This document shows, one piece after another, positions 1-64,000 of a DNA stretch of 64,000 nucleotides. This DNA comes from Bacillota bacterium (GTDB lineage: Bacteria; Armatimonadota; HRBIN16). The DNA is taken from assembly GCA_023511455.1 (NCBI GenBank), contig JAIMBJ010000002.1, positions 186,001 to 250,000 on the forward strand. Direction: 5' to 3'. Made by a program: the position numbers and the translations under genes. Below the pieces are notes generated by a model that saw only the letters and a program-made list of their open reading frames with translations, had not been told where the DNA came from and searched no databases. The number at the start of each line of letters is the position of its first letter. Positions within the stretch are counted from its first letter, which is position 1.

Positions 1-2
1 CC

Positions 3-1457
3 GACCAGATACTCCAGCTGATGCGCACTCAGCCGGGCAGACTGCTCAACCACAACGACCTCGCCGCCGATATCGAGGCGATTACCCGGCTCTACATGCA
101 GAAGGGGTATCTGGTGAACGTGGACCCCGACACTGTCGGTCCCGACCGAGATGACCCCACCATTCTGAATCTGCCTCTGAAAGAGGTCACCGTCGAGGCG
201 GTGAAGGTCACCGGGCTGCGCAAGACGCGCGAGCGGGTGGTGCTTCGCGAAATGCGCTATACCCGTCCGGGTGCGCTGTATAACCTCGAGCAAATCCAGA
301 AGGACCTGCAGAGGGTATACAACACCGAGCTGTTCGAGGACATCAGCTACAAAGCGGAAATCGGCTCCGACCTGAGTAAGGTCATCGTCACGATCAACGT
401 CGTGGAACGGCGCACCGGTTTGTTTTCCATCGGTGCCGCCTATAACAACCGCCAGCAGCTGGTGGGCTTCCTCGAGATGTACGAAACGAACTTCCGCGGC
501 GTCGGGCAAACGGTGAGCGTACGTCTCGAGCGCGGAGGACCCGCCAACGCCAACAACTACGAGATAAACTTCGCCGAGCCCTGGCTGGACAGCCGCAATA
601 CCTCGTTGTCCATCAGCGTCTTCGATAAAACCCTCTACCGGTTCAGTCGGGGGCTGTTTACTTCTGACCCCGGCACCATCGGGGATGAAGACCGCTACGA
701 CGAGCGGCGCAAAGGCGGTATCCTGACCTTGAGCCGCCCGCTGTCGGAGACCACGCGCGCTTTCATCGGCTTGCGCACCGAGTCGGTGCGCACCAACAAC
801 CCCGCCGTGTTGCCCAGCGAGGTGTTCATCAAGCAAGATGGCACCGTCAGCGCACTGTCGTTGCGCCTGACGCACAACACGCGCGATGTGGACTTCGACC
901 CCGCTTCAGGCGGCTTCGACTCGTTTGCCATTGAGACCGCCCTGGCAGACCTGAAGGACATCGGTACCGCTATCTCGGGCGGGTTTGTGGGCAAGGCGAA
1001 CTTCAACAAGGTTTCGATAGACCTGAGGCGCTACTTCTCGCCGCAAGGACGCCGGCGCGCCCTTGCCGATAAGCGACACGTTTTCGCGGTGCGACTGTAC
1101 GCCGGCAGGGCGTTCGGCAAACTGCCCTTCTTCGAGCAGTTCTTCCTGGGAGGCGCCGAGACTCTGCGCGGTTATCCGGAAGACCGCTTCTGGGGTGACA
1201 ATGTGGCGCTGTTGAGCGTAGAGTATCGTGCCCCGCTGGCGCAGAACCTGGTAGGTGTGGTTTTCGTGGATGCGGGCCATGCCTGGGGCGGACGCTACGG
1301 CACGATTAACGACTTTACTCAGCATTCCAGCTTCAAGCCGCAGGTGGGTGCTGGTATCGGTATCCGCGTGCGCACGCCTATCGGTCCGTTGCGCCTGGAC
1401 TACGGCTTCGGCAGCGAAGGCGCACGCACCCACTTTAGCATCGGCAATATATTCTGA
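3..1457 (+). CDS. bamA: BamA/Omp85-family outer membrane assembly protein (5' partial)
   Basis: Outer-membrane insertase that folds beta-barrel proteins. The frame is open to the left edge, so the first methionine in view (position 21) is probably internal and several POTRA domains are missing. Visible parts are one POTRA-like domain at about residues 55-130 of the visible protein, then a C-terminal 16-strand-type barrel. The barrel carries the Omp85 loop motif LRGYPEDRFWG and ends in a phenylalanine (HFSIGNIF), the usual outer-membrane sorting signal. It is followed 36 bases later by an OmpH/Skp chaperone and then lipid A genes, the classical bamA-skp-lpx order. A TamA or generic Omp85 member is possible, but the neighbours favour BamA. 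Confidence 0.9.
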   Translation, partial: DQILQLMRTQPGRLLNHNDLAADIEAITRLYMQKGYLVNVDPDTVGPDRDDPTILNLPLKEVTVEAVKVTGLRKTRERVVLREMRYTRPGALYNLEQIQKDLQRVYNTELFEDISYKAEIGSDLSKVIVTINVVERRTGLFSIGAAYNNRQQLVGFLEMYETNFRGVGQTVSVRLERGGPANANNYEINFAEPWLDSRNTSLSISVFDKTLYRFSRGLFTSDPGTIGDEDRYDERRKGGILTLSRPLSETTRAFIGLRTESVRTNNPAVLPSEVFIKQDGTVSALSLRLTHNTRDVDFDPASGGFDSFAIETALADLKDIGTAISGGFVGKANFNKVSIDLRRYFSPQGRRRALADKRHVFAVRLYAGRAFGKLPFFEQFFLGGAETLRGYPEDRFWGDNVALLSVEYRAPLAQNLVGVVFVDAGHAWGGRYGTINDFTQHSSFKPQVGAGIGIRVRTPIGPLRLDYGFGSEGARTHFSIGNIF

Positions 1458-1493
1458 GGCATCATCCGAGGAGAACAAGAGGAGGAACATCTG

Positions 1494-2117
1494 ATGAAAC
1501 GAACCTTCAGCCTGCTGATAGCCATCGCAGGTATCGCCATCCTGAGTACAGGCGCGTGGGCGCAGGGTACCGGGGCGTTTGGGATGGTAGACCTGAAGCG
1601 CGTGGTTGACGAATACGACCAGCGTAAAGCGCTCGAAGCGCAGCTGCAGCAGATGCGAGACCAGATGCGCGCCAAACTGCAATGGCGTGCCAACAATCTC
1701 TTGCTGGAAGAAGCCGAACTCAGCGAATACGAGAATCTGGCAAGCATCACCAACCCGACAGAGCAGCAGAAACAGCGTATGCAGCAGATAGAGCAGAAAT
1801 CGCGGCAGCTGAATGAGGAGCTCTCGCAGTTGCGCCAGAAGAACCCGCCTACCGAACAGGATACGCAGCGCATCAATCAGCTCACCGCTATCGAAAACCG
1901 CAACCGAGAGGCGTTGATGCAGCTGCAGGACCAGTTTGAGCAGCAGCTCAACGCGCGGCGCGATGAGATGATTAACCAGATGCTGCAGGATATCCGCAAA
2001 GCGGTGGCGGCGGTTGCCCAGGAGAAGAAACTGGTGGTCGTCTTCGACAGCACACAGGTGCTCTATGCTTCCAACGACATCACCACCGATGTCATCAGGC
2101 GACTTAACAGGAAATAA
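1494..2117 (+). CDS. skp: OmpH/Skp-family periplasmic chaperone
   Basis: Periplasmic holdase for unfolded outer-membrane proteins. The 207-residue product has a clear signal peptide (about 1-24, ending AWA-Q), then a GFGMVD-like beta element (FGMVDLKRVVDEY), a long Gln/Glu/Arg-rich coiled coil at about 45-165, and a final alpha/beta piece (KKLVVVFDSTQVLYAS). This is the Skp layout, though longer than E. coli Skp (about 160 residues) because the tentacles are extended. A strong Shine-Dalgarno (GAGGAAC) precedes the ATG. It sits directly after bamA, as expected for this family. Confidence 0.88.
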   Translation: MKRTFSLLIAIAGIAILSTGAWAQGTGAFGMVDLKRVVDEYDQRKALEAQLQQMRDQMRAKLQWRANNLLLEEAELSEYENLASITNPTEQQKQRMQQIEQKSRQLNEELSQLRQKNPPTEQDTQRINQLTAIENRNREALMQLQDQFEQQLNARRDEMINQMLQDIRKAVAAVAQEKKLVVVFDSTQVLYASNDITTDVIRRLNRK

Positions 2118-3120
2118 CCGGCTGGCTATCGTGCTCGTGTTAGCACTGGTGGCTGGAGTCTGCCTGGGCGGTTGTGCCAGAATTCCACCACAAAAGATGG
2201 TTTACATTCAGTGGCAAGCCCTGTGCATATACCATCCTCTCTGGGAATCACAACAAATTGGGCGGAACTTCCAGCCATCCCATGCGATGACGGTCCAGAG
2301 GTTTCCAGCGCACTTTTCATTGCCGGAGACAACGTTGCACCCTTTGCAGACGCCGGAATCGGAGCGCAGGCGTCAGCGCATTGCACAGACCTCTGCCCAG
2401 CAGCAACAGGCACTGGATGCTCGCCTGCGACAGATGGAGGCGCGTCTGCTTCAGGAGGAGCTGGCACAGCTGGAAGCGGAGCAACACACGGAGGTAGAAC
2501 TGGCACGCCAGCAACTGCTGCTGCAGGCGGAACAGCAGATATCCGAGGCACTGCGTCAACACCATCTGCCGCAGGCGGACGCCGAAATCAGGCGGCTGGT
2601 GTTGCAGCGGCTGGTTCGCATCCGCCCCGATCAGCGCGATGCGCTGGCATCTCGTCTGCAAGAGGTGGAAGCGCAGCAGCTGCACCTTTCAGAGTCGCTT
2701 CAGCGCAGGCTGGCAACCATCGAGGAAGAGACTGCCCGGCGCATCCGTGAGCGCGAAGAAGCCATTGAGCGGGAGTACGAGCGCAAACGGGAGGAACTGC
2801 GGCAGAGGAGCGCAAAACGCTTACAGGCGGAGCAACTGCGCGCCAGTGTGCAGATACGTGCTTTTGCCGATACCGCAAAGCCGGTCGTTTTCCCGCAAAC
2901 CACCCTGAACACGCCGGTCGGGCAATCTCGTGCCATATTGCCCCCTTCCGCACCAGTGTTCACCCGCGAGGACGTCTGCTTGCTGATAGAACGGGATGTC
3001 AAACGGAGGGTGGAGGCGATATGCCGCCGACATCGCTGGAAACCTGTCTGGCAGGCGCAACCGGGGATACCGGATGTGACAGCGCAAATCGCTCAGGAGA
3101 TGGCAGGTAACTTCCCATGA
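2089..3120 (+). CDS. Coiled-coil lipoprotein of unknown function in the Bam/Lpx operon
   Basis: 343 residues from the ATG at 2089, which lies inside the end of skp (29-base overlap). This start gives a short polar N-terminus, a hydrophobic stretch and a lipobox LGGC with the cysteine near residue 29, so I infer an exported lipoprotein. A GTG at 2131 is an alternative but leaves no positive n-region. From about residue 95 to 280 the protein is almost pure Arg/Glu/Gln coiled coil. The C-terminus (about 290-343) is globular-looking, with two cysteines. The final bases overlap the lpxD start (ATGA). I do not recognise a family. The position suggests a role in periplasmic chaperoning or outer-membrane assembly, but that is inference only. 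Confidence 0.75.
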   Translation: MSSGDLTGNNRLAIVLVLALVAGVCLGGCARIPPQKMVYIQWQALCIYHPLWESQQIGRNFQPSHAMTVQRFPAHFSLPETTLHPLQTPESERRRQRIAQTSAQQQQALDARLRQMEARLLQEELAQLEAEQHTEVELARQQLLLQAEQQISEALRQHHLPQADAEIRRLVLQRLVRIRPDQRDALASRLQEVEAQQLHLSESLQRRLATIEEETARRIREREEAIEREYERKREELRQRSAKRLQAEQLRASVQIRAFADTAKPVVFPQTTLNTPVGQSRAILPPSAPVFTREDVCLLIERDVKRRVEAICRRHRWKPVWQAQPGIPDVTAQIAQEMAGNFP

Positions 3121-4148
3121 AGCTAACAGTGCAAGCACTGGCACAGCGTCTGAACGCACAGGTGGAGGGTGATGCAAACACGCTCATCACCGGAATTTCC
3201 TCCATCGAGTTCGCACAGGAGGGGGATGTGGTGTTTGCGGAGTCGCCCCGCTATCTGCGACTGGCGGAACACTGCCCGGCTTCGGCGGTCATCGTATGGC
3301 AGGACGCGCCTTCCATCGGTAAGCCCCTTCTGCGCGTTGCATCGCCCCGGCAGGCGTTTCTGGAGGCGCTCCGCATCTTCGCTCCCGAGCCGCAGCATCC
3401 GCAAGGTATCGACCTGAACGCCGTCATCTCTCCCGACGCCGACCTCGCCGAGGATGTAGCCATCGGCGCAGGGTGCGTGATCGAGGCGGGGGCGCGCATT
3501 GGTCAGGGTAGCGTGCTGTATCCGCTGTGCTACATCGGGCGGGACGTGCAGATAGGAGAGCAGTGTATACTGTATCCGAATGTGACGCTGATGCACGGTG
3601 TCAAACTGGGCAATCGGGTAATCGTGCATTCGGGCGCCGTTATCGGCGCAGACGGTTTTGGTTACGTCACGGTGGATGGCGTACACCACAAGGTACCGCA
3701 CATCGGCACGGTGGAGGTTGGTGACGACGTGGAGATCGGCGCGAACGTGTGTATTGACCGCGCGAAAACAGGCGTGACCCGCATTGGCTCGGGCACGAAG
3801 ATCGACAATTTGGTTCATATCGCGCACAATGTGCAGGTTGGAGAGAATTGCCTTTTAGTAGCGCAGGTGGGCATCGCGGGCAGTTCGCAGCTGGGGCGGT
3901 ACGTGGTGCTGGCGGGGCAGGTAGGCGTTACGGACCACGTGAGTATTGGTGACGGAGCTATCGTGGCGGCGCAGTCTGGCGTCGCAGGCAACCTGCCCGG
4001 TGGTCAGCGTTATTTTGGCAGCCCCGCCCGCGAACACGCGAAACAACTGCGCCTGATGGCATACGCCAGCCGGTTACCCGAGCTGTTCGAAAGGGTCAGG
4101 GAGCTGGAGCGACAGCTGGGTTCGTCGTCGGAGGACAGAAATGAATAG
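3117..4148 (+). CDS. lpxD: UDP-3-O-acylglucosamine N-acyltransferase LpxD
   Basis: Adds the N-linked acyl chain to UDP-3-O-acyl-glucosamine, the third step of lipid A synthesis, in the cytoplasm at the membrane. 343 residues, the normal family length. An N-terminal uridine-binding domain (about 1-95) is followed by a left-handed beta-helix of hexapeptide repeats (about 100-295) and a C-terminal helical arm. The segment HIAHNVQVGENC contains the family's catalytic histidine. The start overlaps the lipoprotein stop by 4 bases and the end overlaps lpxC by 8, so translation is probably coupled. Confidence 0.95.
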   Translation: MKLTVQALAQRLNAQVEGDANTLITGISSIEFAQEGDVVFAESPRYLRLAEHCPASAVIVWQDAPSIGKPLLRVASPRQAFLEALRIFAPEPQHPQGIDLNAVISPDADLAEDVAIGAGCVIEAGARIGQGSVLYPLCYIGRDVQIGEQCILYPNVTLMHGVKLGNRVIVHSGAVIGADGFGYVTVDGVHHKVPHIGTVEVGDDVEIGANVCIDRAKTGVTRIGSGTKIDNLVHIAHNVQVGENCLLVAQVGIAGSSQLGRYVVLAGQVGVTDHVSIGDGAIVAAQSGVAGNLPGGQRYFGSPAREHAKQLRLMAYASRLPELFERVRELERQLGSSSEDRNE

Positions 4149-4962
4149 GCAGTGCACGCTGCAGGAACCGGTGTGTGTGGAAGGGATTGGCGTGCACACA
4201 GGCAAGCCGTGCCGGGTAACGGTGCGACCTGCAGACGAGAACGTGGGCATCGTTTTTCACGTGAGCGGACAACAGATCCCCGCGCTGGCGGAGTACGTGG
4301 TGTCTACAGACAGGTGCACCACTCTGGGTGTGGACGGTGCGCGCGTGATGACGGTGGAGCATCTGCTCTCTGCGATGGCAGGTGTGGGGATAGACAACGC
4401 ATACATCGATGTGGACGGAGAGGAAATACCGGTTTTGGACGGCAGTGCAAAGCCCTGGGCGGAGTGTTTCTATCGGGTGGGGTTGCGCGAACAGCGCGCA
4501 GAGCGACAACGCATCCACCTGACGCGCCCGGTATCGGTGATGGCTGGCGACCGGGGAATCTGGGCAATGCCGCACGCCGAGCGATTGCTCATTGCGACGG
4601 TGCATTACGACCATCCGCTGGTAGGTACGCAGGTAGCGTGGTTCCCTCTGGATAAGATAAACTATCTGGAGGAGATAGCGCCTGCCCGCACCTTCGGCTT
4701 CTGGGAAGAGGTACAGCCGTTGCTGGCACGCGGCAAAGCGCGTGGGGGGAGTCTGGACAACGCGCTGGTGATTTTCCCCGACCGTTACAGCACGTCCCTG
4801 CGCTTCCCAGACGAGGTGCTCAGACACAAGGTGCTGGACATTATCGGTGACCTTGCGCTGGTGGGCGCGCAGGTGGAGGCGTTGTTCGTAGCGGTCAAAC
4901 CCAGTCATACCCTCAACACCGCCTTTGCACTTGCATTAAGACAGACGATACAGGGGGAATGA
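4141..4962 (+). CDS. lpxC: UDP-3-O-acyl-N-acetylglucosamine deacetylase LpxC
   Basis: Zinc deacetylase performing the committed step of lipid A synthesis. 273 residues, slightly shorter than E. coli LpxC (305) but with the core intact. Zinc ligands are visible in TVEHLLSA (His) and in RHKVLDIIGDL (His and Asp). The active-site glutamate region, the insert motif PARTFGF and the C-terminal catalytic histidine in SHTLNTAF are all present. It is not fused to FabZ, unlike in some diderm phyla, although fabZ follows directly three bases after its stop. Confidence 0.95.
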   Translation: MNRQCTLQEPVCVEGIGVHTGKPCRVTVRPADENVGIVFHVSGQQIPALAEYVVSTDRCTTLGVDGARVMTVEHLLSAMAGVGIDNAYIDVDGEEIPVLDGSAKPWAECFYRVGLREQRAERQRIHLTRPVSVMAGDRGIWAMPHAERLLIATVHYDHPLVGTQVAWFPLDKINYLEEIAPARTFGFWEEVQPLLARGKARGGSLDNALVIFPDRYSTSLRFPDEVLRHKVLDIIGDLALVGAQVEALFVAVKPSHTLNTAFALALRQTIQGE

Positions 4963-4965
4963 AAG

Positions 4966-5478
4966 ATGATAGGACCAAATGGCGTTCTGGACGTGGAAGC
5001 GGTTCGCGAAATACTGCCGCACCGCTATCCACTGCTGCTGGTGGACCGTATTCTGGAGCTGGAGCCCGGCAAGCGGGCAGTGGGGCTGAAAAACGTCACC
5101 ATCAATGAAGAGTTCTTCAACGGGCATTTTCCGGGTCAGGCCATCATGCCGGGTGTGCTGGTAGTGGAAGCGATGGCTCAGGTAGGTGGCGTGTTGATGC
5201 TCTCCATGCCCGAACATCGCCACAAGCTCGCTTATATCGGAGGTATCGACAAAGTGCGCTTCCGCAAGCCGGTAGTGCCGGGTGATACACTCATCACCGA
5301 GGTAGAGGTGCTGCGTTTTCGCGGCAGCACGGGCAAAGTACGCGTGGTCGGGCGCGTGAACGGTCAGGTGGTGGCGGAAGCGGAGATGATTTTCGCGCTG
5401 GTGGAACGCCGCAAAAACGGCAACCAGGCACAGCAAACACTGGAAAACTCTACCTTCGATGAAGGAAACAATCAGTGA
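4966..5478 (+). CDS. fabZ: 3-hydroxyacyl-ACP dehydratase FabZ
   Basis: Hot-dog fold dehydratase of fatty acid synthesis, acting on the 3-hydroxyacyl-ACP that LpxA and LpxD also draw on. 170 residues. The N-terminal LPHRYPLLLVDRI motif and the catalytic pair (His in NGHFPGQAIMPG, Glu in VVEAMAQ) are intact. The C-terminal tail of about 20 residues is polar and longer than usual. It lies between lpxC and lpxA as in many Gram-negatives. The stop codon overlaps the lpxA start by one base. Confidence 0.95.
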   Translation: MIGPNGVLDVEAVREILPHRYPLLLVDRILELEPGKRAVGLKNVTINEEFFNGHFPGQAIMPGVLVVEAMAQVGGVLMLSMPEHRHKLAYIGGIDKVRFRKPVVPGDTLITEVEVLRFRGSTGKVRVVGRVNGQVVAEAEMIFALVERRKNGNQAQQTLENSTFDEGNNQ

Positions 5479-6299
5479 TGGGCATACAGACTATGGCGCA
5501 TTCCAAGATTCATCCGACCGCCATCATCCACCCAACGGCGGAACTGGCTTCAGACGTAGAGATAGGTCCTTACAGCATCGTTGGCGCACATGTCTATATC
5601 GGCGAAGGAACTATTCTCGAATCACACGTGGTCGTGGAGAAGTGGACGACCATCGGTTCATATTGTCACATCTTCCACAGTGCGATTCTGGGTGGTCCTC
5701 CGCAGGACACGAAGTTCAAGGGAGAGCGCAGCTACCTGCGCATCGGCGACCGCAACATCATCCGCGAGTTCGTCACCATCCATCGTGCTACCGGTGAAGA
5801 GGAAGCCACTGTCATCGGCGACGACAACATGATTATGGGCTACGTGCATATCGGGCACAACTGCAAGCTGGGTAATGGCATCATCATTGCCAATCAGGCA
5901 GGCATTAGCGGGCACGTCATCGTCGAGGACCACGTGGTTTTCGGCGGTATGGTGGGCGTACATCAATACACCCGCATCGGAAAGCTGGCCATGCTGGGTG
6001 GAATGTCCAAAGTGGTGCAGGACGTTCCTCCCTTCATGATGGTGGACGGGCGTCCTGCCGAGGTGCTGGACCTGAACACCATCGGGCTGCGCAGGCATGG
6101 CATTCCCCCTGCGGTGCGAGCGGGACTGAGGCAGGCATACAAACTGCTGTACCGTTCGAAGCTCAACATGTCGCAGGCGATTGAAGCCATCGAGGAGGAG
6201 GTGGAACCCAGCCCCGAACGCGATTACCTGCTGGATTTCCTGCGCAGTATCCGTAAGGGATTTGGTGGGCGTGCCAACGACCCGCGCGGTATGCGGTGA
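5478..6299 (+). CDS. lpxA: UDP-N-acetylglucosamine O-acyltransferase LpxA
   Basis: First enzyme of lipid A synthesis, transferring a 3-hydroxyacyl chain from ACP to UDP-GlcNAc. The beta-helix of hexapeptide repeats occupies about residues 8-195 and a helical C-terminal domain completes 273 residues. HIGHNCKLGN carries the catalytic histidine of the family, and the segment GRPAEVLDLNTIGL matches the conserved region joining helix and cap. The ATG at 5478 follows an AAGGA 11 bases upstream; a second ATG at 5493 has no evident ribosome site. The stop overlaps the GTG of lpxB. Confidence 0.95.
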   Translation: MGIQTMAHSKIHPTAIIHPTAELASDVEIGPYSIVGAHVYIGEGTILESHVVVEKWTTIGSYCHIFHSAILGGPPQDTKFKGERSYLRIGDRNIIREFVTIHRATGEEEATVIGDDNMIMGYVHIGHNCKLGNGIIIANQAGISGHVIVEDHVVFGGMVGVHQYTRIGKLAMLGGMSKVVQDVPPFMMVDGRPAEVLDLNTIGLRRHGIPPAVRAGLRQAYKLLYRSKLNMSQAIEAIEEEVEPSPERDYLLDFLRSIRKGFGGRANDPRGMR

Positions 6300-7465
6300 A
6301 AAGAGCGGTCAGCATTTTCTGTGTGGCGGGAGAAGCCAGCGGCGATGCCAGTTGCGCCGCACTGGTGCAGACGGTGCGCGAGCGGCTGCCCAACGCGCAC
6401 TTCTGGGGCGTCGGCGGGCGACTCATGGCGAAAGCGGGAGTGCAGCTGCTTTACGATAGCAGTCGGTGGGGCGCGGTAGGGGTGGTGGAAGCGTTGCGCG
6501 TTGCACCTGCGCTGTGGCTGGCACAGCAAAACCTGAAGCGTCGGCTGGCACAGCAGCCGCCCGACCTGATGGTGCTGGTGGATTTTGGCGCATTCAATGT
6601 GCCGCTGGCGAAATGGGCAAAAGCAAGAGGGATCAAGGTGTTCTATTACTTTCCGCCCGGTTCATGGCGCAGGTATCTGCCCAGGCGCAACGACCTTCCA
6701 CACTGCACCGATTGCATCGTCACACCGTTTCCCTGGTCCGCCGCGCTGCTGAGGCAGGCAGGAGCAAACGCGCATTTTGTGGGACATCCACTGCTGGACA
6801 GGGTAAAACCCTCGCTGAGCGAGGAACAGTTCTGCCACAAGCTGCACCTGAACGCCGAAAGCCTGCGTGTGGGACTACTGCCCGGAAGCCGTCGACAGGA
6901 GGTGCGCCTGTTACTGCCCATCATGCGCCGGGCGGCAGAACTGCTCGCCGAACGCAAGCCCGGAGCGCAGTTCGTTCTCGCGCTCGCGCCGTCGGTGCGG
7001 GACGAAGAGGTTCAGCACGCCTTGGCCGGATGCGCCGTGCCGTGCCGAATCGCCCGTGAAATGGCATACGACGTGATGGCATACAGCCACTTGCTGTGGT
7101 GCTGTTCGGGCACGGCCACGCTGGAGGCGGCGATACTGGGCACACCCATGATTATCCTGTACCGCGTTTCGCGCCTGATGGAGCTGGAATACCATGTCCG
7201 TAAGCGGGCGCTGAACCTCACCTTCATCGGCTTGCCCAACCTGATTGCCCAGCGAGGTATTTGTCCGGAGCTGCTGCAACACGCCGCGACACCGCAAAAC
7301 ATCGTTGCTCACTCGTTGAATCTTTTACCGGGCACCGAAGGGCACCGCCTACAACGGGAAGCCCTGCAAGAGGTAAAATCGGTACTGGGAGAGCCGGGTG
7401 CGACCGACCGTGCCGCGCACCTGCTCCTGAAGTGTCTGGAAGTGAACCATGCCGACCCGAGATGA
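6296..7465 (+). CDS. lpxB: Lipid-A-disaccharide synthase LpxB (variant motif)
   Basis: GT19 glycosyltransferase joining two acylated glucosamines into the lipid A disaccharide, at the inner face of the inner membrane. 389 residues from a GTG overlapping the lpxA stop. The N-terminus SIFCVAGEASGDASCA, the GVGGRLM segment, GHPLLDRV and LLPGSRRQEV are typical. The usual SPxVWAW segment is replaced by FPPGSWRR, followed by a short cysteine pair (PHCTDC), so the acceptor or membrane-facing loop is divergent. The end overlaps the ABC transporter start by 17 bases. Confidence 0.9.
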   Translation: MKRAVSIFCVAGEASGDASCAALVQTVRERLPNAHFWGVGGRLMAKAGVQLLYDSSRWGAVGVVEALRVAPALWLAQQNLKRRLAQQPPDLMVLVDFGAFNVPLAKWAKARGIKVFYYFPPGSWRRYLPRRNDLPHCTDCIVTPFPWSAALLRQAGANAHFVGHPLLDRVKPSLSEEQFCHKLHLNAESLRVGLLPGSRRQEVRLLLPIMRRAAELLAERKPGAQFVLALAPSVRDEEVQHALAGCAVPCRIAREMAYDVMAYSHLLWCCSGTATLEAAILGTPMIILYRVSRLMELEYHVRKRALNLTFIGLPNLIAQRGICPELLQHAATPQNIVAHSLNLLPGTEGHRLQREALQEVKSVLGEPGATDRAAHLLLKCLEVNHADPR

Positions 7466-9224
7466 CAAACAACTTCAGAGAAGGTTGTGGCGAGACCTCA
7501 AGCCGCATCTGAAGTACATCATCCTCGGCTTGATATGCGCAGCAGGAGCGCAGATGATTACCCTGCGCATCTTCGCGCTCACCCGTGATGTGGTCAACGC
7601 CGCACAACTGCACCACGATGTGAGCCAGCTCAACCGCGTGAGCCTTGTCGTTATCGGCGCGTTCCTCCTTAAGTTCGTTTTCGCCTATGGGCAGACCTAC
7701 TACCTCTCGCTGGCTATCAACCGCTTTACCATGCGCCTGCGCGAGAGGGTGTATGAGCACCTGCAGAGCCTGTCGCTGTCGTACTTTACCCATCGCCGCA
7801 CCGGTGCGCTGATGTCGGTGCTGACCAACGATATCAACGCCATCTCCAACGGCGGCACCCTGTTGAAAGATATGGTGGCGGCACCTATCGGGCTGATAGG
7901 TGGTCTGGTATGGCTGTTCGTCATTTCGTGGAAGCTGTCGCTGATTGCACTGGTGGGTGTCCCGTTGATGGCGCTCATTATCCGTGCGATTGGAAGGCGT
8001 ATGCGCTACATCGGTCAGCAGGCACAGCTGCGGCTGGAAGACGTGACGGCGGTGATGCAGGAAGCCATCGCCGGAGTGCGCACCATCAAAGCCTTTGCCA
8101 CCGAGCCGAGGGAAATCCAGCGTTTCAAAGAGCGTAACTACCTGTCGTACCGCGCCATGATGGACGGCGTGCGCACCAGCGCGGCGCTGCGCCCCCTGAT
8201 TGAACTCATTGGGGCGGGTGGAATCGCCTTCGTGCTGTGGTACGGCGGGCATCTGATTGTGCGGGGCGAGCTGGACTTCGGCGGTCTGGGCAGTTTCCTG
8301 CTGACGCTGAACCTGGTGGCTCAGAGCATGCAGACACTGGGCAGCATCAACGTGACCCGCCAGCAGGTGCTGGCAGCAGCGGAGCGCGTCTATCGCGAGG
8401 TGCTAGATGTTCATCCCGAAGTGCAGGAACTGCCGGGCGCGCCGCCGATGCCGCCTATCGTGGGGCATGTTCGCTTCGAGGAAGTGAGCTTCGCGTATCA
8501 CCGCGGCGGGCGTCTGGTGCTGGATAACGTCTCCTTCGAGATGAAGCCGGGCAGCGTGGTGGCGGTGGTGGGACACAGCGGTGCGGGTAAGAGCACCCTC
8601 GCCGACCTCATCCCGCGCTTCTATGACCCCACCTCGGGACGGGTGCTCATCGATGGCATAGACATCCGTACGGTGCAGATAGCCTCCCTGCGCAAACAGA
8701 TTGGTATCGTACCGCAGGAGACCCTTCTGTTCGCAGGCACCATCCGCGACAACATCGCCTACGCCGACCCCGACGCCACCGACGAACAGGTCATCGAGGC
8801 GGCAAAAGCCGCTCACGCCCACGAGTTTATCCAGCGGTTGGAAAAGGGATACGAGACACTTGTCGGTGAGCGCGGGGTGCGCCTGTCTGGCGGAGAGCGG
8901 CAACGTATCGCCATCGCCCGCGCTATCTTGAAGAACCCGCGTATCCTGATTCTGGACGAGGCGACCTCCTCGCTGGACACCGCCTCCGAGGCGCTGGTGC
9001 AGCAGGCGCTGGAGGAACTGATGCGTGGGCGTACCACGCTGGTTATCGCCCACCGGCTGAGTACGGTGGTCAACGCCGACCACATCCTGGTGCTGGAGCA
9101 TGGACGTATTGTAGAGCAGGGTACGCATCTGGAGCTGCTGGCGCGAGGAGGTGTTTATGCCCGACTGTTCCGCAAACAGATGGGCGAACAGGTCACACAG
9201 GAGCTGGTAGCGCAAGGTGAGTAA
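7449..9224 (+). CDS. msbA: MsbA-type ABC exporter (fused permease-ATPase)
   Basis: Half-transporter that would flip lipid A-core across the inner membrane as a homodimer. 591 residues: six membrane helices in about the first 320, then a nucleotide-binding domain with Walker A (GHSGAGKST), Q-loop (VPQETLLF), signature (LSGGERQR), Walker B (ILILDEATSSLD) and H-loop (VIAHRLST). The sequence alone cannot separate MsbA from multidrug exporters. The location between lpxB and waaA is what supports the lipid A role. Its stop overlaps the following acyltransferase. Confidence 0.88.
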   Translation: MPTRDDKQLQRRLWRDLKPHLKYIILGLICAAGAQMITLRIFALTRDVVNAAQLHHDVSQLNRVSLVVIGAFLLKFVFAYGQTYYLSLAINRFTMRLRERVYEHLQSLSLSYFTHRRTGALMSVLTNDINAISNGGTLLKDMVAAPIGLIGGLVWLFVISWKLSLIALVGVPLMALIIRAIGRRMRYIGQQAQLRLEDVTAVMQEAIAGVRTIKAFATEPREIQRFKERNYLSYRAMMDGVRTSAALRPLIELIGAGGIAFVLWYGGHLIVRGELDFGGLGSFLLTLNLVAQSMQTLGSINVTRQQVLAAAERVYREVLDVHPEVQELPGAPPMPPIVGHVRFEEVSFAYHRGGRLVLDNVSFEMKPGSVVAVVGHSGAGKSTLADLIPRFYDPTSGRVLIDGIDIRTVQIASLRKQIGIVPQETLLFAGTIRDNIAYADPDATDEQVIEAAKAAHAHEFIQRLEKGYETLVGERGVRLSGGERQRIAIARAILKNPRILILDEATSSLDTASEALVQQALEELMRGRTTLVIAHRLSTVVNADHILVLEHGRIVEQGTHLELLARGGVYARLFRKQMGEQVTQELVAQGE

Positions 9225-9903
9225 GCGAAGCGAAAGACCGGGCTGGTGGCAGCAGTTGCGCCCGAAGCTGCTGGGTTTCGTCGTTTGGAGCCTCGCCCGC
9301 GCCATCGGCATGAGCCTGCGCCTGAAGGTGCTCAATTTCGAGCAGGTTCTGGAGCGGGTGAAAGAAGGCAACGGAGCGGTGCTGGTGACCTGGCACGGGC
9401 GCAGTCTTATCCCTGCCAACGTGTTCAAAGGCAGAGGGTTCTGGGCGATTATCTCCCTCTCGCGAGATGGCGAGATTCAGAACCATATTTTCCGGCGGTT
9501 CGGCTTCCGTATCATTCGGGGTTCCACAGGGCGAGGGGGCATCCGCGCGGCACTGGAAGCCGCCCGGCGAGTCGCAGAGGGGGGTATTCTGGCGTTCACG
9601 CCCGACGGCCCTCGCGGACCCAGTCGGCAGGTACAGCCCGGTGCGCTTTTTATCGCCCAGAAGGCGAAGTGCCCTATTATTCCGGCGGGCGTCGCCGCTT
9701 ACCCGTGCAAACTGTTGCCAACGTGGGACCGCTATATGATACCCCTGCCGTTCGCGCGTGGCGTGTTCATCTTTGGGGAACCTATTGACGTGCCCGAGGG
9801 CATCAGCGAACAGCAGTTCGAGCAGCTGCGACAGAAGGTGGAGGACGCCATCAACGCACTGGAGGAACAGGCGGAAAAGATGGTTCGGGAAAAGCGAGTG
9901 TGA
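9217..9903 (+). CDS. DUF374 lysophospholipid acyltransferase-family protein
   Basis: 228 residues from a GTG start overlapping the exporter stop by 8 bases. The sequence fits the DUF374 family: an N-terminal hydrophobic helix (LLGFVVWSLARAIGMSL), a TWHGRSLIPAN catalytic-histidine region, SRDGEI, GSTGRGG and TPDGPRGP. Members are found in lipid A clusters of diderms that lack LpxL, where they are thought to add secondary acyl chains. That role is inferred here from family and position. No LpxL or LpxM homologue is seen in the window. Confidence 0.85.
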   Translation: MSKRSERPGWWQQLRPKLLGFVVWSLARAIGMSLRLKVLNFEQVLERVKEGNGAVLVTWHGRSLIPANVFKGRGFWAIISLSRDGEIQNHIFRRFGFRIIRGSTGRGGIRAALEAARRVAEGGILAFTPDGPRGPSRQVQPGALFIAQKAKCPIIPAGVAAYPCKLLPTWDRYMIPLPFARGVFIFGEPIDVPEGISEQQFEQLRQKVEDAINALEEQAEKMVREKRV

Positions 9904-9906
9904 GCC

Positions 9907-11220
9907 ATGTTCAACGCCGTGTATAACATCTTTCTCATCCTCACCTCCCCGCTGTGGCTGATATACCTGCTGTGGCGCATCATCGTCAGGGGCAAATCGC
10001 GCGAGGGCTGGGGACAGCGACTGGGCGGACTGCCTGCGTCGCCGCAGGGACGCAGGGTGATATGGATGCACGCGGTATCCGTAGGCGAGGTCATGGCAGC
10101 TTTGCCGCTTCTGCAAGCGATTCGCGAACGGCTTCCCCAGCATCACCTGCTATTAACCACCCTCACCCCTGCCGGCAACGCCACTGCGCGTCAGCAACTG
10201 GGCAAGCTGGTGGACGCGGTGGGCTACCTGCCGGTAGACCTTCCCTTTGCGGTAGGGCGTGCCCTGAGACGGGTGCGCCCCGACGCGCTCATCGTGATGG
10301 AGACCGAGCTTTGGCCCAACCTGCTGACGATGGCGTATCGCCGGGGGGTACGCACGCTCATTGCGAACGGTCGTATCTCCGACCGAAGCCTGCCCACCTA
10401 CAGGCGGTTCCGCTGGTTCTTCGCTCAGGTGCTGCGTTGTCTGGACGCTATCTGTGTGCAATCCGAAGAAGACGCCAGGCGGTTTTGTGCTATCGGCGCG
10501 CTTCCGGACCGCGTGCATGTGGTCGGAAACACCAAGTTTGACCAGGCGGCGGTCGGAGCGCAGGATGTGCAGGCAGACACGTTACGTCGGGATTTGGGTC
10601 TTCCCGAAGGCGCGCCGGTGCTGGTGATTGGCAGCAGCCGTGCACCAGAGGAGGAGATGATTATCGCCACCGCTTACCGCACGTTGCGTGAGCGTTTCCC
10701 GAACCTCTGCATCGTGTGGGCGCCTCGCCATGTGGAACGAGCGGAGGCGATTGTGGAACTCCTGCAACAGCAGGGTTTTCGTCCATGGCGACGCACGCAG
10801 GGAACCCCTGATACCGCCCAGCAACAAATCGTGCTGGACACCTTCGGCGAGCTGGGGAAGGTTTACGCGGTGTGCGACGTGGCAATTATCGGCGGAAGCT
10901 TCGTGCCGCTGGGGGGACAGAACCTGCTTCAACCGCTGGCGCACGGCAGGCCGGTGGTACACGGACCCTACATGAACAACTTCCGTGACGTGGCTGCGCT
11001 GGCGAAAGAAACCCGTGTGGCGTGGGTCGCACAGGATGCCGGGGAACTGGCTCAGCGGGTGACTGAACTGCTGGAGAATGAACCTTTGCGAAAGGAAGTG
11101 GCGCGGCGCGCCCGGGCGCTGGTGCGCGAGCAGCAGGGCGCTTCACAGCGTATTCTGGATATCCTGATCGCGCTACTCGAACTCGAAGGTGCGGAAGGCG
11201 CCCGCCCCGACTATCAATAG
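9907..11220 (+). CDS. waaA: 3-deoxy-D-manno-octulosonic acid (Kdo) transferase
   Basis: Transfers Kdo from CMP-Kdo to lipid A at the cytoplasmic face of the inner membrane. 437 residues, normal for WaaA/KdtA. It has an N-terminal membrane anchor (FLILTSPLWLIYLLW), the GT30 motif HAVSVGEVMAA, METELWPN, NGRISDRS, and a C-terminal donor-site half with GGSFVPLGGQNLLQP. It is the last gene of the operon. Its stop codon overlaps the stop of the convergent unrecognised gene by 7 bases, so no separate terminator exists between them. No lpxK, kdsA or kdsB is seen nearby. Confidence 0.93.
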   Translation: MFNAVYNIFLILTSPLWLIYLLWRIIVRGKSREGWGQRLGGLPASPQGRRVIWMHAVSVGEVMAALPLLQAIRERLPQHHLLLTTLTPAGNATARQQLGKLVDAVGYLPVDLPFAVGRALRRVRPDALIVMETELWPNLLTMAYRRGVRTLIANGRISDRSLPTYRRFRWFFAQVLRCLDAICVQSEEDARRFCAIGALPDRVHVVGNTKFDQAAVGAQDVQADTLRRDLGLPEGAPVLVIGSSRAPEEEMIIATAYRTLRERFPNLCIVWAPRHVERAEAIVELLQQQGFRPWRRTQGTPDTAQQQIVLDTFGELGKVYAVCDVAIIGGSFVPLGGQNLLQPLAHGRPVVHGPYMNNFRDVAALAKETRVAWVAQDAGELAQRVTELLENEPLRKEVARRARALVREQQGASQRILDILIALLELEGAEGARPDYQ

Positions 11221-12464
11221 AACCAGAACACCCACCAGTTCTTCATCGGCCTGCCATCATCGTCCTTCGAGCGGTTGTTCAGCCCCGGCATGTTCTGCCA
11301 CCAGTACACCAGCCATCTGCCCATACAGTCGGGGGCAAGTTCGGCATAGCGCTTCAGCACTTCGCACGTCCATGGTTTTGCAATGTCCTTGCCTCCGGGC
11401 GCGCTGCCGATGCGCCAGTCCTCGATGGTCGACATGACAGGTTCGGTGTTGTTCAGGTCGTAATGGCGACGGGCGTTCGGTGGGAAATGCACGTTACCTC
11501 CGGCAGCCACGTAGTTCTCGATCTTCCATGTCTGTTTGCCGTCGGTAACTATCGCCGTATGCGGGTCGGGATAGCGGATACCTTTGCCCTCCCCCCACAG
11601 CGGGTAGAAGGAGTTAAAAGGCAGGTTATAGCGCTTGTCCAGGTCAAAACCCGCATACTCGTGGAAATAGCGGGTGAAATAGGGAATCGCCCCGCTGTGC
11701 GCCAGTCCTTCCATCGAATGACCCAGATTCTCCATCGCGCAACCGATGCCCCGGTCGTGGTTGATGCAGTTGATGCGCACTGACCGGCCAGTCCACTTCT
11801 GGTCGGGGTCTCCGCCGTTTCCCGCCTGCACGTATTTGCCCGGAATACGACGGAAGCGTTCATCGTACACCGGCTTCAGTTCCACGCATTCCAGACACCG
11901 GAAGTCACCCGTGGCAGCGGCGGTGAACCACACCTCATGCACGTAGCCCCGGTCTACCAGCTCGTCCAGCCGGAGGAAACGTCGTTTGTTTTTCGGGTCA
12001 CGCACGCCGATATATTCGGCAAACGGTTCGGAAAAGAAGCCGCCATAGTCGCAGTTGATGTCCGGCTCGCGCACGTGAGGCTTGATGGGTGAACGGCGGC
12101 TGTTTTTCTCCTTGCGGTCGGGGTCGCGCAGGTCCACAAACCGCCACACGGAATACTGCAGGAAGGGTGGACTGTTCGGGTCTTTGTATCCATGGTAGCG
12201 GCTGGCTTCGCGCATCGCGGCGATGAGCTGTTGTGCCAGCCGAAGGGGTTTCTCGGCTTCCACCTGATTCGAGAAGTTGATGAGCAGCACGCGCGGTCGC
12301 ATCTGCCGGATGCGGTCGTGGTTGCGCACAATCCACGCATCCGAGTTGGCTTTGCTCCACCGATTCGGCCAGACGGTTGGGTCGGCAGGGTCATTGAGCG
12401 GTTTGGGCGTGCCATCTGGCTGGAAGTGGCTTCGCCAGTCGTCTGTTGTTAGCGGATACCGCAT
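11214..12464 (-). CDS. Hypothetical protein, 416 residues, no recognised family
   Basis: I do not recognise this protein. It has no signal peptide or membrane helix and starts MRYPLTTDDWRSHF after an AAGGAG 11 bases upstream. It is rich in Trp, Tyr, Asn, Pro and Arg and contains short motifs that look like active-site or metal-binding loops: FRCLECVELK (about residues 184-193), INCINHDRGIGCAMENLGHSMEG, RYFHEYAGFDLDKRYN and a C-terminal WWQNMPGLNNRSKDDDGRP. The Cys/His cluster in the middle could bind a metal, but this is speculation. It stands alone between the lipid A operon and the glycoside hydrolase genes. Confidence 0.8.
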   Translation of the reverse strand: MRYPLTTDDWRSHFQPDGTPKPLNDPADPTVWPNRWSKANSDAWIVRNHDRIRQMRPRVLLINFSNQVEAEKPLRLAQQLIAAMREASRYHGYKDPNSPPFLQYSVWRFVDLRDPDRKEKNSRRSPIKPHVREPDINCDYGGFFSEPFAEYIGVRDPKNKRRFLRLDELVDRGYVHEVWFTAAATGDFRCLECVELKPVYDERFRRIPGKYVQAGNGGDPDQKWTGRSVRINCINHDRGIGCAMENLGHSMEGLAHSGAIPYFTRYFHEYAGFDLDKRYNLPFNSFYPLWGEGKGIRYPDPHTAIVTDGKQTWKIENYVAAGGNVHFPPNARRHYDLNNTEPVMSTIEDWRIGSAPGGKDIAKPWTCEVLKRYAELAPDCMGRWLVYWWQNMPGLNNRSKDDDGRPMKNWWVFWFY

Positions 12465-12656
12465 GGTTTATTCTTCTCCTTCGCTGTGAATTGCCGTTGT
12501 CACGCTTCCAGATGAACGTTGAACAAATCCTCCCGCACTTCCTTCCCTGCGGACATGAGCCGATGATAGCACAAGGGACTGTGGATAACGTGCCTTTTGT
12601 CGGCGGCAGGACTCAGACCGCGTACGAAGAATCCTCACGCGGGGAGGTAAGCGACG

Positions 12657-14969
12657 ATGAGAAGTTTCCGGGGGTGTGTGTTTGGTATGCTGGCACTGAT
12701 AACCGCGTTTTCCGCAGCGGCGCCGAAGGGTGTGCCCGAGCCGGTGGTACCTCAGCCCTTCGGGGTGAACATCCATTTCACGCAGGCGAGCGAGCGTGAG
12801 CTGAACCTGCTGGCGGATGGGGGGTTCCGCTTTGTACGGATGGACCTGTTCTGGCACGAGATCGAAAAGCAAAAGGGCGTTTACGACTTCTCGCAATACG
12901 ATATCCTCGTGCGCGATATGACCGCACGGGGCATCCGCATCCTGTTCATCCTCGACTACGGCAACGAGCTGTACGACGCAGGGCTAGCACCCCACACCGA
13001 TGCGGGACGCGCGGCGTTTGCCCGCTACGTGGAAGCGGCGGTGAAGCGATACGCGGGCAAGGGCATCCTGTGGGAAATCTGGAACGAGCCAAACATCTTT
13101 TTCTGGCGCCCGAAGCCCAACGTGGAAGATTACGCGAAACTGGCGCATTTGGTGATAGACACCATCCGGCGTGTTGCGCCCGGCGAATTCATCGTCGCGC
13201 CTGCCTCCTCTGGCTTTCCGTGGGAGTTTCTGGAGCGACTGGGGCAACTGGGGGTGTTGCAGCGGCTGGACGCGGTGACGGTGCATCCGTATCGTCCCCA
13301 CCTTCCCGAGAGTGCCAACGAGGACTACCGACGACTGCGCCTGCTACTGGACCGCTACAGCCCACGCAAATATCTGCCCATCCTGTCTGGAGAATGGGGA
13401 TACTCAGACATCTGGCAGGCTATGGACATGCAGAAGCAGGCACGGTACCTGCCGCGCCAGTGGCTGAGCAACCTGACCGGCGATGTGTTTCTCAGCATCT
13501 GGTACGACTGGAAGAACGACGGCGAAGACCCCAAAGAGCCGGAGCATCATTTCGGTACGGTGTATCACGACCTGCGCCCCAAGCCCGCATACATCGCCGC
13601 CAAGACACTCACCAGCACGCTCAACGGCTATCGCTACCTGCGGCGCATCGCCCTGCCGAACCCCGACGATTATCTGTTGCTGTTCCGCAAGGGCGAGCAG
13701 CTCGCGCTGGCAGCATGGACTACCGCAGACCCGCATCCAGTGACGCTGAACCTGCCGCGCGGCACGGTTCAGGTGGTAGACCTGATGGGAAAAACGCGAA
13801 GCATTGCGGTCAGCGGTGCGCCCTTTATACTCGACCTGACACAGGAACCGCAATATCTGCTTCTGCCCGCGCACGGGGAGATGAATCTGATAGGGGCGTG
13901 GTCGCCTGTGAGACAGTTACTCACCGTGCGTGCAGGGCATACCCAGAACATCCCTGTTCAGGTACACAACCCGACGGAAAAAACGCTATCGGTGGTGCTG
14001 CGGGCGCGAGCCAATGAACAAACCCTGGCACAGGCGCGTTTTCGATTGCGGTCTGGGGAGAGGCGTGTCGTGAACCTGCCGGTGAGGGTGGAGGAACGCG
14101 GTATCCCCTACTTGCGCACCACGATAGACTGGGTGACAGACAAAAGCGACGTATTGCAAACTGCCACCGTGTGGCTGTGCGTGTCGAATGTGCTGAATGT
14201 GCGAACCCTTCCACCAGTGCGGCGGCAGGTGTTAGCGGTGATCGAGAATGCCGGTGAGGAGGCACTGCGGGCGACATTGCAGATTCGAGCGGGCAGTTTG
14301 CAGGGTAGCGCACCGCTGAACCTCGCCAAAGGACAGCGCGAAGCAACCGTCAGCGTGCAGATGCCGGAAGCGTTGCCTGCGGACGTGCGCGTCTCGGCGC
14401 AGATTGTGGACGACAAGGGTGTGATACTGGCGCGTTCGGAAGAGACACGGTGGGTATCGCTCGAGGCAGTTCGCTCCGATGTAACAGGCTGGCGGGCATG
14501 GGTGGACGGCGATGCCAAGGTGGAAGGCAAAGCAGAAGTGGCTATCACTGAAGCTCCAGAACCCACCCCGCTGGGCGTGCGCACCGCCGCGCGTCTGGAC
14601 TATCGCTTCGGCAAGGGCTGGCGATTCGCCTGCGTGAACCTGCCTCAGACGCTGGTACCCATCGAGGGCAAGCCGAAGGCGGTGGGCATGTGGGTGTATG
14701 GAGACGGCAGCGGCAACATGTTGCGCTGCCGAATCACCGACAGCACCGGGCAGACCTTCCAGCCCGATCACGGAGCCATCACCTGGAAAGGGTGGCGGTT
14801 TGTAACCATGCGGCTGGACGGCGGCTTCCCCGGGTTCTGGGGAGGTGCGAACGACGGCGTGGTGCACTACCCCCTCCGCTGGGAGGCGGTGCTGCTGGTG
14901 GATTCCAACCAGCAGAGCGCGGAGAAGGACTGGAGCATCTATGTAACGGGCATCGCGCTGCAGTATTAG
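12657..14969 (+). CDS. Secreted clan GH-A glycoside hydrolase with accessory beta domains
   Basis: Signal peptide at about 1-21, then a TIM barrel at about 30-335 of the GH5/GH39 type. The acid/base glutamate is E144 in WNEPN and the probable nucleophile is E246 in ILSGEWGYS, both at barrel positions normal for clan GH-A. The rest (about 335-770) holds beta-sandwich regions: a post-barrel domain, a CARDB-like region around 430-590, and a C-terminal carbohydrate-binding-like region (VGMWVYGDGSGN). It is preceded by GGGGAGGT ten bases before the ATG. The substrate cannot be named. The stop overlaps the convergent gene at 14966. Confidence 0.85.
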   Translation: MRSFRGCVFGMLALITAFSAAAPKGVPEPVVPQPFGVNIHFTQASERELNLLADGGFRFVRMDLFWHEIEKQKGVYDFSQYDILVRDMTARGIRILFILDYGNELYDAGLAPHTDAGRAAFARYVEAAVKRYAGKGILWEIWNEPNIFFWRPKPNVEDYAKLAHLVIDTIRRVAPGEFIVAPASSGFPWEFLERLGQLGVLQRLDAVTVHPYRPHLPESANEDYRRLRLLLDRYSPRKYLPILSGEWGYSDIWQAMDMQKQARYLPRQWLSNLTGDVFLSIWYDWKNDGEDPKEPEHHFGTVYHDLRPKPAYIAAKTLTSTLNGYRYLRRIALPNPDDYLLLFRKGEQLALAAWTTADPHPVTLNLPRGTVQVVDLMGKTRSIAVSGAPFILDLTQEPQYLLLPAHGEMNLIGAWSPVRQLLTVRAGHTQNIPVQVHNPTEKTLSVVLRARANEQTLAQARFRLRSGERRVVNLPVRVEERGIPYLRTTIDWVTDKSDVLQTATVWLCVSNVLNVRTLPPVRRQVLAVIENAGEEALRATLQIRAGSLQGSAPLNLAKGQREATVSVQMPEALPADVRVSAQIVDDKGVILARSEETRWVSLEAVRSDVTGWRAWVDGDAKVEGKAEVAITEAPEPTPLGVRTAARLDYRFGKGWRFACVNLPQTLVPIEGKPKAVGMWVYGDGSGNMLRCRITDSTGQTFQPDHGAITWKGWRFVTMRLDGGFPGFWGGANDGVVHYPLRWEAVLLVDSNQQSAEKDWSIYVTGIALQY

Positions 14970-17296
14970 TCAGGCGACCCCTCCAGGACGAGCCACACCT
15001 CCGCCACCTGGCATCCGCGCCCCTCGATCAGCTCCCATTTCAGGCGCAGCATGCCGTTGCGTGTTGCCTCTGGCGGGATGGGGAACTCCATCACGGACGG
15101 CGGTTGGGTGCCCCCGATCGCGCCGTGAATCTCTACCGAATCGTTCGCCACCAGGCGCATCATCGCGCGGAACCGCCCGTTGTACACCACCCGCAGGCGG
15201 TAACGTGCGTTCGGGTCCAGACCGGTATACAGCATCTCCAGCGGCGTGCCGTACAGCGTGGACGCCTGACTGCCCCACGACAGGCGGTAGTCTCGTGACA
15301 TCGCACCGTACTCGTCCTGTGCCGAGCGCAGGAAGCCGGGGTCTTTCGCCCAGCCTTCTCCCCGTATCAGGTGCGGCTCGGCGGCGGGGTTACCCAAATC
15401 GTCATAAAAGCCACCCGGTCCAGGCTCCGTCCAGCGTGCAAGTTGCACCAGCGCATGTGCCTGTTGCTCATCGGGCAGCTGCGCTATTTTCTCCATCTCG
15501 CCGAGCAGCCACAGCCGGTTGTTCAGCGGCTCGTCCATCGTGTCCAGCACCGCGCCTCGTTCCGTCCCGTCTGCATGATAGCGTGACACGCTCATCTGCA
15601 TGCCGATACTCTTCCACAGCGCGTCACCCAGTGCCAGTATTTCGCGGCGCATCGCCTCGATTTCGGCGGTAGTGCGGGTCTTACTCAGGATGTCCTTCGC
15701 CTGTGTCATCGCCTGCGAGGCTCCAAGCCGCTCCGCCTGTTCCAGCACGCGCAGCGCGTCCTGCTCCTGCTTGCTTTCCACCTCCAGACGCGCCTGCACG
15801 AACACGTCGTACAGCGCGCGGAAGTATGCCATTTGCAGACGCCAGTTGCCCTGCCCCTCTTTGCCCATCGCCTGCCAGAGATGTCTCCACAGGTTCAACG
15901 TCAGGCGCGGGCGCGGGTTGCCCAGCAGAACGCCCTGCCAGTTGCGTTCCAGCGCAAGCAGCCCTTCGGCGATGTCTTCCGCAAACTCGGAGGAGATGTA
16001 AACCCGCCCGTACTCTACCAGCACATTGCGCACCACACAGCGAGGGTCCCACAGCCTTGCCGACCAGATTGCCTTGTTCACATCGTCATTAACGCCTTCC
16101 GAGTAAGTGATGCAGCCATCGGCGAGATTCATGAACAGGTTATGGATATGCGCCTGCGCCATCGGGCGGGGGTTAATCGGCTCGCGGTTGAGCGTGAGCG
16201 CGTACGCCATATCCCACTCGGGTACGGGATACTGACAGCGCACGCAATGGGTAATGTCGGGATAACGGCGCAGTTTGTAGCGGGCGGGAACCATCTCGCG
16301 CACGCGCTCCATCCGGTCGCGTATCCAGGGACCGTACACCACGCCGGTCAGCCAGTCCGGCTGTTGCTCGCGCAGGAAGCGGTAAAAGGCGTCCATCCGC
16401 TCGCGGCTGAACCCCTGAGGAGAGAACCACAACCCGGCCCGCGGATGCACCCGGTGCAGTTCCTCTGCCATCTTCTCTAAAAGCGGGAACACCTCTTCGG
16501 GGGGCATATCACCCGGGTCGCCGCCCGGCACGAACACATGGTCCAGGCGCGGCATGGATTCAAATAGCCCCCGTCTGTCCGCCACCATTTGCGGGATGTC
16601 CGCCGGTTGACCCGAAGGCGTATCGGTGTTGGGCAGCCAGACCCACACGTCGAGGTCGTATTCGTCCAGCAGGGAGGATAGCCGGATGTTCATTTCCCAC
16701 GGCGATAGGGGCATGATGGATGTACGCGGCTCGTCGGGCCTCAACGCCGGAATGAGCTCGATGCTGTTTGCACCGAACACCAGCAGGTCGCGGATGTATT
16801 GCTCGTACTGCGCTACGTTCCAGGCGTCGTAGGTGTTCGGCAGGCTGCGATAGCCCAGCTGATGTCCCCGGATGGGGAAACGCGCCGATGTGGAAATCAA
16901 CCTGCCCGGCTGGCGGTTGGGCAGCCGGGCACGCCCCCGTTCGGTGTGCAACCAGCGCAGCAGCTGTCCCGCAGCAAACAGTGCAGCACGTCCGCAGTTG
17001 CCTACCAGCCACAAGCGTGGTGATCGCGGAGAGGGCATTTCCAGGTAGAGCGTGTAGCCCTCGGCGGAGTCCGCAGGCGGTTCCGCCTGTCGTGGCAGGT
17101 GCAATCCGGCAGGCACACGCTGTGGATGCGCAACCACAACCGTCGGCGTACCGTCGCGAGGCGATTCCACTATCTGCCAGGTGAGACCGGTACGTCTTTT
17201 CACTTCGTCGCGCAGCATCTGCGCCGCCTTACGTTCCGCCCGGTGCGCCGCACTCCCTGCGCTCAGAACAACAGCACGGGAGAAATCCACATCCAT
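14966..17296 (-). CDS. Large TIM-barrel glycoside hydrolase-like protein
   Basis: 776 residues from the ATG at 17296, which has GGGGGTG just upstream. A GTG at 17350 would add 18 residues but overlap the preceding gene. No signal peptide. Residues about 1-125 resemble the alpha/beta N-terminal domain found before GH20, GH67 and GH84 barrels (AERKAAQMLRDEVKRRTG). A barrel-like part follows at about 130-450 (FPIRGHQLGYRSLP, VFVPGGDPGDMPPEEV, GLWFSPQGFSRERMDAF), then a helical region with repeated Glu/Gln/Ala and a C-terminal beta domain. Possible catalytic acids lie in GGDPGD and TYSEGVNDD. The family is not certain. It is cotranscribed with the secreted protein upstream. Confidence 0.75.
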   Translation of the reverse strand: MDVDFSRAVVLSAGSAAHRAERKAAQMLRDEVKRRTGLTWQIVESPRDGTPTVVVAHPQRVPAGLHLPRQAEPPADSAEGYTLYLEMPSPRSPRLWLVGNCGRAALFAAGQLLRWLHTERGRARLPNRQPGRLISTSARFPIRGHQLGYRSLPNTYDAWNVAQYEQYIRDLLVFGANSIELIPALRPDEPRTSIMPLSPWEMNIRLSSLLDEYDLDVWVWLPNTDTPSGQPADIPQMVADRRGLFESMPRLDHVFVPGGDPGDMPPEEVFPLLEKMAEELHRVHPRAGLWFSPQGFSRERMDAFYRFLREQQPDWLTGVVYGPWIRDRMERVREMVPARYKLRRYPDITHCVRCQYPVPEWDMAYALTLNREPINPRPMAQAHIHNLFMNLADGCITYSEGVNDDVNKAIWSARLWDPRCVVRNVLVEYGRVYISSEFAEDIAEGLLALERNWQGVLLGNPRPRLTLNLWRHLWQAMGKEGQGNWRLQMAYFRALYDVFVQARLEVESKQEQDALRVLEQAERLGASQAMTQAKDILSKTRTTAEIEAMRREILALGDALWKSIGMQMSVSRYHADGTERGAVLDTMDEPLNNRLWLLGEMEKIAQLPDEQQAHALVQLARWTEPGPGGFYDDLGNPAAEPHLIRGEGWAKDPGFLRSAQDEYGAMSRDYRLSWGSQASTLYGTPLEMLYTGLDPNARYRLRVVYNGRFRAMMRLVANDSVEIHGAIGGTQPPSVMEFPIPPEATRNGMLRLKWELIEGRGCQVAEVWLVLEGSPD

Positions 17297-17337
17297 CGAG
17301 CCCACCCCCTTACTGGTTTCGTCAAATTGGGCGTTGC

Positions 17338-18996
17338 CTACTTCCCCCACAGCAGCTTTGCAAACTCCCCTACCAGGTCGTACTTGCGTTCCCAGGTGGT
17401 GTACATGAAGCCGATGACCCCCTTCGTCTTCTGTGCCAGCTGCTGCCAGCCCTTTACCTCTTCCAGATGGGGAGCGTCATAGTAGCAGGCAATCAGGGTG
17501 CGAAAGCCCTCTTTCTCGAAGAAGCGCAGGCTCTCCGCGCGCGGTGCCCCGCCCCACACCGCGATGATGAGGTTCTTGGGGATGTGCTTCCATGAACCCG
17601 TGAAGTCACCCTGTACCAGGTAATAGCCGGCATGGGCGTTGTGGTTGGGGTCAAACATGTCCGACCAGATGTACACCTGCACCTTCGGGTTTACCTTCCT
17701 CAGTATCTGCACCTGTCTGGTAACGCATTCTCCGAGCAGCTTCGCCATATCCTTACCTGCGCAGGCGGCGCAGGTACCGCCCATTCGCACCTCGTCCATG
17801 CTCAGGATAACCTTCTGGAAACGCAGGTGCTCCCACAGCAGCTTTGCCTCGTGTTCGAAGATCTCGTACAGGGCAGGCTCCGCCATGCAGACGGTCACCT
17901 GGCTGTCGTAGATGAGCATGGGATGGTACCAGCTCACGCGCAATCGTTGTCCATCGCGGATACGGCTTCCCGGCAGCAGTTTGAGTGCCGGTGCGTCATG
18001 CTCCACCGCTCGCCACGCAGAGAAATTGGGGTCGGTGAGCGGGGCGTAGTCCTTGCCTTCCTGATAAGTGATGGAACCATCCTCGCTCTTGACGGTGACG
18101 GGCGTGCCCGGGCGGCGCAGCACATTCACCGGGCCCACCTCTTCCAGCGTCCAGTCGTCCACCCAGAATTTGCCGGACTGCCCACCCCAGAGGCCCACGT
18201 ACACCAGCACCTTCTCGCTGGCAAGGCTGTTGAATATCAGCGTGAGTTTGCGCCAGTCGGAGGTTGCAGGCACGGAAAAGGTGCGCGGAGCGAGATCACG
18301 GTCGCCTGCCAGCACCAGCATCCGCAGGTTCGCGCTGGGCTGAAGCCCTTCTGTTTTGACCCACACGCTCATGCGGTAGCAGCGGTAGGGGCGCACCCTG
18401 ACCTCCTGCATCACACGGGCATTGCCAGCGGGTTGAGCGCGGAAGTTCTCGAAACGCAGTGATGCCTTTCCACTGTGCGCAACCTGCGTATCGGGAAAAG
18501 ACACCACCCCCGGCTCATCGTGAAAGGCGAACGCCCTCATGCGGTAGCCTTCGTACTCCTCAAATCCCCCATTCGCGATGGAAACCGGCGGGTCGGGTAT
18601 GTGGCGTGCCTCGTTGCCCTGTACGACAAACAGAGCGTCTTTGACCGGCATCCCCTCCGCGAGGTTGCTGTCGTGCCACAGCGCACCGCCTCCATACCCC
18701 ACCGAGAAAACAGAGGGTATCAGCTCTATCTTCAGGCGGTCACAGGCGTCCTTCACCTGTTTCAATCGGCGGAAGTACTCTGGCGGCTGCTTGCACAGCG
18801 CATCGAGGTTTGCCGAGAACACCGCGCCGTTGTAACCGTGCCTCGCCGCATCTTCCAGAATAGCAATAATCTGAGGGACGTCCTCGTCGCGTGTCAATCC
18901 CCAGCCGAAAATCCACACGAAGCGGTCACGAACGCCCTGCCCCACAGCCAGACCGTGCGCAAGTATCAACACCAAAAGAACGAGCAACCGGTGCAT
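17338..18996 (-). CDS. Secreted GH20-like protein with inserted carbohydrate-binding domain
   Basis: 552 residues with a signal peptide (MHRLLVLLVLILAHGLAVGQ). The N-terminal part (about 25-115) begins a TIM barrel (GWGLTRDEDVPQIIAIL). Residues about 135-290 form a beta-sandwich insert of the CBM4/9 type (NGGFEEYEGY, SGKASLRFENF, FWVDDWTLEEV). The barrel then resumes with ILSMDEVRMGG, where the Asp-Glu pair recalls the GH20 catalytic dyad, and VQVYIWSDMFDPNHN. The pair MDE and WSDMFD suggests a hexosaminidase-related enzyme, but the substrate is unknown. The gene ends 42 bases before the next one, so the two form an operon. Confidence 0.78.
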   Translation of the reverse strand: MHRLLVLLVLILAHGLAVGQGVRDRFVWIFGWGLTRDEDVPQIIAILEDAARHGYNGAVFSANLDALCKQPPEYFRRLKQVKDACDRLKIELIPSVFSVGYGGGALWHDSNLAEGMPVKDALFVVQGNEARHIPDPPVSIANGGFEEYEGYRMRAFAFHDEPGVVSFPDTQVAHSGKASLRFENFRAQPAGNARVMQEVRVRPYRCYRMSVWVKTEGLQPSANLRMLVLAGDRDLAPRTFSVPATSDWRKLTLIFNSLASEKVLVYVGLWGGQSGKFWVDDWTLEEVGPVNVLRRPGTPVTVKSEDGSITYQEGKDYAPLTDPNFSAWRAVEHDAPALKLLPGSRIRDGQRLRVSWYHPMLIYDSQVTVCMAEPALYEIFEHEAKLLWEHLRFQKVILSMDEVRMGGTCAACAGKDMAKLLGECVTRQVQILRKVNPKVQVYIWSDMFDPNHNAHAGYYLVQGDFTGSWKHIPKNLIIAVWGGAPRAESLRFFEKEGFRTLIACYYDAPHLEEVKGWQQLAQKTKGVIGFMYTTWERKYDLVGEFAKLLWGK

Positions 18997-19120
18997 CTCC
19001 GCAGCCTCCCGAAACCATCTTTACCTTTGTGTTCTCGTTTCCGGAGGGGGTTCCTGCCTCAACAGATGGCGGCGGGAGGCTTGCCCTCCACCTGCAAAGG
19101 GATTCGCCCTCACCCCCATC

Positions 19121-19146
19121 CCCTCTCCCGAGGCTTCGGGAGAGGG
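19121..19146. repeat. Perfect inverted repeat, 11-bp arms, 4-base loop
   Basis: CCCTCTCCCGA (19121-19131) faces TCGGGAGAGGG (19136-19146) around GGCT. It lies in the 200-base gap between the divergent GH20-like gene and gmk, next to a C-rich stretch (CACCCCCATCC). There is no T-run on either strand, so it does not look like an intrinsic terminator. An intergenic palindromic repeat is the simplest reading. Confidence 0.6.
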
Positions 19147-19234
19147 TTGCAGGACAGGGTGCGCCAAATCGTCGGCTGTGCTATACTGAAAGGTGAAACA
19201 TGATGACACAAACGTATCTTCAAGGGATAACCCG

Positions 19235-19822
19235 GTGAACACGCACCGTGCCAGAGGCAAGCTGATTGTACTTTCAGGACCCAGTGGGGTGGGAAAGGAT
19301 ACCCTGCTGGAACGTTTGCTGCCGCGTGTGTCCGGCGTGGTGAAGTGCCTCACGGCGACCACCCGCCCACCCCGTGAAGGCGAACGGCACGGCGTGGACT
19401 ACCTCTTCCTCTCCGAGCAGGAGTTCGAACGCTGGATTGCCGAAGACCGCTTTCTGGAGTATGCCCGCTATCATCAGGCATACTACGGCACGCCGCGCCA
19501 TCTGGCGGAAGACCTGCAGGCGCAGGGACTGGACGTTATCCTGAAGATCGAGGTGCAGGGCGGTCTGCAGGTGCGCCAGAGGGTGCCAGAAGCGGTACTC
19601 ATCTTCGTGCAGCCGCCCAGTCTGGAGGTATTGCGCCAGCGTCTGTTGAAGCGTGGTACCGATTCTCCCGAAGCGGTGGAGCAGAGGTTACGCATCGCCG
19701 AGCAGGAGATGCAGGCGCTGCCCTACTACGATTATCTGGTCACCAACGATGACCTGGAGCAGGCGGTAGACCTGCTGCGAGCTATCATCCTCGCCGAGCG
19801 GGCAAGGATACCAAAGGGGTGA
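19235..19822 (+). CDS. gmk: Guanylate kinase
   Basis: Converts GMP to GDP with ATP. The P-loop is LSGPSGVGKDTL, followed by TTRPPREGERHGVDY (GMP-binding) and the lid region. I chose the GTG at 19235 because AAGGG sits eight bases upstream and it gives 195 residues, close to the family length. An in-frame GTG at 19193 would add 14 poorly conserved residues and has no spaced ribosome site. A 12-codon frame (19200-19238) ends on this start codon. The coaBC gene follows after three bases. The omega-subunit gene rpoZ, often found here, is absent. Confidence 0.93.
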   Translation: MNTHRARGKLIVLSGPSGVGKDTLLERLLPRVSGVVKCLTATTRPPREGERHGVDYLFLSEQEFERWIAEDRFLEYARYHQAYYGTPRHLAEDLQAQGLDVILKIEVQGGLQVRQRVPEAVLIFVQPPSLEVLRQRLLKRGTDSPEAVEQRLRIAEQEMQALPYYDYLVTNDDLEQAVDLLRAIILAERARIPKG

Positions 19823-19825
19823 AAG

Positions 19826-21028
19826 ATGTCAGTTTTCGAGGGAAAACATATCTTGCTGGGTGTAACAGGTAGCATCGCGGCGTATAAAGCGGCGGACATC
19901 GCGTCCAAGCTCACACAGGCGGGGGCGGAGGTCGATGTGGTGCTTACCGAACACGCCCGACGCTTCATCACCGAAGTGACCTTCCGCGCCATCACGCGAC
20001 GTCCCGTGCTGACCGACCTGTTCGACGAGCCGGAGGAGCGCCAGATCGCGCATATCTATCTGGCAAAGCGGGCAGACGTGTTGCTGATTGCCCCGGCGAC
20101 CGCCAACATCCTTGCCAAGCTGGCAGTAGGTATCGCCGATGACCTGCTGACCACGCTCGCGCTGGCGACGCAGGCGAAAGTGGTGATTGCTCCCGCGATG
20201 AATACCGTCATGTGGCAGCATGCCGCCACACAACACAATGTCAGGACGCTGGAGGAACGCGGCGCGCACTTCGTCTATCCCGCGGAGGGCATGCTTGCCT
20301 GTGGGGACGTGGGCGCGGGCAAGCTGGCGGATACACCGGTCATCCTCGCGGCAGTGGAACAGGTGTTGAACCCACCCCTGTGCGGCGTGCGCATTCTGGT
20401 CACCGCCGGACCTACGGAGGAACCTGTCGACGCCGTGCGCCATCTCTCCAACCCCTCCTCCGGCAAGATGGGCTACGCAATCGCCGCGGAAGCGGTGCGT
20501 ATGGGTGCAGAGGTGACACTGGTGACCGGACCGACCCTGCTCGACCCTCCTGCAGGCGCGAAGACGATACGGGTGCGCACGGCGCAGCAGATGCTGGATG
20601 CCTGTCTGCAGGTGTATGAGGAGGTGGACGTGGTGATTGCCACTGCCGCGGTGAGCGACTATCGTCCGGCAGAGGTCTGGCAGGGCAAGCGCAAGAAGAG
20701 CGAAGAGGAGTGGACGATTCGCCTTGTGCCCAATCCCGATATCCTGCGCACCCTTGGCGAGCGGAAGGGCAGGCACATTCTGGTGGGCTTTGCCGCGGAA
20801 ACACAGGAATTGCTGGCGAACGCGCAGGCGAAACTGCGCGAGAAGAACCTCGACCTGATTGTAGCCAACGATGTGTCTGAGGAAGACTCCGGCTTCCGCT
20901 CCGACACCAACCGTGTGACCCTGCTGTGGGCAGACGGCAGGCAGGAGCCTCTGCCCCTGATGACCAAGCAGGAAGTGGCCCGGCACCTGCTGGAGAAGGT
21001 AAAACAGTTGGTGTCCGGTGGAGGATAA
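19826..21028 (+). CDS. coaBC: Bifunctional phosphopantothenoylcysteine decarboxylase/synthetase
   Basis: Makes 4'-phosphopantetheine for coenzyme A. The N-terminal flavoprotein decarboxylase half (about 1-180) has GVTGSIAAYKAADI, a catalytic-histidine region, PAMNTVMW and the substrate-clamp cysteine region GMLACGDVGAGKL. The C-terminal synthetase half (about 185-400) has TAGPTEEPVDAVRHLSN, AAVSDYRP and KLREKNLDLIVANDVS. 400 residues, the normal fused length. It is cotranscribed with gmk and followed by an intrinsic terminator. Confidence 0.95.
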   Translation: MSVFEGKHILLGVTGSIAAYKAADIASKLTQAGAEVDVVLTEHARRFITEVTFRAITRRPVLTDLFDEPEERQIAHIYLAKRADVLLIAPATANILAKLAVGIADDLLTTLALATQAKVVIAPAMNTVMWQHAATQHNVRTLEERGAHFVYPAEGMLACGDVGAGKLADTPVILAAVEQVLNPPLCGVRILVTAGPTEEPVDAVRHLSNPSSGKMGYAIAAEAVRMGAEVTLVTGPTLLDPPAGAKTIRVRTAQQMLDACLQVYEEVDVVIATAAVSDYRPAEVWQGKRKKSEEEWTIRLVPNPDILRTLGERKGRHILVGFAAETQELLANAQAKLREKNLDLIVANDVSEEDSGFRSDTNRVTLLWADGRQEPLPLMTKQEVARHLLEKVKQLVSGGG

Positions 21029-21044
21029 TGGTAACCTCTCTTTC

Positions 21045-21070
21045 AAAGCCGTAATTCCTACGGCTTTTTT
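21045..21070 (+). terminator. Intrinsic terminator after coaBC
   Basis: AAAGCCGTA (21045-21053) pairs with TACGGCTTT (21059-21067) across a five-base loop, followed by more T residues. It lies 17 bases after the coaBC stop and closes the gmk-coaBC unit. Confidence 0.9.
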
Positions 21071-21097
21071 GCTCATTCTCGGTAAAAAGCAGGGTTT

Positions 21098-21113
21098 TGG
21101 CACGGATTATGCA
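21098..21113 (+). promoter_or_regulatory. Possible sigma-54 (-24/-12) promoter
   Basis: TGGCACGGATTATGCA has GG and GC at the 12-base distance of the sigma-54 consensus (TGGCACG, four bases, TTGCW), with one mismatch in the -12 part. It ends 60 bases before the dockerin-like gene. A sigma-70 reading is weaker: TATAAA follows at 21114 but has no -35 box at the right distance. Confidence 0.4.
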
Positions 21114-21173
21114 TATAAAGTAGAGTAGATGAATTCGAAACACGTTCTGGAATCCTGAAAGGAGGAAACAGAG

Positions 21174-22355
21174 ATGTTCTCCACACGGTTCGCAATCCTG
21201 ACGGCAGTGTGTCTCGCGCTACTCGTCGTGCAGCAGACGGCGGCGCAGACATACAGCGTCGGCGGGTACACGTGGGACATCACGAACGGGGTGAAGCGCG
21301 TACTGCCTGTGGACCCGCCGCAGGTTAGCGGTTTTAACTTCTTTGACTCCGAGTTCCTGAAAGATACCGACTTCGACCGCACGAAGACACTCGGCTGGAT
21401 GATGAGCGGCAGCAGTCCCACTGGCAATCCGCGCTTCGTGGAGCTGGGCAATGCTGTGGTGCGCAAGATTTTCCTCGTGGATTGGGAGGGCATGCGCCTG
21501 CCGAATCTGCCGGGGGAGGATTTCGTGCTGTATGAGGTAGGCTCACCGGGCGCACCGGAGGCATTCATGGTAGCGGTGCGCAAAAAGGGCGCGACCACCT
21601 TCAGCCAGTGGCGGTATGAGTTTGCCAACACCTTTACGGCAAACTATCTGGTGTTCGCAACCGCCTTCAATCTGGACGATTTCGGCATTGGCGAGAACGA
21701 AAGCATCGACGCCATCCTCATCGCCAACCTGATCGATGCCGACCGCGTGGACAACCCCAGCGGGCAGGGCAACGTCATCCTCGGCGGGGGCAGCGGCTAC
21801 GTGCCCGTGCAAGGACCCCTGTCTGACGCGCCGACGCAGCCTTACCAGTCCACCCGATTCGACGCGGACATTGTGTACGTCGGCGTGTTGCACCATATCC
21901 TGCCTCCGGGCTTTGCGGTGAGCGGCACCGTCACGCTGGCTGACTTCGCTGGCGACGTCACGCAGGTACCGGTGGATGTGGAGATACGCGAAGGCGGCAA
22001 CGTCGTGCGCTCCGAAACGGTGAATCTGGATAGCGTAGGGAGGTACACGCTGACCGACGTGGAGCCCGGCACCTACGACATCGCCTTCAAAGCCAGCCAC
22101 TGGCTGCGCGTGGTCGTTCCGGTGACTGTCTCTAACAGCGACGTTTCCGGGGTGGACGTGGTACTGACCAACGGCGACATCGACGGCGATAATGAAGTGA
22201 CCCTGCTTGATTTCGGCGCGCTGGTGGCAGCATTTGGCTCCATACCTGGCGACAGCAACTGGAACGCCGACGCCGACCTGGACGGCGACGACGAGGTGAC
22301 CCTGCTCGACTTCGGCGTGCTGGTGCAAAACTTCGGCGCGATCGGCGACGATTAG
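21174..22355 (+). CDS. Secreted protein with two dockerin-like calcium repeats
   Basis: 393 residues behind a strong GGAGG site. A signal peptide (about 1-25) is followed by an unrecognised domain (about 26-245), a carboxypeptidase-regulatory-like beta domain (about 250-325, SVGRYTLTDVEPGTYDIAF), and two dockerin type I-like repeats at the C-terminus (GDIDGDNEVTLLDFGALV and DLDGDDEVTLLDFGVLV). The repeats carry the DxDGD calcium loop. No cohesin is seen in the window, so cell-surface attachment rather than a cellulosome is more likely. It may be expressed from the sigma-54-like element upstream and is followed by a hairpin terminator. Confidence 0.85.
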   Translation: MFSTRFAILTAVCLALLVVQQTAAQTYSVGGYTWDITNGVKRVLPVDPPQVSGFNFFDSEFLKDTDFDRTKTLGWMMSGSSPTGNPRFVELGNAVVRKIFLVDWEGMRLPNLPGEDFVLYEVGSPGAPEAFMVAVRKKGATTFSQWRYEFANTFTANYLVFATAFNLDDFGIGENESIDAILIANLIDADRVDNPSGQGNVILGGGSGYVPVQGPLSDAPTQPYQSTRFDADIVYVGVLHHILPPGFAVSGTVTLADFAGDVTQVPVDVEIREGGNVVRSETVNLDSVGRYTLTDVEPGTYDIAFKASHWLRVVVPVTVSNSDVSGVDVVLTNGDIDGDNEVTLLDFGALVAAFGSIPGDSNWNADADLDGDDEVTLLDFGVLVQNFGAIGDD

Positions 22356-22375
22356 AACACGCTTCCCGCGGGAAA

Positions 22376-22410
22376 GGGCGTGGCAGTGTTCGCCACGCCC
22401 TGTTGTTCTC
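22376..22410 (+). terminator. Hairpin terminator after the dockerin-like gene
   Basis: GGGCGTGGC (22376-22384) pairs perfectly with GCCACGCCC (22392-22400) across a seven-base loop. The tail TGTTGTTCTC is only moderately T-rich. Confidence 0.7.
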
Positions 22411-22460
22411 ATTTATCGCCGAAAAAATACGGGAAAATCGCTGGAATGCCCTGTTAACTC

Positions 22461-22489
22461 TTGACAAAATTGGTAGCAGGTCGTAAAGT
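22461..22489 (+). promoter_or_regulatory. Sigma-70 promoter of the prepilin gene
   Basis: TTGACA at 22461-22466, a 17-base spacer and TAAAGT at 22484-22489. Transcription from about 22496 would leave a leader of about 150 bases. That leader carries a hairpin (22581-22592 with 22597-22608, loop TTGT, one mismatch) before an AGGAGGG ribosome site. Confidence 0.7.
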
Positions 22490-22645
22490 AATAAATGGCT
22501 GCAGTGTTGCATGTCCATTGGCCATTTGCAGAGTTGTGGGGAACGGAGAATACGGGGTCTTTCCCGAATACGTATACTGGATGTCCGACGCCTTGTGGCG
22601 TTTGACATACTCATCACATCCAAGGTCAGGAGGGTGAAACGGTAA

Positions 22646-23464
22646 ATGAAACAACGTGCTTTTACGTTGATCGAGCTGCTGGTCGTTATCGCGATTATTG
22701 CGATACTGGCAGCTATCCTGTTCCCTGTCTTCTCGCAGGCGCGAGAGGCAGCCCGTAAGTCGTCGTGCCTTTCCAACTCCAAGCAGTTTGGTACGGCTAT
22801 TCTGATGTATGCCCAGGATTACGACGAAGCCATCGTGCCGTGGTTCAAGATCCGCGAGTATCCGGGGCAGCCGCTGAACGAGCGCTTCTGGATCGGCTTG
22901 CTCCATCCGTACATCAAGAGCACCCTGGTTCCGCCAGATGCCGGGCGAACCTACACCGTGGGTGGACAGCCGCAGGGACTGCACCGATGCCCCTCGTGGA
23001 GCCTCGAGCGATATCTGGAAGGCGCGAACATGTCGGACTGCTATCCGGGCGCTCTAGACCCGTACATGCCGCCGACGCAGGTGTTTGCGCACTATGGTAT
23101 TGTCTTCCAGATGGCAACCCGTGGCGGCGCTGGCACTCCCGAGAACCCGTACTATCACTTCCCGGGTAGCCTGTGCTATCCTGCGGCATCGGGCGGACTG
23201 ACCCGCTACATGCCTGAGGTGAAGCGACCAGCGGAGACCATCCTGATTGGTGACGGCATCACCATGCTCGACAGGGGGCCGACCTACGTGGTCATCTCCA
23301 TCGGTTGCGAGTCGCAGAAGATTCACCAGGACGGCGCGAACTTCACGTTCCTGGATGGTCATGCGAAGAACATCAAGCGCAACCCGGAGCGCTATCTGGC
23401 GACGACGGTGGAGAACGGGCAGACCGTGTACTACATGCGTTACTTCACTTTCTCGATGGAGTAA
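22646..23464 (+). CDS. Type IV prepilin-like protein (DUF1559-like), H-DG type
   Basis: 272 residues. The N-terminus carries a class III signal: MKQRAF, then [18 protein letters not shown], cleaved before the phenylalanine by a prepilin peptidase, with the Glu at +5. After the helix come [14 protein letters not shown] and QDYDEAI, a variable globular part with several cysteines, and near the C-terminus the DGHAKN motif ([15 protein letters not shown]) typical of the family. Such proteins are multiplied in Armatimonadota and Planctomycetes, and their function (pseudopilus, adhesion or secretion) is not established. It is followed five bases later by a small lipoprotein. Confidence 0.9.
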
Positions 23465-23468
23465 GCCA

Positions 23469-23657
23469 ATGAATCGCTGGCGCGCGGTGAAGCGCTGGGG
23501 ACTGCTCGTAGCGGGCGTCGCCTGGGTTCTCACGATGGGCGTGGGCATCACTGCCTGCGGCAAGAAGGAGGACCCGCAAGCGGAAGGCTACTACGAGGGC
23601 CCCATGCTCCCTAAGAGCCAGAGAGGGGCACCAACCCCCGCTGGCGGTACAGAGTGA
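23469..23657 (+). CDS. Small lipoprotein with GYYxGPMLPKSQR motif
   Basis: 62 residues, starting five bases after the prepilin stop. It has a basic N-terminus (MNRWRAVKRWG), a hydrophobic segment and a lipobox ITAC with the cysteine at about residue 30, so it is probably a lipid-anchored exported peptide. The short mature part reads GKKEDPQAEGYYEGPMLPKS and ends in a Gly/Pro tail. The motif GYY-x-GPMLPKSQR recurs in the next gene. I know no family. Its tight linkage to the prepilin suggests a shared process, an inference. Confidence 0.8.
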   Translation: MNRWRAVKRWGLLVAGVAWVLTMGVGITACGKKEDPQAEGYYEGPMLPKSQRGAPTPAGGTE

Positions 23658-23664
23658 GCGAAAG

Positions 23665-23694
23665 GCACCCCGCCTCGGGCGGGGTGCTATCCTT
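23665..23694 (+). terminator. Strong hairpin between the two small-protein genes
   Basis: GCACCCCGC (23665-23673) pairs with GCGGGGTGC (23679-23687), five-base loop, then TATCCTTTT. It sits between the small lipoprotein and the second small gene, so the latter would be transcribed by partial read-through. Confidence 0.75.
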
Positions 23695-23713
23695 TTGCAG
23701 GAGAGGATAACGG

Positions 23714-23935
23714 ATGGCAGGTACAGGCGGTAAAAACATGATTATCCTGTTGCTGGTGGGCATTGTGCTGGTAGGTATCGCACTGCTGCTGCGTCATCGT
23801 GCGACGCGGGAAGAACCGCCCCCTCCGGGTTACTACACCGGTCCTATGTTGCCGAAGTCGCAACGGATGGGAGCCCCCGGTGGTGGAGGAGGCGCACCTC
23901 CTGCTCAAACCGGAGGCGGGCAAACAACGCCATAA
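23714..23935 (+). CDS. Small single-pass membrane protein with GYYxGPMLPKSQR motif
   Basis: 73 residues: a short N-terminus, one membrane helix (MIILLLVGIVLVGIALLL), a basic stop-transfer (RHRATR), then a Pro-rich segment leading into GYYTGPMLPKSQRMG and a Gly/Pro/Gln tail. The motif GYYxGPMLPKSQR is shared nearly exactly with the lipoprotein 57 bases upstream, although the anchors differ (helix against lipid). A GGAGAGG ribosome site precedes the ATG. Unrecognised family. Confidence 0.78.
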   Translation: MAGTGGKNMIILLLVGIVLVGIALLLRHRATREEPPPPGYYTGPMLPKSQRMGAPGGGGGAPPAQTGGGQTTP

Positions 23936-23957
23936 CGCACGGAACGACCCTTCGACC

Positions 23958-24006
23958 GTAGCCGCAGGCAGTGACTGTAAGAGCGCAGGCTAAAGCCTGC
24001 GGCTAC
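23958..24006. repeat. REP-like palindromic element
   Basis: Outer 12-base arms GTAGCCGCAGGC (23958-23969) and GCCTGCGGCTAC (23995-24006) form a perfect inverted repeat. Inside it, GCAGGCTAAAGCCTGC (23985-24000) is a second palindrome. The right half recurs at 26793-26813. It lies between two convergent genes. Confidence 0.75.
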
Positions 24007-24033
24007 CGATGACTTCACCCTATTCGCCGCGGC

Positions 24034-25476
24034 TCACACCTTCTCCGGCACCGCGTAGGGCTTGCGATACTGGCGCGTGAGGAGCCGGTTTGCCCGAGAG
24101 TCTCCCTTGCACGTGGCACGCTCGGCGTCGATGTGCAGCTCGCGCCCGAGGCGGTATTTGGTCTCCTTGAGCACGATGTTGTTCGCCGCGAGGTGTTCCT
24201 CGAAGCGGGCGAAAGTCTCGTACGCCTCTTTGTTGTCCCCGAAGGCTTTCTTCTCGGCGTCGAAGGGAACCAGCTCGCCCAACTGATAGGAGACGTTGCC
24301 CAGATGGCACAGCGCACTGGAGAGATGCCCCTCCAAAATATCGGCGTGCAGGTCGGTGTGCTTGCGGCTGCGCACGGCATCCAGGAAGTTGCGCATGTGG
24401 TCACCACCCGCGTTGAACTCCGTGACCTTGTTGCCGTCGTTGTCGAAGACAATCGCCTGACTGTAGCTGGGGATGACCATGATGCCCTTTTCGCCGTAGA
24501 AGATGTTGCCGACCTTGACCCCCTTCAGGTCCGGCGTCTCCAACCCTCGCACCTCGAAGATAAGCTGGCAATCGCCGTAGTCGCAGAAGACCAGCTCGGT
24601 GTTGGGTGTTTCGCCATCGTCCACATAGCCGAAGCGGCCGCCCAGTCCCAGTACCCTGTTCGGCAGGGTGTTCTTGTTCATCCCCCAGCGGGCGATGTCC
24701 ATCTGGTGCACGCCCTGGTTGCCCAGGTCGCCGTTGCCGTAGTCCCAGAACCAGTGCCAGTCGTAGTGGAACCGCTGGCGCATCACCGGCTTCCTGGGCG
24801 CAGGACCCAGCCAGATGTCATAGTCCACTGTGGCGGGCGGCTCCTGCGGACCGGACACCTTGCCGATGGAATCGCGCCGCTTGTAGCACAGACCGCGTGC
24901 CAGGGTTATCCTGCCCAGGTTGCCCTCGTGCAGGTACTGTATCGCCTGGCGAATGCCCTCTGAGGAGCGAATCTGCGTGCCCACCTGACAGATACGCCCC
25001 AGCTGACGGGCGATTTCCACTGTACGGCGGCCTTCCCACACGTTGTGGCTGGAAGGCTTCTCCACATATACGTCCTTACCCGCCATCATCGCCCAGATGG
25101 CTGCCAGCGCATGCCAGTGGTTGGGCGTGGCGATGGTCACCACGTCCACATCCTTGTCTTCCAGCAGCTTGCGGATGTCCTGGTAGGTTTTGGGCTTAGG
25201 TCTGCCCGCGTCCTCCACGATTTTCAACCCCACGGGCCACACCGCCTCGTCCACGTCGCACAGTGCGACAAGGTCTACATCGGGTTGCGCCAGAAGCTGG
25301 CGGATGTGGCTCTTGCCCTGTCCGTTGAAGCCGATGACCGCCGCGCCGATGCGGTCGTTGGGGCTGGCTTGCTTGCGTGCCACCTTCACCGAAGCGAGCA
25401 CCGGCGCAGGCGACGCCGTCACCGCCAGCAACGCCAGCGAGTCCTTTAGGAAACGTCGTCTGGATAGCTTTTGCAT
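24034..25476 (-). CDS. Tat-exported Gfo/Idh/MocA-family oxidoreductase
   Basis: 480 residues. The N-terminus has a twin-arginine signal (SRRRFLKDSLALLAV), so the folded, NAD(P)-bound enzyme is probably exported. The Rossmann domain (about 42-165) has AAVIGFNGQGKSH and IATPNHWHA, followed by the family's VEKPSSHN motif with the catalytic lysine. The C-terminal half is the usual beta-sheet dimer domain (GNGDLGNQGVHQMDIARWG). Secreted members are common in sugar-degrading Planctomycetes and Armatimonadota, and substrates are generally unknown sugars or inositols. Confidence 0.9.
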   Translation of the reverse strand: MQKLSRRRFLKDSLALLAVTASPAPVLASVKVARKQASPNDRIGAAVIGFNGQGKSHIRQLLAQPDVDLVALCDVDEAVWPVGLKIVEDAGRPKPKTYQDIRKLLEDKDVDVVTIATPNHWHALAAIWAMMAGKDVYVEKPSSHNVWEGRRTVEIARQLGRICQVGTQIRSSEGIRQAIQYLHEGNLGRITLARGLCYKRRDSIGKVSGPQEPPATVDYDIWLGPAPRKPVMRQRFHYDWHWFWDYGNGDLGNQGVHQMDIARWGMNKNTLPNRVLGLGGRFGYVDDGETPNTELVFCDYGDCQLIFEVRGLETPDLKGVKVGNIFYGEKGIMVIPSYSQAIVFDNDGNKVTEFNAGGDHMRNFLDAVRSRKHTDLHADILEGHLSSALCHLGNVSYQLGELVPFDAEKKAFGDNKEAYETFARFEEHLAANNIVLKETKYRLGRELHIDAERATCKGDSRANRLLTRQYRKPYAVPEKV

Positions 25477-25623
25477 CGTTTACCCCTCCTCTTTTCGCTT
25501 TCTCGGTAAGGTCAGGTTTTCCCTTTCAGCGGACGGAAAAACCCAGAGTACGTACGGGAGCGCAGCCTCCCCTTGATGTTTGCAGGGGCTGCGCTCCGCC
25601 AGCAGCTGCTCCACAGGGATTAC

Positions 25624-25827
25624 TTATCGGCTCGTGGTTCCGGGCACCTCACCCGGCGGGTGCCCCAGCTCGCCTTCGCGGTAGGCTTCCTCTTCCGCCT
25701 GCCTGCGGATGGTCTCGGTTTGCACCTGTGCCCTGTGCTGGGTGTACGTCCATAGTCCCCCGATGATAACCACTAATGCCGCCACGATAATCACTACCCA
25801 CAGCACAGGATTCTGCTGGTTACGCAT
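25624..25827 (-). CDS. Small single-pass membrane protein beside a truncated prepilin
   Basis: 67 residues with an N-terminal membrane helix (PVLWVVIIVAALVVIIGGLW), then a charged, probably helical stretch (TQHRAQVQTETIRRQAEEEAY) and a Pro/Gly tail. AAGGAG eight bases upstream supports the ATG. It begins 15 bases after the end of the truncated prepilin, copying the arrangement at 22646-23935 (prepilin then tiny anchored protein), but it lacks the GYYxGPMLPKSQR motif. No family recognised. Confidence 0.72.
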   Translation of the reverse strand: MRNQQNPVLWVVIIVAALVVIIGGLWTYTQHRAQVQTETIRRQAEEEAYREGELGHPPGEVPGTTSR

Positions 25828-25842
25828 CGCCGCCTCTCCTTA

Positions 25843-26523
25843 CTACTGTCCCAGACACTCGACGCGCGTGCGGTCGTTCGCCATCAAGCGGTTCATGTAG
25901 GCGTTGGACACGCAGGCACGTCCATCGGGGTCGCTCTCGTCCACCCATACGTTTACGGGGTTGAGAGTGGCAACAACACGTAGCCACTTCGCGTGCCCGT
26001 CCACGAAGATGTAGTTGGAGCCCCGGTTATGCACACTGCAGTCCATGTTGGTCACCATGTTGCGAATGTCGGGGCACGTGCCGAACGCTTCCACAATTGC
26101 CACGACGTTCGCCGGCGCCGAGAACCTGGCGAGTGTTTTACCGCGCCCGTCCCAGTTCGCGTAGCAGCTGGTGGTGGAAGCCAGGTTCCAGATGATATTG
26201 GTGGCTACCGCGTAGAAGTTGACGGCATAGGTGTTGCGAAGGTTCTCCCAGCTGCCTCCGGGCGCGGTTTCAGCGGTTGGGTTGCCGCTGGCGTCAAAGG
26301 GATAGTAGCCTCTGTCCGGGCGAGAGGGGCAACGCAGGATACCGTAGTTCTTCATGTATGGCGCGAGCAGGTCGTACCATCCTGCATAGGGTGCACCGCA
26401 GTCCCAGTTGTTGGCGTAGTCGGTTCGTCCTCCCCAGCAGAGGTAACGCCCCGGCGAGGGGTTGGGTCCAGAGTAGTTGTGGTTGCACACTTTGGCGGGG
26501 GTGGTACGCTCATCGTAGTCCTG
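25843..26523 (-). pseudogene. 5'-truncated prepilin (DUF1559-like) remnant
   Basis: The frame reads QDYDE from 26523, the block that in the intact prepilin at 22646 follows the N-terminal helix, and continues to a normal C-terminus (SNYIFVDGHAKWLRV). The leader peptide, hydrophobic helix and first 50 or so residues are missing: 12 bases before QDYDE the frame hits TGA. The first usable start is a GTG at 26490 without a ribosome site. A consensus promoter lies about 100 bases upstream, so the likely event is a deletion between the promoter and codon 50. Translation of a helix-less fragment cannot be excluded. Confidence 0.7.
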
Positions 26524-26626
26524 TCGTTTAAGATGTCAAAGAATTCGCTCATGCCAACATTATGCGTCGCTCTTATTGACAGACTTCCATCTGTATCCTT
26601 AACCGCATAACCCCTACCCACTACCT

Positions 26627-26654
26627 ATTATAATCACCATGCCAGAATTGTCAA
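26627..26654 (-). promoter_or_regulatory. Consensus sigma-70 promoter facing the truncated prepilin
   Basis: On the minus strand TTGACA (26654-26649), a 16-base spacer and TATAAT (26632-26627): both hexamers are perfect. Transcription should start near 26620 and run into the prepilin remnant and the 67-residue gene. Confidence 0.8.
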
Positions 26655-26899
26655 CGGTTTATTCGAGGTGCTCGATAAATCTGCCCGACACCTCGGGGAG
26701 GATGATGGCTCGCCCGGCTGTGAAACGCTTCTCCGCGCGCGGGGAGGTTGGGTGGGGGATCGACTCACCAGGGGGTTCGCCCTCCACCAACTCAGGCTAA
26801 AGCCTGCGGCTACATTCTGTGCATTTTCGAACACCCGCGCGGTTTCCGGAGGTGGCCGAACGCATGGGCACAAGCACGTCGAAGCCTGTCTATGCCTGT
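26655..26899. other. Gene-free stretch
   Basis: Between the prepilin promoter and the deacetylase gene I see no credible reading frame or RNA gene. It contains GC-rich short inverted pieces (TCTCCGCGCGCGGGGA near 26730) and the REP-like half-element at 26793. Confidence 0.5.
26793..26813. repeat. REP-like half-element, second copy
   Basis: Starts CAGGCTAAAGCCTG and continues CGGCTAC, identical to 23986-24006. Only the right half is present; the outer left arm is absent here. Confidence 0.7.
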
Positions 26900-27598
26900 C
26901 TATCGCGTGCGCCGCCATGCCCGCCACAAGCGGTACAGCAACCCGGTTGCGCCGTCACTGTAGGCAATGTGCACCCGCGGCAGGGTGAGAGGGTTGTCCT
27001 GAGGCTTCACCAGCCCTTTGCGCACGGTACACGCCGCCTGGTACCCCGCTTCTCGCACCATCTGCGTGACGGCATCGTTCCAGTCACCGTAGGGGTAGCA
27101 AAAGCTGAGCACCGGCGCGCCGGTCAGCTCTTCGAGTTCGTGGCGGCATTGTTCGATTTCGTGACGGGCATCCTCAGGGGGCAGGCGGGTCAGGTAAGAA
27201 TGCGTGAGGGTGTGCCCGCCCACTTCCCATCCCGCCCGATGCAGCGCCAGCAGCTGCTCGCGGCTCATCACGCGATGGCGGTAGTCGTCCGTCCAGTCGG
27301 TTTCCCCGCCCAGCCGCCGGCTGACGGCAAACACCGTGCCCACCCATCCGTGCCTTCTTAAAATCGGTGCTGCATGTTCGTACACGCCAAGCAGGGCATC
27401 GTCAAAGGTGAACACCGCCGCGCGGCGCGGCAGCTGCCGGTGATGAAGATGTTCTGCCAGCTCTCGCAGTGGCATCACTCGAAAGCGCAGCCGCTGCAGC
27501 ATCTGGCACTGTTTTGCCAGCCCCTGTGGGGAGACATTCAGGTGGCGACCTTTCTCGCCCACGTTGTGGTACATCAGGATGGCAATCATCTCAGGCAA
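26900..27598 (-). CDS. Polysaccharide deacetylase-family protein (NodB fold)
   Basis: 232 residues. It starts with MIAILMYHNVG, then the metal-binding and catalytic motifs of carbohydrate esterase family 4: FTFDDALLGV (general base Asp and metal Asp), HTLTHSYL (metal His pair) and FCYPYGDWN. No signal peptide or membrane helix. It overlaps the end of the glycosyltransferase by 8 bases, so the two are probably one operon acting on the same surface polysaccharide. The exact substrate cannot be told. Confidence 0.88.
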   Translation of the reverse strand: MPEMIAILMYHNVGEKGRHLNVSPQGLAKQCQMLQRLRFRVMPLRELAEHLHHRQLPRRAAVFTFDDALLGVYEHAAPILRRHGWVGTVFAVSRRLGGETDWTDDYRHRVMSREQLLALHRAGWEVGGHTLTHSYLTRLPPEDARHEIEQCRHELEELTGAPVLSFCYPYGDWNDAVTQMVREAGYQAACTVRKGLVKPQDNPLTLPRVHIAYSDGATGLLYRLWRAWRRTR

Positions 27599-28703
27599 TC
27601 AGGGCACGGGCGTAGACGGATTCGATGTGCTGCACCATCTGCTCGGGGTTATAGTATCGGCACACCAGAGTGCGTGCTGTCTCCCCAAGGCGGACTCGCA
27701 GCTCGGCACTAGCGAGCAGTTCGTCGAGAGCATGCGCCAGCGAGGCGGCAGTGAGATCCACGAGGATGCCGGTCTCCCCATCCCGTACCAGCTCGGGCAA
27801 CCCGCCGACACGGGTGGCGATGACCGGTTTGCCCAGCGCCATCGCCTCCAGCGCCGCCAGCCCAAAAGTCTCAGAGCGAGAAGGCATCACCACCACATCC
27901 ACTGCCTGCATCAGCCGGGCGACATCGGTGCGCAGTCCGGTGAAGATAACGTGACGATGCACCCCCAGCCTCGTCGCTCGCTGCTGCGTCTGGTGAGCGA
28001 AGGCACTCTCTGCGATGCCAACGAACAGCACATAAGCGTCGGGATGCAATCGCAGTACCTGAGGGAGTGCCTCCAGTAACAGGTCCTGCCCTTTGATAGG
28101 GGTCACTTTGGCAAAAACTCCAATGAGCTTACTGTTCAATGGCAGTCCGAATTCACTCCGAACCTCCCTGGGTGCATCTGCGTTCACACCATCCAAAGAG
28201 ACGAAATCGGTGGCGTTGTAGACGGTTTGTATCACGCTGGCGGGTACGCCGTATTCGATAAGCCAGCGTCGCACCGCATCTGAAACGGCAATGAGCGGGT
28301 TGCCCATGCGCGACAGCCAGCGATAGGCAGGGTCGCAAGTGAACACATGAACCGTAGAGACCACCGGCTTACGGGTGAGCAAGCCCAGTAGCAGACCGTA
28401 GTAGGCGGCACGGGTGAGGTGGGTGTGGATGATATCCATGCGCTGTTCGCGCACCACACGCGCCAGACGCCACAGGGTCATCGCTGCGCCCGCGCCACGC
28501 ATGGGCAGCGGCAGAGTGTTTACGCCTGCGCGCTGCAGTTCTTCAGGAAGCCAGTTGTGCGGTGGACAAACGGTAACCACAAGGTGTCCTTGCTGCTGGA
28601 GCATCCGTGAGAGGAGCACAAGGTGTCTCTCAGCACCCGAGGTCGCCGAGCTGGAAACCATCTGCAAAATGCGCCACTTCTTAGACAAGCCAGGCACCTT
28701 CAT
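27591..28703 (-). CDS. Family 4 glycosyltransferase
   Basis: GT-B fold enzyme. I start it at the ATG at 28703 (370 residues) because a promoter -10 lies at 28730-28725 and transcription would begin near 28718. An upstream ATG at 28790 would precede the transcript. The N-terminal domain shows MVSSSATSGAERHLVLLS. The C-terminal nucleotide-sugar site has GVFAKVTPIKGQD and the EX7E motif SRSETFGLAALEAMALGKPV, followed by ATRVGGLPELV. It would build a surface or capsular polysaccharide with the deacetylase it overlaps. Confidence 0.88.
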   Translation of the reverse strand: MKVPGLSKKWRILQMVSSSATSGAERHLVLLSRMLQQQGHLVVTVCPPHNWLPEELQRAGVNTLPLPMRGAGAAMTLWRLARVVREQRMDIIHTHLTRAAYYGLLLGLLTRKPVVSTVHVFTCDPAYRWLSRMGNPLIAVSDAVRRWLIEYGVPASVIQTVYNATDFVSLDGVNADAPREVRSEFGLPLNSKLIGVFAKVTPIKGQDLLLEALPQVLRLHPDAYVLFVGIAESAFAHQTQQRATRLGVHRHVIFTGLRTDVARLMQAVDVVVMPSRSETFGLAALEAMALGKPVIATRVGGLPELVRDGETGILVDLTAASLAHALDELLASAELRVRLGETARTLVCRYYNPEQMVQHIESVYARALIA

Positions 28704-28724
28704 GGCTGGGTTGGCATCTGCTGT

Positions 28725-28754
28725 ATTATATACTGCCCATCTGTTCACAAGCAA
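28725..28754 (-). promoter_or_regulatory. Sigma-70 promoter of the glycosyltransferase gene
   Basis: TATAAT (28730-28725) with an 18-base spacer from TTGCTT (28754-28749). The -35 match is weak. The short leader this gives (about 15 bases) supports the start at 28703. Confidence 0.5.
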
Positions 28755-28768
28755 CCTGCAGACATCTT

Positions 28769-29350
28769 TCAGTCGCACATCAGGTCGCACACCTGCAGGA
28801 ACGCTTCCACCACCCGCGGGTCAAATTGCGTGCCTGCGCAACGCTGGATCTCCGCTTTCGCCTCTTCCACGCCCAGAGGTTCCTTCCACGGCGCCCCATG
28901 CGTCAGGATGTCGTATACCTCCGCCACCGCGATGATGCGGGCGCCCAGAGGTATCTGCTCACCAGCCAGGCCGTCCGGGTAGCCGCTACCGTCCCAGCGT
29001 TCGTGATGGTGTTTGATGAGCGGCAGGGTTGGCTTCAACGCCTGCACTGCGCCCAGTATCTCCAGAGCAAGGGTGGCGTGCTGGCGCATGATTTGAATCT
29101 CCTCTTCGCTCAGCCTGCCCAGCTTACCCAGAATGCTGTCTGAAATCGCCACCTTGCCGATATCATGCAGTTCTGCTGCACGACGGAGTACCAGCAGTTC
29201 CTCGTCACTCATGCCCAGCTTCTCGCCAGTGGCCACCGCCAGTACGGCAACCCGTGCGCTGTGCAGGTCAGCGCCTTTTTCGCGCATCGCCGCCACACGC
29301 ACCAGCGCTTTAACGGTATCGTTAATCGCCCGATGGACCGCATCATGCAT
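28769..29350 (-). CDS. HD-GYP domain protein (cyclic di-GMP phosphodiesterase type)
   Basis: 193 residues, essentially a bare HD-GYP domain. The metal motif is AAELHDIGKVAI, and HHHERWDGSGYPDGL contains the GYP signature and its preceding histidines. These match active phosphodiesterases that hydrolyse cyclic di-GMP. There is no receiver or sensor domain and no membrane helix, so control must come from partners. It overlaps the selA end by 8 bases. A GGDEF synthase lies 4 kb away. Confidence 0.87.
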   Translation of the reverse strand: MHDAVHRAINDTVKALVRVAAMREKGADLHSARVAVLAVATGEKLGMSDEELLVLRRAAELHDIGKVAISDSILGKLGRLSEEEIQIMRQHATLALEILGAVQALKPTLPLIKHHHERWDGSGYPDGLAGEQIPLGARIIAVAEVYDILTHGAPWKEPLGVEEAKAEIQRCAGTQFDPRVVEAFLQVCDLMCD

Positions 29351-30785
29351 GGCTCATCTTCCCTCCTTTACACTGCACCACAGCGCGCTCTACCGCCCGA
29401 ATCAGCGTATCCAGTTCATCGTCCAGCAGGGTGCGGGGGTCTATAAGCACTTCCTCCTGTTCGATACGGACGAAGACGGCGGGTTCCTGCCAGCGCAGGG
29501 CGTGCGCCAGCTGCGACGCACTTATCTCTGGTGAACACAGGCACACCAGCACCGTGCGCAGCTGCTGTCCGGGCAGGCTACCACCACCCACTGCGGACAT
29601 CCCCTCGCGCAGGCGAACGGTTACCGTTCCTGGTGGCAGGATAGCCTGCAACCTTCGCTTCAGCCTGTTCGCCCGCCGCCTGACCTCTTCCACAGACATC
29701 GCCAGCGTGCGCAGCACAGGAATCTCGCGCAGCGCGTCAGCAGGGTTCAGATACAGACGCAGAGTGGCTTCCAGCGCGGCAAGAGTCAGTTTGTCCACAC
29801 GCAGGGCACGGTGCAGCGGGTGCTTGCGAATGCGCTGTATGATTTGTTGCTTGCCCAGAATGATGCCCGCCTGCGGCCCACCCAGCAGCTTGTCGCCACT
29901 GCAGGTTATGACATCGCACCCCGCCTGCACGCTTTCCTGCAGAGTAGGTTCATGTTCCAGCCCGAACTGCGCGGTGTCCACCAGGCATCCGCTGCCCACA
30001 TCGTCCAGCACAGCCAGCCCGTGTCGGTGCGCCAGCGAAGCCAGCTCCTCGGCGGACACCTCCTCGGTGAAGCCTACGATACGGAAGTTGCTGGGGTGAC
30101 AGCGCAACAGCAGGGCGGTATTTGGGGTAATCGCCTGTTCATAGTCCAGCAGGCGTGTTCGGTTGGTCGTGCCCACCTCCACCAGCTTTGCCCCACTCTG
30201 CGCGATGATGTCGGGCATCCGAAACGCTCCCCCGATTTCTACCAGCTGCCCGCGCGAGATAATCACCTCTCTTCCCTGCGCCAGCACGGTGACTGCCAGC
30301 AACACCGCTCCTGCGTTATTATTGACGACGGTGGCGTCTTCTGCTCCGGTTAAACGGCACAACAGGTCGCGCACATGCTCGATGCGGTCGCCGCGCTCGC
30401 CGGTGTCGCGGTCGATCTCCAGCATCGAGTGCCCCTGCGCCACCTCGGTGACCGCCTGCCGGGCAGATTGCGCCAGCACAGCCCGACCCAATCCGGTGTG
30501 CAAAACCACCCCCGTGGCGTTGATGACACGGCGCAGGGTGGGTGTGCGCCAGCGTTCCACTGCCTGCAGTACCTCGCTTACGATAGAGGGCAGGTCGGTT
30601 ACGACTGCCGAGCCTTTCTGGAGATGCTCACGCAGTCGGCTTAATACCTCTCGCGTACAGTCCACGACCAGCTGCCGTCCATGTGCGGCTATTGCCTCCT
30701 GTATCCTCCCGTCCTGCAGCACGCGCGATACCGCGGGCAGCTGGCGCAAAGCAGCGGAGCTATCTCCCGTGCGTGTCGTCTCCAT
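29343..30785 (-). CDS. selA: L-seryl-tRNA(Sec) selenium transferase
   Basis: PLP enzyme converting seryl-tRNA(Sec) to selenocysteinyl-tRNA(Sec). I use the ATG at 30785 (480 residues) since it leaves a 9-base gap after the upstream gene. An ATG at 30830 would overlap that gene by 37 bases. Typical features are the N-terminal LRQLPAVSRVL, NATGVVLHTGLGRAVL, a glycine-rich NNNAGAV segment, and the PLP lysine in CSGDKLLGGPQAGI. Length is normal. No selB, selC or selD is in the window, and I saw no convincing in-frame UGA gene. Confidence 0.9.
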   Translation of the reverse strand: METTRTGDSSAALRQLPAVSRVLQDGRIQEAIAAHGRQLVVDCTREVLSRLREHLQKGSAVVTDLPSIVSEVLQAVERWRTPTLRRVINATGVVLHTGLGRAVLAQSARQAVTEVAQGHSMLEIDRDTGERGDRIEHVRDLLCRLTGAEDATVVNNNAGAVLLAVTVLAQGREVIISRGQLVEIGGAFRMPDIIAQSGAKLVEVGTTNRTRLLDYEQAITPNTALLLRCHPSNFRIVGFTEEVSAEELASLAHRHGLAVLDDVGSGCLVDTAQFGLEHEPTLQESVQAGCDVITCSGDKLLGGPQAGIILGKQQIIQRIRKHPLHRALRVDKLTLAALEATLRLYLNPADALREIPVLRTLAMSVEEVRRRANRLKRRLQAILPPGTVTVRLREGMSAVGGGSLPGQQLRTVLVCLCSPEISASQLAHALRWQEPAVFVRIEQEEVLIDPRTLLDDELDTLIRAVERAVVQCKGGKMSHA

Positions 30786-30793
30786 ACCTCGTC

Positions 30794-32533
30794 TTACTCG
30801 TGCGGCGGGAACTCCAGTTGTGCCCACCATTTGGGCTCGATGTCTGGAAAGATATTGTCGCGTTCTTCTGCCTCACCCAGCGCGCCCCACTCTTCGGGGG
30901 TAGGCTCTTCGCCACGCGCCACTCGCTCCAGCAGGTTCACCAGCATCTGGAAGCGGTCGGCGTGCCACTGTGCGCGCAGTTCGGCGTAGTCCCGCGCCGA
31001 CCAGGTGCTGATGAGAAACTGCCAGTCGGAGGACTGCAGGAGCAACAGCTCTCTGGCAATTTGTTTCAGGATGGTCTGCACTTTGGGATTATCACCATAC
31101 TGGCGCGCCAGACGCACCATCTCCCGCTCGGCAGGATAGATACGCTTCCATGTCCACTCTGTCCACTCGTTCAGCCACACCCAGTGGTAGCCACCTTCTC
31201 CCCAAGAGCCTTCGGGCAGCTGCACCACCGTTTGCGGCGGATGAAGATGCAGGTACTTACCACAGGTGATGGGCTGGATTTCGGGGTGTGTCTCCATTCC
31301 CCTGCGCACCCAGTACAGCCATTCGGGACCTTCAAACCACCAGTGTCCATACAGCTCGGTATCATACATGGCGGTGATGATGCCGCTGTTACCGGTGGAC
31401 TGCACGTGTTCGCTGAGCACTTCATGGGCAAGATCGACGAAGTGTTTGGCGTGTTCCTGAATGCGCTCGAACGCCTTCGCCAGCTCGTAAGGCTGTTTTT
31501 TGCCCAGGTCATCCTTCGGACGGGAGATGCGCCAGTAGCGCAAGCCGCCCGGTGGCTGCTTTTTGTGGAACTCCAGATAATACTCGTCGCCGGGATAGCC
31601 CGAATCGGCACTCCACACCTGCACGCCGGTGCGAGGGTCTCTGGTGAAAACGGCGACCGGAGGCTTAGGTTCACCGGAGGAGTTCACCAGGTACACGTAA
31701 TAGGGCGATTTCTCCGTATCCTCGGCACGGTACTGCACGCTGAACTGCTCCCACAGTTCACGCAGGGGTTTGAACCGTTCGGCATACACACCTATCGCTT
31801 CGCCGCCTTTGAGAAGGTGCGAGTCGATGAAGAAGTATTCGATGCCATTCTCCGCCAGAATCTCCTCGACACCTTTGCGCAGCCAGGGCTCCGAAGGCTT
31901 GCCTTCGAAATCCACCGGGTAGTTCCAGCGATAGCGGGGGCGATAGGCGCACTCCGGCAGCCAGAAGCCCCGCGGCGCCCTTCCGAACAGCCGCTTGTAG
32001 GTCTGCACGCCCTGCTTGATTTGCGCCTGCACCGCCTCATCGGTACCCAGCAGCGGCAAATAGCCGTGCGTGGCGGCGCTGGTCAAAATCTCGATGTGCC
32101 CTGCGTCCTGCAGGTCACGGAATGCCCCAATGATGTCAGAGCGGTACCTTTCCCGAAAATCGGTTAAAGTTTTGGTGAAAAACTGATGCCAGTACTGCGC
32201 CAGCGCCGCCATGCCCAGCTTCTTCTCGCTGAGAAACTCCTTGCGGTTGACCTCGGCAGCGGCAATTTTATCCTTGAGCCAGGCTTCGAACTCGGCGGCG
32301 AAAGCGGGCTGCACCAGCTGCTCTGCCAGCACAGGAGTAATACCGACGGTGAACTGCGGTGAGATGCCCTCTTTAATCAGCCGGTAGCAGGTATTCAACA
32401 GGGGTATATAGGTCTCCGCGGCACTCTCGGAGAGCCAGTCCATGCCGTGTGGACTGCGCCCGTGTGCCAGCACGTACGGAATATGTGAATGCAGCACAAA
32501 AGCAAAATAACCAAGTGGTTTTGCGTTTTCCAA
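30794..32533 (-). CDS. GH57 1,4-alpha-glucan branching enzyme
   Basis: Forms alpha-1,6 branches in glycogen. I start it at the TTG at 32533 (579 residues), which has GGAGG nine bases upstream and leads into FAFVLHSHIPYV. The ATG at 32578 lies inside the promoter -10 box and would not be transcribed. Family motifs are LHSHIPY, the nucleophile region FWLPECAYRP (Glu), and the acid region AMYDTELYGHWWFEGPEWL (Asp). DUF1957-type C-terminal helices complete it. Usual GH57 branching enzymes are 520-600 residues. No glycogen synthase is adjacent. Confidence 0.9.
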   Translation of the reverse strand: MENAKPLGYFAFVLHSHIPYVLAHGRSPHGMDWLSESAAETYIPLLNTCYRLIKEGISPQFTVGITPVLAEQLVQPAFAAEFEAWLKDKIAAAEVNRKEFLSEKKLGMAALAQYWHQFFTKTLTDFRERYRSDIIGAFRDLQDAGHIEILTSAATHGYLPLLGTDEAVQAQIKQGVQTYKRLFGRAPRGFWLPECAYRPRYRWNYPVDFEGKPSEPWLRKGVEEILAENGIEYFFIDSHLLKGGEAIGVYAERFKPLRELWEQFSVQYRAEDTEKSPYYVYLVNSSGEPKPPVAVFTRDPRTGVQVWSADSGYPGDEYYLEFHKKQPPGGLRYWRISRPKDDLGKKQPYELAKAFERIQEHAKHFVDLAHEVLSEHVQSTGNSGIITAMYDTELYGHWWFEGPEWLYWVRRGMETHPEIQPITCGKYLHLHPPQTVVQLPEGSWGEGGYHWVWLNEWTEWTWKRIYPAEREMVRLARQYGDNPKVQTILKQIARELLLLQSSDWQFLISTWSARDYAELRAQWHADRFQMLVNLLERVARGEEPTPEEWGALGEAEERDNIFPDIEPKWWAQLEFPPHE

Positions 32534-32573
32534 AGTTTTCCAGCCTCCTTGCGTGTAGCCTGTGGTAGCTGTT

Positions 32574-32603
32574 AGCATAGCAGTTTTAGCAAGTGGATGT
32601 CAA
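32574..32603 (-). promoter_or_regulatory. Sigma-70 promoter of the branching enzyme gene
   Basis: TTGACA (32603-32598), 18-base spacer, TATGCT (32579-32574). Its -35 box forms one arm of the palindrome TGTCAACTTGACA (32598-32610) between this gene and divergent pncA. Confidence 0.7.
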
Positions 32604-32661
32604 CTTGACAGAGTTGCACACAACAACGGGAGTATGACACAATGATACGGGAGGTGAGAAT

Positions 32662-33246
32662 ATGGCGGATACCGCTTTGCTGATAGTGGACGTACAAAAC
32701 GACTTCTGCCCGGGAGGCGCGTTACCCGTGCCCGAGGGCGACAAAGTGGTGCCTGTACTGAACAGCGCCATCGAACGGTTCCAACAAGCGGGTGCTCCTG
32801 TCATCGCCTCGCGCGACTGGCATCCCGAAAAGAGCACACACTTCGCGGCGTACGGTGGACAGTGGCCAGTACACTGCGTGCAAAACACGCGGGGAGCGGC
32901 GTTTCACCCTGACCTGCATCTGCCGGAGGATGCCATCATCGTGTCTAAAGGAATGGGCGAGAACGAAGACGCTTACTCCGCCTTTGACGCGCGAACGGCG
33001 GATGGCACGCCGCTGGAAGACCTGTTGCGAGCGAAGGGCATTAAGCGGCTGGTGGTCGGGGGATTGGCAACCGATTACTGCGTGCGCGCCTCGGTACTGG
33101 ATGCACTGCAGCGTGGGTTCGACGCGCTGGTTCTGAAGGACGCGGTGCGTGGCGTGGACGTGCAGCCGGGCGACAGCGAGAAAGCACTTCAGGAGATGCA
33201 AAGCAAAGGCGCGAGGCTGGTGAGCCTGGAGGAGGTCTTGCTGTAA
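32662..33246 (+). CDS. pncA: Nicotinamidase/pyrazinamidase
   Basis: Hydrolyses nicotinamide to nicotinate for NAD salvage. 194 residues. The catalytic triad is visible as D10 (LLIVDVQNDFCPGG), K96 (IIVSKGMGE) and C140 (GLATDYCVR). Metal ligands are in SRDWHPEKSTHF and HCVQNTRGA. A GGGAGGTGAG ribosome site precedes the ATG. It stands alone between the branching-enzyme promoter and the convergent GGDEF gene, whose stop codon abuts its own. Confidence 0.94.
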   Translation: MADTALLIVDVQNDFCPGGALPVPEGDKVVPVLNSAIERFQQAGAPVIASRDWHPEKSTHFAAYGGQWPVHCVQNTRGAAFHPDLHLPEDAIIVSKGMGENEDAYSAFDARTADGTPLEDLLRAKGIKRLVVGGLATDYCVRASVLDALQRGFDALVLKDAVRGVDVQPGDSEKALQEMQSKGARLVSLEEVLL

Positions 33247-35235
33247 TCAGGCAGCGGGAGGCAGCAGCTCCACCCGGTTTCTGCCTCGCTGTTTCGCCAG
33301 ATACAGTGCCTGATCGGCGGCGGCAAGCAGGGTGCTCTTATCGGTGCCATGGGTGGGGTATTCTGCTACTCCCGCGCTGAAAGTTACATGGAGAATGGAC
33401 GAACCGTCTACGGTCTGGAAGGGATGCCTTTCTATCACTTCGCGCAACCGTTGCGCTACCGAAGTTGCCTGCGCCAGCGCGGCCTCAGGCAAAATCACCA
33501 AAAACTCTTCGCCTCCATACCGGAAGACCAGCTCGGTCTCACGCAGGTTTTCCACCAGCAATCGGCTGACCCCCTGAAGCACAAGGTCTCCCGTCGCGTG
33601 TCCCCAGGTGTCGTTGATTTGCTTGAAATGGTCTACGTCTGCCAGTATCAGGCTGAAACGTCTGTGATATCGTTGACTGCGGCTGATCTCCTCCTCCAGC
33701 CGAATGTCCATGTATCTGCGGTTGAACAGCCCGGTCAAACCATCCGTCAGCGCCAGTAGCCCTACCGAGCGGGTAAGCCGTGACATCTCGATGACCTGCG
33801 CAAAGTGGTTGGCAGCAGATACAAGCTGCTCCAGGTGATGCTCACGGAAATAACCCGGCGTGGTGTGTGCTGCCAGCAACACGGCTTCCGCCTGTCCACG
33901 CACCATCAGGGGTGCTCCGATCAGGCTGGCGAACACCCTTCTGGAAGCATATCCAATCAGCCTCGGTTCTGACGAGGTGTGCGGCAGATAGAGGGGTTGG
34001 GCTCGGCGAGCAATCCATCCCGCTATCCCCTCGTTCGCCTCCGGCGGCTGTTCCTCCATCAGGCGAATGGGTTCCCCTACCGAAGCAACCACCTGAAGAG
34101 TGCCTGTATCTGGATTGCGAAGATAGAGGGTGACGAATGGTGCGGATAGCAGGTCTGCCACCACAGACGTGAACTTTTTCGCGGCATCTTCTGTCGATGA
34201 GGAAACGGCAGACAGCCTGCCTATCTCGTAGAGAGCGCTCAGGGTCCGGTTTTCCTGCTGTAAGGTGCGCAGGTAGTGGGCGGTGCGAATGGCAAGGCAC
34301 ACGGTGTTTCGCATCTGTTGAAGGCGTTCCCGAACAAGGGCTTCATCGTTCACATCCTGCCAGCCGAAAAGCGCAATCGCTCCGACGAGCCCCTGCTCGT
34401 CATGCAGCACAGAGGTCAGCGTGTTCTCACCAAGCGACTGCACGGCGTGGTTGAGCCGCTCTCCCACATCCGACGGAGATAGTCTGGTCACCTGCGCGGA
34501 AGGAGAAAGAGCCACACTGGACAGCATGTCCTGCCTCGTGGTAGCGTGAGCCAGGCGCAAAGAAGATGTGTATTCGTCGAAAAGCCACAGCGCGCCCTCC
34601 GGCGCACCGGTGGCATCTCGCAGGATAAACAGTATTTGACGCGCAAAGTCGTCGAGCTCTTTCGTGGTGACGGCGGTTTGAAGGACTTGCAGGCGCGCAC
34701 GGTCCAGCTGGTGCCGTGCCATCTGCTGCCGATGGGCGCCAACCAGTTCCTGATACTGATACCTCAGCTGGCGGTGTGCCTCCCGCTCCTGCTCCCATTG
34801 CTCGCGCAACGCATCGGGTAAAGGCAGCATCAGGTCGCTCTCTTCTTCATATGCGGTTCGTTCCGCCAGAGTGAATCCAAGATACAGCCACAGCATCCCA
34901 AACAGCACTGCCCACCACACAAAGAGGTTGTCCGCCCGCCAGGCATAGATGAAAGGAGCCGGGATCAAGAGAAAAGCCAACGAACGCGCGTAACCCCGGT
35001 GCACGGCGATGACCCAGGCGCTGAGCGGTAACCACATGGGGGAATAGACCTGCAGGACAGACGCCGCCACAACATCCAGAAATGCTGCCAGCCTGCTTTG
35101 CGGCTTCACCGCCACAAGCAGCAATACCCCTCCTGCCACGCCAGTAAAGAGCTGTTGCGCAGGCGTGGCATACCAGCTCGACGCCAGTACCGCCAGCGCG
35201 AGCATCAAACGCACAGCCAGTTGAGAGATGTTCAT
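33247..35235 (-). CDS. Membrane-bound GAF-GGDEF diguanylate cyclase
   Basis: 662 residues from the ATG at 35235, which overlaps the ftcD stop (ATGA). Several membrane helices (about 5-125) are followed by a short coiled coil (about 145-185), a first GAF domain (about 190-310), a second GAF domain (about 340-480) and a C-terminal GGDEF domain (about 495-660). The active site is FRYGGEEFLVILPEA, so it should make cyclic di-GMP. The expected ADVDHFKQINDTWGH substrate site is intact. I did not see a clear RxxD inhibitory site. The HD-GYP protein at 28769 could be its antagonist. Confidence 0.9.
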   Translation of the reverse strand: MNISQLAVRLMLALAVLASSWYATPAQQLFTGVAGGVLLLVAVKPQSRLAAFLDVVAASVLQVYSPMWLPLSAWVIAVHRGYARSLAFLLIPAPFIYAWRADNLFVWWAVLFGMLWLYLGFTLAERTAYEEESDLMLPLPDALREQWEQEREAHRQLRYQYQELVGAHRQQMARHQLDRARLQVLQTAVTTKELDDFARQILFILRDATGAPEGALWLFDEYTSSLRLAHATTRQDMLSSVALSPSAQVTRLSPSDVGERLNHAVQSLGENTLTSVLHDEQGLVGAIALFGWQDVNDEALVRERLQQMRNTVCLAIRTAHYLRTLQQENRTLSALYEIGRLSAVSSSTEDAAKKFTSVVADLLSAPFVTLYLRNPDTGTLQVVASVGEPIRLMEEQPPEANEGIAGWIARRAQPLYLPHTSSEPRLIGYASRRVFASLIGAPLMVRGQAEAVLLAAHTTPGYFREHHLEQLVSAANHFAQVIEMSRLTRSVGLLALTDGLTGLFNRRYMDIRLEEEISRSQRYHRRFSLILADVDHFKQINDTWGHATGDLVLQGVSRLLVENLRETELVFRYGGEEFLVILPEAALAQATSVAQRLREVIERHPFQTVDGSSILHVTFSAGVAEYPTHGTDKSTLLAAADQALYLAKQRGRNRVELLPPAA

Positions 35236-36149
35236 GGGTTCCATTCAGGGTCCAGCCAGAGGTCCAGAATATGCTCCTCGTTGAGCGCAGGGTTCTGCAG
35301 GCAGTGAGCTGCCACTCCGGCGATTGCAGACGCCGGTGCAACGCCTATCAGCTCCGTTTCCATGACCCGCGCACCTTGCTCGTCTGCCAGCCTCCGTACA
35401 TAATCCAGCACCCACCATAACGGGCTCTGTTCAGGCTGTGTGAGATTCAACGATACCTGCGCAACGCCTCGCGAAGCGAGAAACAACCCCAGTGCCCGCA
35501 CTCCCGCCAGCTGGGGAATGCGCTCACGTTCATGGCGGATGGTGCGTGCGATGTGCTGTGCTACCTCTACACGGTCGGTGTTGAGGTTAATGTTGAACGC
35601 AATCAGAGGTCCGCGCGCGCCCACGATTGCCGCTCCCGCTGTGGGGTGCAGGAACGCGGGACCTGCATCCGGTGCACGGTCGCCGGTCAGCGCGCGCCCT
35701 GCCCATCTTTCGAACCCCCCGCGACGGATGGTCGGCAGGTCCGCAGGTCTGCCGGGCAATGCGGCGTGTTCGTAGAAATACACCGGTACCTGCAGGTCGT
35801 TTGCAATGCGGTATCCCGTTTCACGGGCGATGTGCGCACAGTCCGACATCGGCACGTTTCGGAGTGGGATAAAGGGCATCACGTCTATCGCACCGATGCG
35901 GGGGTGCACCCCCTGATGAGAACGCAGGTCGATACGCTCTACGGCTACCTGTGCACAGCGAAAAGCGGCTTCTGCGACTGCGTCTGGCTCGCCCAAAAAG
36001 GTCAGCACCGTGCGATGATGGTCGGGGTCTGCCGATACATTCACCAGCCGAACGCCGGGCACTTCACGTACCGCCTGTGTCAGCGCATGGATGGTATCAC
36101 CGTTGCGCCCTTCGCTGAAATTGGGCACACATTCGATCACCCGTCGCAT
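35232..36149 (-). CDS. ftcD: Glutamate formimidoyltransferase
   Basis: Moves the formimino group from formiminoglutamate to tetrahydrofolate, in histidine degradation or one-carbon supply. 305 residues, the length of the stand-alone transferase, lacking the cyclodeaminase domain of the bifunctional form. The start MRRVIECVPNFSEGRN and SADPDHHRTVLTFLG (active-site histidines), HPRIGAIDVMPFIPL and ARGPLIAFNINLNT are typical. No other hut genes are nearby. Translationally coupled to the GGDEF gene. Confidence 0.93.
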   Translation of the reverse strand: MRRVIECVPNFSEGRNGDTIHALTQAVREVPGVRLVNVSADPDHHRTVLTFLGEPDAVAEAAFRCAQVAVERIDLRSHQGVHPRIGAIDVMPFIPLRNVPMSDCAHIARETGYRIANDLQVPVYFYEHAALPGRPADLPTIRRGGFERWAGRALTGDRAPDAGPAFLHPTAGAAIVGARGPLIAFNINLNTDRVEVAQHIARTIRHERERIPQLAGVRALGLFLASRGVAQVSLNLTQPEQSPLWWVLDYVRRLADEQGARVMETELIGVAPASAIAGVAAHCLQNPALNEEHILDLWLDPEWNP

Positions 36150-36301
36150 AGGTGTGAGAACTCTCCTCTGCTAAGATATTCGGTGAAAACAGCCAGATTC
36201 ATGATAACCGATGTCGCTCGTGCCTCGTCTGTAAAAGTGAAAAACCGCGACCGGCAAAGTGCGGAAAAACAACTTTTTTAGCAGAATCACCGGCAAACTT
36301 C

Positions 36302-36330
36302 TTGACGTTTGCGCAAGGTCGTGGTATAGT
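36302..36330 (+). promoter_or_regulatory. Sigma-70 promoter of the first SLH-porin gene
   Basis: TTGACG (36302-36307), exactly 17 bases, TATAGT (36325-36330). Transcription should start near 36337, giving a 225-base structured leader. The bases between the ftcD start and this promoter (36150-36301) show nothing else I can support. Confidence 0.8.
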
Positions 36331-36336
36331 AGTAGT

Positions 36337-36540
36337 GAACTCGGTAAGGCATTTCCACCGCGAAAGCGGTGAATGCATATCGGGGCACTCTCTGAGAAGA
36401 ACAGAGGATCGCCTGAGGCGATAGGGAGGCGTGCGCTGGAGGTAACCCTGGAGGCTCCGCGAAGCGAACTCCCCCAGCCGAAAGGCAACCCTCTCTGTTC
36501 CGGGAAGTGAGTGCTCCGAAAGGCACGTTACACTTCCATT
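36337..36540 (+). promoter_or_regulatory. Highly structured RNA leader, candidate riboswitch or regulatory RNA
   Basis: The leader folds into nested helices. P1 is GCATT plus CACCGC (36349-36361) with GCGGTG plus AATGC (36366-36376), GAAA loop. A closing helix pairs CGGGGCACTC (36381-36390) with GAGTGCTCCG (36509-36518). Inside it GAACAGAG (36399-36406) pairs with CTCTGTTC (36493-36500). Within that are ATCGCC/GGCGAT (36408-36422), GCTGG/CCAGC (36435-36439 and 36474-36478), and GGAG/CTCC (36450-36453 and 36469-36472). A last hairpin GGAAGTG/CACTTCC (36503-36509 and 36531-36537) competes with the closing helix and ends about 10 bases before the ribosome site. It does not match the riboswitch consensus sequences I know. 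Confidence 0.6.
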
Positions 36541-36562
36541 AAGGAACAAGGAGGAGGGTACG

Positions 36563-38488
36563 ATGAAACGTCTGTTGATCGGCTTGGGTGTCGCCATCGC
36601 GATTACCTTCGCTGGCAACGCCTGGGCACAGGTGCCTCCCGATGTTCCACCCGGGCACTGGGCTTACGACGCCATCGAGGAGCTGTTTGACCTCGGTGTG
36701 CTGAAGGGCTACCCGGATGGGACGTTTAAGGGCAAGGTGCCGCTGACCCGCTACGAGTTCGCCATCGCTATCCGTGATGCGCTCGCAGCGATTCGTCAGC
36801 AGATCGATGAAGTGCGGGCACAGATCCCGAGGGGTCAGCCCACGCAGCCTTCTCAGCCAACTCCGCCCACGCAGCCCGGTATCACTGCGGAGGAGCGCGC
36901 CAAGCTGCAGGCTATCCCGGCAGATACCGCGCAGAGGCTGCAGAGGCTGGAGGAAGCAATCGCCCGCATCAACCGCCTCGCCACGGAGTTCCAGGATGAG
37001 ATGGCTTCGCTGGGCGTGGATGTGGAATCCGCCAAGCGCGACCTCGCCAACCTCCGCAGGCGTGTGGAGGCGATCGAGGAAGAGATGAAGCGCTTCCGCA
37101 TCACGGGTGATGTGACCTTCGTGGTGCGTGGCACCAACAGCATCGACGACCGCACTGCCATCGACCTGAACGCTCAGCCGACCGCACCTGGTGGCTTGCT
37201 GGGCAACATCGACGTGCTGCATGAGCTCGGGCTGAACATCAGCAGCAAGCTCAGCGACACCGCTTCCGCCGATGTGAGCCTGGTGGTCGGCAACTGGCTG
37301 CCCTACCTCGGTTCGGCATCGCAGTTCGGTGCCCGACCGGCAGCGACCAACACCGACATCGTGCTGTGGAAAGCCGCGGTCAACGCGCCGATTAGCGTGT
37401 TCGGCACCGAGGTCAACCTGACCATCGGTCGCTTCGAGAACCGCACCCACCCGTTGACCCTGTGGCGACCCGATGTGGATGTCTACACCACCATCGACCG
37501 CTACGACAACGGCTACTACAGCATGGACGGTGCCAAAGCGACCATCGGCATCGGCTCGGTGCAAATCGGGCTGTTTGCCGCCCGCAACAGCAACGTGAAC
37601 ACCAACAACGGCACGAACTTCATGTCGCTGAACGGCGGCATCGGCGCCACCCCGAACATTGCCGCAGCTCACCCAACTACCGGCACGGTAGCGGGCATCG
37701 GCGCGTTTGATAACAGCGCAGGTGCCACCCTGGAAGTAAACCTCGGCGAGAAGGTGAGCCTGAGCGCTGAAGTGATTACCGCCAAGCGGGGTACCACCAA
37801 TGTGGCTCCGTTCGGCAACGTGAACCGCCTGAACGTCTACGGTGGTCACCTGAAGGCGAACCTGATCGACCGACTGACCATCACCGCCGACTACGCCCAG
37901 AGCGACCTGCTGCTGCAGGAAGACAACGTCAACAACAAGGACAACTGGGCGTTGCTGGTGGGTGTTGGCTACACCTTCAGCGAGAACCTGTCGCTGAGCG
38001 CAGGCTATCGCGAGGTGCGCCCGTACTTCGCCGCCCCCGGCTACTGGGGCCGCATCGGTTACTGGCACAACCCGACCGACATCAAAGGCGCGGATGTCGC
38101 GCTGGCGTGGAAGCTGGGTGCGTTCGCCATCGATGCGAAGGGTGGCTTCTACAAGGGTAGCGACCGCCCGGCGAGCTTCGTCGGCAAGGATGACGAGATT
38201 ACTCACATCGCCGCCGGCGTGCTGTGGAACGCCAGCGAGAAGCTGAACCTGAACGTCTCTTACGAGGGCGTTCTGTGGAACCTCAAGACCTCCGCAGCCG
38301 GCGCGAAGCCGACGGAGAACTACGTCACGCTGGGCGTGGACTACAAGGTGAGCGACAACGCGCTGCTCAAACTGCTCTACCAGGTCGTGGACTTCAACGC
38401 CAAGGGTGTCGCCGCATGGCGCGTGATCCCCGGCGACGACAAAGCCCGCGCTGGTGTGGCAGTGGCCCAGTTCAGCGTGAAGTTCTAA
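36563..38488 (+). CDS. SLH-domain outer-membrane porin (OprB-like), copy 1
   Basis: 641 residues: signal peptide (about 1-23), one S-layer-homology domain (about 26-78, GHWAYDAIEELFDLGVLKGY, TRYEFAIAIRDAL), a Pro/Gln linker, a coiled coil (about 110-180) and a beta-barrel-like C-terminal region ending in phenylalanine (QFSVKF). SLH domains bind pyruvylated or secondary wall polymers on peptidoglycan, so the protein would tether the outer membrane to the wall while forming a pore. The ribosome site AAGGAGGAGGG is very strong and the leader is structured, which together suggest high, regulated expression. Confidence 0.9.
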   Translation: MKRLLIGLGVAIAITFAGNAWAQVPPDVPPGHWAYDAIEELFDLGVLKGYPDGTFKGKVPLTRYEFAIAIRDALAAIRQQIDEVRAQIPRGQPTQPSQPTPPTQPGITAEERAKLQAIPADTAQRLQRLEEAIARINRLATEFQDEMASLGVDVESAKRDLANLRRRVEAIEEEMKRFRITGDVTFVVRGTNSIDDRTAIDLNAQPTAPGGLLGNIDVLHELGLNISSKLSDTASADVSLVVGNWLPYLGSASQFGARPAATNTDIVLWKAAVNAPISVFGTEVNLTIGRFENRTHPLTLWRPDVDVYTTIDRYDNGYYSMDGAKATIGIGSVQIGLFAARNSNVNTNNGTNFMSLNGGIGATPNIAAAHPTTGTVAGIGAFDNSAGATLEVNLGEKVSLSAEVITAKRGTTNVAPFGNVNRLNVYGGHLKANLIDRLTITADYAQSDLLLQEDNVNNKDNWALLVGVGYTFSENLSLSAGYREVRPYFAAPGYWGRIGYWHNPTDIKGADVALAWKLGAFAIDAKGGFYKGSDRPASFVGKDDEITHIAAGVLWNASEKLNLNVSYEGVLWNLKTSAAGAKPTENYVTLGVDYKVSDNALLKLLYQVVDFNAKGVAAWRVIPGDDKARAGVAVAQFSVKF

Positions 38489-38505
38489 CCTGAAACCGCG
38501 CAGTC

Positions 38506-38537
38506 AACCCCCTCCGGCAAGCCGGAGGGGGTTTTCG
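38506..38537 (+). terminator. Intrinsic terminator between the two porin genes
   Basis: AACCCCCTCCGG (38506-38517) pairs with CCGGAGGGGGTT (38522-38533) across CAAG, followed by TTCGTTT. A 12-bp GC-rich stem that should end the first porin transcript. Confidence 0.88.
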
Positions 38538-38603
38538 TTTGGTATGCCCTGTGAGGACGCGATGCTCCCAAAGGGAAACGCTGTGCCAGACTGCTAACCC
38601 GAA

Positions 38604-38624
38604 AACGCAGGACTTCCCTGCGTT
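38604..38624 (+). promoter_or_regulatory. Hairpin in the leader of the second porin gene
   Basis: AACGCAGG (38604-38611) pairs with CCTGCGTT (38617-38624), five-base loop, with no T-run after it. It lies 52 bases before the second porin start. I saw no convincing promoter in 38540-38676, and this leader is not obviously the same RNA as at 36337. Confidence 0.5.
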
Positions 38625-38676
38625 CTGCCGAATCACTACTTCACCTTGATTCTTCACCAGGACAGGAGGTGCACTG

Positions 38677-40656
38677 ATGAATCGTCTGGTGCCGCCTGTG
38701 GTTTTTCTTGTCGTCCTGTGGACATGTGCGGTGGCTCTGGCTCAGCAGGACGTCCCGTCCGGGCACTGGGCATACGACGCCGTTCAATCTTTGATGCGGG
38801 AGGGCATTCTGAAGGGATACCCGGATGGCTCTTTTCGCGGTCAAAAGCCCGTTACGCGCTACGAGTTCGCCGTTGCCCTGCGCGATGCCCTTCAGGAAAT
38901 GAGAAACCGCGTCAATGCTTTGAGGGACGAATGGAGGCAGCGCATTCTGCTACCCCCTCCCCCTGTCATTACTCCGCCGCCTCCTGCCGTCGATGCTGTC
39001 GCCGTTGACGCCGACCGGGAGAAGCTGAAGCAGATTCCCGAGGATACGGCGCAGCGGTTGCTCAGGCTGGAGGAACAGATGCGCATCCTGAATCAGCTGC
39101 TGGAGGAGTTCGGACGCGATTTGCAGACCATCGGCGAGGACGTTCGCCGTCTGCGGAGGGAACTCTCCGGGGCACAGAGCCAGGTTCGCTCGCTGGAACA
39201 GCAGCTGCGCCAGCGTGTGCGGGTCAGCGGTACCGTCGACCTCGTCGGCCGAGGGGCGCACGGGATAGACCACAAGGGCTTTGTGGACCAGAACGGCTAT
39301 GCGTCCAGCGGCGGGCTGTTGAACAACGCCGAGGTGACCCATGAGCTGAACCTGCAGGTGTCTGCCGAGGTCGCCCCTGCCATCCGCGCGGAGGCAGCGC
39401 TTGTGGCAGGCAACTACCTCACTTACGTCCGCTCGGCGTCTCACTTTGCAAACGCCCCGCAACGCAGCCCGGGTGCCACCGACTTCCTGCTGTGGAAAGC
39501 AGGGATACGCGTGCCGGTAAGCCTGTTTGGCAGGCAGGGTAGCCTGTTGGTGGGCAGGATAGAGAACCGAATGACCCCTTTAACCCTGTGGAGGCCGGAT
39601 GTCGATGTGTATACCCTGCTCCCGCGCTATGATGGCGGTTATTACAGCATGGACGGGCTGAAGTTCCGGCTGGACACCGATTTGGTGAGCATCATGCTCT
39701 ACGCTGCCGAACACGATACGGTGAACACCAACCTCCTGCCCGACTTCATGCGCGTCTCTGCTGGCAACGACGCAGTCAACCTCTTCCAGCCCGGTAACCC
39801 CCTGCGCCAGCGTCCCAACCGCATTCCCTACGGCATCGTCCATGCCCGGCACAGCGCAGGGGCCTCCGCAACGGTGCGGCTGGGAAATACCGTCGCTGTA
39901 GGGGCACAGTTTCTCACCATCGACGCTGGACGAGACATTCCGACCGCCTTCGGCGCGGTCAATGGGGTGAATGTATGGGGGTGGCAGGCAGAGTACAAAC
40001 CCTCCGACCGGTGGCAGTTCGCCGCCGTCTATTCGCAGAGTGACCTCGTGCATCATGGCGATACCCGTCTGAACCGCGATAACTGGGCGTTTTCCGCAAG
40101 AGTGCAATACAGTCCAGATGAAACGACTTCCTTGTGGCTGGGATACCGCGATTTTCGCCCCTACTTTGCACCCCCTGGCTACTGGGGGCGTATCGGCTAC
40201 TGGCATAACCCCACCGACCTGCGCGGCATCGACGCGGGCTACAGAGCCCGCATCGGCAGCGTGGCAGTAGATGCACGCGGAGGCTTTTACTCCGGCACCG
40301 GTAAAGCCGCGCCTCCTGCAGGTTTCGGCAGCGACGACGGGGTGGTGCACCTCGCGCTCAACGCGCAATGGCGGGCTCGTCCCCGCTGGCGGATTGGGCT
40401 GAGTTATGAGGGTGCATTCTGGAACCTGAAGGATGTACAGCGTTTCAACCCCGCTGCAGGATTGTCTGCACCAGGCAAGCCAAGGGAGCACTACGCCACA
40501 CTGAGCCTGTGGTACGACCTCAGTGAGGATACCGTTCTGCGCGCGTTGTATCAGTCGGTTTTTTATGACGCCGCCGGCGTAACCTCCTACTCCCTGCTGG
40601 GTAGCAATAAAGAGCACGGCGGCGTGGCTGTTATCCAGCTCAGCACGGCATTTTGA
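38677..40656 (+). CDS. SLH-domain outer-membrane porin (OprB-like), copy 2
   Basis: 659 residues and clearly paralogous to copy 1: signal peptide (about 1-22), SLH domain (GHWAYDAVQSLMREGILKGY), Pro-rich linker, coiled coil (about 105-180), then a beta barrel with shared landmarks (LTLWRPDVDVYT, GGYYSMDGLKF, RPYFAPPGYWGRIGYWHNPTD) and a C-terminal phenylalanine. The SLH domain and barrel core are conserved, while the linker and loops differ. It has its own AGGAGGTG ribosome site and is separated from copy 1 by a terminator, so the two may be expressed under different conditions. Confidence 0.9.
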   Translation: MNRLVPPVVFLVVLWTCAVALAQQDVPSGHWAYDAVQSLMREGILKGYPDGSFRGQKPVTRYEFAVALRDALQEMRNRVNALRDEWRQRILLPPPPVITPPPPAVDAVAVDADREKLKQIPEDTAQRLLRLEEQMRILNQLLEEFGRDLQTIGEDVRRLRRELSGAQSQVRSLEQQLRQRVRVSGTVDLVGRGAHGIDHKGFVDQNGYASSGGLLNNAEVTHELNLQVSAEVAPAIRAEAALVAGNYLTYVRSASHFANAPQRSPGATDFLLWKAGIRVPVSLFGRQGSLLVGRIENRMTPLTLWRPDVDVYTLLPRYDGGYYSMDGLKFRLDTDLVSIMLYAAEHDTVNTNLLPDFMRVSAGNDAVNLFQPGNPLRQRPNRIPYGIVHARHSAGASATVRLGNTVAVGAQFLTIDAGRDIPTAFGAVNGVNVWGWQAEYKPSDRWQFAAVYSQSDLVHHGDTRLNRDNWAFSARVQYSPDETTSLWLGYRDFRPYFAPPGYWGRIGYWHNPTDLRGIDAGYRARIGSVAVDARGGFYSGTGKAAPPAGFGSDDGVVHLALNAQWRARPRWRIGLSYEGAFWNLKDVQRFNPAAGLSAPGKPREHYATLSLWYDLSEDTVLRALYQSVFYDAAGVTSYSLLGSNKEHGGVAVIQLSTAF

Positions 40657-40742
40657 GACGCTACAGGAATCCGTCCGCTTCGGGTTAAAATATGGAGAAC
40701 AAGAGGAAGGTGTAGAACACTCAGGGGAGGCAACGAAAGCGG

Positions 40743-42416
40743 ATGTCGATGAACGGCAACGGAGAAAAACGCGAACACTGGGGAACTCGTATTGGATTGG
40801 TTCTGGCGATGGCAGGCAATGCCATCGGGCTGGGCAACTTTTTGCGCTTTCCGGGGCAGGCAGCGGCAAACGGCGGAGGGGCGTTCCTCATTCCCTACTT
40901 TATCTGCCTGTTGCTCATGGCGATTCCGCTGATGTGGCTGGAATGGACACAGGGGCGCTATGGCGGCGTGCGCGGACACGGCACGACCCCGGCGATGTTT
41001 CAACTCATGTGGAAAAACCCAATCGCCAAATACCTCGGCGTGCTCGGGCTTTTTATCCCCACCATCATCCTGTTCTATTACTCATACATCGGCTCGTGGG
41101 CCTTGGGCTTCAGCATCAAAACTCTGCTGGGGCAGACGCCGCACGTGGAGAGAATCCAGCTCCACGAGGGGATGAGTGCGGACGAGATTTCGCAAACCGT
41201 GTTGAACCCATATAACGAGTTCCTGGGGAGCTATACTGGTGCAGGGGACGGTGGCATGTGGCTCCGTCCCGAGGCATTTACCCTGTTCGTTTTTGCGATT
41301 GTCTATTTCCTCACGTTGTGGCTCATGGCGCGCGGCGTGTCGGGAGGTATCGAGGCACTAGCGAAGGTGGCGATGCCGCTGTTGTTCATTCTTGCCATCG
41401 GGCTGGTAGTGCGGGTTTTTACTCTGGGACACCCTGTCTCCAGAGAGTACGGGGTCATGGATGGCATCGCCTTCCTGTGGGAACCCAAATGGTATGTGGA
41501 GCGAGATGGGCAACAGGTGTTCGTGCTTCTGGACTCCAAGACCTGGCTGGCAGCGGCGGGGCAGGTGTTTTTCTCGCTGAGTTTGGGCATGGGTGCTATC
41601 CAGTGTTATGCCTCCTATTTGCGCCGCAAGGACGATGTAACCCTCACGGGACTCTCGACGAGCGCATCGAACAGCTTTGCCGAGGTGGTGCTGGGTGCCT
41701 CCATTGCGCTGCCAGCGGCATCGGCTTTCTTCGGGGTGGCGGCAGCGCAGATGATTGCCTCCAAAGGCAGTTTCTATTTGGGCTTCGTGTCGATGCCCGC
41801 CATCTTCAGTTTTCTGCCCGCAGGCAACGTGCTGGGGTTCCTGTGGTTCCTGCTGCTGTTCTTCGCCGCGATGACCTCTATCGTCGCCATGTGCCAGCCG
41901 ATTATCGCATTCCTGGAAGACGAGTTCGGCATGAGCCGAACTCGCGCCGTTGCCGCGATGGGGCTGTTGTGGCTGATTGGCGTGCAGTTCGCCATCTGGG
42001 TCAACGGCGGAGTGGATGTGTACGACTTCTGGTCGAGCACCTTCGGTCCGCCGCTGATGGCATTGATCGAGGTGGTCATCCTGATGTGGATTTTCGGCGC
42101 GGACAAAGTATGGCAGGAGATGCACGAAGGGGCGTTGCTGCGTGTGCCGCGCTTCTTCTACTACTGCGCCAAGTACGTGACCCCGATTTTCCTTATCGCG
42201 ATACTGGGCACGTGGTTCTACGAGAACGTCATCCGCCCGCTGCTGAGCGGTGAGCTCTTTACCCGCCCGATAGAAGCAGCCGGTCTGGAGGTGGGCTGGC
42301 ATATCTGGATGGTGCGTGGCTTCGTCATTCTGGTGTTTCTGCTGCAGGTGTTCGCCGTCTGGTATGCGTGGAACGTGCGCAAGAGTATGCAACGTGCGGA
42401 GGTGCTTCCTGAATGA
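40743..42416 (+). CDS. Sodium-dependent amino-acid symporter (NSS/SNF family)
   Basis: 557 residues, about 12 membrane helices. The first helix has RIGLVLAMAGNAIGLGNFLR, the unwound sodium- and substrate-binding site of LeuT-fold NSS proteins, followed by FPGQAAANGGGAFLIPY. It imports an amino acid with sodium across the inner membrane. The substrate is not readable. An overlapping 39-residue membrane peptide and downstream glycine cleavage genes suggest glycine, alanine or a related amino acid, as inference. A GGGGAGG ribosome site lies 12 bases before the ATG. Confidence 0.9.
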   Translation: MSMNGNGEKREHWGTRIGLVLAMAGNAIGLGNFLRFPGQAAANGGGAFLIPYFICLLLMAIPLMWLEWTQGRYGGVRGHGTTPAMFQLMWKNPIAKYLGVLGLFIPTIILFYYSYIGSWALGFSIKTLLGQTPHVERIQLHEGMSADEISQTVLNPYNEFLGSYTGAGDGGMWLRPEAFTLFVFAIVYFLTLWLMARGVSGGIEALAKVAMPLLFILAIGLVVRVFTLGHPVSREYGVMDGIAFLWEPKWYVERDGQQVFVLLDSKTWLAAAGQVFFSLSLGMGAIQCYASYLRRKDDVTLTGLSTSASNSFAEVVLGASIALPAASAFFGVAAAQMIASKGSFYLGFVSMPAIFSFLPAGNVLGFLWFLLLFFAAMTSIVAMCQPIIAFLEDEFGMSRTRAVAAMGLLWLIGVQFAIWVNGGVDVYDFWSSTFGPPLMALIEVVILMWIFGADKVWQEMHEGALLRVPRFFYYCAKYVTPIFLIAILGTWFYENVIRPLLSGELFTRPIEAAGLEVGWHIWMVRGFVILVFLLQVFAVWYAWNVRKSMQRAEVLPE

Positions 42417-42532
42417 ACTGGCAAGGCTGGGTATTTATGTTAAGCGCATGGACGTTTTTTACCGTGCTGCTGATATATTGTTTCTACCGCATCCTGTTTG
42501 GCGATTCCGGACAGGGGCGTGATGGCACTTGA
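42413..42532 (+). CDS. Small NSS-symporter partner peptide (MetS-like)
   Basis: 39 residues, starting on the symporter stop (ATGA). The sequence MNWQGWVFMLSAWTFFTVLL continues IYCFYRILFG, a single membrane helix with an aromatic N-terminus and a short polar tail. Several bacterial NSS symporters are followed by such a subunit (MetS of the Corynebacterium MetPS system is the best known). The assignment rests on size, helix and position. The tail overlaps the next gene's start by 11 bases. Confidence 0.72.
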   Translation: MNWQGWVFMLSAWTFFTVLLIYCFYRILFGDSGQGRDGT

Positions 42533-43367
42533 TGCGCGACGGTTCGCAGAAATCCTTCTCGCAATCGTGCTGATTGTCGGAGGAGCGAGAGAGTTCACCC
42601 GTCGGCTGGAACGAGCGGCGGAACGACAGATACTGCAGCAGCTGGGTGGGAACGGGCAGGTGCAGGTGCGCATCGAGCCTCGCTGGGGTGCGCTGGGCGT
42701 GTTACTCGCACGGGCGGATACCATCACAGTTCAGGCGTCGGGGTTTCGCGCGGCGCAGATGCCCTTCTTTTCCGAATCGCCAGTGCCTGCCTGGCGGGGG
42801 CATGTGCAAAGAGTGCAGATTGTGCTGGAGCGGTTTTCCTTGAAAGGCTTCCCGGTGCGTCGTCTGGAAGCGACGATACCCGATGTTTCTCTGGATTCCA
42901 GGGCGGCGGCGTTTCGCCTGAAAATCCGCCTGTTTGTAGCAGGTTGGGGAGAAGGTCGGGTGACCCTGGACGAGGAGGATTTAGCGACCTTCGTGAAGCG
43001 TCGGTTGCCTGAGGTACACTCTCCACAGGTGCGGGTAACTGCTTCGGAGATATACATCACCGGAGAGCTGGCTGCGCTGCTGACCACATGGCGGTTTGAG
43101 GCGAAGGGGCGTGTGGCAGTGCGAGACGGTCGGCAGGTGGTGATAGACAGTGCGCAGGTGCGTGTGGAAGGGGAAGACCTTCCCCCTGCGGTGGTGCAGA
43201 AGGTGGCTTCCGCACTCAATCCGGTGCTGGATGTGGAGCGCGATATGAATCTGGGTTCGATGTTCATTGTGGAACGTGTGGAGCAAGAAGAAGGTTTCGT
43301 GAAGCTTATCGGGCGGGCGACGGTGCCGCCCCGTCAGACAGGAGGGGTCAATGGCGACACCAAATGA
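42522..43367 (+). CDS. DUF2993/LmeA-like membrane-anchored protein
   Basis: 281 residues from the ATG at 42522, which has AGGGG a few bases upstream. An in-frame GTG further up would lie inside the small peptide gene. An N-terminal helix (FAEILLAIVLIVGGA) anchors it, and the rest (about 40-280) is a beta-rich domain with DUF2993 features (VQVRIEPRWGALGVLLARAD, FSLKGFPV, VTASEIYITGELAAL). Related LmeA proteins bind phospholipids in the cell envelope. The role here is unknown. It overlaps gcvT by 17 bases. Confidence 0.78.
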   Translation: MALDARRFAEILLAIVLIVGGAREFTRRLERAAERQILQQLGGNGQVQVRIEPRWGALGVLLARADTITVQASGFRAAQMPFFSESPVPAWRGHVQRVQIVLERFSLKGFPVRRLEATIPDVSLDSRAAAFRLKIRLFVAGWGEGRVTLDEEDLATFVKRRLPEVHSPQVRVTASEIYITGELAALLTTWRFEAKGRVAVRDGRQVVIDSAQVRVEGEDLPPAVVQKVASALNPVLDVERDMNLGSMFIVERVEQEEGFVKLIGRATVPPRQTGGVNGDTK

Positions 43368-44436
43368 ACTGCGGTGCACGCCTCTCGCGGAGGTGCATCC
43401 CCGCATGGGGGCGCGAATGGTGGAGTTTGCGGGCTGGTGGATGCCCGTGCAGTATGGCGGCATCATGCAGGAAGCGCGTGCCGTGCGCGAAGGCGTGGGC
43501 ATGTTCGATATCAGCCACATGGGCAGATTCCATCTGCAAGGCGCCGAAGCCATCGCCGTCCTCGAGAAACTGACCACCAACGACGTTTCCGCCCTCACCG
43601 ACGGCGCCGCGCAGTATTCTCTGCTGACCAACCCGCAAGGTGGTGTTATCGACGACATCATCGTCTATCGGCTTGCTGCTGACCACCTGCTGGTGGTGGT
43701 GAACGCCGCGAACGCCGATAAGGATAAGGCATGGATACTGCAACACCTGCCGTCTTCGGTGTCGTTGGAGGATGTTACCGCATTCACCGCGATGATCGCC
43801 GTACAGGGACCGCAGGCTATCGGGCTGGTCAGCCAGCTGTTCAGCCTGACTCTGGCGGAACTACCCCGTTTTCACTTCACCACCTCTACCTGGCAAGGAC
43901 ATCGCGTGTTCATCGCGCGCACTGGTTACACGGGTGAGGACGGCGTGGAGCTGATTGTGGAAGCTACAGGAGCGGAAGCCCTGTGGAACAGCCTGAGCGA
44001 GTCGGGAGCAGTGCCCTGCGGCCTGGGCGCAAGGGATGTGCTGCGCATCGAGGCGGGATACCCTCTGTACGGTCACGAGTTGAACGAAGACATCAACCCC
44101 ATCGAGGCGGGGTTGGGCTGGGTGGTCAGTAAGAGCAAGCAGTTCATCGGGGCGGAGGTTATCCGTCGTGTTCGAGAGCAGGGTCCTGTCCGCAAGCTGG
44201 TAGGGCTGGAAGTAGAAGGGCGCATGGTGGCACGGCAGGGTTACCCCGTGCAGGTAGACGGGCAAACGGTTGGCGAAATTACCAGTGGAACCTTCTCGCC
44301 CACGCTGGAGAAAAGCATCGCTATGGCGTTCGTGAGCAGCGAATACGCCAGGACAGGCAATGAGGTACAGGTGGATATGCGCGGAAAACCTGTGCCTGCC
44401 CGCATTGTATCGAGACGGTTCGTCAATCACGTATAA
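43351..44436 (+). CDS. gcvT: Glycine cleavage system T protein (aminomethyltransferase)
   Basis: Takes the aminomethyl group from lipoylated GcvH to tetrahydrofolate, releasing ammonia. 361 residues. It has GARMVEFAGWWMPVQYGGI, MFDISHMGRF, the folate region NAANADKDKAWIL, the active-site region FIARTGYTGEDGVEL and a C-terminal barrel ending GKPVPARIVSRRFV. Starts within the previous gene, and is followed by gcvH after 17 bases. Confidence 0.95.
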   Translation: MATPNELRCTPLAEVHPRMGARMVEFAGWWMPVQYGGIMQEARAVREGVGMFDISHMGRFHLQGAEAIAVLEKLTTNDVSALTDGAAQYSLLTNPQGGVIDDIIVYRLAADHLLVVVNAANADKDKAWILQHLPSSVSLEDVTAFTAMIAVQGPQAIGLVSQLFSLTLAELPRFHFTTSTWQGHRVFIARTGYTGEDGVELIVEATGAEALWNSLSESGAVPCGLGARDVLRIEAGYPLYGHELNEDINPIEAGLGWVVSKSKQFIGAEVIRRVREQGPVRKLVGLEVEGRMVARQGYPVQVDGQTVGEITSGTFSPTLEKSIAMAFVSSEYARTGNEVQVDMRGKPVPARIVSRRFVNHV

Positions 44437-44453
44437 GCATAACGGAGGTGAAC

Positions 44454-44846
44454 ATGAACATCCCGAACGATTTACGATACTCCAAAACGGACGAATGGGT
44501 GCGTGTGGAGGGCGGCATCGCCACCATCGGTATCACCGACTATGCGCAATCCGAACTGGGTGACATTGTTTACCTGGAGCTGCCGGAACCGGGGCGCGTG
44601 CTACAGGTGGACGAGATGTTCGGCACAGTGGAGTCGGTGAAGGCAGTGGCAGACCTGTATGCGCCCTTAGCGGGTGAGGTCGTTGAGGCAAACGCCGCCG
44701 TCACCCAGCGTGCGGAATTGGTGAACGAAGACCCCTACGGCGAGGGGTGGCTGATTAAGATGCAAATCGCAGACCCGTCCGAGTTAGACAACCTCCTTAC
44801 CGCTGAGCAGTACGCGGCATATATCGAGGAGCGTCAAAAGGCATGA
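44454..44846 (+). CDS. gcvH: Glycine cleavage system H protein
   Basis: Lipoylated shuttle protein of glycine cleavage. 130 residues from the ATG at 44454 with GGAGG five bases upstream. The lipoyl lysine is K63 in FGTVESVKAVADLYAP. The flanks GDIVYLELPEPGRVL and the C-terminal EDPYGEGWLIKMQI are typical. Its stop overlaps the gcvPA start. Confidence 0.96.
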   Translation: MNIPNDLRYSKTDEWVRVEGGIATIGITDYAQSELGDIVYLELPEPGRVLQVDEMFGTVESVKAVADLYAPLAGEVVEANAAVTQRAELVNEDPYGEGWLIKMQIADPSELDNLLTAEQYAAYIEERQKA

Positions 44847-46183
44847 CATACATTCCGCATACCGATGCCGACCGCGAACGGATGCTGCGCGCCATTGGCG
44901 TGGAGCGGATGGAAGACCTGTTCGCGGAGATACCGCAGGAATTGCGCTTTCAGGGGCTGCTGAACCTGCCTCGGGGCATGGATGAAATCGCCCTGCGGGC
45001 GCACATGCAGCGTCTTGCGGGGCAGAACATGGATGTGTCGAAGTGCGTCTGCTTTCTGGGTGCGGGAATCTACGACCACTTCGCGCCTGCGGTGATAGAT
45101 GCCATTCTGTCGCGCGGCGAGTTCCTCACCGCCTACACGCCCTACCAACCTGAGGTCAGTCAGGGATTATTGCAGGCGATGTTCGAATACCAGACCATGA
45201 TTTGCAAGCTGACGGGCATGGAGGTGAGCAACGCCTCGATGTATGACGGCGCGACCGCGCTGGCAGAAGCTGCGCTGATGGCATGGCACCATACCGGACG
45301 CAGGCGCATTGTGGTTTCTCAGACCGTGCACCCGCATTATCGCCACGTCGTGCGTACCTACACCAGCGCTGCCGACCTCGAAGTGCAGGAGATTCCCGGT
45401 GCGGACGGGGTGACCGCGGTAGATGCACATATACCCGACGACACGGCGTGTGTGCTGTGGCAGCACCCCAACTTCTACGGGAACCTCGAGCCGATGGCAG
45501 ACCTGACCGCCTTGGCACACGAGCGGCGTGCACTGGCGATTGTCGCAGTAGACCCCATTGCGCTGGGTATCCTGAAGCCACCCGGAGAATACGGCGTGGA
45601 TGTGGTGGTAGGAGAGGGACAACCGCTGGGACTGGCGATGGGTTTCGGAGGCCCCTTGCTGGGCTTCTACGCCTGCAAGGAGGAGTACATTCGGCGTCTG
45701 CCGGGACGCATCATCGGCGAGACGGTGGATGTGGAAGGGCGTCGTGGTTTCGTGATGACCCTGCGCACGCGCGAGCAGGACATCCGTCGCGAGCGAGCCA
45801 CTTCCAACATCTGCACGAACGAAGCCCTGATGGCGTTAGCAGCGGCGGTATACCTAAGCGCACTGGGCAAGCAGGGTTTACGCAAGGTGGCAAACCTGTG
45901 CCTGCAAAAGGCACACTATCTGGCAAAGCGCCTGACGGAGTTGCCGGGGGTGGAACTGGTCTATCCGCAGGCACGCTTTTTCAAGGAGTTCGTTGTTAGC
46001 CTGCCACGCCTGGCGGAAGAGGTGGCACAGGCGCTGTTGCCCGGCTATCTGGCGGGATTGCCCCTGAGCCGCTATGAAGCTGGACGGGAGCATCACCTGC
46101 TCATTGCGGTTACCGAAAAGCGCACCCGGCAGGAGATGGATGAGTTTGTGCACGCACTGCGCGGCGCGCTGAGCGAAGGGTGA
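44843..46183 (+). CDS. gcvPA: Glycine dehydrogenase (decarboxylating) subunit 1
   Basis: N-terminal half of the P protein in its two-subunit form. 446 residues, starting MTYIPHTDADRERMLRAIGV and containing YTPYQPEVSQGLLQAMFEYQ, NASMYDGATALAEA and GFGGPLLGFYACK. The PLP lysine belongs to subunit 2 (GcvPB), which is not in this window: the next genes are unrelated. The complex therefore depends on a gcvPB elsewhere. Confidence 0.95.
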   Translation: MTYIPHTDADRERMLRAIGVERMEDLFAEIPQELRFQGLLNLPRGMDEIALRAHMQRLAGQNMDVSKCVCFLGAGIYDHFAPAVIDAILSRGEFLTAYTPYQPEVSQGLLQAMFEYQTMICKLTGMEVSNASMYDGATALAEAALMAWHHTGRRRIVVSQTVHPHYRHVVRTYTSAADLEVQEIPGADGVTAVDAHIPDDTACVLWQHPNFYGNLEPMADLTALAHERRALAIVAVDPIALGILKPPGEYGVDVVVGEGQPLGLAMGFGGPLLGFYACKEEYIRRLPGRIIGETVDVEGRRGFVMTLRTREQDIRRERATSNICTNEALMALAAAVYLSALGKQGLRKVANLCLQKAHYLAKRLTELPGVELVYPQARFFKEFVVSLPRLAEEVAQALLPGYLAGLPLSRYEAGREHHLLIAVTEKRTRQEMDEFVHALRGALSEG

Positions 46184-46203
46184 AAAAAGCGGTCAGGCAT
46201 GTC

Positions 46204-46232
46204 TTGCATTTACATGGCAAAACTGCTATACT
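46204..46232 (+). promoter_or_regulatory. Sigma-70 promoter of the TPR gene
   Basis: TTGCAT (46204-46209), 17-base spacer, TATACT (46227-46232). Transcription should start near 46239, 20 bases after the last in-frame stop (TAG 46257-46259) is approached. Confidence 0.7.
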
Positions 46233-46352
46233 TTCGGTGACGCTATCGCTCGATGGTAGGGTAGCGGGAGAGACGGATTCATCCTTAGTTATTTCGGTGA
46301 TGTCACGGACATTATCGATGAAGGACACCTGAAACTGGAGGGCTACCGGGCT

Positions 46353-46706
46353 ATGGGGGATGTACAATCCCACATCGAGCGCGGCGTCGCGTACAAAATC
46401 AACGGGCAGTATGACCAGGCTCTGGCGGAGCTGCGGCAAGCGGTGCAGCTGGCTCCTGACAACGCGGAGGCGCATCATCAACTCGGGCTGGTACTGGGGT
46501 TTATCGGGGAGTTCGAACAGTCGCTGGCTGAGCTGGAACGCGCTGTACAGATAGACGCAAGGAACGTCGTTATCCGCAACGACCTCGCGCTCACCTACGC
46601 CATGCTCGGCATGTACGAGGAAGCGAAGGCGCAGTTCGAGGAGGTGTTGCGCCAAGACCCGACCAATGAGGTCGCGCTTAAACAGATTCAGTTTCTCCAG
46701 TTTTAG
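46353..46706 (+). CDS. Tetratricopeptide-repeat protein
   Basis: 117 residues from the ATG at 46353, made of three TPR units (about 4-37, 38-71, 72-105) with the usual small/large pattern (INGQYDQALAELRQAVQLAP, LGMYEEAKAQFEEVL). There is no signal peptide from this start. The reading frame is open upstream to 46260 and the added text (GDVTDIIDEGHLKLEGYRA) looks protein-like, but it offers no ATG, GTG or TTG. GGAGGG lies ten bases before the chosen start. It overlaps the next gene by 41 bases. It probably acts as a scaffold, partner unknown. Confidence 0.75.
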   Translation: MGDVQSHIERGVAYKINGQYDQALAELRQAVQLAPDNAEAHHQLGLVLGFIGEFEQSLAELERAVQIDARNVVIRNDLALTYAMLGMYEEAKAQFEEVLRQDPTNEVALKQIQFLQF

Positions 46707-48996
46707 AGAAACTGCTCTGGCGGGGCTGATACTGGCTCTGCTGGTGTGGTTGTTCCTCTTCCCTGTGCTGACAGGCGGGCGTGTGTGGCTTCCCACACGC
46801 CTGCTGTTTCAGGTGTACCCCTACCGTGCCCTTGCTACTGAAACGCCGCCCCCGTGGAACCCCCTCATGTGGGATGGCGCCGCGCAGTTCGGCGTATGGC
46901 GCCTGTATACTGCACAGATGTGGAGTCAGGGATGGTTACCCCTGTGGAACCCCCATCAGGGCATGGGCTATCCCCTCTACGCCAACAGCCAGTCTGCCAT
47001 TTTCTATCCGCCGAACGCGCTGTTCGTATGGCTGCGCGAAGGGGCGTTTGGCTGGCTCGCGGCGTTGCATCTCTGGTGGGCGGGAATGGGCGCGTGGTTG
47101 TTGCTGCGCAGGCAGGTAGGCGTCGGGTTTGCCGCCGCGCTGGTGGGGGCTATCGCTTTTGCCTTTTCGTTATGGATGATTACCTGGCAGTATCTGCCCA
47201 GTGTTCCGGCAACCGCTTCGTGGCTGCCATGGGTGGTTTTGACGACCGCCCGCTGGAGTGTGCAGCCGGATGTGCGTCGCGCCACATGGTGGGGCACTGC
47301 GATGGGACTGTGCCTGCTGGCGGGGCATCTGCAGATTGCTTTTTACGTGCTGGGGGCGGGGCTGCTGCTGGCAATATACGGCATTCTCATGCGCATCCGC
47401 ATCAGGAAAACTTCCGCGTCGTTCTCAGAGACAGCGGGAAGTAAAACAGGCACCTGGGCATCCGCGCTGCTTGCCTTTGCCCTTGCCCTCGCCCTGAGCG
47501 CGCCGCAGGTATTGCCTGCGGTGGAGATGTCCCGCCTTTCGCACCGGCGTGCTCCCGCGACGATGGAAGGATATTCGGCTTACGTGGGCAGTGCGATGCC
47601 CGTCGCCCATCTGATAACCCTGTTCCTGCCCGATTTCTTCGGTCACCCCGGCGTCGCTCGTACCGACGCACCCGAGGTCAGTACCTACTGGGGCAAAGGT
47701 AACTACGCGGAGTTCGCCTGCTTTGTGGGCATTCCTGTGTTACTGCTGGCGGTACTGGGTGCATGGGGCTATCGCTCTTTCTGGCGGGTCTATGCCCTGC
47801 TGATGGCTATTCTGGCGATGCTTCTCGCTCTGGGAAAGCCTCTCAATGCCCTGCTCTACTTCGGTGTGCCTGGTTTCAGCGGAACGGGCTCGCCGGCGCG
47901 GGTGCTGCTGCTGTGGGCTTTCGGTATGGCGCTGCTGGCGGCGATGGGGGCAGACCGGTTAGTCTCCGCTTCCCGGAAGGAGTGGCAGTGGACGGGGGGA
48001 GTACTGGCTGGACTGCTTGCCGTCAGCCTGCTTGCTGCGCGGACAACGACGGTGCAGGCGCTGGGGGAAGAGGCTTTTGCCGAATTGCTCGGTGCGCAGA
48101 TGCCGATGCTCGTGCAGGGTATCGCTCTGGCTGTGATGGGCGCGGGGGCGGTGGTTATTGGCAGCAAAAGGCAGTGGAACCACCTGCTGATGCAGGGTAT
48201 CCTGACGGTGTGCGTGCTGGGAAGCCTGTGGCTTGCGGGCGCTGGCTACAATCCTACCGCCCTAGCCGACAGCGTCTACCCGACCACACCTCTTCTGGAA
48301 CAGACGCAGAACCTCACGGAAGGCAAGTGGCGCGTCTTCGCTGTGCAGAGCAGCTGGAGCCTGTATCGCGCGCCGCAGGCGATTTTGCCGCCCAATCTGG
48401 CAACGGCCGCGGGGCTGTATGACCTGCAGGTTTACGATTCGCTGATGCCCTTGCGGACAAAACGGTGGCTGGACGGGCTGAACGGCAGAGACTCCGCGCC
48501 GGTGGAGAACGGAAACATGGCGCTGGGCTGGCGCGCACCTGTCGACCGTCTCGCACAGGCTGGAGTGAAAGTGGTGCTGTCGGTGCAACCGCTTGCCGAA
48601 GCAGGTTTGCGACTGCTCACGCAGAGCGCGGAAGGGTACCTTTATGAGTTGACGGGGGTGCGTTCATGGGTGCGTACCGAAGACGGTCGGGAGTGTCCGT
48701 TCCGCCGCCAGGGTTGTAACCGCCTGCAGATTACTCTACCCGAAGCGGCAACGAGGTTGCACGTGATGCAGACTTTCTATCCGGGCTGGAAGGTGGAACC
48801 GTCGGGAGTGATCGAGCCGCTGGATGACGCCTTTCAGCGTGTGCGGTTGCCTGCCGGGGTGCAGGTCATCACACTGCGTTTCGCGCCCGACCTGTTGAAA
48901 GTATGTCTGTACCTTGCGCTGGTTGCGACGGGGTGGCTGACCTGCGTTTGCTTGATGAGCAGGATGTTCCATGCCGAAAATCGAAACATGGAATAA
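46666..48996 (+). CDS. YfhO-like multi-pass membrane protein
   Basis: 776 residues with about a dozen membrane helices in the first 530 and a large outside domain at the end. The N-terminus resembles YfhO: a first helix, then WNPLMWDGAAQFGVWRLYTA and LPLWNPHQGMGYPLYANSQS, as in the GT-C-like lipid-linked sugar transferases. YfhO in Firmicutes is tied to glycosylation of teichoic acids. Here the acceptor is unknown. The start lies inside the TPR gene, so coupling is likely. Confidence 0.82.
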   Translation: MRSRLNRFSFSSFRETALAGLILALLVWLFLFPVLTGGRVWLPTRLLFQVYPYRALATETPPPWNPLMWDGAAQFGVWRLYTAQMWSQGWLPLWNPHQGMGYPLYANSQSAIFYPPNALFVWLREGAFGWLAALHLWWAGMGAWLLLRRQVGVGFAAALVGAIAFAFSLWMITWQYLPSVPATASWLPWVVLTTARWSVQPDVRRATWWGTAMGLCLLAGHLQIAFYVLGAGLLLAIYGILMRIRIRKTSASFSETAGSKTGTWASALLAFALALALSAPQVLPAVEMSRLSHRRAPATMEGYSAYVGSAMPVAHLITLFLPDFFGHPGVARTDAPEVSTYWGKGNYAEFACFVGIPVLLLAVLGAWGYRSFWRVYALLMAILAMLLALGKPLNALLYFGVPGFSGTGSPARVLLLWAFGMALLAAMGADRLVSASRKEWQWTGGVLAGLLAVSLLAARTTTVQALGEEAFAELLGAQMPMLVQGIALAVMGAGAVVIGSKRQWNHLLMQGILTVCVLGSLWLAGAGYNPTALADSVYPTTPLLEQTQNLTEGKWRVFAVQSSWSLYRAPQAILPPNLATAAGLYDLQVYDSLMPLRTKRWLDGLNGRDSAPVENGNMALGWRAPVDRLAQAGVKVVLSVQPLAEAGLRLLTQSAEGYLYELTGVRSWVRTEDGRECPFRRQGCNRLQITLPEAATRLHVMQTFYPGWKVEPSGVIEPLDDAFQRVRLPAGVQVITLRFAPDLLKVCLYLALVATGWLTCVCLMSRMFHAENRNME

Positions 48997-49026
48997 CCGT
49001 GTACACGGCTTTTGTAGGGGTGAGCG

Positions 49027-50043
49027 ATGCGCGTCTGGTGGATATGTGCCATACTGCTCATTTGCTGCGGCACGCCGCTGTGGGCGGACGTGGCGGGCTT
49101 TGTGAAAGCGCGCCAGAGCCTGAAGGCGTTGCCGGTGGGCGGCATCAGCTATTTGCAGCAGAATGTGGAAGTGTATCGCGGCAAGGTGGTGGAGCTCACC
49201 GCTACCGTCAAAGGCATCAGTCAGATAGGCGAGGCACAGGTGGTTGTCCTGCAGTCGGCGGATGGGGCGTCGGTGTGTCCGCGCGTCAGTCAGCCCCTGC
49301 AGGAGCAGCTGGGGGCACGGTTGCGGGTGCTCCTGCGCGTCGGAGAAGATAACCTGGTGGGTTTGAGCAGTGTCGACCTTCTTCAGGCGGTACACGAGGC
49401 AGACATCGCACAGTGGGAATTACAACAGCGCCAGAAGCAAGAAGTATCGAAACAGCCACCGCAGCGTGCCTCGCGTCCCCTCGCCTCGCGGTTCAACACG
49501 CCTGTGCGAACCAGCCAGGGGACGGTAATCACCTTCGAGCAGTGGCACAGTGCCGTATACGATGCCTACGCCCGTGCGATTTCGCGCTTCAACCCGCGGC
49601 TAAAGCCTCAGCAGGTGGAGGTCATTACCAACAGCATTCTGGCTTTCAGCTGGTACTACCGCGTAGACCCGCGTCTGGTGGTGGCAATGGTGCTGGCAGA
49701 GTCGGGCTTTCGCCCCGATGCGGTTTCGCGTGCCGGCGCGATGGGGTTGGGGCAGTTGATGCCCGGCACCGCACGCGGACTGGGCGTCAGCAATCCCTTC
49801 GACCCCGTCCAGAACCTGGCTGGTGCGATACGCCTGTTGCATGGACACCTGAACACCTATTCGCGCGGTCGCGCCTACCGCGAGGGCACGGTGAGCTGGA
49901 ATGACATCATCCTCGCCATGGCGGCTTATAACGCCGGCTCTGGCGCGGTGCGCAAATACGGCGGTGTGCCCCCCTACCGCGAGACGCAAACCTATGTGCG
50001 ACGGGTCATCGCGCTATACAAGCAGCTTTGCGGGATGAAGTAG
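49027..50043 (+). CDS. Secreted lytic transglycosylase (SLT domain)
   Basis: Cleaves peptidoglycan between MurNAc and GlcNAc. 338 residues with a signal peptide (about 1-20), an OB-like beta domain (about 45-125, [15 protein letters not shown]), a linker, and the SLT lysozyme-fold domain (about 185-330). The catalytic glutamate is in [15 protein letters not shown], followed by [13 protein letters not shown] and [14 protein letters not shown]. It would act in the periplasm in cell-wall turnover or in letting appendages through. Confidence 0.92.
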
Positions 50044-50053
50044 CCACTTTTGG

Positions 50054-50512
50054 TTATTTGCCGAACAGCTCGATAATCTTCTGACGCCGGAAGGCAAAAA
50101 TCTCTTCAATGCGCGGGCGCACCACGAGACGGTTGATAACGCTGTCTATCAACGGAACCGGCAAAGCGTAGTATACCAGGTCGGTCATGTGCACGCCGCC
50201 CTCTACGGGCGTAAAGGTATGCCGGTGATGCCAGAACCGATACGGACCGAAACGCTGTTCGTCCACGAAAAAGCGCAACGGCTCTACGTGGGTAATCTCT
50301 GTCACCCAGAACATCGGTATCCCCCACAGAGGGCGTACCGTATAGGCGATAATGATGCCCGGTTCCATCCTGTCGGGCACAGGGGTCAGGATATCGAAGC
50401 CCATGTAGGGCGGCGTGATGACCTTCAGGTTGACGGGACTGGAGAAGAAGTCCCAGACCTCTTCTAACGGAGCTGGTATCGTCTGTTCTGTCTCGAAGCG
50501 AAAGAGTTTCAT
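50054..50512 (-). CDS. SRPBCC/START-like protein
   Basis: 152 residues of the polyketide cyclase/START-like fold: MKLFRFETEQTIPAPLEEVW, a helix (FSSPVNLKVITPPYMGFDIL), then beta strands ending in a long C-terminal helix (RRQKIIELFGK). These proteins bind hydrophobic ligands in an internal cavity. Similar stand-alone forms are often called ligand-binding proteins of unknown role. Convergent with the transglycosylase gene. Confidence 0.85.
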   Translation of the reverse strand: MKLFRFETEQTIPAPLEEVWDFFSSPVNLKVITPPYMGFDILTPVPDRMEPGIIIAYTVRPLWGIPMFWVTEITHVEPLRFFVDEQRFGPYRFWHHRHTFTPVEGGVHMTDLVYYALPVPLIDSVINRLVVRPRIEEIFAFRRQKIIELFGK

Positions 50513-50644
50513 TGCGTCCTTATTATACCCCGCGCGTTACCGGGTGTAATACCGCCATCGGCATTTGAGGTCAATGCTCTTGCCCGGCGAGAGCCTCGCT
50601 CTGCATGAGGTGTCCGGCAGATTCATCCGACACCACTCCCCGCC

Positions 50645-50674
50645 TTGACCAGTAGCGGGGTGATGTGGTATGTT
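50645..50674 (+). promoter_or_regulatory. Promoter of the Dam-like methylase gene with adjacent inverted repeat
   Basis: TTGACC (50645-50650), 18-base spacer, TATGTT (50669-50674). Near the start point lies an imperfect palindrome, GGTAAGG TT CCTAACC (about 50681-50696), a possible operator. This promoter overlaps the ATG at 50670, so that start cannot be used. Confidence 0.55.
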
Positions 50675-50738
50675 GAGCGAGGTAAGGTTCCTAACCAGGC
50701 TGGATGCACACCACCGGAACAATGCTCATTTTTGCATA

Positions 50739-51626
50739 ATGGTAAGCAATCGCTACATAACGAGCCCTCTGCGTTTCCCGGGTGGGAAGTCTCGGGCGTT
50801 GGAGCGGATTATACCCCTCATCCCGCCGTTCCGCGAGTTTCGGGAACCAATGGTCGGAGGTGGTTCTGTCTTCCTGCGGTTGAAGCAAATCCATCCCCAC
50901 TGCCAGTACTGGATTAATGATATTAACTACGAATTGTATTGCTTCTGGATAGCAACACGAGACCATGTTGGCGCTCTGGTGGAAGCGGTATCGGAGATTA
51001 AAGAACGTACACAGGATGGCAAACGGCTGTTCTATGAACTGATGGAGACCTATGGTTCCGGCAGCGAGCTGGAACGTGCAGTGCGCTTCTTTGTCTTGAA
51101 CCGCATTACCTTCTCGGGAACTGTAGATTCCGGCGGCTATTCCGAACACGCATTTCATGGACGATTTACCCACTCATCGATCAAAGCTCTGCAGCGCGTT
51201 TCTCCTCTCCTGCAGGGTGTGCGAATCACCAACCTGGACTATGCAGAGGTGGTGAACGCGCCGGGTGAAGATGTGTTCATCTTTCTGGATCCCCCTTACT
51301 ACTCTGCGACACGCTCACGCCTGTATGGAAAGCGCGGGGAACTGCATACTGGCTTTGACCACGTGCGCTTTGCTGAAGTGGTTAAGCAATGCCCGCATCA
51401 ATGGTTAATCACTTACGACGACTGCCCCGAAGTAAGGCGTTTATTTGCCGACGCCTGTATCGTGCAATGGCAGCTGCAGTATGGTATGAATAACTACAAG
51501 CAACCGTTCGCTCGCCCGGGGAAGGAGTTGTTCATCGCCAACTACGACATCGCCTCACGTTACCAGAAGCAGCTTGCCCTGCTCCTGCAACAGCGAACCG
51601 GCTACCTTGCTCACGAGGATGAATAG
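50739..51626 (+). CDS. Solitary Dam-type adenine-N6 DNA methyltransferase
   Basis: 295 residues from the ATG at 50739; upstream ATG 50670 sits in the promoter. D12-class motifs are TSPLRFPGGKSRAL (SAM-binding motif I), GGGSVFLRLKQIHP (motif), and FIFLDPPYYSATRSR (DPPY catalytic motif IV). YGMNNY and PGKELFIANY complete the C-terminal part. No endonuclease or specificity subunit lies beside it, so it may be an orphan regulatory methylase or a remnant of a restriction system. Its end overlaps the convergent glycosyltransferase by 16 bases. Confidence 0.88.
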   Translation: MVSNRYITSPLRFPGGKSRALERIIPLIPPFREFREPMVGGGSVFLRLKQIHPHCQYWINDINYELYCFWIATRDHVGALVEAVSEIKERTQDGKRLFYELMETYGSGSELERAVRFFVLNRITFSGTVDSGGYSEHAFHGRFTHSSIKALQRVSPLLQGVRITNLDYAEVVNAPGEDVFIFLDPPYYSATRSRLYGKRGELHTGFDHVRFAEVVKQCPHQWLITYDDCPEVRRLFADACIVQWQLQYGMNNYKQPFARPGKELFIANYDIASRYQKQLALLLQQRTGYLAHEDE

Positions 51627-52735
51627 GCATCTTCGATGACTCTCAAGGTGTTTTGTGCCGCTGCCTCCCAGCGAAACTGTCTGGCACGCTCCAGCCCACG
51701 TTCCACCAGTTGCTGGCGCACAGTCCCGTCCTGTGTGATGCGCAGAATACCCTCGGCAATCGCCTGTGCGTGGTGAGGGTCGGCTAATATGCCTCCGTCG
51801 TCCACGACCTCGGGCATCGCGGATGTGCTGGACGCCAGCACGGGCGTGCCGCAGCCCATTGCCTCGAGAGGCGGCAAGCCAAACCCCTCGTACAGCGACG
51901 GGTACAGCAGCGCCGTAGCGGCGGCGTACACGCCCGGCAGATGCTCGCGCGGGATGTAGCCCGCAAACACCAGGCGTTCCCGGATGCCCAGACGGCGTGC
52001 CTGTGCCGAGATGCGCTCGTGTTGCCAGCCGGGCGCGCCCACCAGCACCAGCGGAGGAAGTTCTGCACGCTGCCTTACCAGCGCATACGCATCCAGCAAG
52101 CGGGGCAGATTCTTGCGCGGCTCTAACGTGCCCACAAACAACAGGAATCGCTCCGGCAGGGAATAGCGCACCCTTACCATCGGCTCCAGCGCATGGGCGT
52201 TCTCCGGGGTGAAGATGGCGTCCAGACCATACGGAATGACCGCCACCTTCTCACCCGGCACACCGTACAGTCGCGTGATGTCGGAAGCCGTAGACCGCGA
52301 GATGGCGATAACCTTCCGCGCGCGTTGCACACTCCAGCGGGTGATGCATCTCAGATATGCTCGCCGCACGGGATGGATGGTTTCGGGCGAGACCTCAAAA
52401 TTCAGGTCGTGGACGGTAACCACTCCCGCACCGTGCCAGCGCATTGGCAGGATGAAAGCGGGCGAGAAAAACACACCTACCCTGTCCCTTTGCAGCAAGC
52501 GTGGCAGGATGGTTTGCTCCCACAGCACCCGCTGGGTACCCGAACGCAGTGGTCGCGACGCGGGCACCCATCGAACCTGCCCGCAGACGGGGATGGACAG
52601 TCGCGAAGGCTCACCGTACAGCACGAGTTCGTGTGAGGTTGCCTGTGCAATCAGTTCCGGCACCAGGGCACGGATGTAGTGCTGAATACCGGTGTGCGTG
52701 GTGGACAGCAGATGCACGTTCACGCCGATGCGCAT
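51611..52735 (-). CDS. Family 4 glycosyltransferase (MTB-like)
   Basis: 374 residues of GT-B fold. The N-terminus MRIGVNVHLLSTTHTGIQHY binds acceptor, the linker VVTVHDLNFEVSPETIH is typical of mannosyltransferase-like GT4 enzymes, and the donor site is FLLFVGTLEPRKNLPRLLDA with the EX7E motif YEGFGLPPLEAMGCGTPV. It probably adds a sugar to a surface polysaccharide. It lies three bases after the aldolase gene and may be its operon partner. Confidence 0.88.
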   Translation of the reverse strand: MRIGVNVHLLSTTHTGIQHYIRALVPELIAQATSHELVLYGEPSRLSIPVCGQVRWVPASRPLRSGTQRVLWEQTILPRLLQRDRVGVFFSPAFILPMRWHGAGVVTVHDLNFEVSPETIHPVRRAYLRCITRWSVQRARKVIAISRSTASDITRLYGVPGEKVAVIPYGLDAIFTPENAHALEPMVRVRYSLPERFLLFVGTLEPRKNLPRLLDAYALVRQRAELPPLVLVGAPGWQHERISAQARRLGIRERLVFAGYIPREHLPGVYAAATALLYPSLYEGFGLPPLEAMGCGTPVLASSTSAMPEVVDDGGILADPHHAQAIAEGILRITQDGTVRQQLVERGLERARQFRWEAAAQNTLRVIEDAYSSS

Positions 52736-52738
52736 GGT

Positions 52739-53617
52739 TCACTGCATTCCCAGCGATTTCAGGCTGCGCCGCAGACTATCTGCCTGCTGTGCGGTCAGGT
52801 CCTGCAAAGGGGGACGTACCGACATTGTGGGCAGACCTCGCCACGCGCATATCTGCTTGATGGCCGGAACGAACGGCAGGGCATCTACGGCTTGCATCAC
52901 CGCCCTCAGGCGTTCGTTGAGGAGGGTGGTATCTTCGCCCCGGCGCGAAGTGGTGTCGATATCTACCATCAGTTCGGGAAAGGCGTTTGCCAATCCGGAG
53001 ATACAGCCTGCTGCCCCCGAGGCCAGCGCGTCTGCCAGCAGGTTTTCGGCTCCCACAAATATCTGCAGACGGGGAAAACGCAGCAGAAAAGAGAGAAGCG
53101 TCTCCCAGTTGCCCGAGCTGTCCTTCAAGCCAATCAGGTGGGGGTAGTCCAGCAGCCCTTCCACGACCGCGGGGCTGATGTCTACACCCGCCAGCTCGGG
53201 GTAATTGTACAGAACCACAGGAATGTCCACAGCGTCCAGGAGACGCATATAATACGCCACAAGCCCCTCATCGGAGATGCCTTTGTAATAAAAAGGTGGG
53301 ATAACGAGGATCGCATCGCATCTGTGCTGTTGGGAAAAGCGGCTCAGCCGCACCGTTTCGGGCAGATTGGCGCAGCCGGTTCCTGCAATCACCACTATGT
53401 CGGTAGCGCATTCACGCACGGTAGCGATAGCGCGCTCCCGCTCTTCGACACTCAGCGAGGTTCCTTCTCCTGTGGTGCCGCAGACCACCAGTCCGACCAC
53501 ACCTCGTTCGCGTTGCCGGTCCACCAGCGTCTGGAAGAGGGAGTACTCCACCTCTCCCGCTTTGGTTAAGGGCGTAACCAGAGCGGTATATACCCCCCTC
53601 GGCAACAACGTCGCCAT
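52739..53617 (-). CDS. DapA/NAL-superfamily aldolase, not clearly DapA
   Basis: 292 residues of the class I pyruvate-aldolase barrel. The Schiff-base lysine is K165 (LIGLKDSSGN), with GTTGEGTSLS and Y137 of LYNYPELAGVDIS. In true dihydrodipicolinate synthases this loop reads YNxPxRT and the arginine binds aspartate semialdehyde. Here the arginine is replaced (PELAG), as in YagE-like 2-keto-3-deoxy sugar-acid aldolases. So a sugar-acid aldolase is more likely than lysine synthesis, though it stays open. It ends next to the slipin gene, six bases away. Confidence 0.82.
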   Translation of the reverse strand: MATLLPRGVYTALVTPLTKAGEVEYSLFQTLVDRQRERGVVGLVVCGTTGEGTSLSVEERERAIATVRECATDIVVIAGTGCANLPETVRLSRFSQQHRCDAILVIPPFYYKGISDEGLVAYYMRLLDAVDIPVVLYNYPELAGVDISPAVVEGLLDYPHLIGLKDSSGNWETLLSFLLRFPRLQIFVGAENLLADALASGAAGCISGLANAFPELMVDIDTTSRRGEDTTLLNERLRAVMQAVDALPFVPAIKQICAWRGLPTMSVRPPLQDLTAQQADSLRRSLKSLGMQ

Positions 53618-53623
53618 TCCGGC

Positions 53624-54454
53624 CTACTCTCCTCCCGCCGGCTGGGATGAAGGTTGCGCAGGCGGAGTGGGCGGTGTACCCACCTGGCGGATAAACGGTA
53701 ACAGCAGGTCGACGGGCACAGGAATGATGGTGGTGCTGGTGCTCTGTGCGCTCATTTCGGAGATGGTTTGCAGATAGCGCAATTGCAGCGCAGCGGGTTG
53801 GGTTGCCATCATCTGCGCCGCCTGCACGAGGCGTTCCGCTGCCTGATACTCGCCCTCCGCATTGATGACCTTCGCACGCCGCTCGCGCTCGCTCTCCGCC
53901 TGGCGCGCCATCGCCCGCTTCATGCTATCGGGTAGCACCACGTCGCGCACCTCGACGGCCACTACCTTCACGCCGTAGGGCTCAGTCTGCTCGTCGATGA
54001 TGCTTTGCAGCTGCTGGTTAATCTTGTCGCGGTGCGATAGCAGGTCGTCCAGCTCGGCCTGCCCCAAGGTGCTTCGCAAAGTGGTCTGCGAGATGAGGGA
54101 GGTGGTGCGGATGAAGTTCTCGATTTTGGTGACTGCCGCCGCGGGGTCTATCACCCGAAACAGCACGATAGCATCGACGGTCACCGGCACGTTATCGCGC
54201 GTCATCACCTCCTGGCGAGGCACGTCCATAGTCACCAGGCGGGTATCCACGCGAATGGGACGGTCGATATACGGCAACAGGAAGATGATGCCGGGACCCT
54301 TCACTCCCAGCAGCCGCCCCAACCTCAGCACCACAGCCCGCTCCCACTCGGGCAGCACACGCAGTGTTGCTCGAATGACCAGAATGGCAAAAATCACTAT
54401 CGCAATGAGAAACGCACCCGACTCGCTTGTCAGCAATTGCTCGATGGTGCTCAT
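53624..54454 (-). CDS. Slipin (SPFH/stomatin-family membrane protein)
   Basis: 276 residues: a membrane helix (about 14-32), then the SPFH domain (about 35-215) with EWERAVVLRLGRLLGVKGPG and VDTRLVTMDVP, and a C-terminal helix. Together with the adjacent NfeD protease this is the standard stomatin-operon pair thought to form membrane microdomains and control protein quality. Its start overlaps the NfeD stop (ATGA). Confidence 0.92.
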   Translation of the reverse strand: MSTIEQLLTSESGAFLIAIVIFAILVIRATLRVLPEWERAVVLRLGRLLGVKGPGIIFLLPYIDRPIRVDTRLVTMDVPRQEVMTRDNVPVTVDAIVLFRVIDPAAAVTKIENFIRTTSLISQTTLRSTLGQAELDDLLSHRDKINQQLQSIIDEQTEPYGVKVVAVEVRDVVLPDSMKRAMARQAESERERRAKVINAEGEYQAAERLVQAAQMMATQPAALQLRYLQTISEMSAQSTSTTIIPVPVDLLLPFIRQVGTPPTPPAQPSSQPAGGE

Positions 54455-55770
54455 GATGTTCCCTCCTCTTTGCGCACGATGGCGGTCAAACCTTCCATCC
54501 TCTCGATAATCACTCGTTCGCCCGCCTTAATGGATTCTCCTTCGGTGACGGCGTTCCAGTACGCGCCATCATAGAAAATCTTCCCACGCGGGGAAATGTC
54601 GGTGCGCGCCACAGCCACCGCGCCCTTCATCGCTTCCATGCCGGTTACCCGGCGTGCCTGTTGTGCCCGAATGCCGGCAGCCACGATGAACAGGAAAAAG
54701 AACGAGGTCAGCGCGGTCAGCGTCAGCGCAACCACCCAGGAGACCCGCAGGGCAGGGTCGGGTGTCTCAAAGAGCATCAGCAGTCCCAACAGCATGGATA
54801 CAGCACCGCCCAGTGTCAGCACGCCGTGCGATGGAGCGAAGGCGTCGGCAATAAACAGGATAACCGCCAGCACCAGCAGGGCAATGCCTGCCCACGAGAC
54901 GGGCAGCACCGAAAAGCCGTACAGCATCAGCAACAACGAGATAACCCCAATCACGCCGGGGAAGATGGCTCCGGGGTTCTGAATCTCTGCAATCAGCCCG
55001 TACAGCGCCAGCACGCCCAGAATCGCCAGCACATTCGGGTTGACCAGTACCTGCAGCAGACGCTCCCGGAATACCATCTCCGAACGCTGGACTGGAGCTT
55101 CGCGCGTCTTCAGCACCACCGTGCGCTGGGGAAGTTTGACCGTGCGCCCGTCTATCTTCTCCAGCAGAGCGTTCAGGTTGGGAGCTACCAAATCGATCAC
55201 GCGCTTTTCCAGTGCCTGTTTTTCACTGATCGCCGCGCCTTCCCGAACCGCCAGCTCCGCCCATTCGGCGTTGCGTCCCCGTTGCTCGGCAAGAGAACGG
55301 ATGTAAGATGCGGCGTAGTTGGTCACCTTTTTCTCCATCGCGCGGGGCACATCTTCTCCTGTAGCCGAAACGGGTGTCGCCGCCCCAATGCTGGTTCCGG
55401 GCGCCATCGCCGCGATGTGCGATGCGACCGTGATGAACGTGCCTGCCGAGCCCGCTTTCGCTCCCGACGGCGACACATACACCGCGACCGGAATATCGCT
55501 GGCAAGGATGGCTTTCACGATGTCTTCCATCGAAGTCATCAAACCGCCGGGGGTGTCCAGCTCCACCACCAGCAGTTGCGCGCCGCGCTCACGGGCTAAC
55601 CGCAGGGTGCGCGAGAAATACTCGGCGTTTGGCGGGGCAATCACCCCCTCCATGCGCATCACGATGACCGGGGGCACGTCTGCAGGTTTCTGAGCAAGCG
55701 CGAATCCCACCCACACGAGGAACGCAAGGAGCAAAAGCCTTCTTAGCCAGCGGAACGATGACATCATCAT
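54451..55770 (-). CDS. NfeD-family membrane serine protease with OB domain
   Basis: 439 residues. A signal peptide or anchor (about 10-27) is followed by a ClpP-like protease domain (about 35-225, ELDTPGGLMTSMEDIV) with the catalytic serine in SPSGAKAGSAGTFI and a lysine in the following helix. Four or five membrane helices (about 265-370) come next, and a C-terminal NfeD OB-fold domain (about 375-435). This long NfeD form cleaves the C-terminus of its stomatin partner in archaea. Slipin is encoded immediately downstream. Confidence 0.92.
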   Translation of the reverse strand: MMMSSFRWLRRLLLLAFLVWVGFALAQKPADVPPVIVMRMEGVIAPPNAEYFSRTLRLARERGAQLLVVELDTPGGLMTSMEDIVKAILASDIPVAVYVSPSGAKAGSAGTFITVASHIAAMAPGTSIGAATPVSATGEDVPRAMEKKVTNYAASYIRSLAEQRGRNAEWAELAVREGAAISEKQALEKRVIDLVAPNLNALLEKIDGRTVKLPQRTVVLKTREAPVQRSEMVFRERLLQVLVNPNVLAILGVLALYGLIAEIQNPGAIFPGVIGVISLLLMLYGFSVLPVSWAGIALLVLAVILFIADAFAPSHGVLTLGGAVSMLLGLLMLFETPDPALRVSWVVALTLTALTSFFFLFIVAAGIRAQQARRVTGMEAMKGAVAVARTDISPRGKIFYDGAYWNAVTEGESIKAGERVIIERMEGLTAIVRKEEGTS

Positions 55771-55809
55771 GCACCCGTCCCTTTCCCATCAATGGAAGCT
55801 TCCTTTCAT

Positions 55810-55839
55810 AGTGTATCACCAAAAGCGGTCTTCGGTCAA
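55810..55839 (-). promoter_or_regulatory. Promoter of the NfeD-slipin-aldolase unit
   Basis: TTGACC (55839-55834), 18-base spacer, TACACT (55815-55810) with the TG of an extended -10. It should drive nfeD, slipin, the aldolase and perhaps the glycosyltransferase. Confidence 0.6.
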
Positions 55840-55840
55840 T

Positions 55841-57649
55841 CTATACTGCGAACGGACTGCGCATCTCATCGGAGAGGGCGGTGTCGCGCACCGGCAGCCA
55901 CGAACGGTACACCGTACCTGCTGCGCCCGCACTGGCAAAGTCACACAGCCGGAGGGCACGTCCGTCCGTCGTGGCGAAGCGCAGTAAAAAGAGCGGCGGC
56001 AGCCATTCCTTTTTCTGTTCCTCCACGTAATGCAGGTGTGAAAGACTGAGCGTCGGCACCTCGTCGGGGTCCATGGCGTTGAACCGCTGGTCATAGGCGA
56101 GCAAAACCGGTCCTCTGTACAGCGATACCTTTCCTGCCTGTTCGCGTTCACCCAGCCAGGCGTGCAGGCTGAAGTCAAACCGGATGCGGATGGTGTCACC
56201 ACTGCGCCACTCGCGTTGTAGACTCAGATAGGTTCCAGGCATGACGTCGGGCACACGCTGAGCGTTCAGCCAGATTTCTGTCTTGCGCGACCACCCCGGA
56301 ATGCGAAGGCGCAGGGCGAACTCCGTCGGATGGGTCAAGCCAATACCTATCTGCACCTCCTGCCGACAGGGATAGTCGCCCTGCACGGTCAGCGTAAGTG
56401 TCCTTCCGCGCATGAGGTGCACCTGCATCTTGCCGGGTCCATAATAGTTCAGATTCACGCCTCCGGGGGTGCACATCACTGCCCATTCGGAGAGCATTCC
56501 CAGCCCGCGCGGCGCGTTTACCGAACAGCAGTTCAACTCCGGCGCGCCCTGATGCGCCTGGAACACAATGTCGTGTGCTGCGGCGCGGCGTAGTCCATCC
56601 ATCGGGGTATTGTAGGTCCACCACCTGCCGGAGGGATGCTGTGCCCCTAACACGGCGTTGTAGGTTGCCAGCTCCAGCTCATCGGCGACGGTGGGGTCAC
56701 CCGTGATGCGCAGCACGTCGATGCACAGCGCCATCCATGCAATGACACAGCAGGTCTCGATCGCGCGGGTGTCATAGGGATTACCCACTGCCTGCTCCGC
56801 CGAGGAGAACGCGCCGCTGTTATGCCGGTCGGTCTTGCGGATACTGCGGTAGATGTGCAGCACTGCCCGCCGGTAGCGTTCGTCGCCCGTGATGAAGTAG
56901 AGCTCGGCAATCGCCTGCACATTGGGCAGGCTTTCCCAGCGGGGCTTGGGCGTCTGATAGAACTCCACACCGCGTAATGCAGTGCGTACATAGTCGCCTG
57001 CGGGAGGTGTTTCCCAGTCCTTCTCTATCTCGCGCACCATCTGCAGGTAGCGCGTATTCCGCGTTGACTGATACAGCAGGCAGAGCACATGGCTGATTGC
57101 CATGTTCATCTCCTCCGCGCCCGCGCTGAGAATGCGCGTGCCACTATCTAGGAATCGGCGACAGATGAGGTCTGCCGCTTTGCAGGCGGACTGCAGGGCG
57201 TCGGCATCGCCCGTCTCCTGCCACCAGTACCATAACCCCAGCATACAGTGGTAGTGCCCCCACAGGTCCCAGAGCGGGCTTTGTCCGTCGTGCGTCTTGC
57301 CGGTCAACCTTTCGGGTTTCGGGTGGGGACCGAGATAGCCGTCTGCGTCCTGCACGGAAATCAGCTCCCTGACGAACCACTGCAGAAGGTCACGCAGGCG
57401 TCGGTCACGGCTGAGGCGGTAGCCCTGCACAGCGGAGATGAGGTATTTTCCGGCAAATTCGCCTGCCCAGGGCACCAGCGCACGGCGGGGCTTGCGGTCG
57501 CGGTCGCGAAACATCTGCAACATCGCCGGGTTGGCGATGGGCGCGGTCAACAACCACTGATTCAGGTTGGCTTGCAGGCGTTCGCCTATCCAGCCTTCGA
57601 AGCGGAAATGGCAACCTCTGGGACATTCACATGCTGGTGCTACAGACAT
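55841..57649 (-). CDS. GH127-like beta-L-arabinofuranosidase family protein
   Basis: 602 residues without a signal peptide. The (alpha/alpha)6 barrel (about 1-420) carries the family's metal-thiolate site: Glu and Cys in AIETCCVIAWM and the paired cysteines in PELNCCSVNAPRGLG, one of which is the nucleophile in characterised GH127 enzymes. A beta-sandwich follows (about 420-600). Substrate preference (arabinofuranose or another sugar) is not readable. It lies upstream of the NfeD promoter. Confidence 0.85.
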   Translation of the reverse strand: MSVAPACECPRGCHFRFEGWIGERLQANLNQWLLTAPIANPAMLQMFRDRDRKPRRALVPWAGEFAGKYLISAVQGYRLSRDRRLRDLLQWFVRELISVQDADGYLGPHPKPERLTGKTHDGQSPLWDLWGHYHCMLGLWYWWQETGDADALQSACKAADLICRRFLDSGTRILSAGAEEMNMAISHVLCLLYQSTRNTRYLQMVREIEKDWETPPAGDYVRTALRGVEFYQTPKPRWESLPNVQAIAELYFITGDERYRRAVLHIYRSIRKTDRHNSGAFSSAEQAVGNPYDTRAIETCCVIAWMALCIDVLRITGDPTVADELELATYNAVLGAQHPSGRWWTYNTPMDGLRRAAAHDIVFQAHQGAPELNCCSVNAPRGLGMLSEWAVMCTPGGVNLNYYGPGKMQVHLMRGRTLTLTVQGDYPCRQEVQIGIGLTHPTEFALRLRIPGWSRKTEIWLNAQRVPDVMPGTYLSLQREWRSGDTIRIRFDFSLHAWLGEREQAGKVSLYRGPVLLAYDQRFNAMDPDEVPTLSLSHLHYVEEQKKEWLPPLFLLRFATTDGRALRLCDFASAGAAGTVYRSWLPVRDTALSDEMRSPFAV

Positions 57650-57722
57650 GGCGACACCTCCGCAGGTTTTGTGCTTCTCATTCGCACTGCGAACAGCGAT
57701 TCCTGCGGAGGTGTTGGCGTTA

Positions 57723-58211
57723 CTATCGTGCGGGGGAAGTCTCTACGGGATGTTGCACCGTCCACTCGCTGTGCAACTCCACACCTGCCGCCTTCAGCAG
57801 GGTGTATACCGGGCAACGTCGCTGCACCTCTTCCTGCAAAGCCCGAACCTGCTCTGGCGAGGCAGAGGTCTGAATCTCCACTCGCTCCCGCACCGTGCGG
57901 AAGTAAGGGGGCACATTCGGGTCGCCCATCGCGCCGCGCAGGTCCAAATCACCTTCGGCGTGCAGGGTGACGCCGTATACGTCAATACCCTTCTCACGCG
58001 CGATGACCTGCGTCATCACAGCCAGACAGCCGTTTAGTGCTGCCAGCAGCAGCTCCATCGGGTTGGGCGCACTGTCCTGTCCACCAAACGAAGGCGGCTC
58101 ATCGCTATAGATGGGTTCGAAATCGCGCACTTGCAGGCGTGCACGCATCCCGCCTTCCCACTTGCCATCCGCACTGAGGTGCATCCATATGGGCTGGTTT
58201 GAACTCGACAT
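57723..58211 (-). CDS. OsmC/Ohr-family protein
   Basis: 162 residues from the ATG at 58211 with CGGAGG six bases upstream; an earlier in-frame start is less well placed. OsmC proteins reduce organic hydroperoxides. The pattern includes PNPMELLLAALNGCLAVMTQ with the first redox cysteine, and QRRCPVYTLLKAAGVELH with the second. It belongs to the broader YhfA-like group. Confidence 0.88.
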   Translation of the reverse strand: MSSSNQPIWMHLSADGKWEGGMRARLQVRDFEPIYSDEPPSFGGQDSAPNPMELLLAALNGCLAVMTQVIAREKGIDVYGVTLHAEGDLDLRGAMGDPNVPPYFRTVRERVEIQTSASPEQVRALQEEVQRRCPVYTLLKAAGVELHSEWTVQHPVETSPAR

Positions 58212-58242
58212 GTCAAGCCTCCGATTCATGCATTGTTGACCT

Positions 58243-58272
58243 AGTATATCATAAAAATAAACTTTAACGCAA
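58243..58272 (-). promoter_or_regulatory. Sigma-70 promoter of the OsmC-family gene
   Basis: TTGCGT (58272-58267), 18-base spacer, TATACT (58248-58243) with an extended TG. The leader is about 30 bases. Confidence 0.6.
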
Positions 58273-58518
58273 GCCGCAGCCGCGATGTTCCATCAATCCG
58301 CCGGACACCCGGTGGAGATTCTGTGTCGTATCTTGATGGCGTGGTAATCACCTGCTGTGTCCGTAAACCCGCCTGCCCCCTGCCCGGGATAGCCTGATGC
58401 TAGATAGTCATTGCATAAATCGTGGGTTTATTGTCAAACCATGCAGAGCGGCGTGCCCGGAATGCGTAATCAACCTGTGCAAAAAATCTCAATCTTAACA
58501 TTTTCTTAACAAAAGCCA

Positions 58519-58527
58519 TGATATAAT
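58519..58527 (+). promoter_or_regulatory. Extended -10 promoter of the orphan RNA
   Basis: TGATATAAT matches the extended -10 consensus (TGnTATAAT) fully. The A/T-rich sequence upstream (58490-58518) would serve in place of a clear -35 box. The sequence between this and the OsmC promoter (58273-58518) shows nothing I can support. Confidence 0.7.
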
Positions 58528-58533
58528 AATAAG

Positions 58534-58700
58534 CGGAAAGAGGGACACGCCGCGACGACAGGAAAAGCAAGTAGCAATCATCGCTCGGGTTATTCCTTCG
58601 CGGCGATGAAGACAGGCTTAACAGCACCCTCTACACAACAACAAGCGAACACGGGAGACTGTGCGCATTTGGCGGGGCTAGCTACCCCGCCATTTTTTTT
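58534..58700 (+). ncRNA. Orphan small RNA, about 167 nt, unassigned
   Basis: A promoter, a structured non-coding stretch and a strong intrinsic terminator follow each other, with no reading frame of note and no + strand gene downstream. Nested helices are AGAGGG (58539-58544) with CCCTCT (58627-58632), CGCCGCGA (58548-58555) with TCGCGGCG (58598-58605), and AGGAA (58560-58564) with TTCCT (58593-58597). The 3' part (58633-58670) is less structured and A/C-rich (ACACAACAACAAGCG). It lacks the conserved motifs of SRP RNA, tmRNA and RNase P RNA. 6S RNA is not excluded by size, but its large central bubble is not evident. Confidence 0.65.
58671..58700 (+). terminator. Strong intrinsic terminator of the orphan RNA
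   Basis: GGCGGGG (58671-58677) pairs with CCCCGCC (58685-58691), loop CTAGCTA, then A and eight T residues. Confidence 0.93.
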
Positions 58701-58768
58701 GCTAAATGGTTGCAGCGTCCAGCGAAGCTTGGTTCGCTTGCCGGGATCTCAAGGTAGGGTGGAAATCT

Positions 58769-59245
58769 TCAGGCGGCCTGTGGCGCAGCGAGTCGTTGTA
58801 TGCGTTCCACCTGTTTCCTGTCCAGGAGGCGATTGGGGTCAAGTAGAAGCACCAGCCTTTCGCCATCATGCCCGATAGCCTGCACGTAGTCGTTCTGTTC
58901 GTTGAGCAAGAGAGCCGTTGGGGGCTCGGTATCCTCTTCGGCGAAGTGGTGCACGGTGCTGACGCTATCCACCAGAAAACCGACCGGCTGTCCGTTCACT
59001 TCCGCTACCACCACGCGCATCTGCGGGTCGGGCGATGTCGGTTCCATTCCGAACCGTTCCCGAAGGCATACCACGGGTATGGTGGCTCCCCGCAAAGCGG
59101 CTACGCCTTGCAGCCAGCGTGGTGCGCGGGGAACGCGCGCGATAGGCGGAACGTGGATGATTTCCCGTACCGCGGTGACGGGGAAGCCCACCCTCTCCCC
59201 GCCTACCGTTGCCTGCACATACAGGTTCTGTCCTTCCTGAGGCAT
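58769..59245 (-). CDS. cheW: CheW-domain chemotaxis coupling protein
   Basis: 158 residues of one CheW domain. VGGERVGFPVTAVREIIHVP and LQGVAALRGATIPVVCLRERFG are the coupling-fold landmarks. CheW links receptors to CheA, neither of which is in the window. It ends the chemotaxis operon: 21 bases separate it from the small gene before it. Confidence 0.9.
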   Translation of the reverse strand: MPQEGQNLYVQATVGGERVGFPVTAVREIIHVPPIARVPRAPRWLQGVAALRGATIPVVCLRERFGMEPTSPDPQMRVVVAEVNGQPVGFLVDSVSTVHHFAEEDTEPPTALLLNEQNDYVQAIGHDGERLVLLLDPNRLLDRKQVERIQRLAAPQAA

Positions 59246-59266
59246 GGGTAACCTCCTCCTGAAGCG

Positions 59267-59446
59267 TCACGCCCGGATGTCGAGAAGCTTTCCGGCGTCC
59301 TCAATCATCTGTACCAGTTGTTCACCGCTCTGCTGCTGGGCATCCATTGTCTTGCGCAGGAGCTTGATTTGATACTCCTGTTGCCTCTGCTCACTGCGCA
59401 ACATCGACGCCAGCAGGCTCATGGCTGCACGTTCTTCTACTCGCAT
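59267..59446 (-). CDS. YjfB-like putative motility protein, 59 residues
   Basis: Starts MRVEERAAMSLLASMLRSEQ and ends GKLLDIRA. The central RQQEYQIKLLRKTMDAQQQS and the LDIRA end match the short YjfB-type 'putative motility protein' family of Firmicutes, whose function is unknown. The ATG at 59446 follows one base after the cheX stop. An in-frame earlier start would overlap cheX. Confidence 0.7.
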   Translation of the reverse strand: MRVEERAAMSLLASMLRSEQRQQEYQIKLLRKTMDAQQQSGEQLVQMIEDAGKLLDIRA

Positions 59447-59447
59447 G

Positions 59448-59915
59448 TTATTTTCTCTCCTGCAGGCTGACGTTGATTTCCAGGTCACCGAACTCTCCCA
59501 GCGTGATGGGCACCACCAGCGCGGGGGTGTTTACGGTGGAGATTTTGACGTTGCTGCCGCGAATGATGCTGGGCGGCGAGATATCGCAGGTGTAACCTTT
59601 CTCTGCTAACAGTGCTGCCGCGTTCCCGGTAATCATGTTACCCAGTTCGGCTATTGCGCTGGCAGCCAGCGCATCGAAGGTGCGGATGGGCTGTCCTATC
59701 ATGTGCGACGCGATTTTGTCGGCAGTGGTCAGGCTCATCCCGTAGATGACCGTGCCCTCGACCTTGCCGGTCACGCCCATGACGATGCTACACTGCTGGG
59801 TGGTGAAGATGCCCGGGCGCATCGCCAGCTGTCCCTTATCAGGCACGACCCCCAGCACCATCTCCAGCACCGAGTATGCCGCGCTGACAAACGGGTTGAT
59901 ATATTCCACTCGCAT
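59448..59915 (-). CDS. cheX: CheX-family CheY-P phosphatase
   Basis: 155 residues. The active-site helix ASAIAELGNMITGNAAALLA holds the E-x-x-N pair of the CheX/CheC family, present once as in CheX. Dephosphorylates CheY-P. It begins 16 bases after the cheY stop. Confidence 0.9.
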   Translation of the reverse strand: MRVEYINPFVSAAYSVLEMVLGVVPDKGQLAMRPGIFTTQQCSIVMGVTGKVEGTVIYGMSLTTADKIASHMIGQPIRTFDALAASAIAELGNMITGNAAALLAEKGYTCDISPPSIIRGSNVKISTVNTPALVVPITLGEFGDLEINVSLQERK

Positions 59916-59931
59916 CATGTTGAGACTCCTT

Positions 59932-60297
59932 TCAGTTGCCCAGCAGCTTCTGCACGCTTTCGATGACGCGTTCAGGCTGGAAGGGTTTGACGATGAAATC
60001 CTTTGCGCCCGCCTGGATGGCTTCCACCACCAGGTTCTTCTGCCCCATGGCGGTCACCATCACGATGCGCGCCTCGGGGTCGATCTTTTTAATCTCGCGC
60101 ACCGCACTGATGCCGTCCATCTCCGGCATGGTAATGTCCATCGTGACCAGGTCGGGTTTCAGGTTCTTGTACATCTCCACTGCCTCGCGCCCGTTGGTGG
60201 CTTCGCCCGCCACCTCGTAGCCGTGTTGCGTCAGGATGTTCTTCAGCGTGACACGCATAAACAGCGCGTCATCGGTAACCAGTACTCTCTTACCCAT
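59932..60297 (-). CDS. cheY: Response regulator CheY
   Basis: 121 residues from the ATG at 60297, with AGGGGG upstream. The phosphorylation site is the Asp in LVTMDITMPEMDG, with VTDDA (acidic pair), MVTAMG (Thr) and FIVKPF (Lys) all present. A bare receiver domain, hence a motor-binding or sink CheY. Confidence 0.95.
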   Translation of the reverse strand: MGKRVLVTDDALFMRVTLKNILTQHGYEVAGEATNGREAVEMYKNLKPDLVTMDITMPEMDGISAVREIKKIDPEARIVMVTAMGQKNLVVEAIQAGAKDFIVKPFQPERVIESVQKLLGN

Positions 60298-60340
60298 CAC
60301 TCTTCCCCCTTCACGTTCCTCCTGTGGTGTTATTCCATGT

Positions 60341-61150
60341 TTAAGCCGCCCTGCGCATTCCCGGCGCAGGCTTGCGGTAGAAAAACGACAGAGGCATCTC
60401 GAAGCCCAGTTCCCGGTAGTTGAAGATTCGCTCCGTGCTGCCGACGAAGAGCACTCCGCCGGGCACCAGAGACTGGAAGAACCGCTCGTAAAGCCTGTTC
60501 TTCGCCTCCTCGGTAAAGTAGATGACGACGTTCCGGCACACAATCAGGTGGAATCCGGTGTCGAACGGGTCCGCCAGCAGGTTATGCTTGCGGAAGACAA
60601 TGTTTCGTTTCAGCTCTGGCTTCGCCTGATACCGGTCACCCTGCTGCACAAAGTACTTCTGTTTCCACTCTGGCGAAACGTTGCGCATATCCTCGGGAGC
60701 GAAAATGCCTTCTTTCGCCTTACTCAGGATGGTCTCGTCCACGTCGGTAGCGAGGATGTGATAGCTCAGTGGACGCATCTCCTCCAGCAAAATGGCGAGC
60801 GAATAGGGTTCCGCCCCGTACGAGCATCCAGCGCTCCACACCTTCAGTGGACTGCCCAGACGGCGCAGCTCGGGAAGTATCACCCGACGCAGTTCGTCAA
60901 ATTTCTCCGGGTTGCGGAACAGCTCGGACACGTTGATGGTGATTCGGTCGATGAACTGATTGAACTGCCGCTGGTCTTTCTCCAGAATCGCCCAGTACTG
61001 CTCGAGGTTTCGTGCTCCGACGCGCTCCGCCATTGAGCGCAGCCGCCTCTCCATCTGGGGGCGTTTGTACTGCTGCAGGTCTAATCCCGTTTTGCGCAAC
61101 ACCTGTTCACAGAACCACAGGTAATCGTCCGAAGACAATGCACCTTTCAC
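60341..61150 (-). CDS. cheR: Chemotaxis protein methyltransferase CheR
   Basis: Methylates receptor glutamates with SAM. 269 residues from a GTG at 61150 that overlaps the HDOD stop (GTGA), with GGAGG ten bases upstream. A helical N-terminal domain (about 1-75) is followed by TINVSELFRNPEKFD and the SAM motif VWSAGCSYGAEPYSLAI, then FHLIVCRNVVIYF. No CheB is in the window. Confidence 0.94.
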   Translation of the reverse strand: MKGALSSDDYLWFCEQVLRKTGLDLQQYKRPQMERRLRSMAERVGARNLEQYWAILEKDQRQFNQFIDRITINVSELFRNPEKFDELRRVILPELRRLGSPLKVWSAGCSYGAEPYSLAILLEEMRPLSYHILATDVDETILSKAKEGIFAPEDMRNVSPEWKQKYFVQQGDRYQAKPELKRNIVFRKHNLLADPFDTGFHLIVCRNVVIYFTEEAKNRLYERFFQSLVPGGVLFVGSTERIFNYRELGFEMPLSFFYRKPAPGMRRAA

Positions 61151-62028
61151 CGCAACACGACCTCCGGTTGCTCCTGAAGATTCGCTGCCTGAGCCATCTG
61201 GTCGACAATTTGCTCGCACAGCTCATCGATATCGGTTTGCTCCAGACCGAACATCGCGAGAGTGCCCTCTTCGAGGGCGTAATACAGTCCGTCTCCGCCG
61301 ATGCCCATGCCCATCGTAATGGAGAGCAGGTCAGCCAGATGCACCACCGAAATCATCGGCTCTTTTTCAGGCGCGCTGGACGGCTGGTGATGGTACTTGA
61401 TGACAGATACCAGCAGGGGTGGCAGATTCCACTTCTCAGCGATGAGCCCGCCTGCCATTGCGTGGTTGAAGCCCAGAACGGCTTGCTCTGCCTCCACAAA
61501 AGGAATGCGGTCCTGCAAAGCGCGCTCCGTAATCTGGTCGAACTGCTCGCGGACGAAGAGGTTAATCGCCACCTTGCCGATATCATGCAGAAGCCCAGCC
61601 ACAAAAGCCTCTTCAGATACGGGTAGCCGCACCCGTCGCGCTATCAGTTGCGCACCGATAGCACAGGCAAGCGAGTGTCGCCACAGCTCACCACGCTGCA
61701 GCCAGTAGCCTGCAATCTCCCGATTGAGCAGTTCGAAGGTGGATGCCGCAATGGCGAGGTTCTTGATAGTGCGAAAACCCAGAATGACCACAGCCTCCGA
61801 AAGGGTACTGACACGGCGGGGCAGCCCATAGAAGGCGGAGTTTGCCAGCTTGAGCACGCGCGCCGCCATCGCCTGATCGGTAGCGATTACCCGTGCGATG
61901 CCCTGTGCGTCGGAGCGAGGGTCTTCCGCCATCCGCATCACGCGCACCACAACCTCAGGCAATGCAGGCAGGTCTCGAACAGTCTGTACCAGCTGCTGCA
62001 GTTTGTCGGACGTTCCTGTTGCGTTCAT
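61147..62028 (-). CDS. HDOD-domain signalling protein
   Basis: 293 residues, mostly one HDOD domain (about 15-210). LPALPEVVVRVMRMAEDPR opens it, and AGLLHDIGKVAINLFV is an HD-like core. HDOD proteins act in signalling, some linked to cyclic di-GMP or chemotaxis, and are not clearly enzymes. It overlaps cheD and cheR on either side (ATGA and GTGA). Confidence 0.88.
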   Translation of the reverse strand: MNATGTSDKLQQLVQTVRDLPALPEVVVRVMRMAEDPRSDAQGIARVIATDQAMAARVLKLANSAFYGLPRRVSTLSEAVVILGFRTIKNLAIAASTFELLNREIAGYWLQRGELWRHSLACAIGAQLIARRVRLPVSEEAFVAGLLHDIGKVAINLFVREQFDQITERALQDRIPFVEAEQAVLGFNHAMAGGLIAEKWNLPPLLVSVIKYHHQPSSAPEKEPMISVVHLADLLSITMGMGIGGDGLYYALEEGTLAMFGLEQTDIDELCEQIVDQMAQAANLQEQPEVVLR

Positions 62029-62552
62029 GCTGCCACCCCTGAAGAGGCAAGAATATTGCCGAGCACAGCCAGTTCGCGCTCTGCACCACCGATGGTACGC
62101 ACCGCCACCATCCCATTGTCCGAGACCATCCGTAGGGTGCGTCCCACACTACCACCCACATCCTTTGCTATCAGTGGGATTCCTGCGTCACGCAAGGCAT
62201 TGATGACTGCTTCTGCGTTGCGCGCACCGACATCCAGCGAGCTGCTCACACCAAACTGAAAAAGCTGTGCCCCACCGGCGATAGCGGCTTTCAGTCGTGA
62301 AGCACTGGCTCCCATCTCCACCATTTTCTGCACAATAGCCGGTATGGCGGTATCGGCGAACTTACCCGGCAACTCCCCCTTCTTATCCGCCTGGCTTTGG
62401 GGAAGTACCACGTGCACCATGCCTGCCACCCGCGCCAGAGGGTCATACAAACACACACCGATACAAGAACCCAGTCCCAGAGCAGTTAAAACGTGACCGG
62501 CACCGCGAACCACCTGCATTTCTCCCATGCCAACCGTAAGATGACTGCTCAT
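62025..62552 (-). CDS. cheD: Chemoreceptor glutamine deamidase CheD
   Basis: 175 residues. The catalytic cysteine lies in LTALGLGSCIGVCLYDP and the histidine in VAGMVHVVLPQ, with a threonine/serine near SADK. Deamidates receptors and also binds CheC, encoded four bases upstream. Together they set the CheC-CheD feedback. Confidence 0.94.
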   Translation of the reverse strand: MSSHLTVGMGEMQVVRGAGHVLTALGLGSCIGVCLYDPLARVAGMVHVVLPQSQADKKGELPGKFADTAIPAIVQKMVEMGASASRLKAAIAGGAQLFQFGVSSSLDVGARNAEAVINALRDAGIPLIAKDVGGSVGRTLRMVSDNGMVAVRTIGGAERELAVLGNILASSGVAA

Positions 62553-62556
62553 TGCT

Positions 62557-63168
62557 TTAGCCCATCCCTATAGACTCGAGGATTCTCTGGATACCACCAG
62601 GCTCGGCAAGAAAGACAAATGTGCCTGAAATCAGCCCTTCGGGGTCGTAAATGTCGGTGGCAATGGTCACCGCGTAGTCGTCCAGCTTCTGCATGTTGGC
62701 GATAACCGCGCTGAGGATAGCGCAACCCATATCCACCGCCATCACAGGTGGGCTGGGCAGGAGTTGTAAACCCGTAAAATCGCTGATGGCAGTGAGGTAT
62801 GCGCTCAGCATGATGTTGCCGATTTCCATCAACGCCGAGGCGGTTACTTCATCCAGATCCACCTCCGGCAATCCCAGCAACGTTCCTGCGAGGCGATGCG
62901 CGCTACCGACCTCGAAGATGAACGTGGCGTGCCCTGCCACTTCTCCGGTCACCTGCAGGTAGATGCCTGCCGTCACCTGTTCGGGGTCGCGCAAAACGCC
63001 CGACAGGTTGCTGATAGGTACGCAAACCGCCTGCGGTACGCTGATGAGAATGGTAGTGCCGATAAGGTCGGCTAAAGCCGAGGAGGCTTTGCCCATCCCA
63101 ATATTCGCGATTTCACGCAGTGCGTCGTACTGCTCGTCGCTGAGGGTGAACTGTGGCTGGGCGCTCAT
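62557..63168 (-). CDS. cheC: CheC-family CheY-P phosphatase
   Basis: 203 residues with two phosphatase motifs, REIANIGMGKASSALADL and ALMEIGNIMLSAYL, as in CheC (CheX has one). Dephosphorylates CheY-P and is stimulated by CheD. First gene of the operon. Confidence 0.93.
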   Translation of the reverse strand: MSAQPQFTLSDEQYDALREIANIGMGKASSALADLIGTTILISVPQAVCVPISNLSGVLRDPEQVTAGIYLQVTGEVAGHATFIFEVGSAHRLAGTLLGLPEVDLDEVTASALMEIGNIMLSAYLTAISDFTGLQLLPSPPVMAVDMGCAILSAVIANMQKLDDYAVTIATDIYDPEGLISGTFVFLAEPGGIQRILESIGMG

Positions 63169-63203
63169 GTTCCTACATCCCTTTTGTCGTTAGGCTATAC
63201 CTA

Positions 63204-63211
63204 TTATCGGC
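63204..63211 (-). promoter_or_regulatory. Possible sigma-28 -10 element upstream of cheC
   Basis: GCCGATAA is the exact sigma-28 -10 consensus, 36 bases before the cheC start. The -35 part is poor: TAAA lies at an 11-base instead of 15-base distance. The same bases give GATAAT for sigma-70, with a weak TTCAGT 17 bases upstream. Confidence 0.4.
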
Positions 63212-63253
63212 ACTTTGTTATTTTTACTGAAGTGCGCCCAGCCTGAGGGAAAA

Positions 63254-64000
63254 CTACTCTGGTGCGTTTCTCCACGAACGCTTTGCTTCCCATCCCAACG
63301 CTTGAGCCGCATGGGATGTGTCGATCAGCGCACGATAGGGATTATCCGCCACATAGGCGGCGAGGTCGCCGCGCCAGGGCAGGTGCGACCAGTATTTCTG
63401 CACCAGTTCCGCCGTAGGGATGTCTAAAGAGGTGTCCTTTGCACTCAACAGAAAGGCGTCGTGCTGGATGCCCTTCACCTGGAGCGCAAGCAACACCGCA
63501 TCGCAAACGTCCTGAAGGTCTACATACGCCCAGAGCTCATCCTTGCCCCATTCCGCACGCGTCTCGGCGGAAAATCGCCGCCACCACGGGACCGGTTGCG
63601 CTGTATTCAGCACGAAGGCGGGACGGAAGCATATTGTCACGATGCCGTAGCGCTCCGAGTAGCTGCGGCACACCTCCTCCGCCAGATGCTTGGAAAGCTG
63701 GTAAGGAGTCATTGGGTGGCGTGGGTGAAAGTCGTCTATCGGTAGATATTCTGGCGGACGGTGCCCACCCACACAACCCAATGCGTTGATGCTGGAGAAG
63801 TAAATCACTCGCCCCACACCCGCCTCTGCACAGGCTTGCAGCACATTCCACGTGCCCTGCACGTTGACCGCCAGTACTTCGTCGGCAGCGTTGCGGCGGT
63901 CGCTGGACATCGCGCCCAGATGCACGACAGCATCCACACCCTGTACCAACCTGCGAACAGTGTAAACATCGCGCAGGTCGCCCGCCACATGCTCCCACTC
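63254..64000 (-). CDS. NAD-dependent epimerase/dehydratase (5' partial)
   Basis: Extended short-chain dehydrogenase; its start lies outside the window, as the frame is open at the right edge. Visible: VHLGAMSSDRRNA, the catalytic TPYQLSKHLAEEV (Tyr-xxx-Lys), and ISFSSINALG-like region (VIYFSSINALG). The nucleotide-binding glycine-rich loop is off the edge. Probable role: nucleotide-sugar epimerase or dehydratase. Confidence 0.88.
   Translation of the reverse strand, partial: EWEHVAGDLRDVYTVRRLVQGVDAVVHLGAMSSDRRNAADEVLAVNVQGTWNVLQACAEAGVGRVIYFSSINALGCVGGHRPPEYLPIDDFHPRHPMTPYQLSKHLAEEVCRSYSERYGIVTICFRPAFVLNTAQPVPWWRRFSAETRAEWGKDELWAYVDLQDVCDAVLLALQVKGIQHDAFLLSAKDTSLDIPTAELVQKYWSHLPWRGDLAAYVADNPYRALIDTSHAAQALGWEAKRSWRNAPE

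Follow-up and report, generated by a model that had tools for sequence, protein, structure and literature searches.

A Structured, Covarying Leader RNA Upstream of an SLH-Domain Porin Gene in Armatimonadota: A Candidate Translational Switch Around a Hairpin That Precedes Outer-Membrane Genes

Introduction

Abundant outer-membrane proteins are under post-transcriptional control in enterobacteria, as in the ompA 5′ UTR and the sRNA-controlled porin leaders, and in the Escherichia coli ompA leader 5′ hairpins protect the mRNA. The Thermus slpA mRNA, which encodes an S-layer/SLH protein of the outer envelope, likewise carries a long regulatory 5′ leader. In diderm Terrabacteria, OmpM-type SLH porins act as tethers between the outer membrane and the cell wall, and one proposal sees in them an ancestral tether (PMC10628300); the full text of that structural paper mentions neither UTRs nor riboswitches. 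The closest described RNA is the "SLH motif," a riboswitch candidate of unknown ligand known from 80 examples; these come from Synergistaceae, Clostridia, and Negativicutes and lie upstream of SLH-domain genes in about 60% of cases and before proteins of unknown function in ∼40% (Stav et al., 2019, BMC Microbiol, PMC6429828). Our literature search found nothing on leader control of OmpM-type genes besides this 2019 candidate (PMC6429828), and nothing on RNAs of this kind in Armatimonadota.

Here we analyze a leader RNA in a 64-kb stretch of DNA (hereafter the window) from the genome of a hot-spring Armatimonadota bacterium of an HRbin16-like genus, for which a preliminary description had proposed a riboswitch-like leader ahead of an SLH-porin gene.

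The Locus and Its Promoter

The good promoter claimed for this leader in the preliminary description is present on the + strand at 36302–36330 as a sigma-70-type element, TTGACG-17-TATAGT with a TG before the second hexamer, and it is kept in orthologous loci. Transcription is predicted to start at ∼36337, giving a structured 5′ leader RNA of ∼226 nt (36337–36562, + strand) ahead of the controlled gene (36563–38488, + strand). The latter encodes a 641-aa, OmpM-like SLH-domain outer-membrane porin, with a Pfam SLH match over residues 27–67 (2.4e-10) and a weak OMP beta-barrel match under the curated Pfam cut-off. Its Shine-Dalgarno (SD) region, GGAACAAGGAGGAGGGT (36543–36559, + strand), stands immediately 5′ of the ATG at 36563. 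Searched against its own genome, the leader DNA gave a single strong match. We looked for a + strand intrinsic terminator in the leader and found none, and a transcription attenuator was rejected for that reason.

Two neighboring genes were noted. A second SLH-domain outer-membrane protein gene (38677–40656) directly follows the first, and the interval 5′ of it (38490–38676) contains what looks like a terminator hairpin and, by reading, no version of the leader. An apparent GAF-GGDEF protein is encoded on the opposite strand one gene before the leader (33247–35244, − strand); from its translation, it may be a diguanylate cyclase, and its association with the leader is one of proximity only.

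Two Competing Folds of the Leader

The leader has a minimum free energy (MFE) of −97.1 kcal/mol (z = −5.06), and none of 200 dinucleotide shuffles folded as well. All of the helices described below lie on the + strand. State 1 opens with a 5′ hairpin, GCATTTCCACCGCGAAAGCGGTGAATGC (36349–36376), of 11 pairs with 100% of cells paired in the orthologue alignment. It is followed by a closing helix, P1, whose 5′ arm TCGGGGCACTC (36380–36390) pairs with 36509–36519; a 10-bp version of this helix (36381–36390 with 36509–36518) had been described, and the helix is real but has 11 pairs. The inner helix P2, GAACAGAG (36399–36406) with CTCTGTTC (36493–36500), was also recovered as described (83.8% of cells paired), except that its last pair, 36406:36493, is kept in just two of nine orthologues. 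Inside P2 lies a core domain (36424–36473) built from P3 (36424–36428/36469–36473), P4a (36430–36432/36464–36466), P4 (36434–36436/36459–36461), and P5 (36438–36441/36455–36458), and carrying a conserved hairpin loop, AGGTAACCCTGGAGGCT (36440–36456), which is the divergent genus version of a phylum-wide consensus, AGGNAACANGGNNACU, described below.

State 2 consists of a competing 3′ hairpin and a duplex over the SD. The 3′ hairpin, GGAAGTG...CACTTCC (36503–36537), pairs 36503–36509 with 36531–36537 and is extended by 36511–36515 with 36522–36526; because it overlaps the 3′ arm of P1 (36509–36519), the two exclude each other. The anti-SD strand ACCCTCTCTGTTCC (36488–36501) includes the 3′ arm of P2 and forms a 14-pair duplex with 36543–36559 in the MFE, so that the 5′ arm of P2 rivals the SD for it. 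In most orthologues the strand 36529–36537, TACACTTCC, is an alternative partner of the SD. Constrained folds put the cost of opening the SD at 6–12 kcal/mol. The arrangement expected of a riboswitch, mutually exclusive structures of which one engages the SD, is found in these leader folds.

Conservation in Orthologous Leaders

Nine orthologous leaders from the genus were aligned. State 1 was paired in 91.6% of cells, and both partners had changed in 12 of its pairs, where shuffles averaged 3.4; neither this count nor the covariation score was reached by any of 500 shuffles. Four of the changed pairs fall in P1, six in the core (P3–P5), and two in the 5′ hairpin. P2 contributes none to this count, owing to indels in two divergent leaders of the alignment; by reading of the leaders, L011 and L015 keep a rearranged P2 helix. 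The loop segments GAGGTAACC and GGCTCC are invariant in all nine.

State 2 was paired in 94% of cells and its anti-SD:SD duplex in 96.6%, both almost invariant in sequence. In several orthologues the state 1 MFE still pairs the SD with TACACTTCC, so that either of the two states may be the ON state.

The leader is a real folded RNA kept by compensatory mutations. The covariation check on orthologous leaders put forward in the preliminary description thus came out in favor of the fold, and two of its structural claims, a later hairpin that overlaps the closing helix and two mutually exclusive states, hold in that both states, one of them engaging the SD, are conserved among the orthologues. It had noted no match to c-di-GMP-I, TPP, cobalamin, or ydaO sequences; the window had no Rfam 15 match at the gathering score, and none at E ≤ 10 was found around the leader. 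Known riboswitches and other Rfam families were likewise rejected for the leaders of other Armatimonadota and of Negativicutes, where weak matches were implausible.

A Hairpin Common to Armatimonadota Outer-Membrane Genes

At the same place in the leaders of other Armatimonadota families, we found a hairpin with the consensus AGGNAACANGGNNACU (A-GG-N-A-A-C-A-N-GG-N-N-A-C-U) and a stem that varies in sequence and covaries (covariation score reached by 0/500 shuffles). A 29-nt covariance model, R1, was built from 19 leaders and run on 291 Armatimonadota genomes, 88 of which had a match at E ≤ 0.3; matches at E > 0.1 were mostly background inside reading frames. Among the best 30 loci, 27 precede an SLH-porin gene and one (L136) a predicted non-SLH outer-membrane protein; of the remaining two, one precedes neither and the other ends before any gene. 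Several of the SLH-porin matches are in genomes that were blank in a protein search at E ≤ 1e-30. Further matches precede other predicted outer-membrane proteins with signal peptides (L149, L152; L160, L161, L172; L174). The preliminary description had presented the structure as the leader of an SLH-porin gene, which it is in the window, but its most conserved part, a short hairpin, is not limited to such genes. R1 matches inside the genus (L162–L164) have no outer-membrane gene after them and look like chance.

Four of the loci with this hairpin leader (L160, L161, L172, L249) encode exported proteins of ∼235 aa that share the motif SGLIE(T/V)PDD. The family, tested on L160, had no Pfam match, and is possibly a family of small outer-membrane barrels.

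The hairpin is flanked by larger, family-specific domains with conserved sequence. In families f17, f38, f39, and f5, an extra 5′ domain is conserved around GAAAGGAGGTGA, ∼150 nt upstream of the real start (L085, L087, L101, L108, L110, L091, L095, L112, L173, and similar leaders). GAAAGGAGGTGA looks fully complementary to the 3′ end typical of 16S rRNA, and the domain may serve for ribosome standby or as a decoy SD. A leader peptide starting at the TTG after GAAAGGAGGTGA in f17-type leaders is unsupported, as L085 and L087 have lost this codon.

Placing the Hairpin of the Window

R1 gave 10.1 bits on the hairpin of the window, which is the 16th score in the window, within background and not significant. 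The link to the general hairpin runs instead through the sister family f31, in whose SLH-porin leaders P1, P3, P4, and P5 covary (0/500 shuffles for both covariation score and cells paired). The P1 3′ arm of f31, CATCCTTC, could also pair with the SD, GGAGGATG (98% of cells), and this complementarity is invariant. A second covariance model, R2, built from f31 leaders only, ranked 36423–36474 first among all positions on the two strands of the window with 13.6 bits; this is the predicted position, and the lead over the second match (13.2 bits) is small. The window loop, GGTAACCCTGGAGG, is the divergent form common to most of f31, and one f31 genome (G210, locus L071) has the general loop at the same position (R1, E = 0.033). 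Homology of the window hairpin to the general one is thus drawn from its homologous position, its architecture, and the f31 bridge, not from a significant score. On this positional and model evidence, we assign the core hairpin of the window to the family of hairpins that precede outer-membrane genes. Its divergent version was found, in the data read, in Armatimonadota only.

The Hairpin Outside the Phylum

Across twelve outgroup genomes, R1 matched before outer-membrane genes only in Negativicutes (Selenomonas and Succiniclasticum), ahead of tandem OmpM genes. When the search was extended to 201 Negativicutes genomes, 140 matched at E ≤ 0.1; in the top loci that could be read, the gene after the hairpin encodes OmpM, another porin, or an exported acid phosphatase. 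The phosphatase, of class B type, follows the hairpin in L201 (Pfam Acid_phosphat_B) and L197, which would make the regulon wider than beta-barrel porins. None of the loci outside the phylum, from Negativicutes or elsewhere, was in the R1 training set, and the stem covaries strongly among them (almost all are from Negativicutes; one row, L229, is cyanobacterial).

Background rates of R1 were 3 of 146 genomes in cyanobacteria and 5 of 148 in Bacteroidota, and none of the five Bacteroidota matches precedes an outer-membrane gene. The best and only good cyanobacterial match, CGGGAGGAAACTTGGACACTCCTG (L229, genome G553, in the phylum of Phormidium), stands 94 nt ahead of the start of an SLH-porin gene.

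A Strand Shared Between the 5′ Region and the SD

For each leader, we took a 10-nt segment lying between the hairpin and the SD, scored how well it can pair with the region 5′ of the hairpin and also with the SD, and compared the result with shuffled versions of the segment. Each of the eight Armatimonadota families gave a negative mean z-score (−0.8 to −3.2; average of the family means, −1.59), the genus of the window being the weakest (−0.79), and the 21 Negativicutes leaders averaged −1.45 ± 0.31; as leaders share ancestry within a clade, these z-scores are not independent. Complementarity of SD and anti-SD alone was clearly above composition only in some families (f17, f38/39). In f31 it was not, in the genus it shows no covariation, and SD masking as a simple universal feature was rejected on the f31 result; the shared-strand version is better supported. 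That one strand can pair with either a 5′ strand or the SD in most families suggests, from sequence, a translational switch.

Discussion

We propose with moderate confidence, from predicted folds and comparative sequence, that the leader of the main outer-membrane tether/porin mRNA acts as a cis-acting translational switch. The conserved hairpin sits inside the helix that would compete for the anti-SD strand. With the core folded, a 5′ strand mimicking the SD would hold the anti-SD strand; if nothing holds the core, the anti-SD strand would pair with the SD and ribosome entry would be blocked. In this genus, the choice between P1 and the 3′ hairpin would add a second layer of control over the SD. 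Recognition of the loop by a factor, be it a metabolite related to the envelope or an RNA-binding protein, could shift the balance and so adjust porin synthesis to envelope conditions.

The nature of that factor divides the leading explanations. The first, a serious candidate to which we give somewhat less than an even chance, is a protein-binding operator: an RNA-binding protein, or the porin precursor, would bind the loop and repress or stabilize outer-membrane mRNAs as a regulon, and the flanking helices would be family-specific plumbing. The combination of an invariant loop with a freely covarying stem in a small hairpin is typical of a protein site, and the occurrence of the hairpin before several unrelated outer-membrane genes, not one pathway, fits a regulon. 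On the other side, CsrA is absent from 12 of the 40 R1-positive genomes tested outside the phylum and from several near-complete, hairpin-bearing Armatimonadota genomes, and Hfq from some of the latter; given this distribution we rejected CsrA and Hfq as universal readers, a role that is unlikely for either.

Rather unlikely, in our estimate, is direct binding of a second messenger or a small envelope-related metabolite to the leader RNA, the reading offered for SLH-gene leaders by Stav et al. (2019; PMC6429828). The larger conserved, family-specific domains around the hairpin would suit such a metabolite riboswitch, as would mutually exclusive states that reach the SD, but the part common to the phyla amounts to ∼16 loop-proximal nucleotides, which is small for an aptamer. 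The riboswitch reading of the preliminary description stands insofar as this is a structured, covarying, two-state cis-leader, and its novelty is reduced by the 2019 "SLH motif" (PMC6429828). The short hairpin that is its most conserved part could be read by a protein just as by a metabolite.

We consider it improbable that the structure merely stabilizes the message, with 5′ hairpins protecting a very abundant porin mRNA and no switch. The strong folding and a 5′-terminal hairpin near the predicted transcription start agree with such a role, which nevertheless has no need for an invariant 12-nt loop common to the phyla or for strands used by both the 5′ helix and the SD. A direct response to temperature, as an RNA thermometer or cold-shock-like leader, is very improbable: the window MFE does sequester the SD in a long duplex and there are hot-spring isolates among the related genomes, yet the hairpin also occurs in Negativicutes, including mesophilic gut and oral species, a conserved loop would be unneeded, and such a folding free energy is very high for a structure that has to melt. 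Least probable of all, by a little, is a CsrA-binding hairpin, for although the loop carries GG(A) as CsrA/RsmA-binding hairpins do, with ACANGGA (which resembles the CsrA consensus) common among the members, and this genome encodes CsrA, here the GGA is not invariant (the third position is A, T, or C, with GGT/GGC variants), the hairpin persists in genomes without CsrA, and the site lies 60–180 nt upstream of the start with no overlap of the SD, so that neither the invariant GGA nor the co-occurrence with CsrA expected of a target was found.

Returning to the translational switch, we tentatively extend it to an evolutionary proposal that is plausible to us but on balance doubtful. The AGGNAACANGGNNACU hairpin would be an ancient regulatory element of outer-membrane mRNAs in diderm Terrabacteria, among them Armatimonadota, Negativicutes, and at least one cyanobacterium, read by a conserved factor and setting the synthesis of OmpM and other porins, and the window leader would be an elaborated, two-layer switch around it. 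A common RNA element across phyla would point to shared post-transcriptional control of outer-membrane proteins outside Proteobacteria, and the element can be tested in cultivable Negativicutes.

Compared with described systems, the window leader differs from the ompA and sRNA-controlled porin leaders in sequence and lineage, and R1 matches in Bacteroidota, our Gracilicutes control, were at background. It is like the Thermus slpA leader in being a long leader of an SLH outer-envelope protein. The SLH motif is nearest. It too is a structured RNA upstream of SLH-domain protein genes, as in the window (Pfam SLH, 2.4e-10) and at most of the R1 matches read in the two phyla, and it was reported in Negativicutes, where the general hairpin abounds before OmpM genes (140/201 genomes). 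Unlike the hairpin described here, it was not reported in Armatimonadota or cyanobacteria (PMC6429828), and our hairpin also precedes other outer-membrane genes and has, in its genus version, extra helices. The SLH motif consensus is given as a figure only (Fig. 3e) and is not in Rfam 15, and from its description and gene context, rather than its sequence, we judge that our hairpin RNA is very probably of the same kind and likely identical with it. The new elements are the reach of this candidate class into Armatimonadota and to outer-membrane genes of other kinds, the definition of a core hairpin, and the elaborated two-state leader of the window; the lead opened by the SLH motif in 2019 thus probably reaches Armatimonadota and outer-membrane proteins beyond those with SLH domains.
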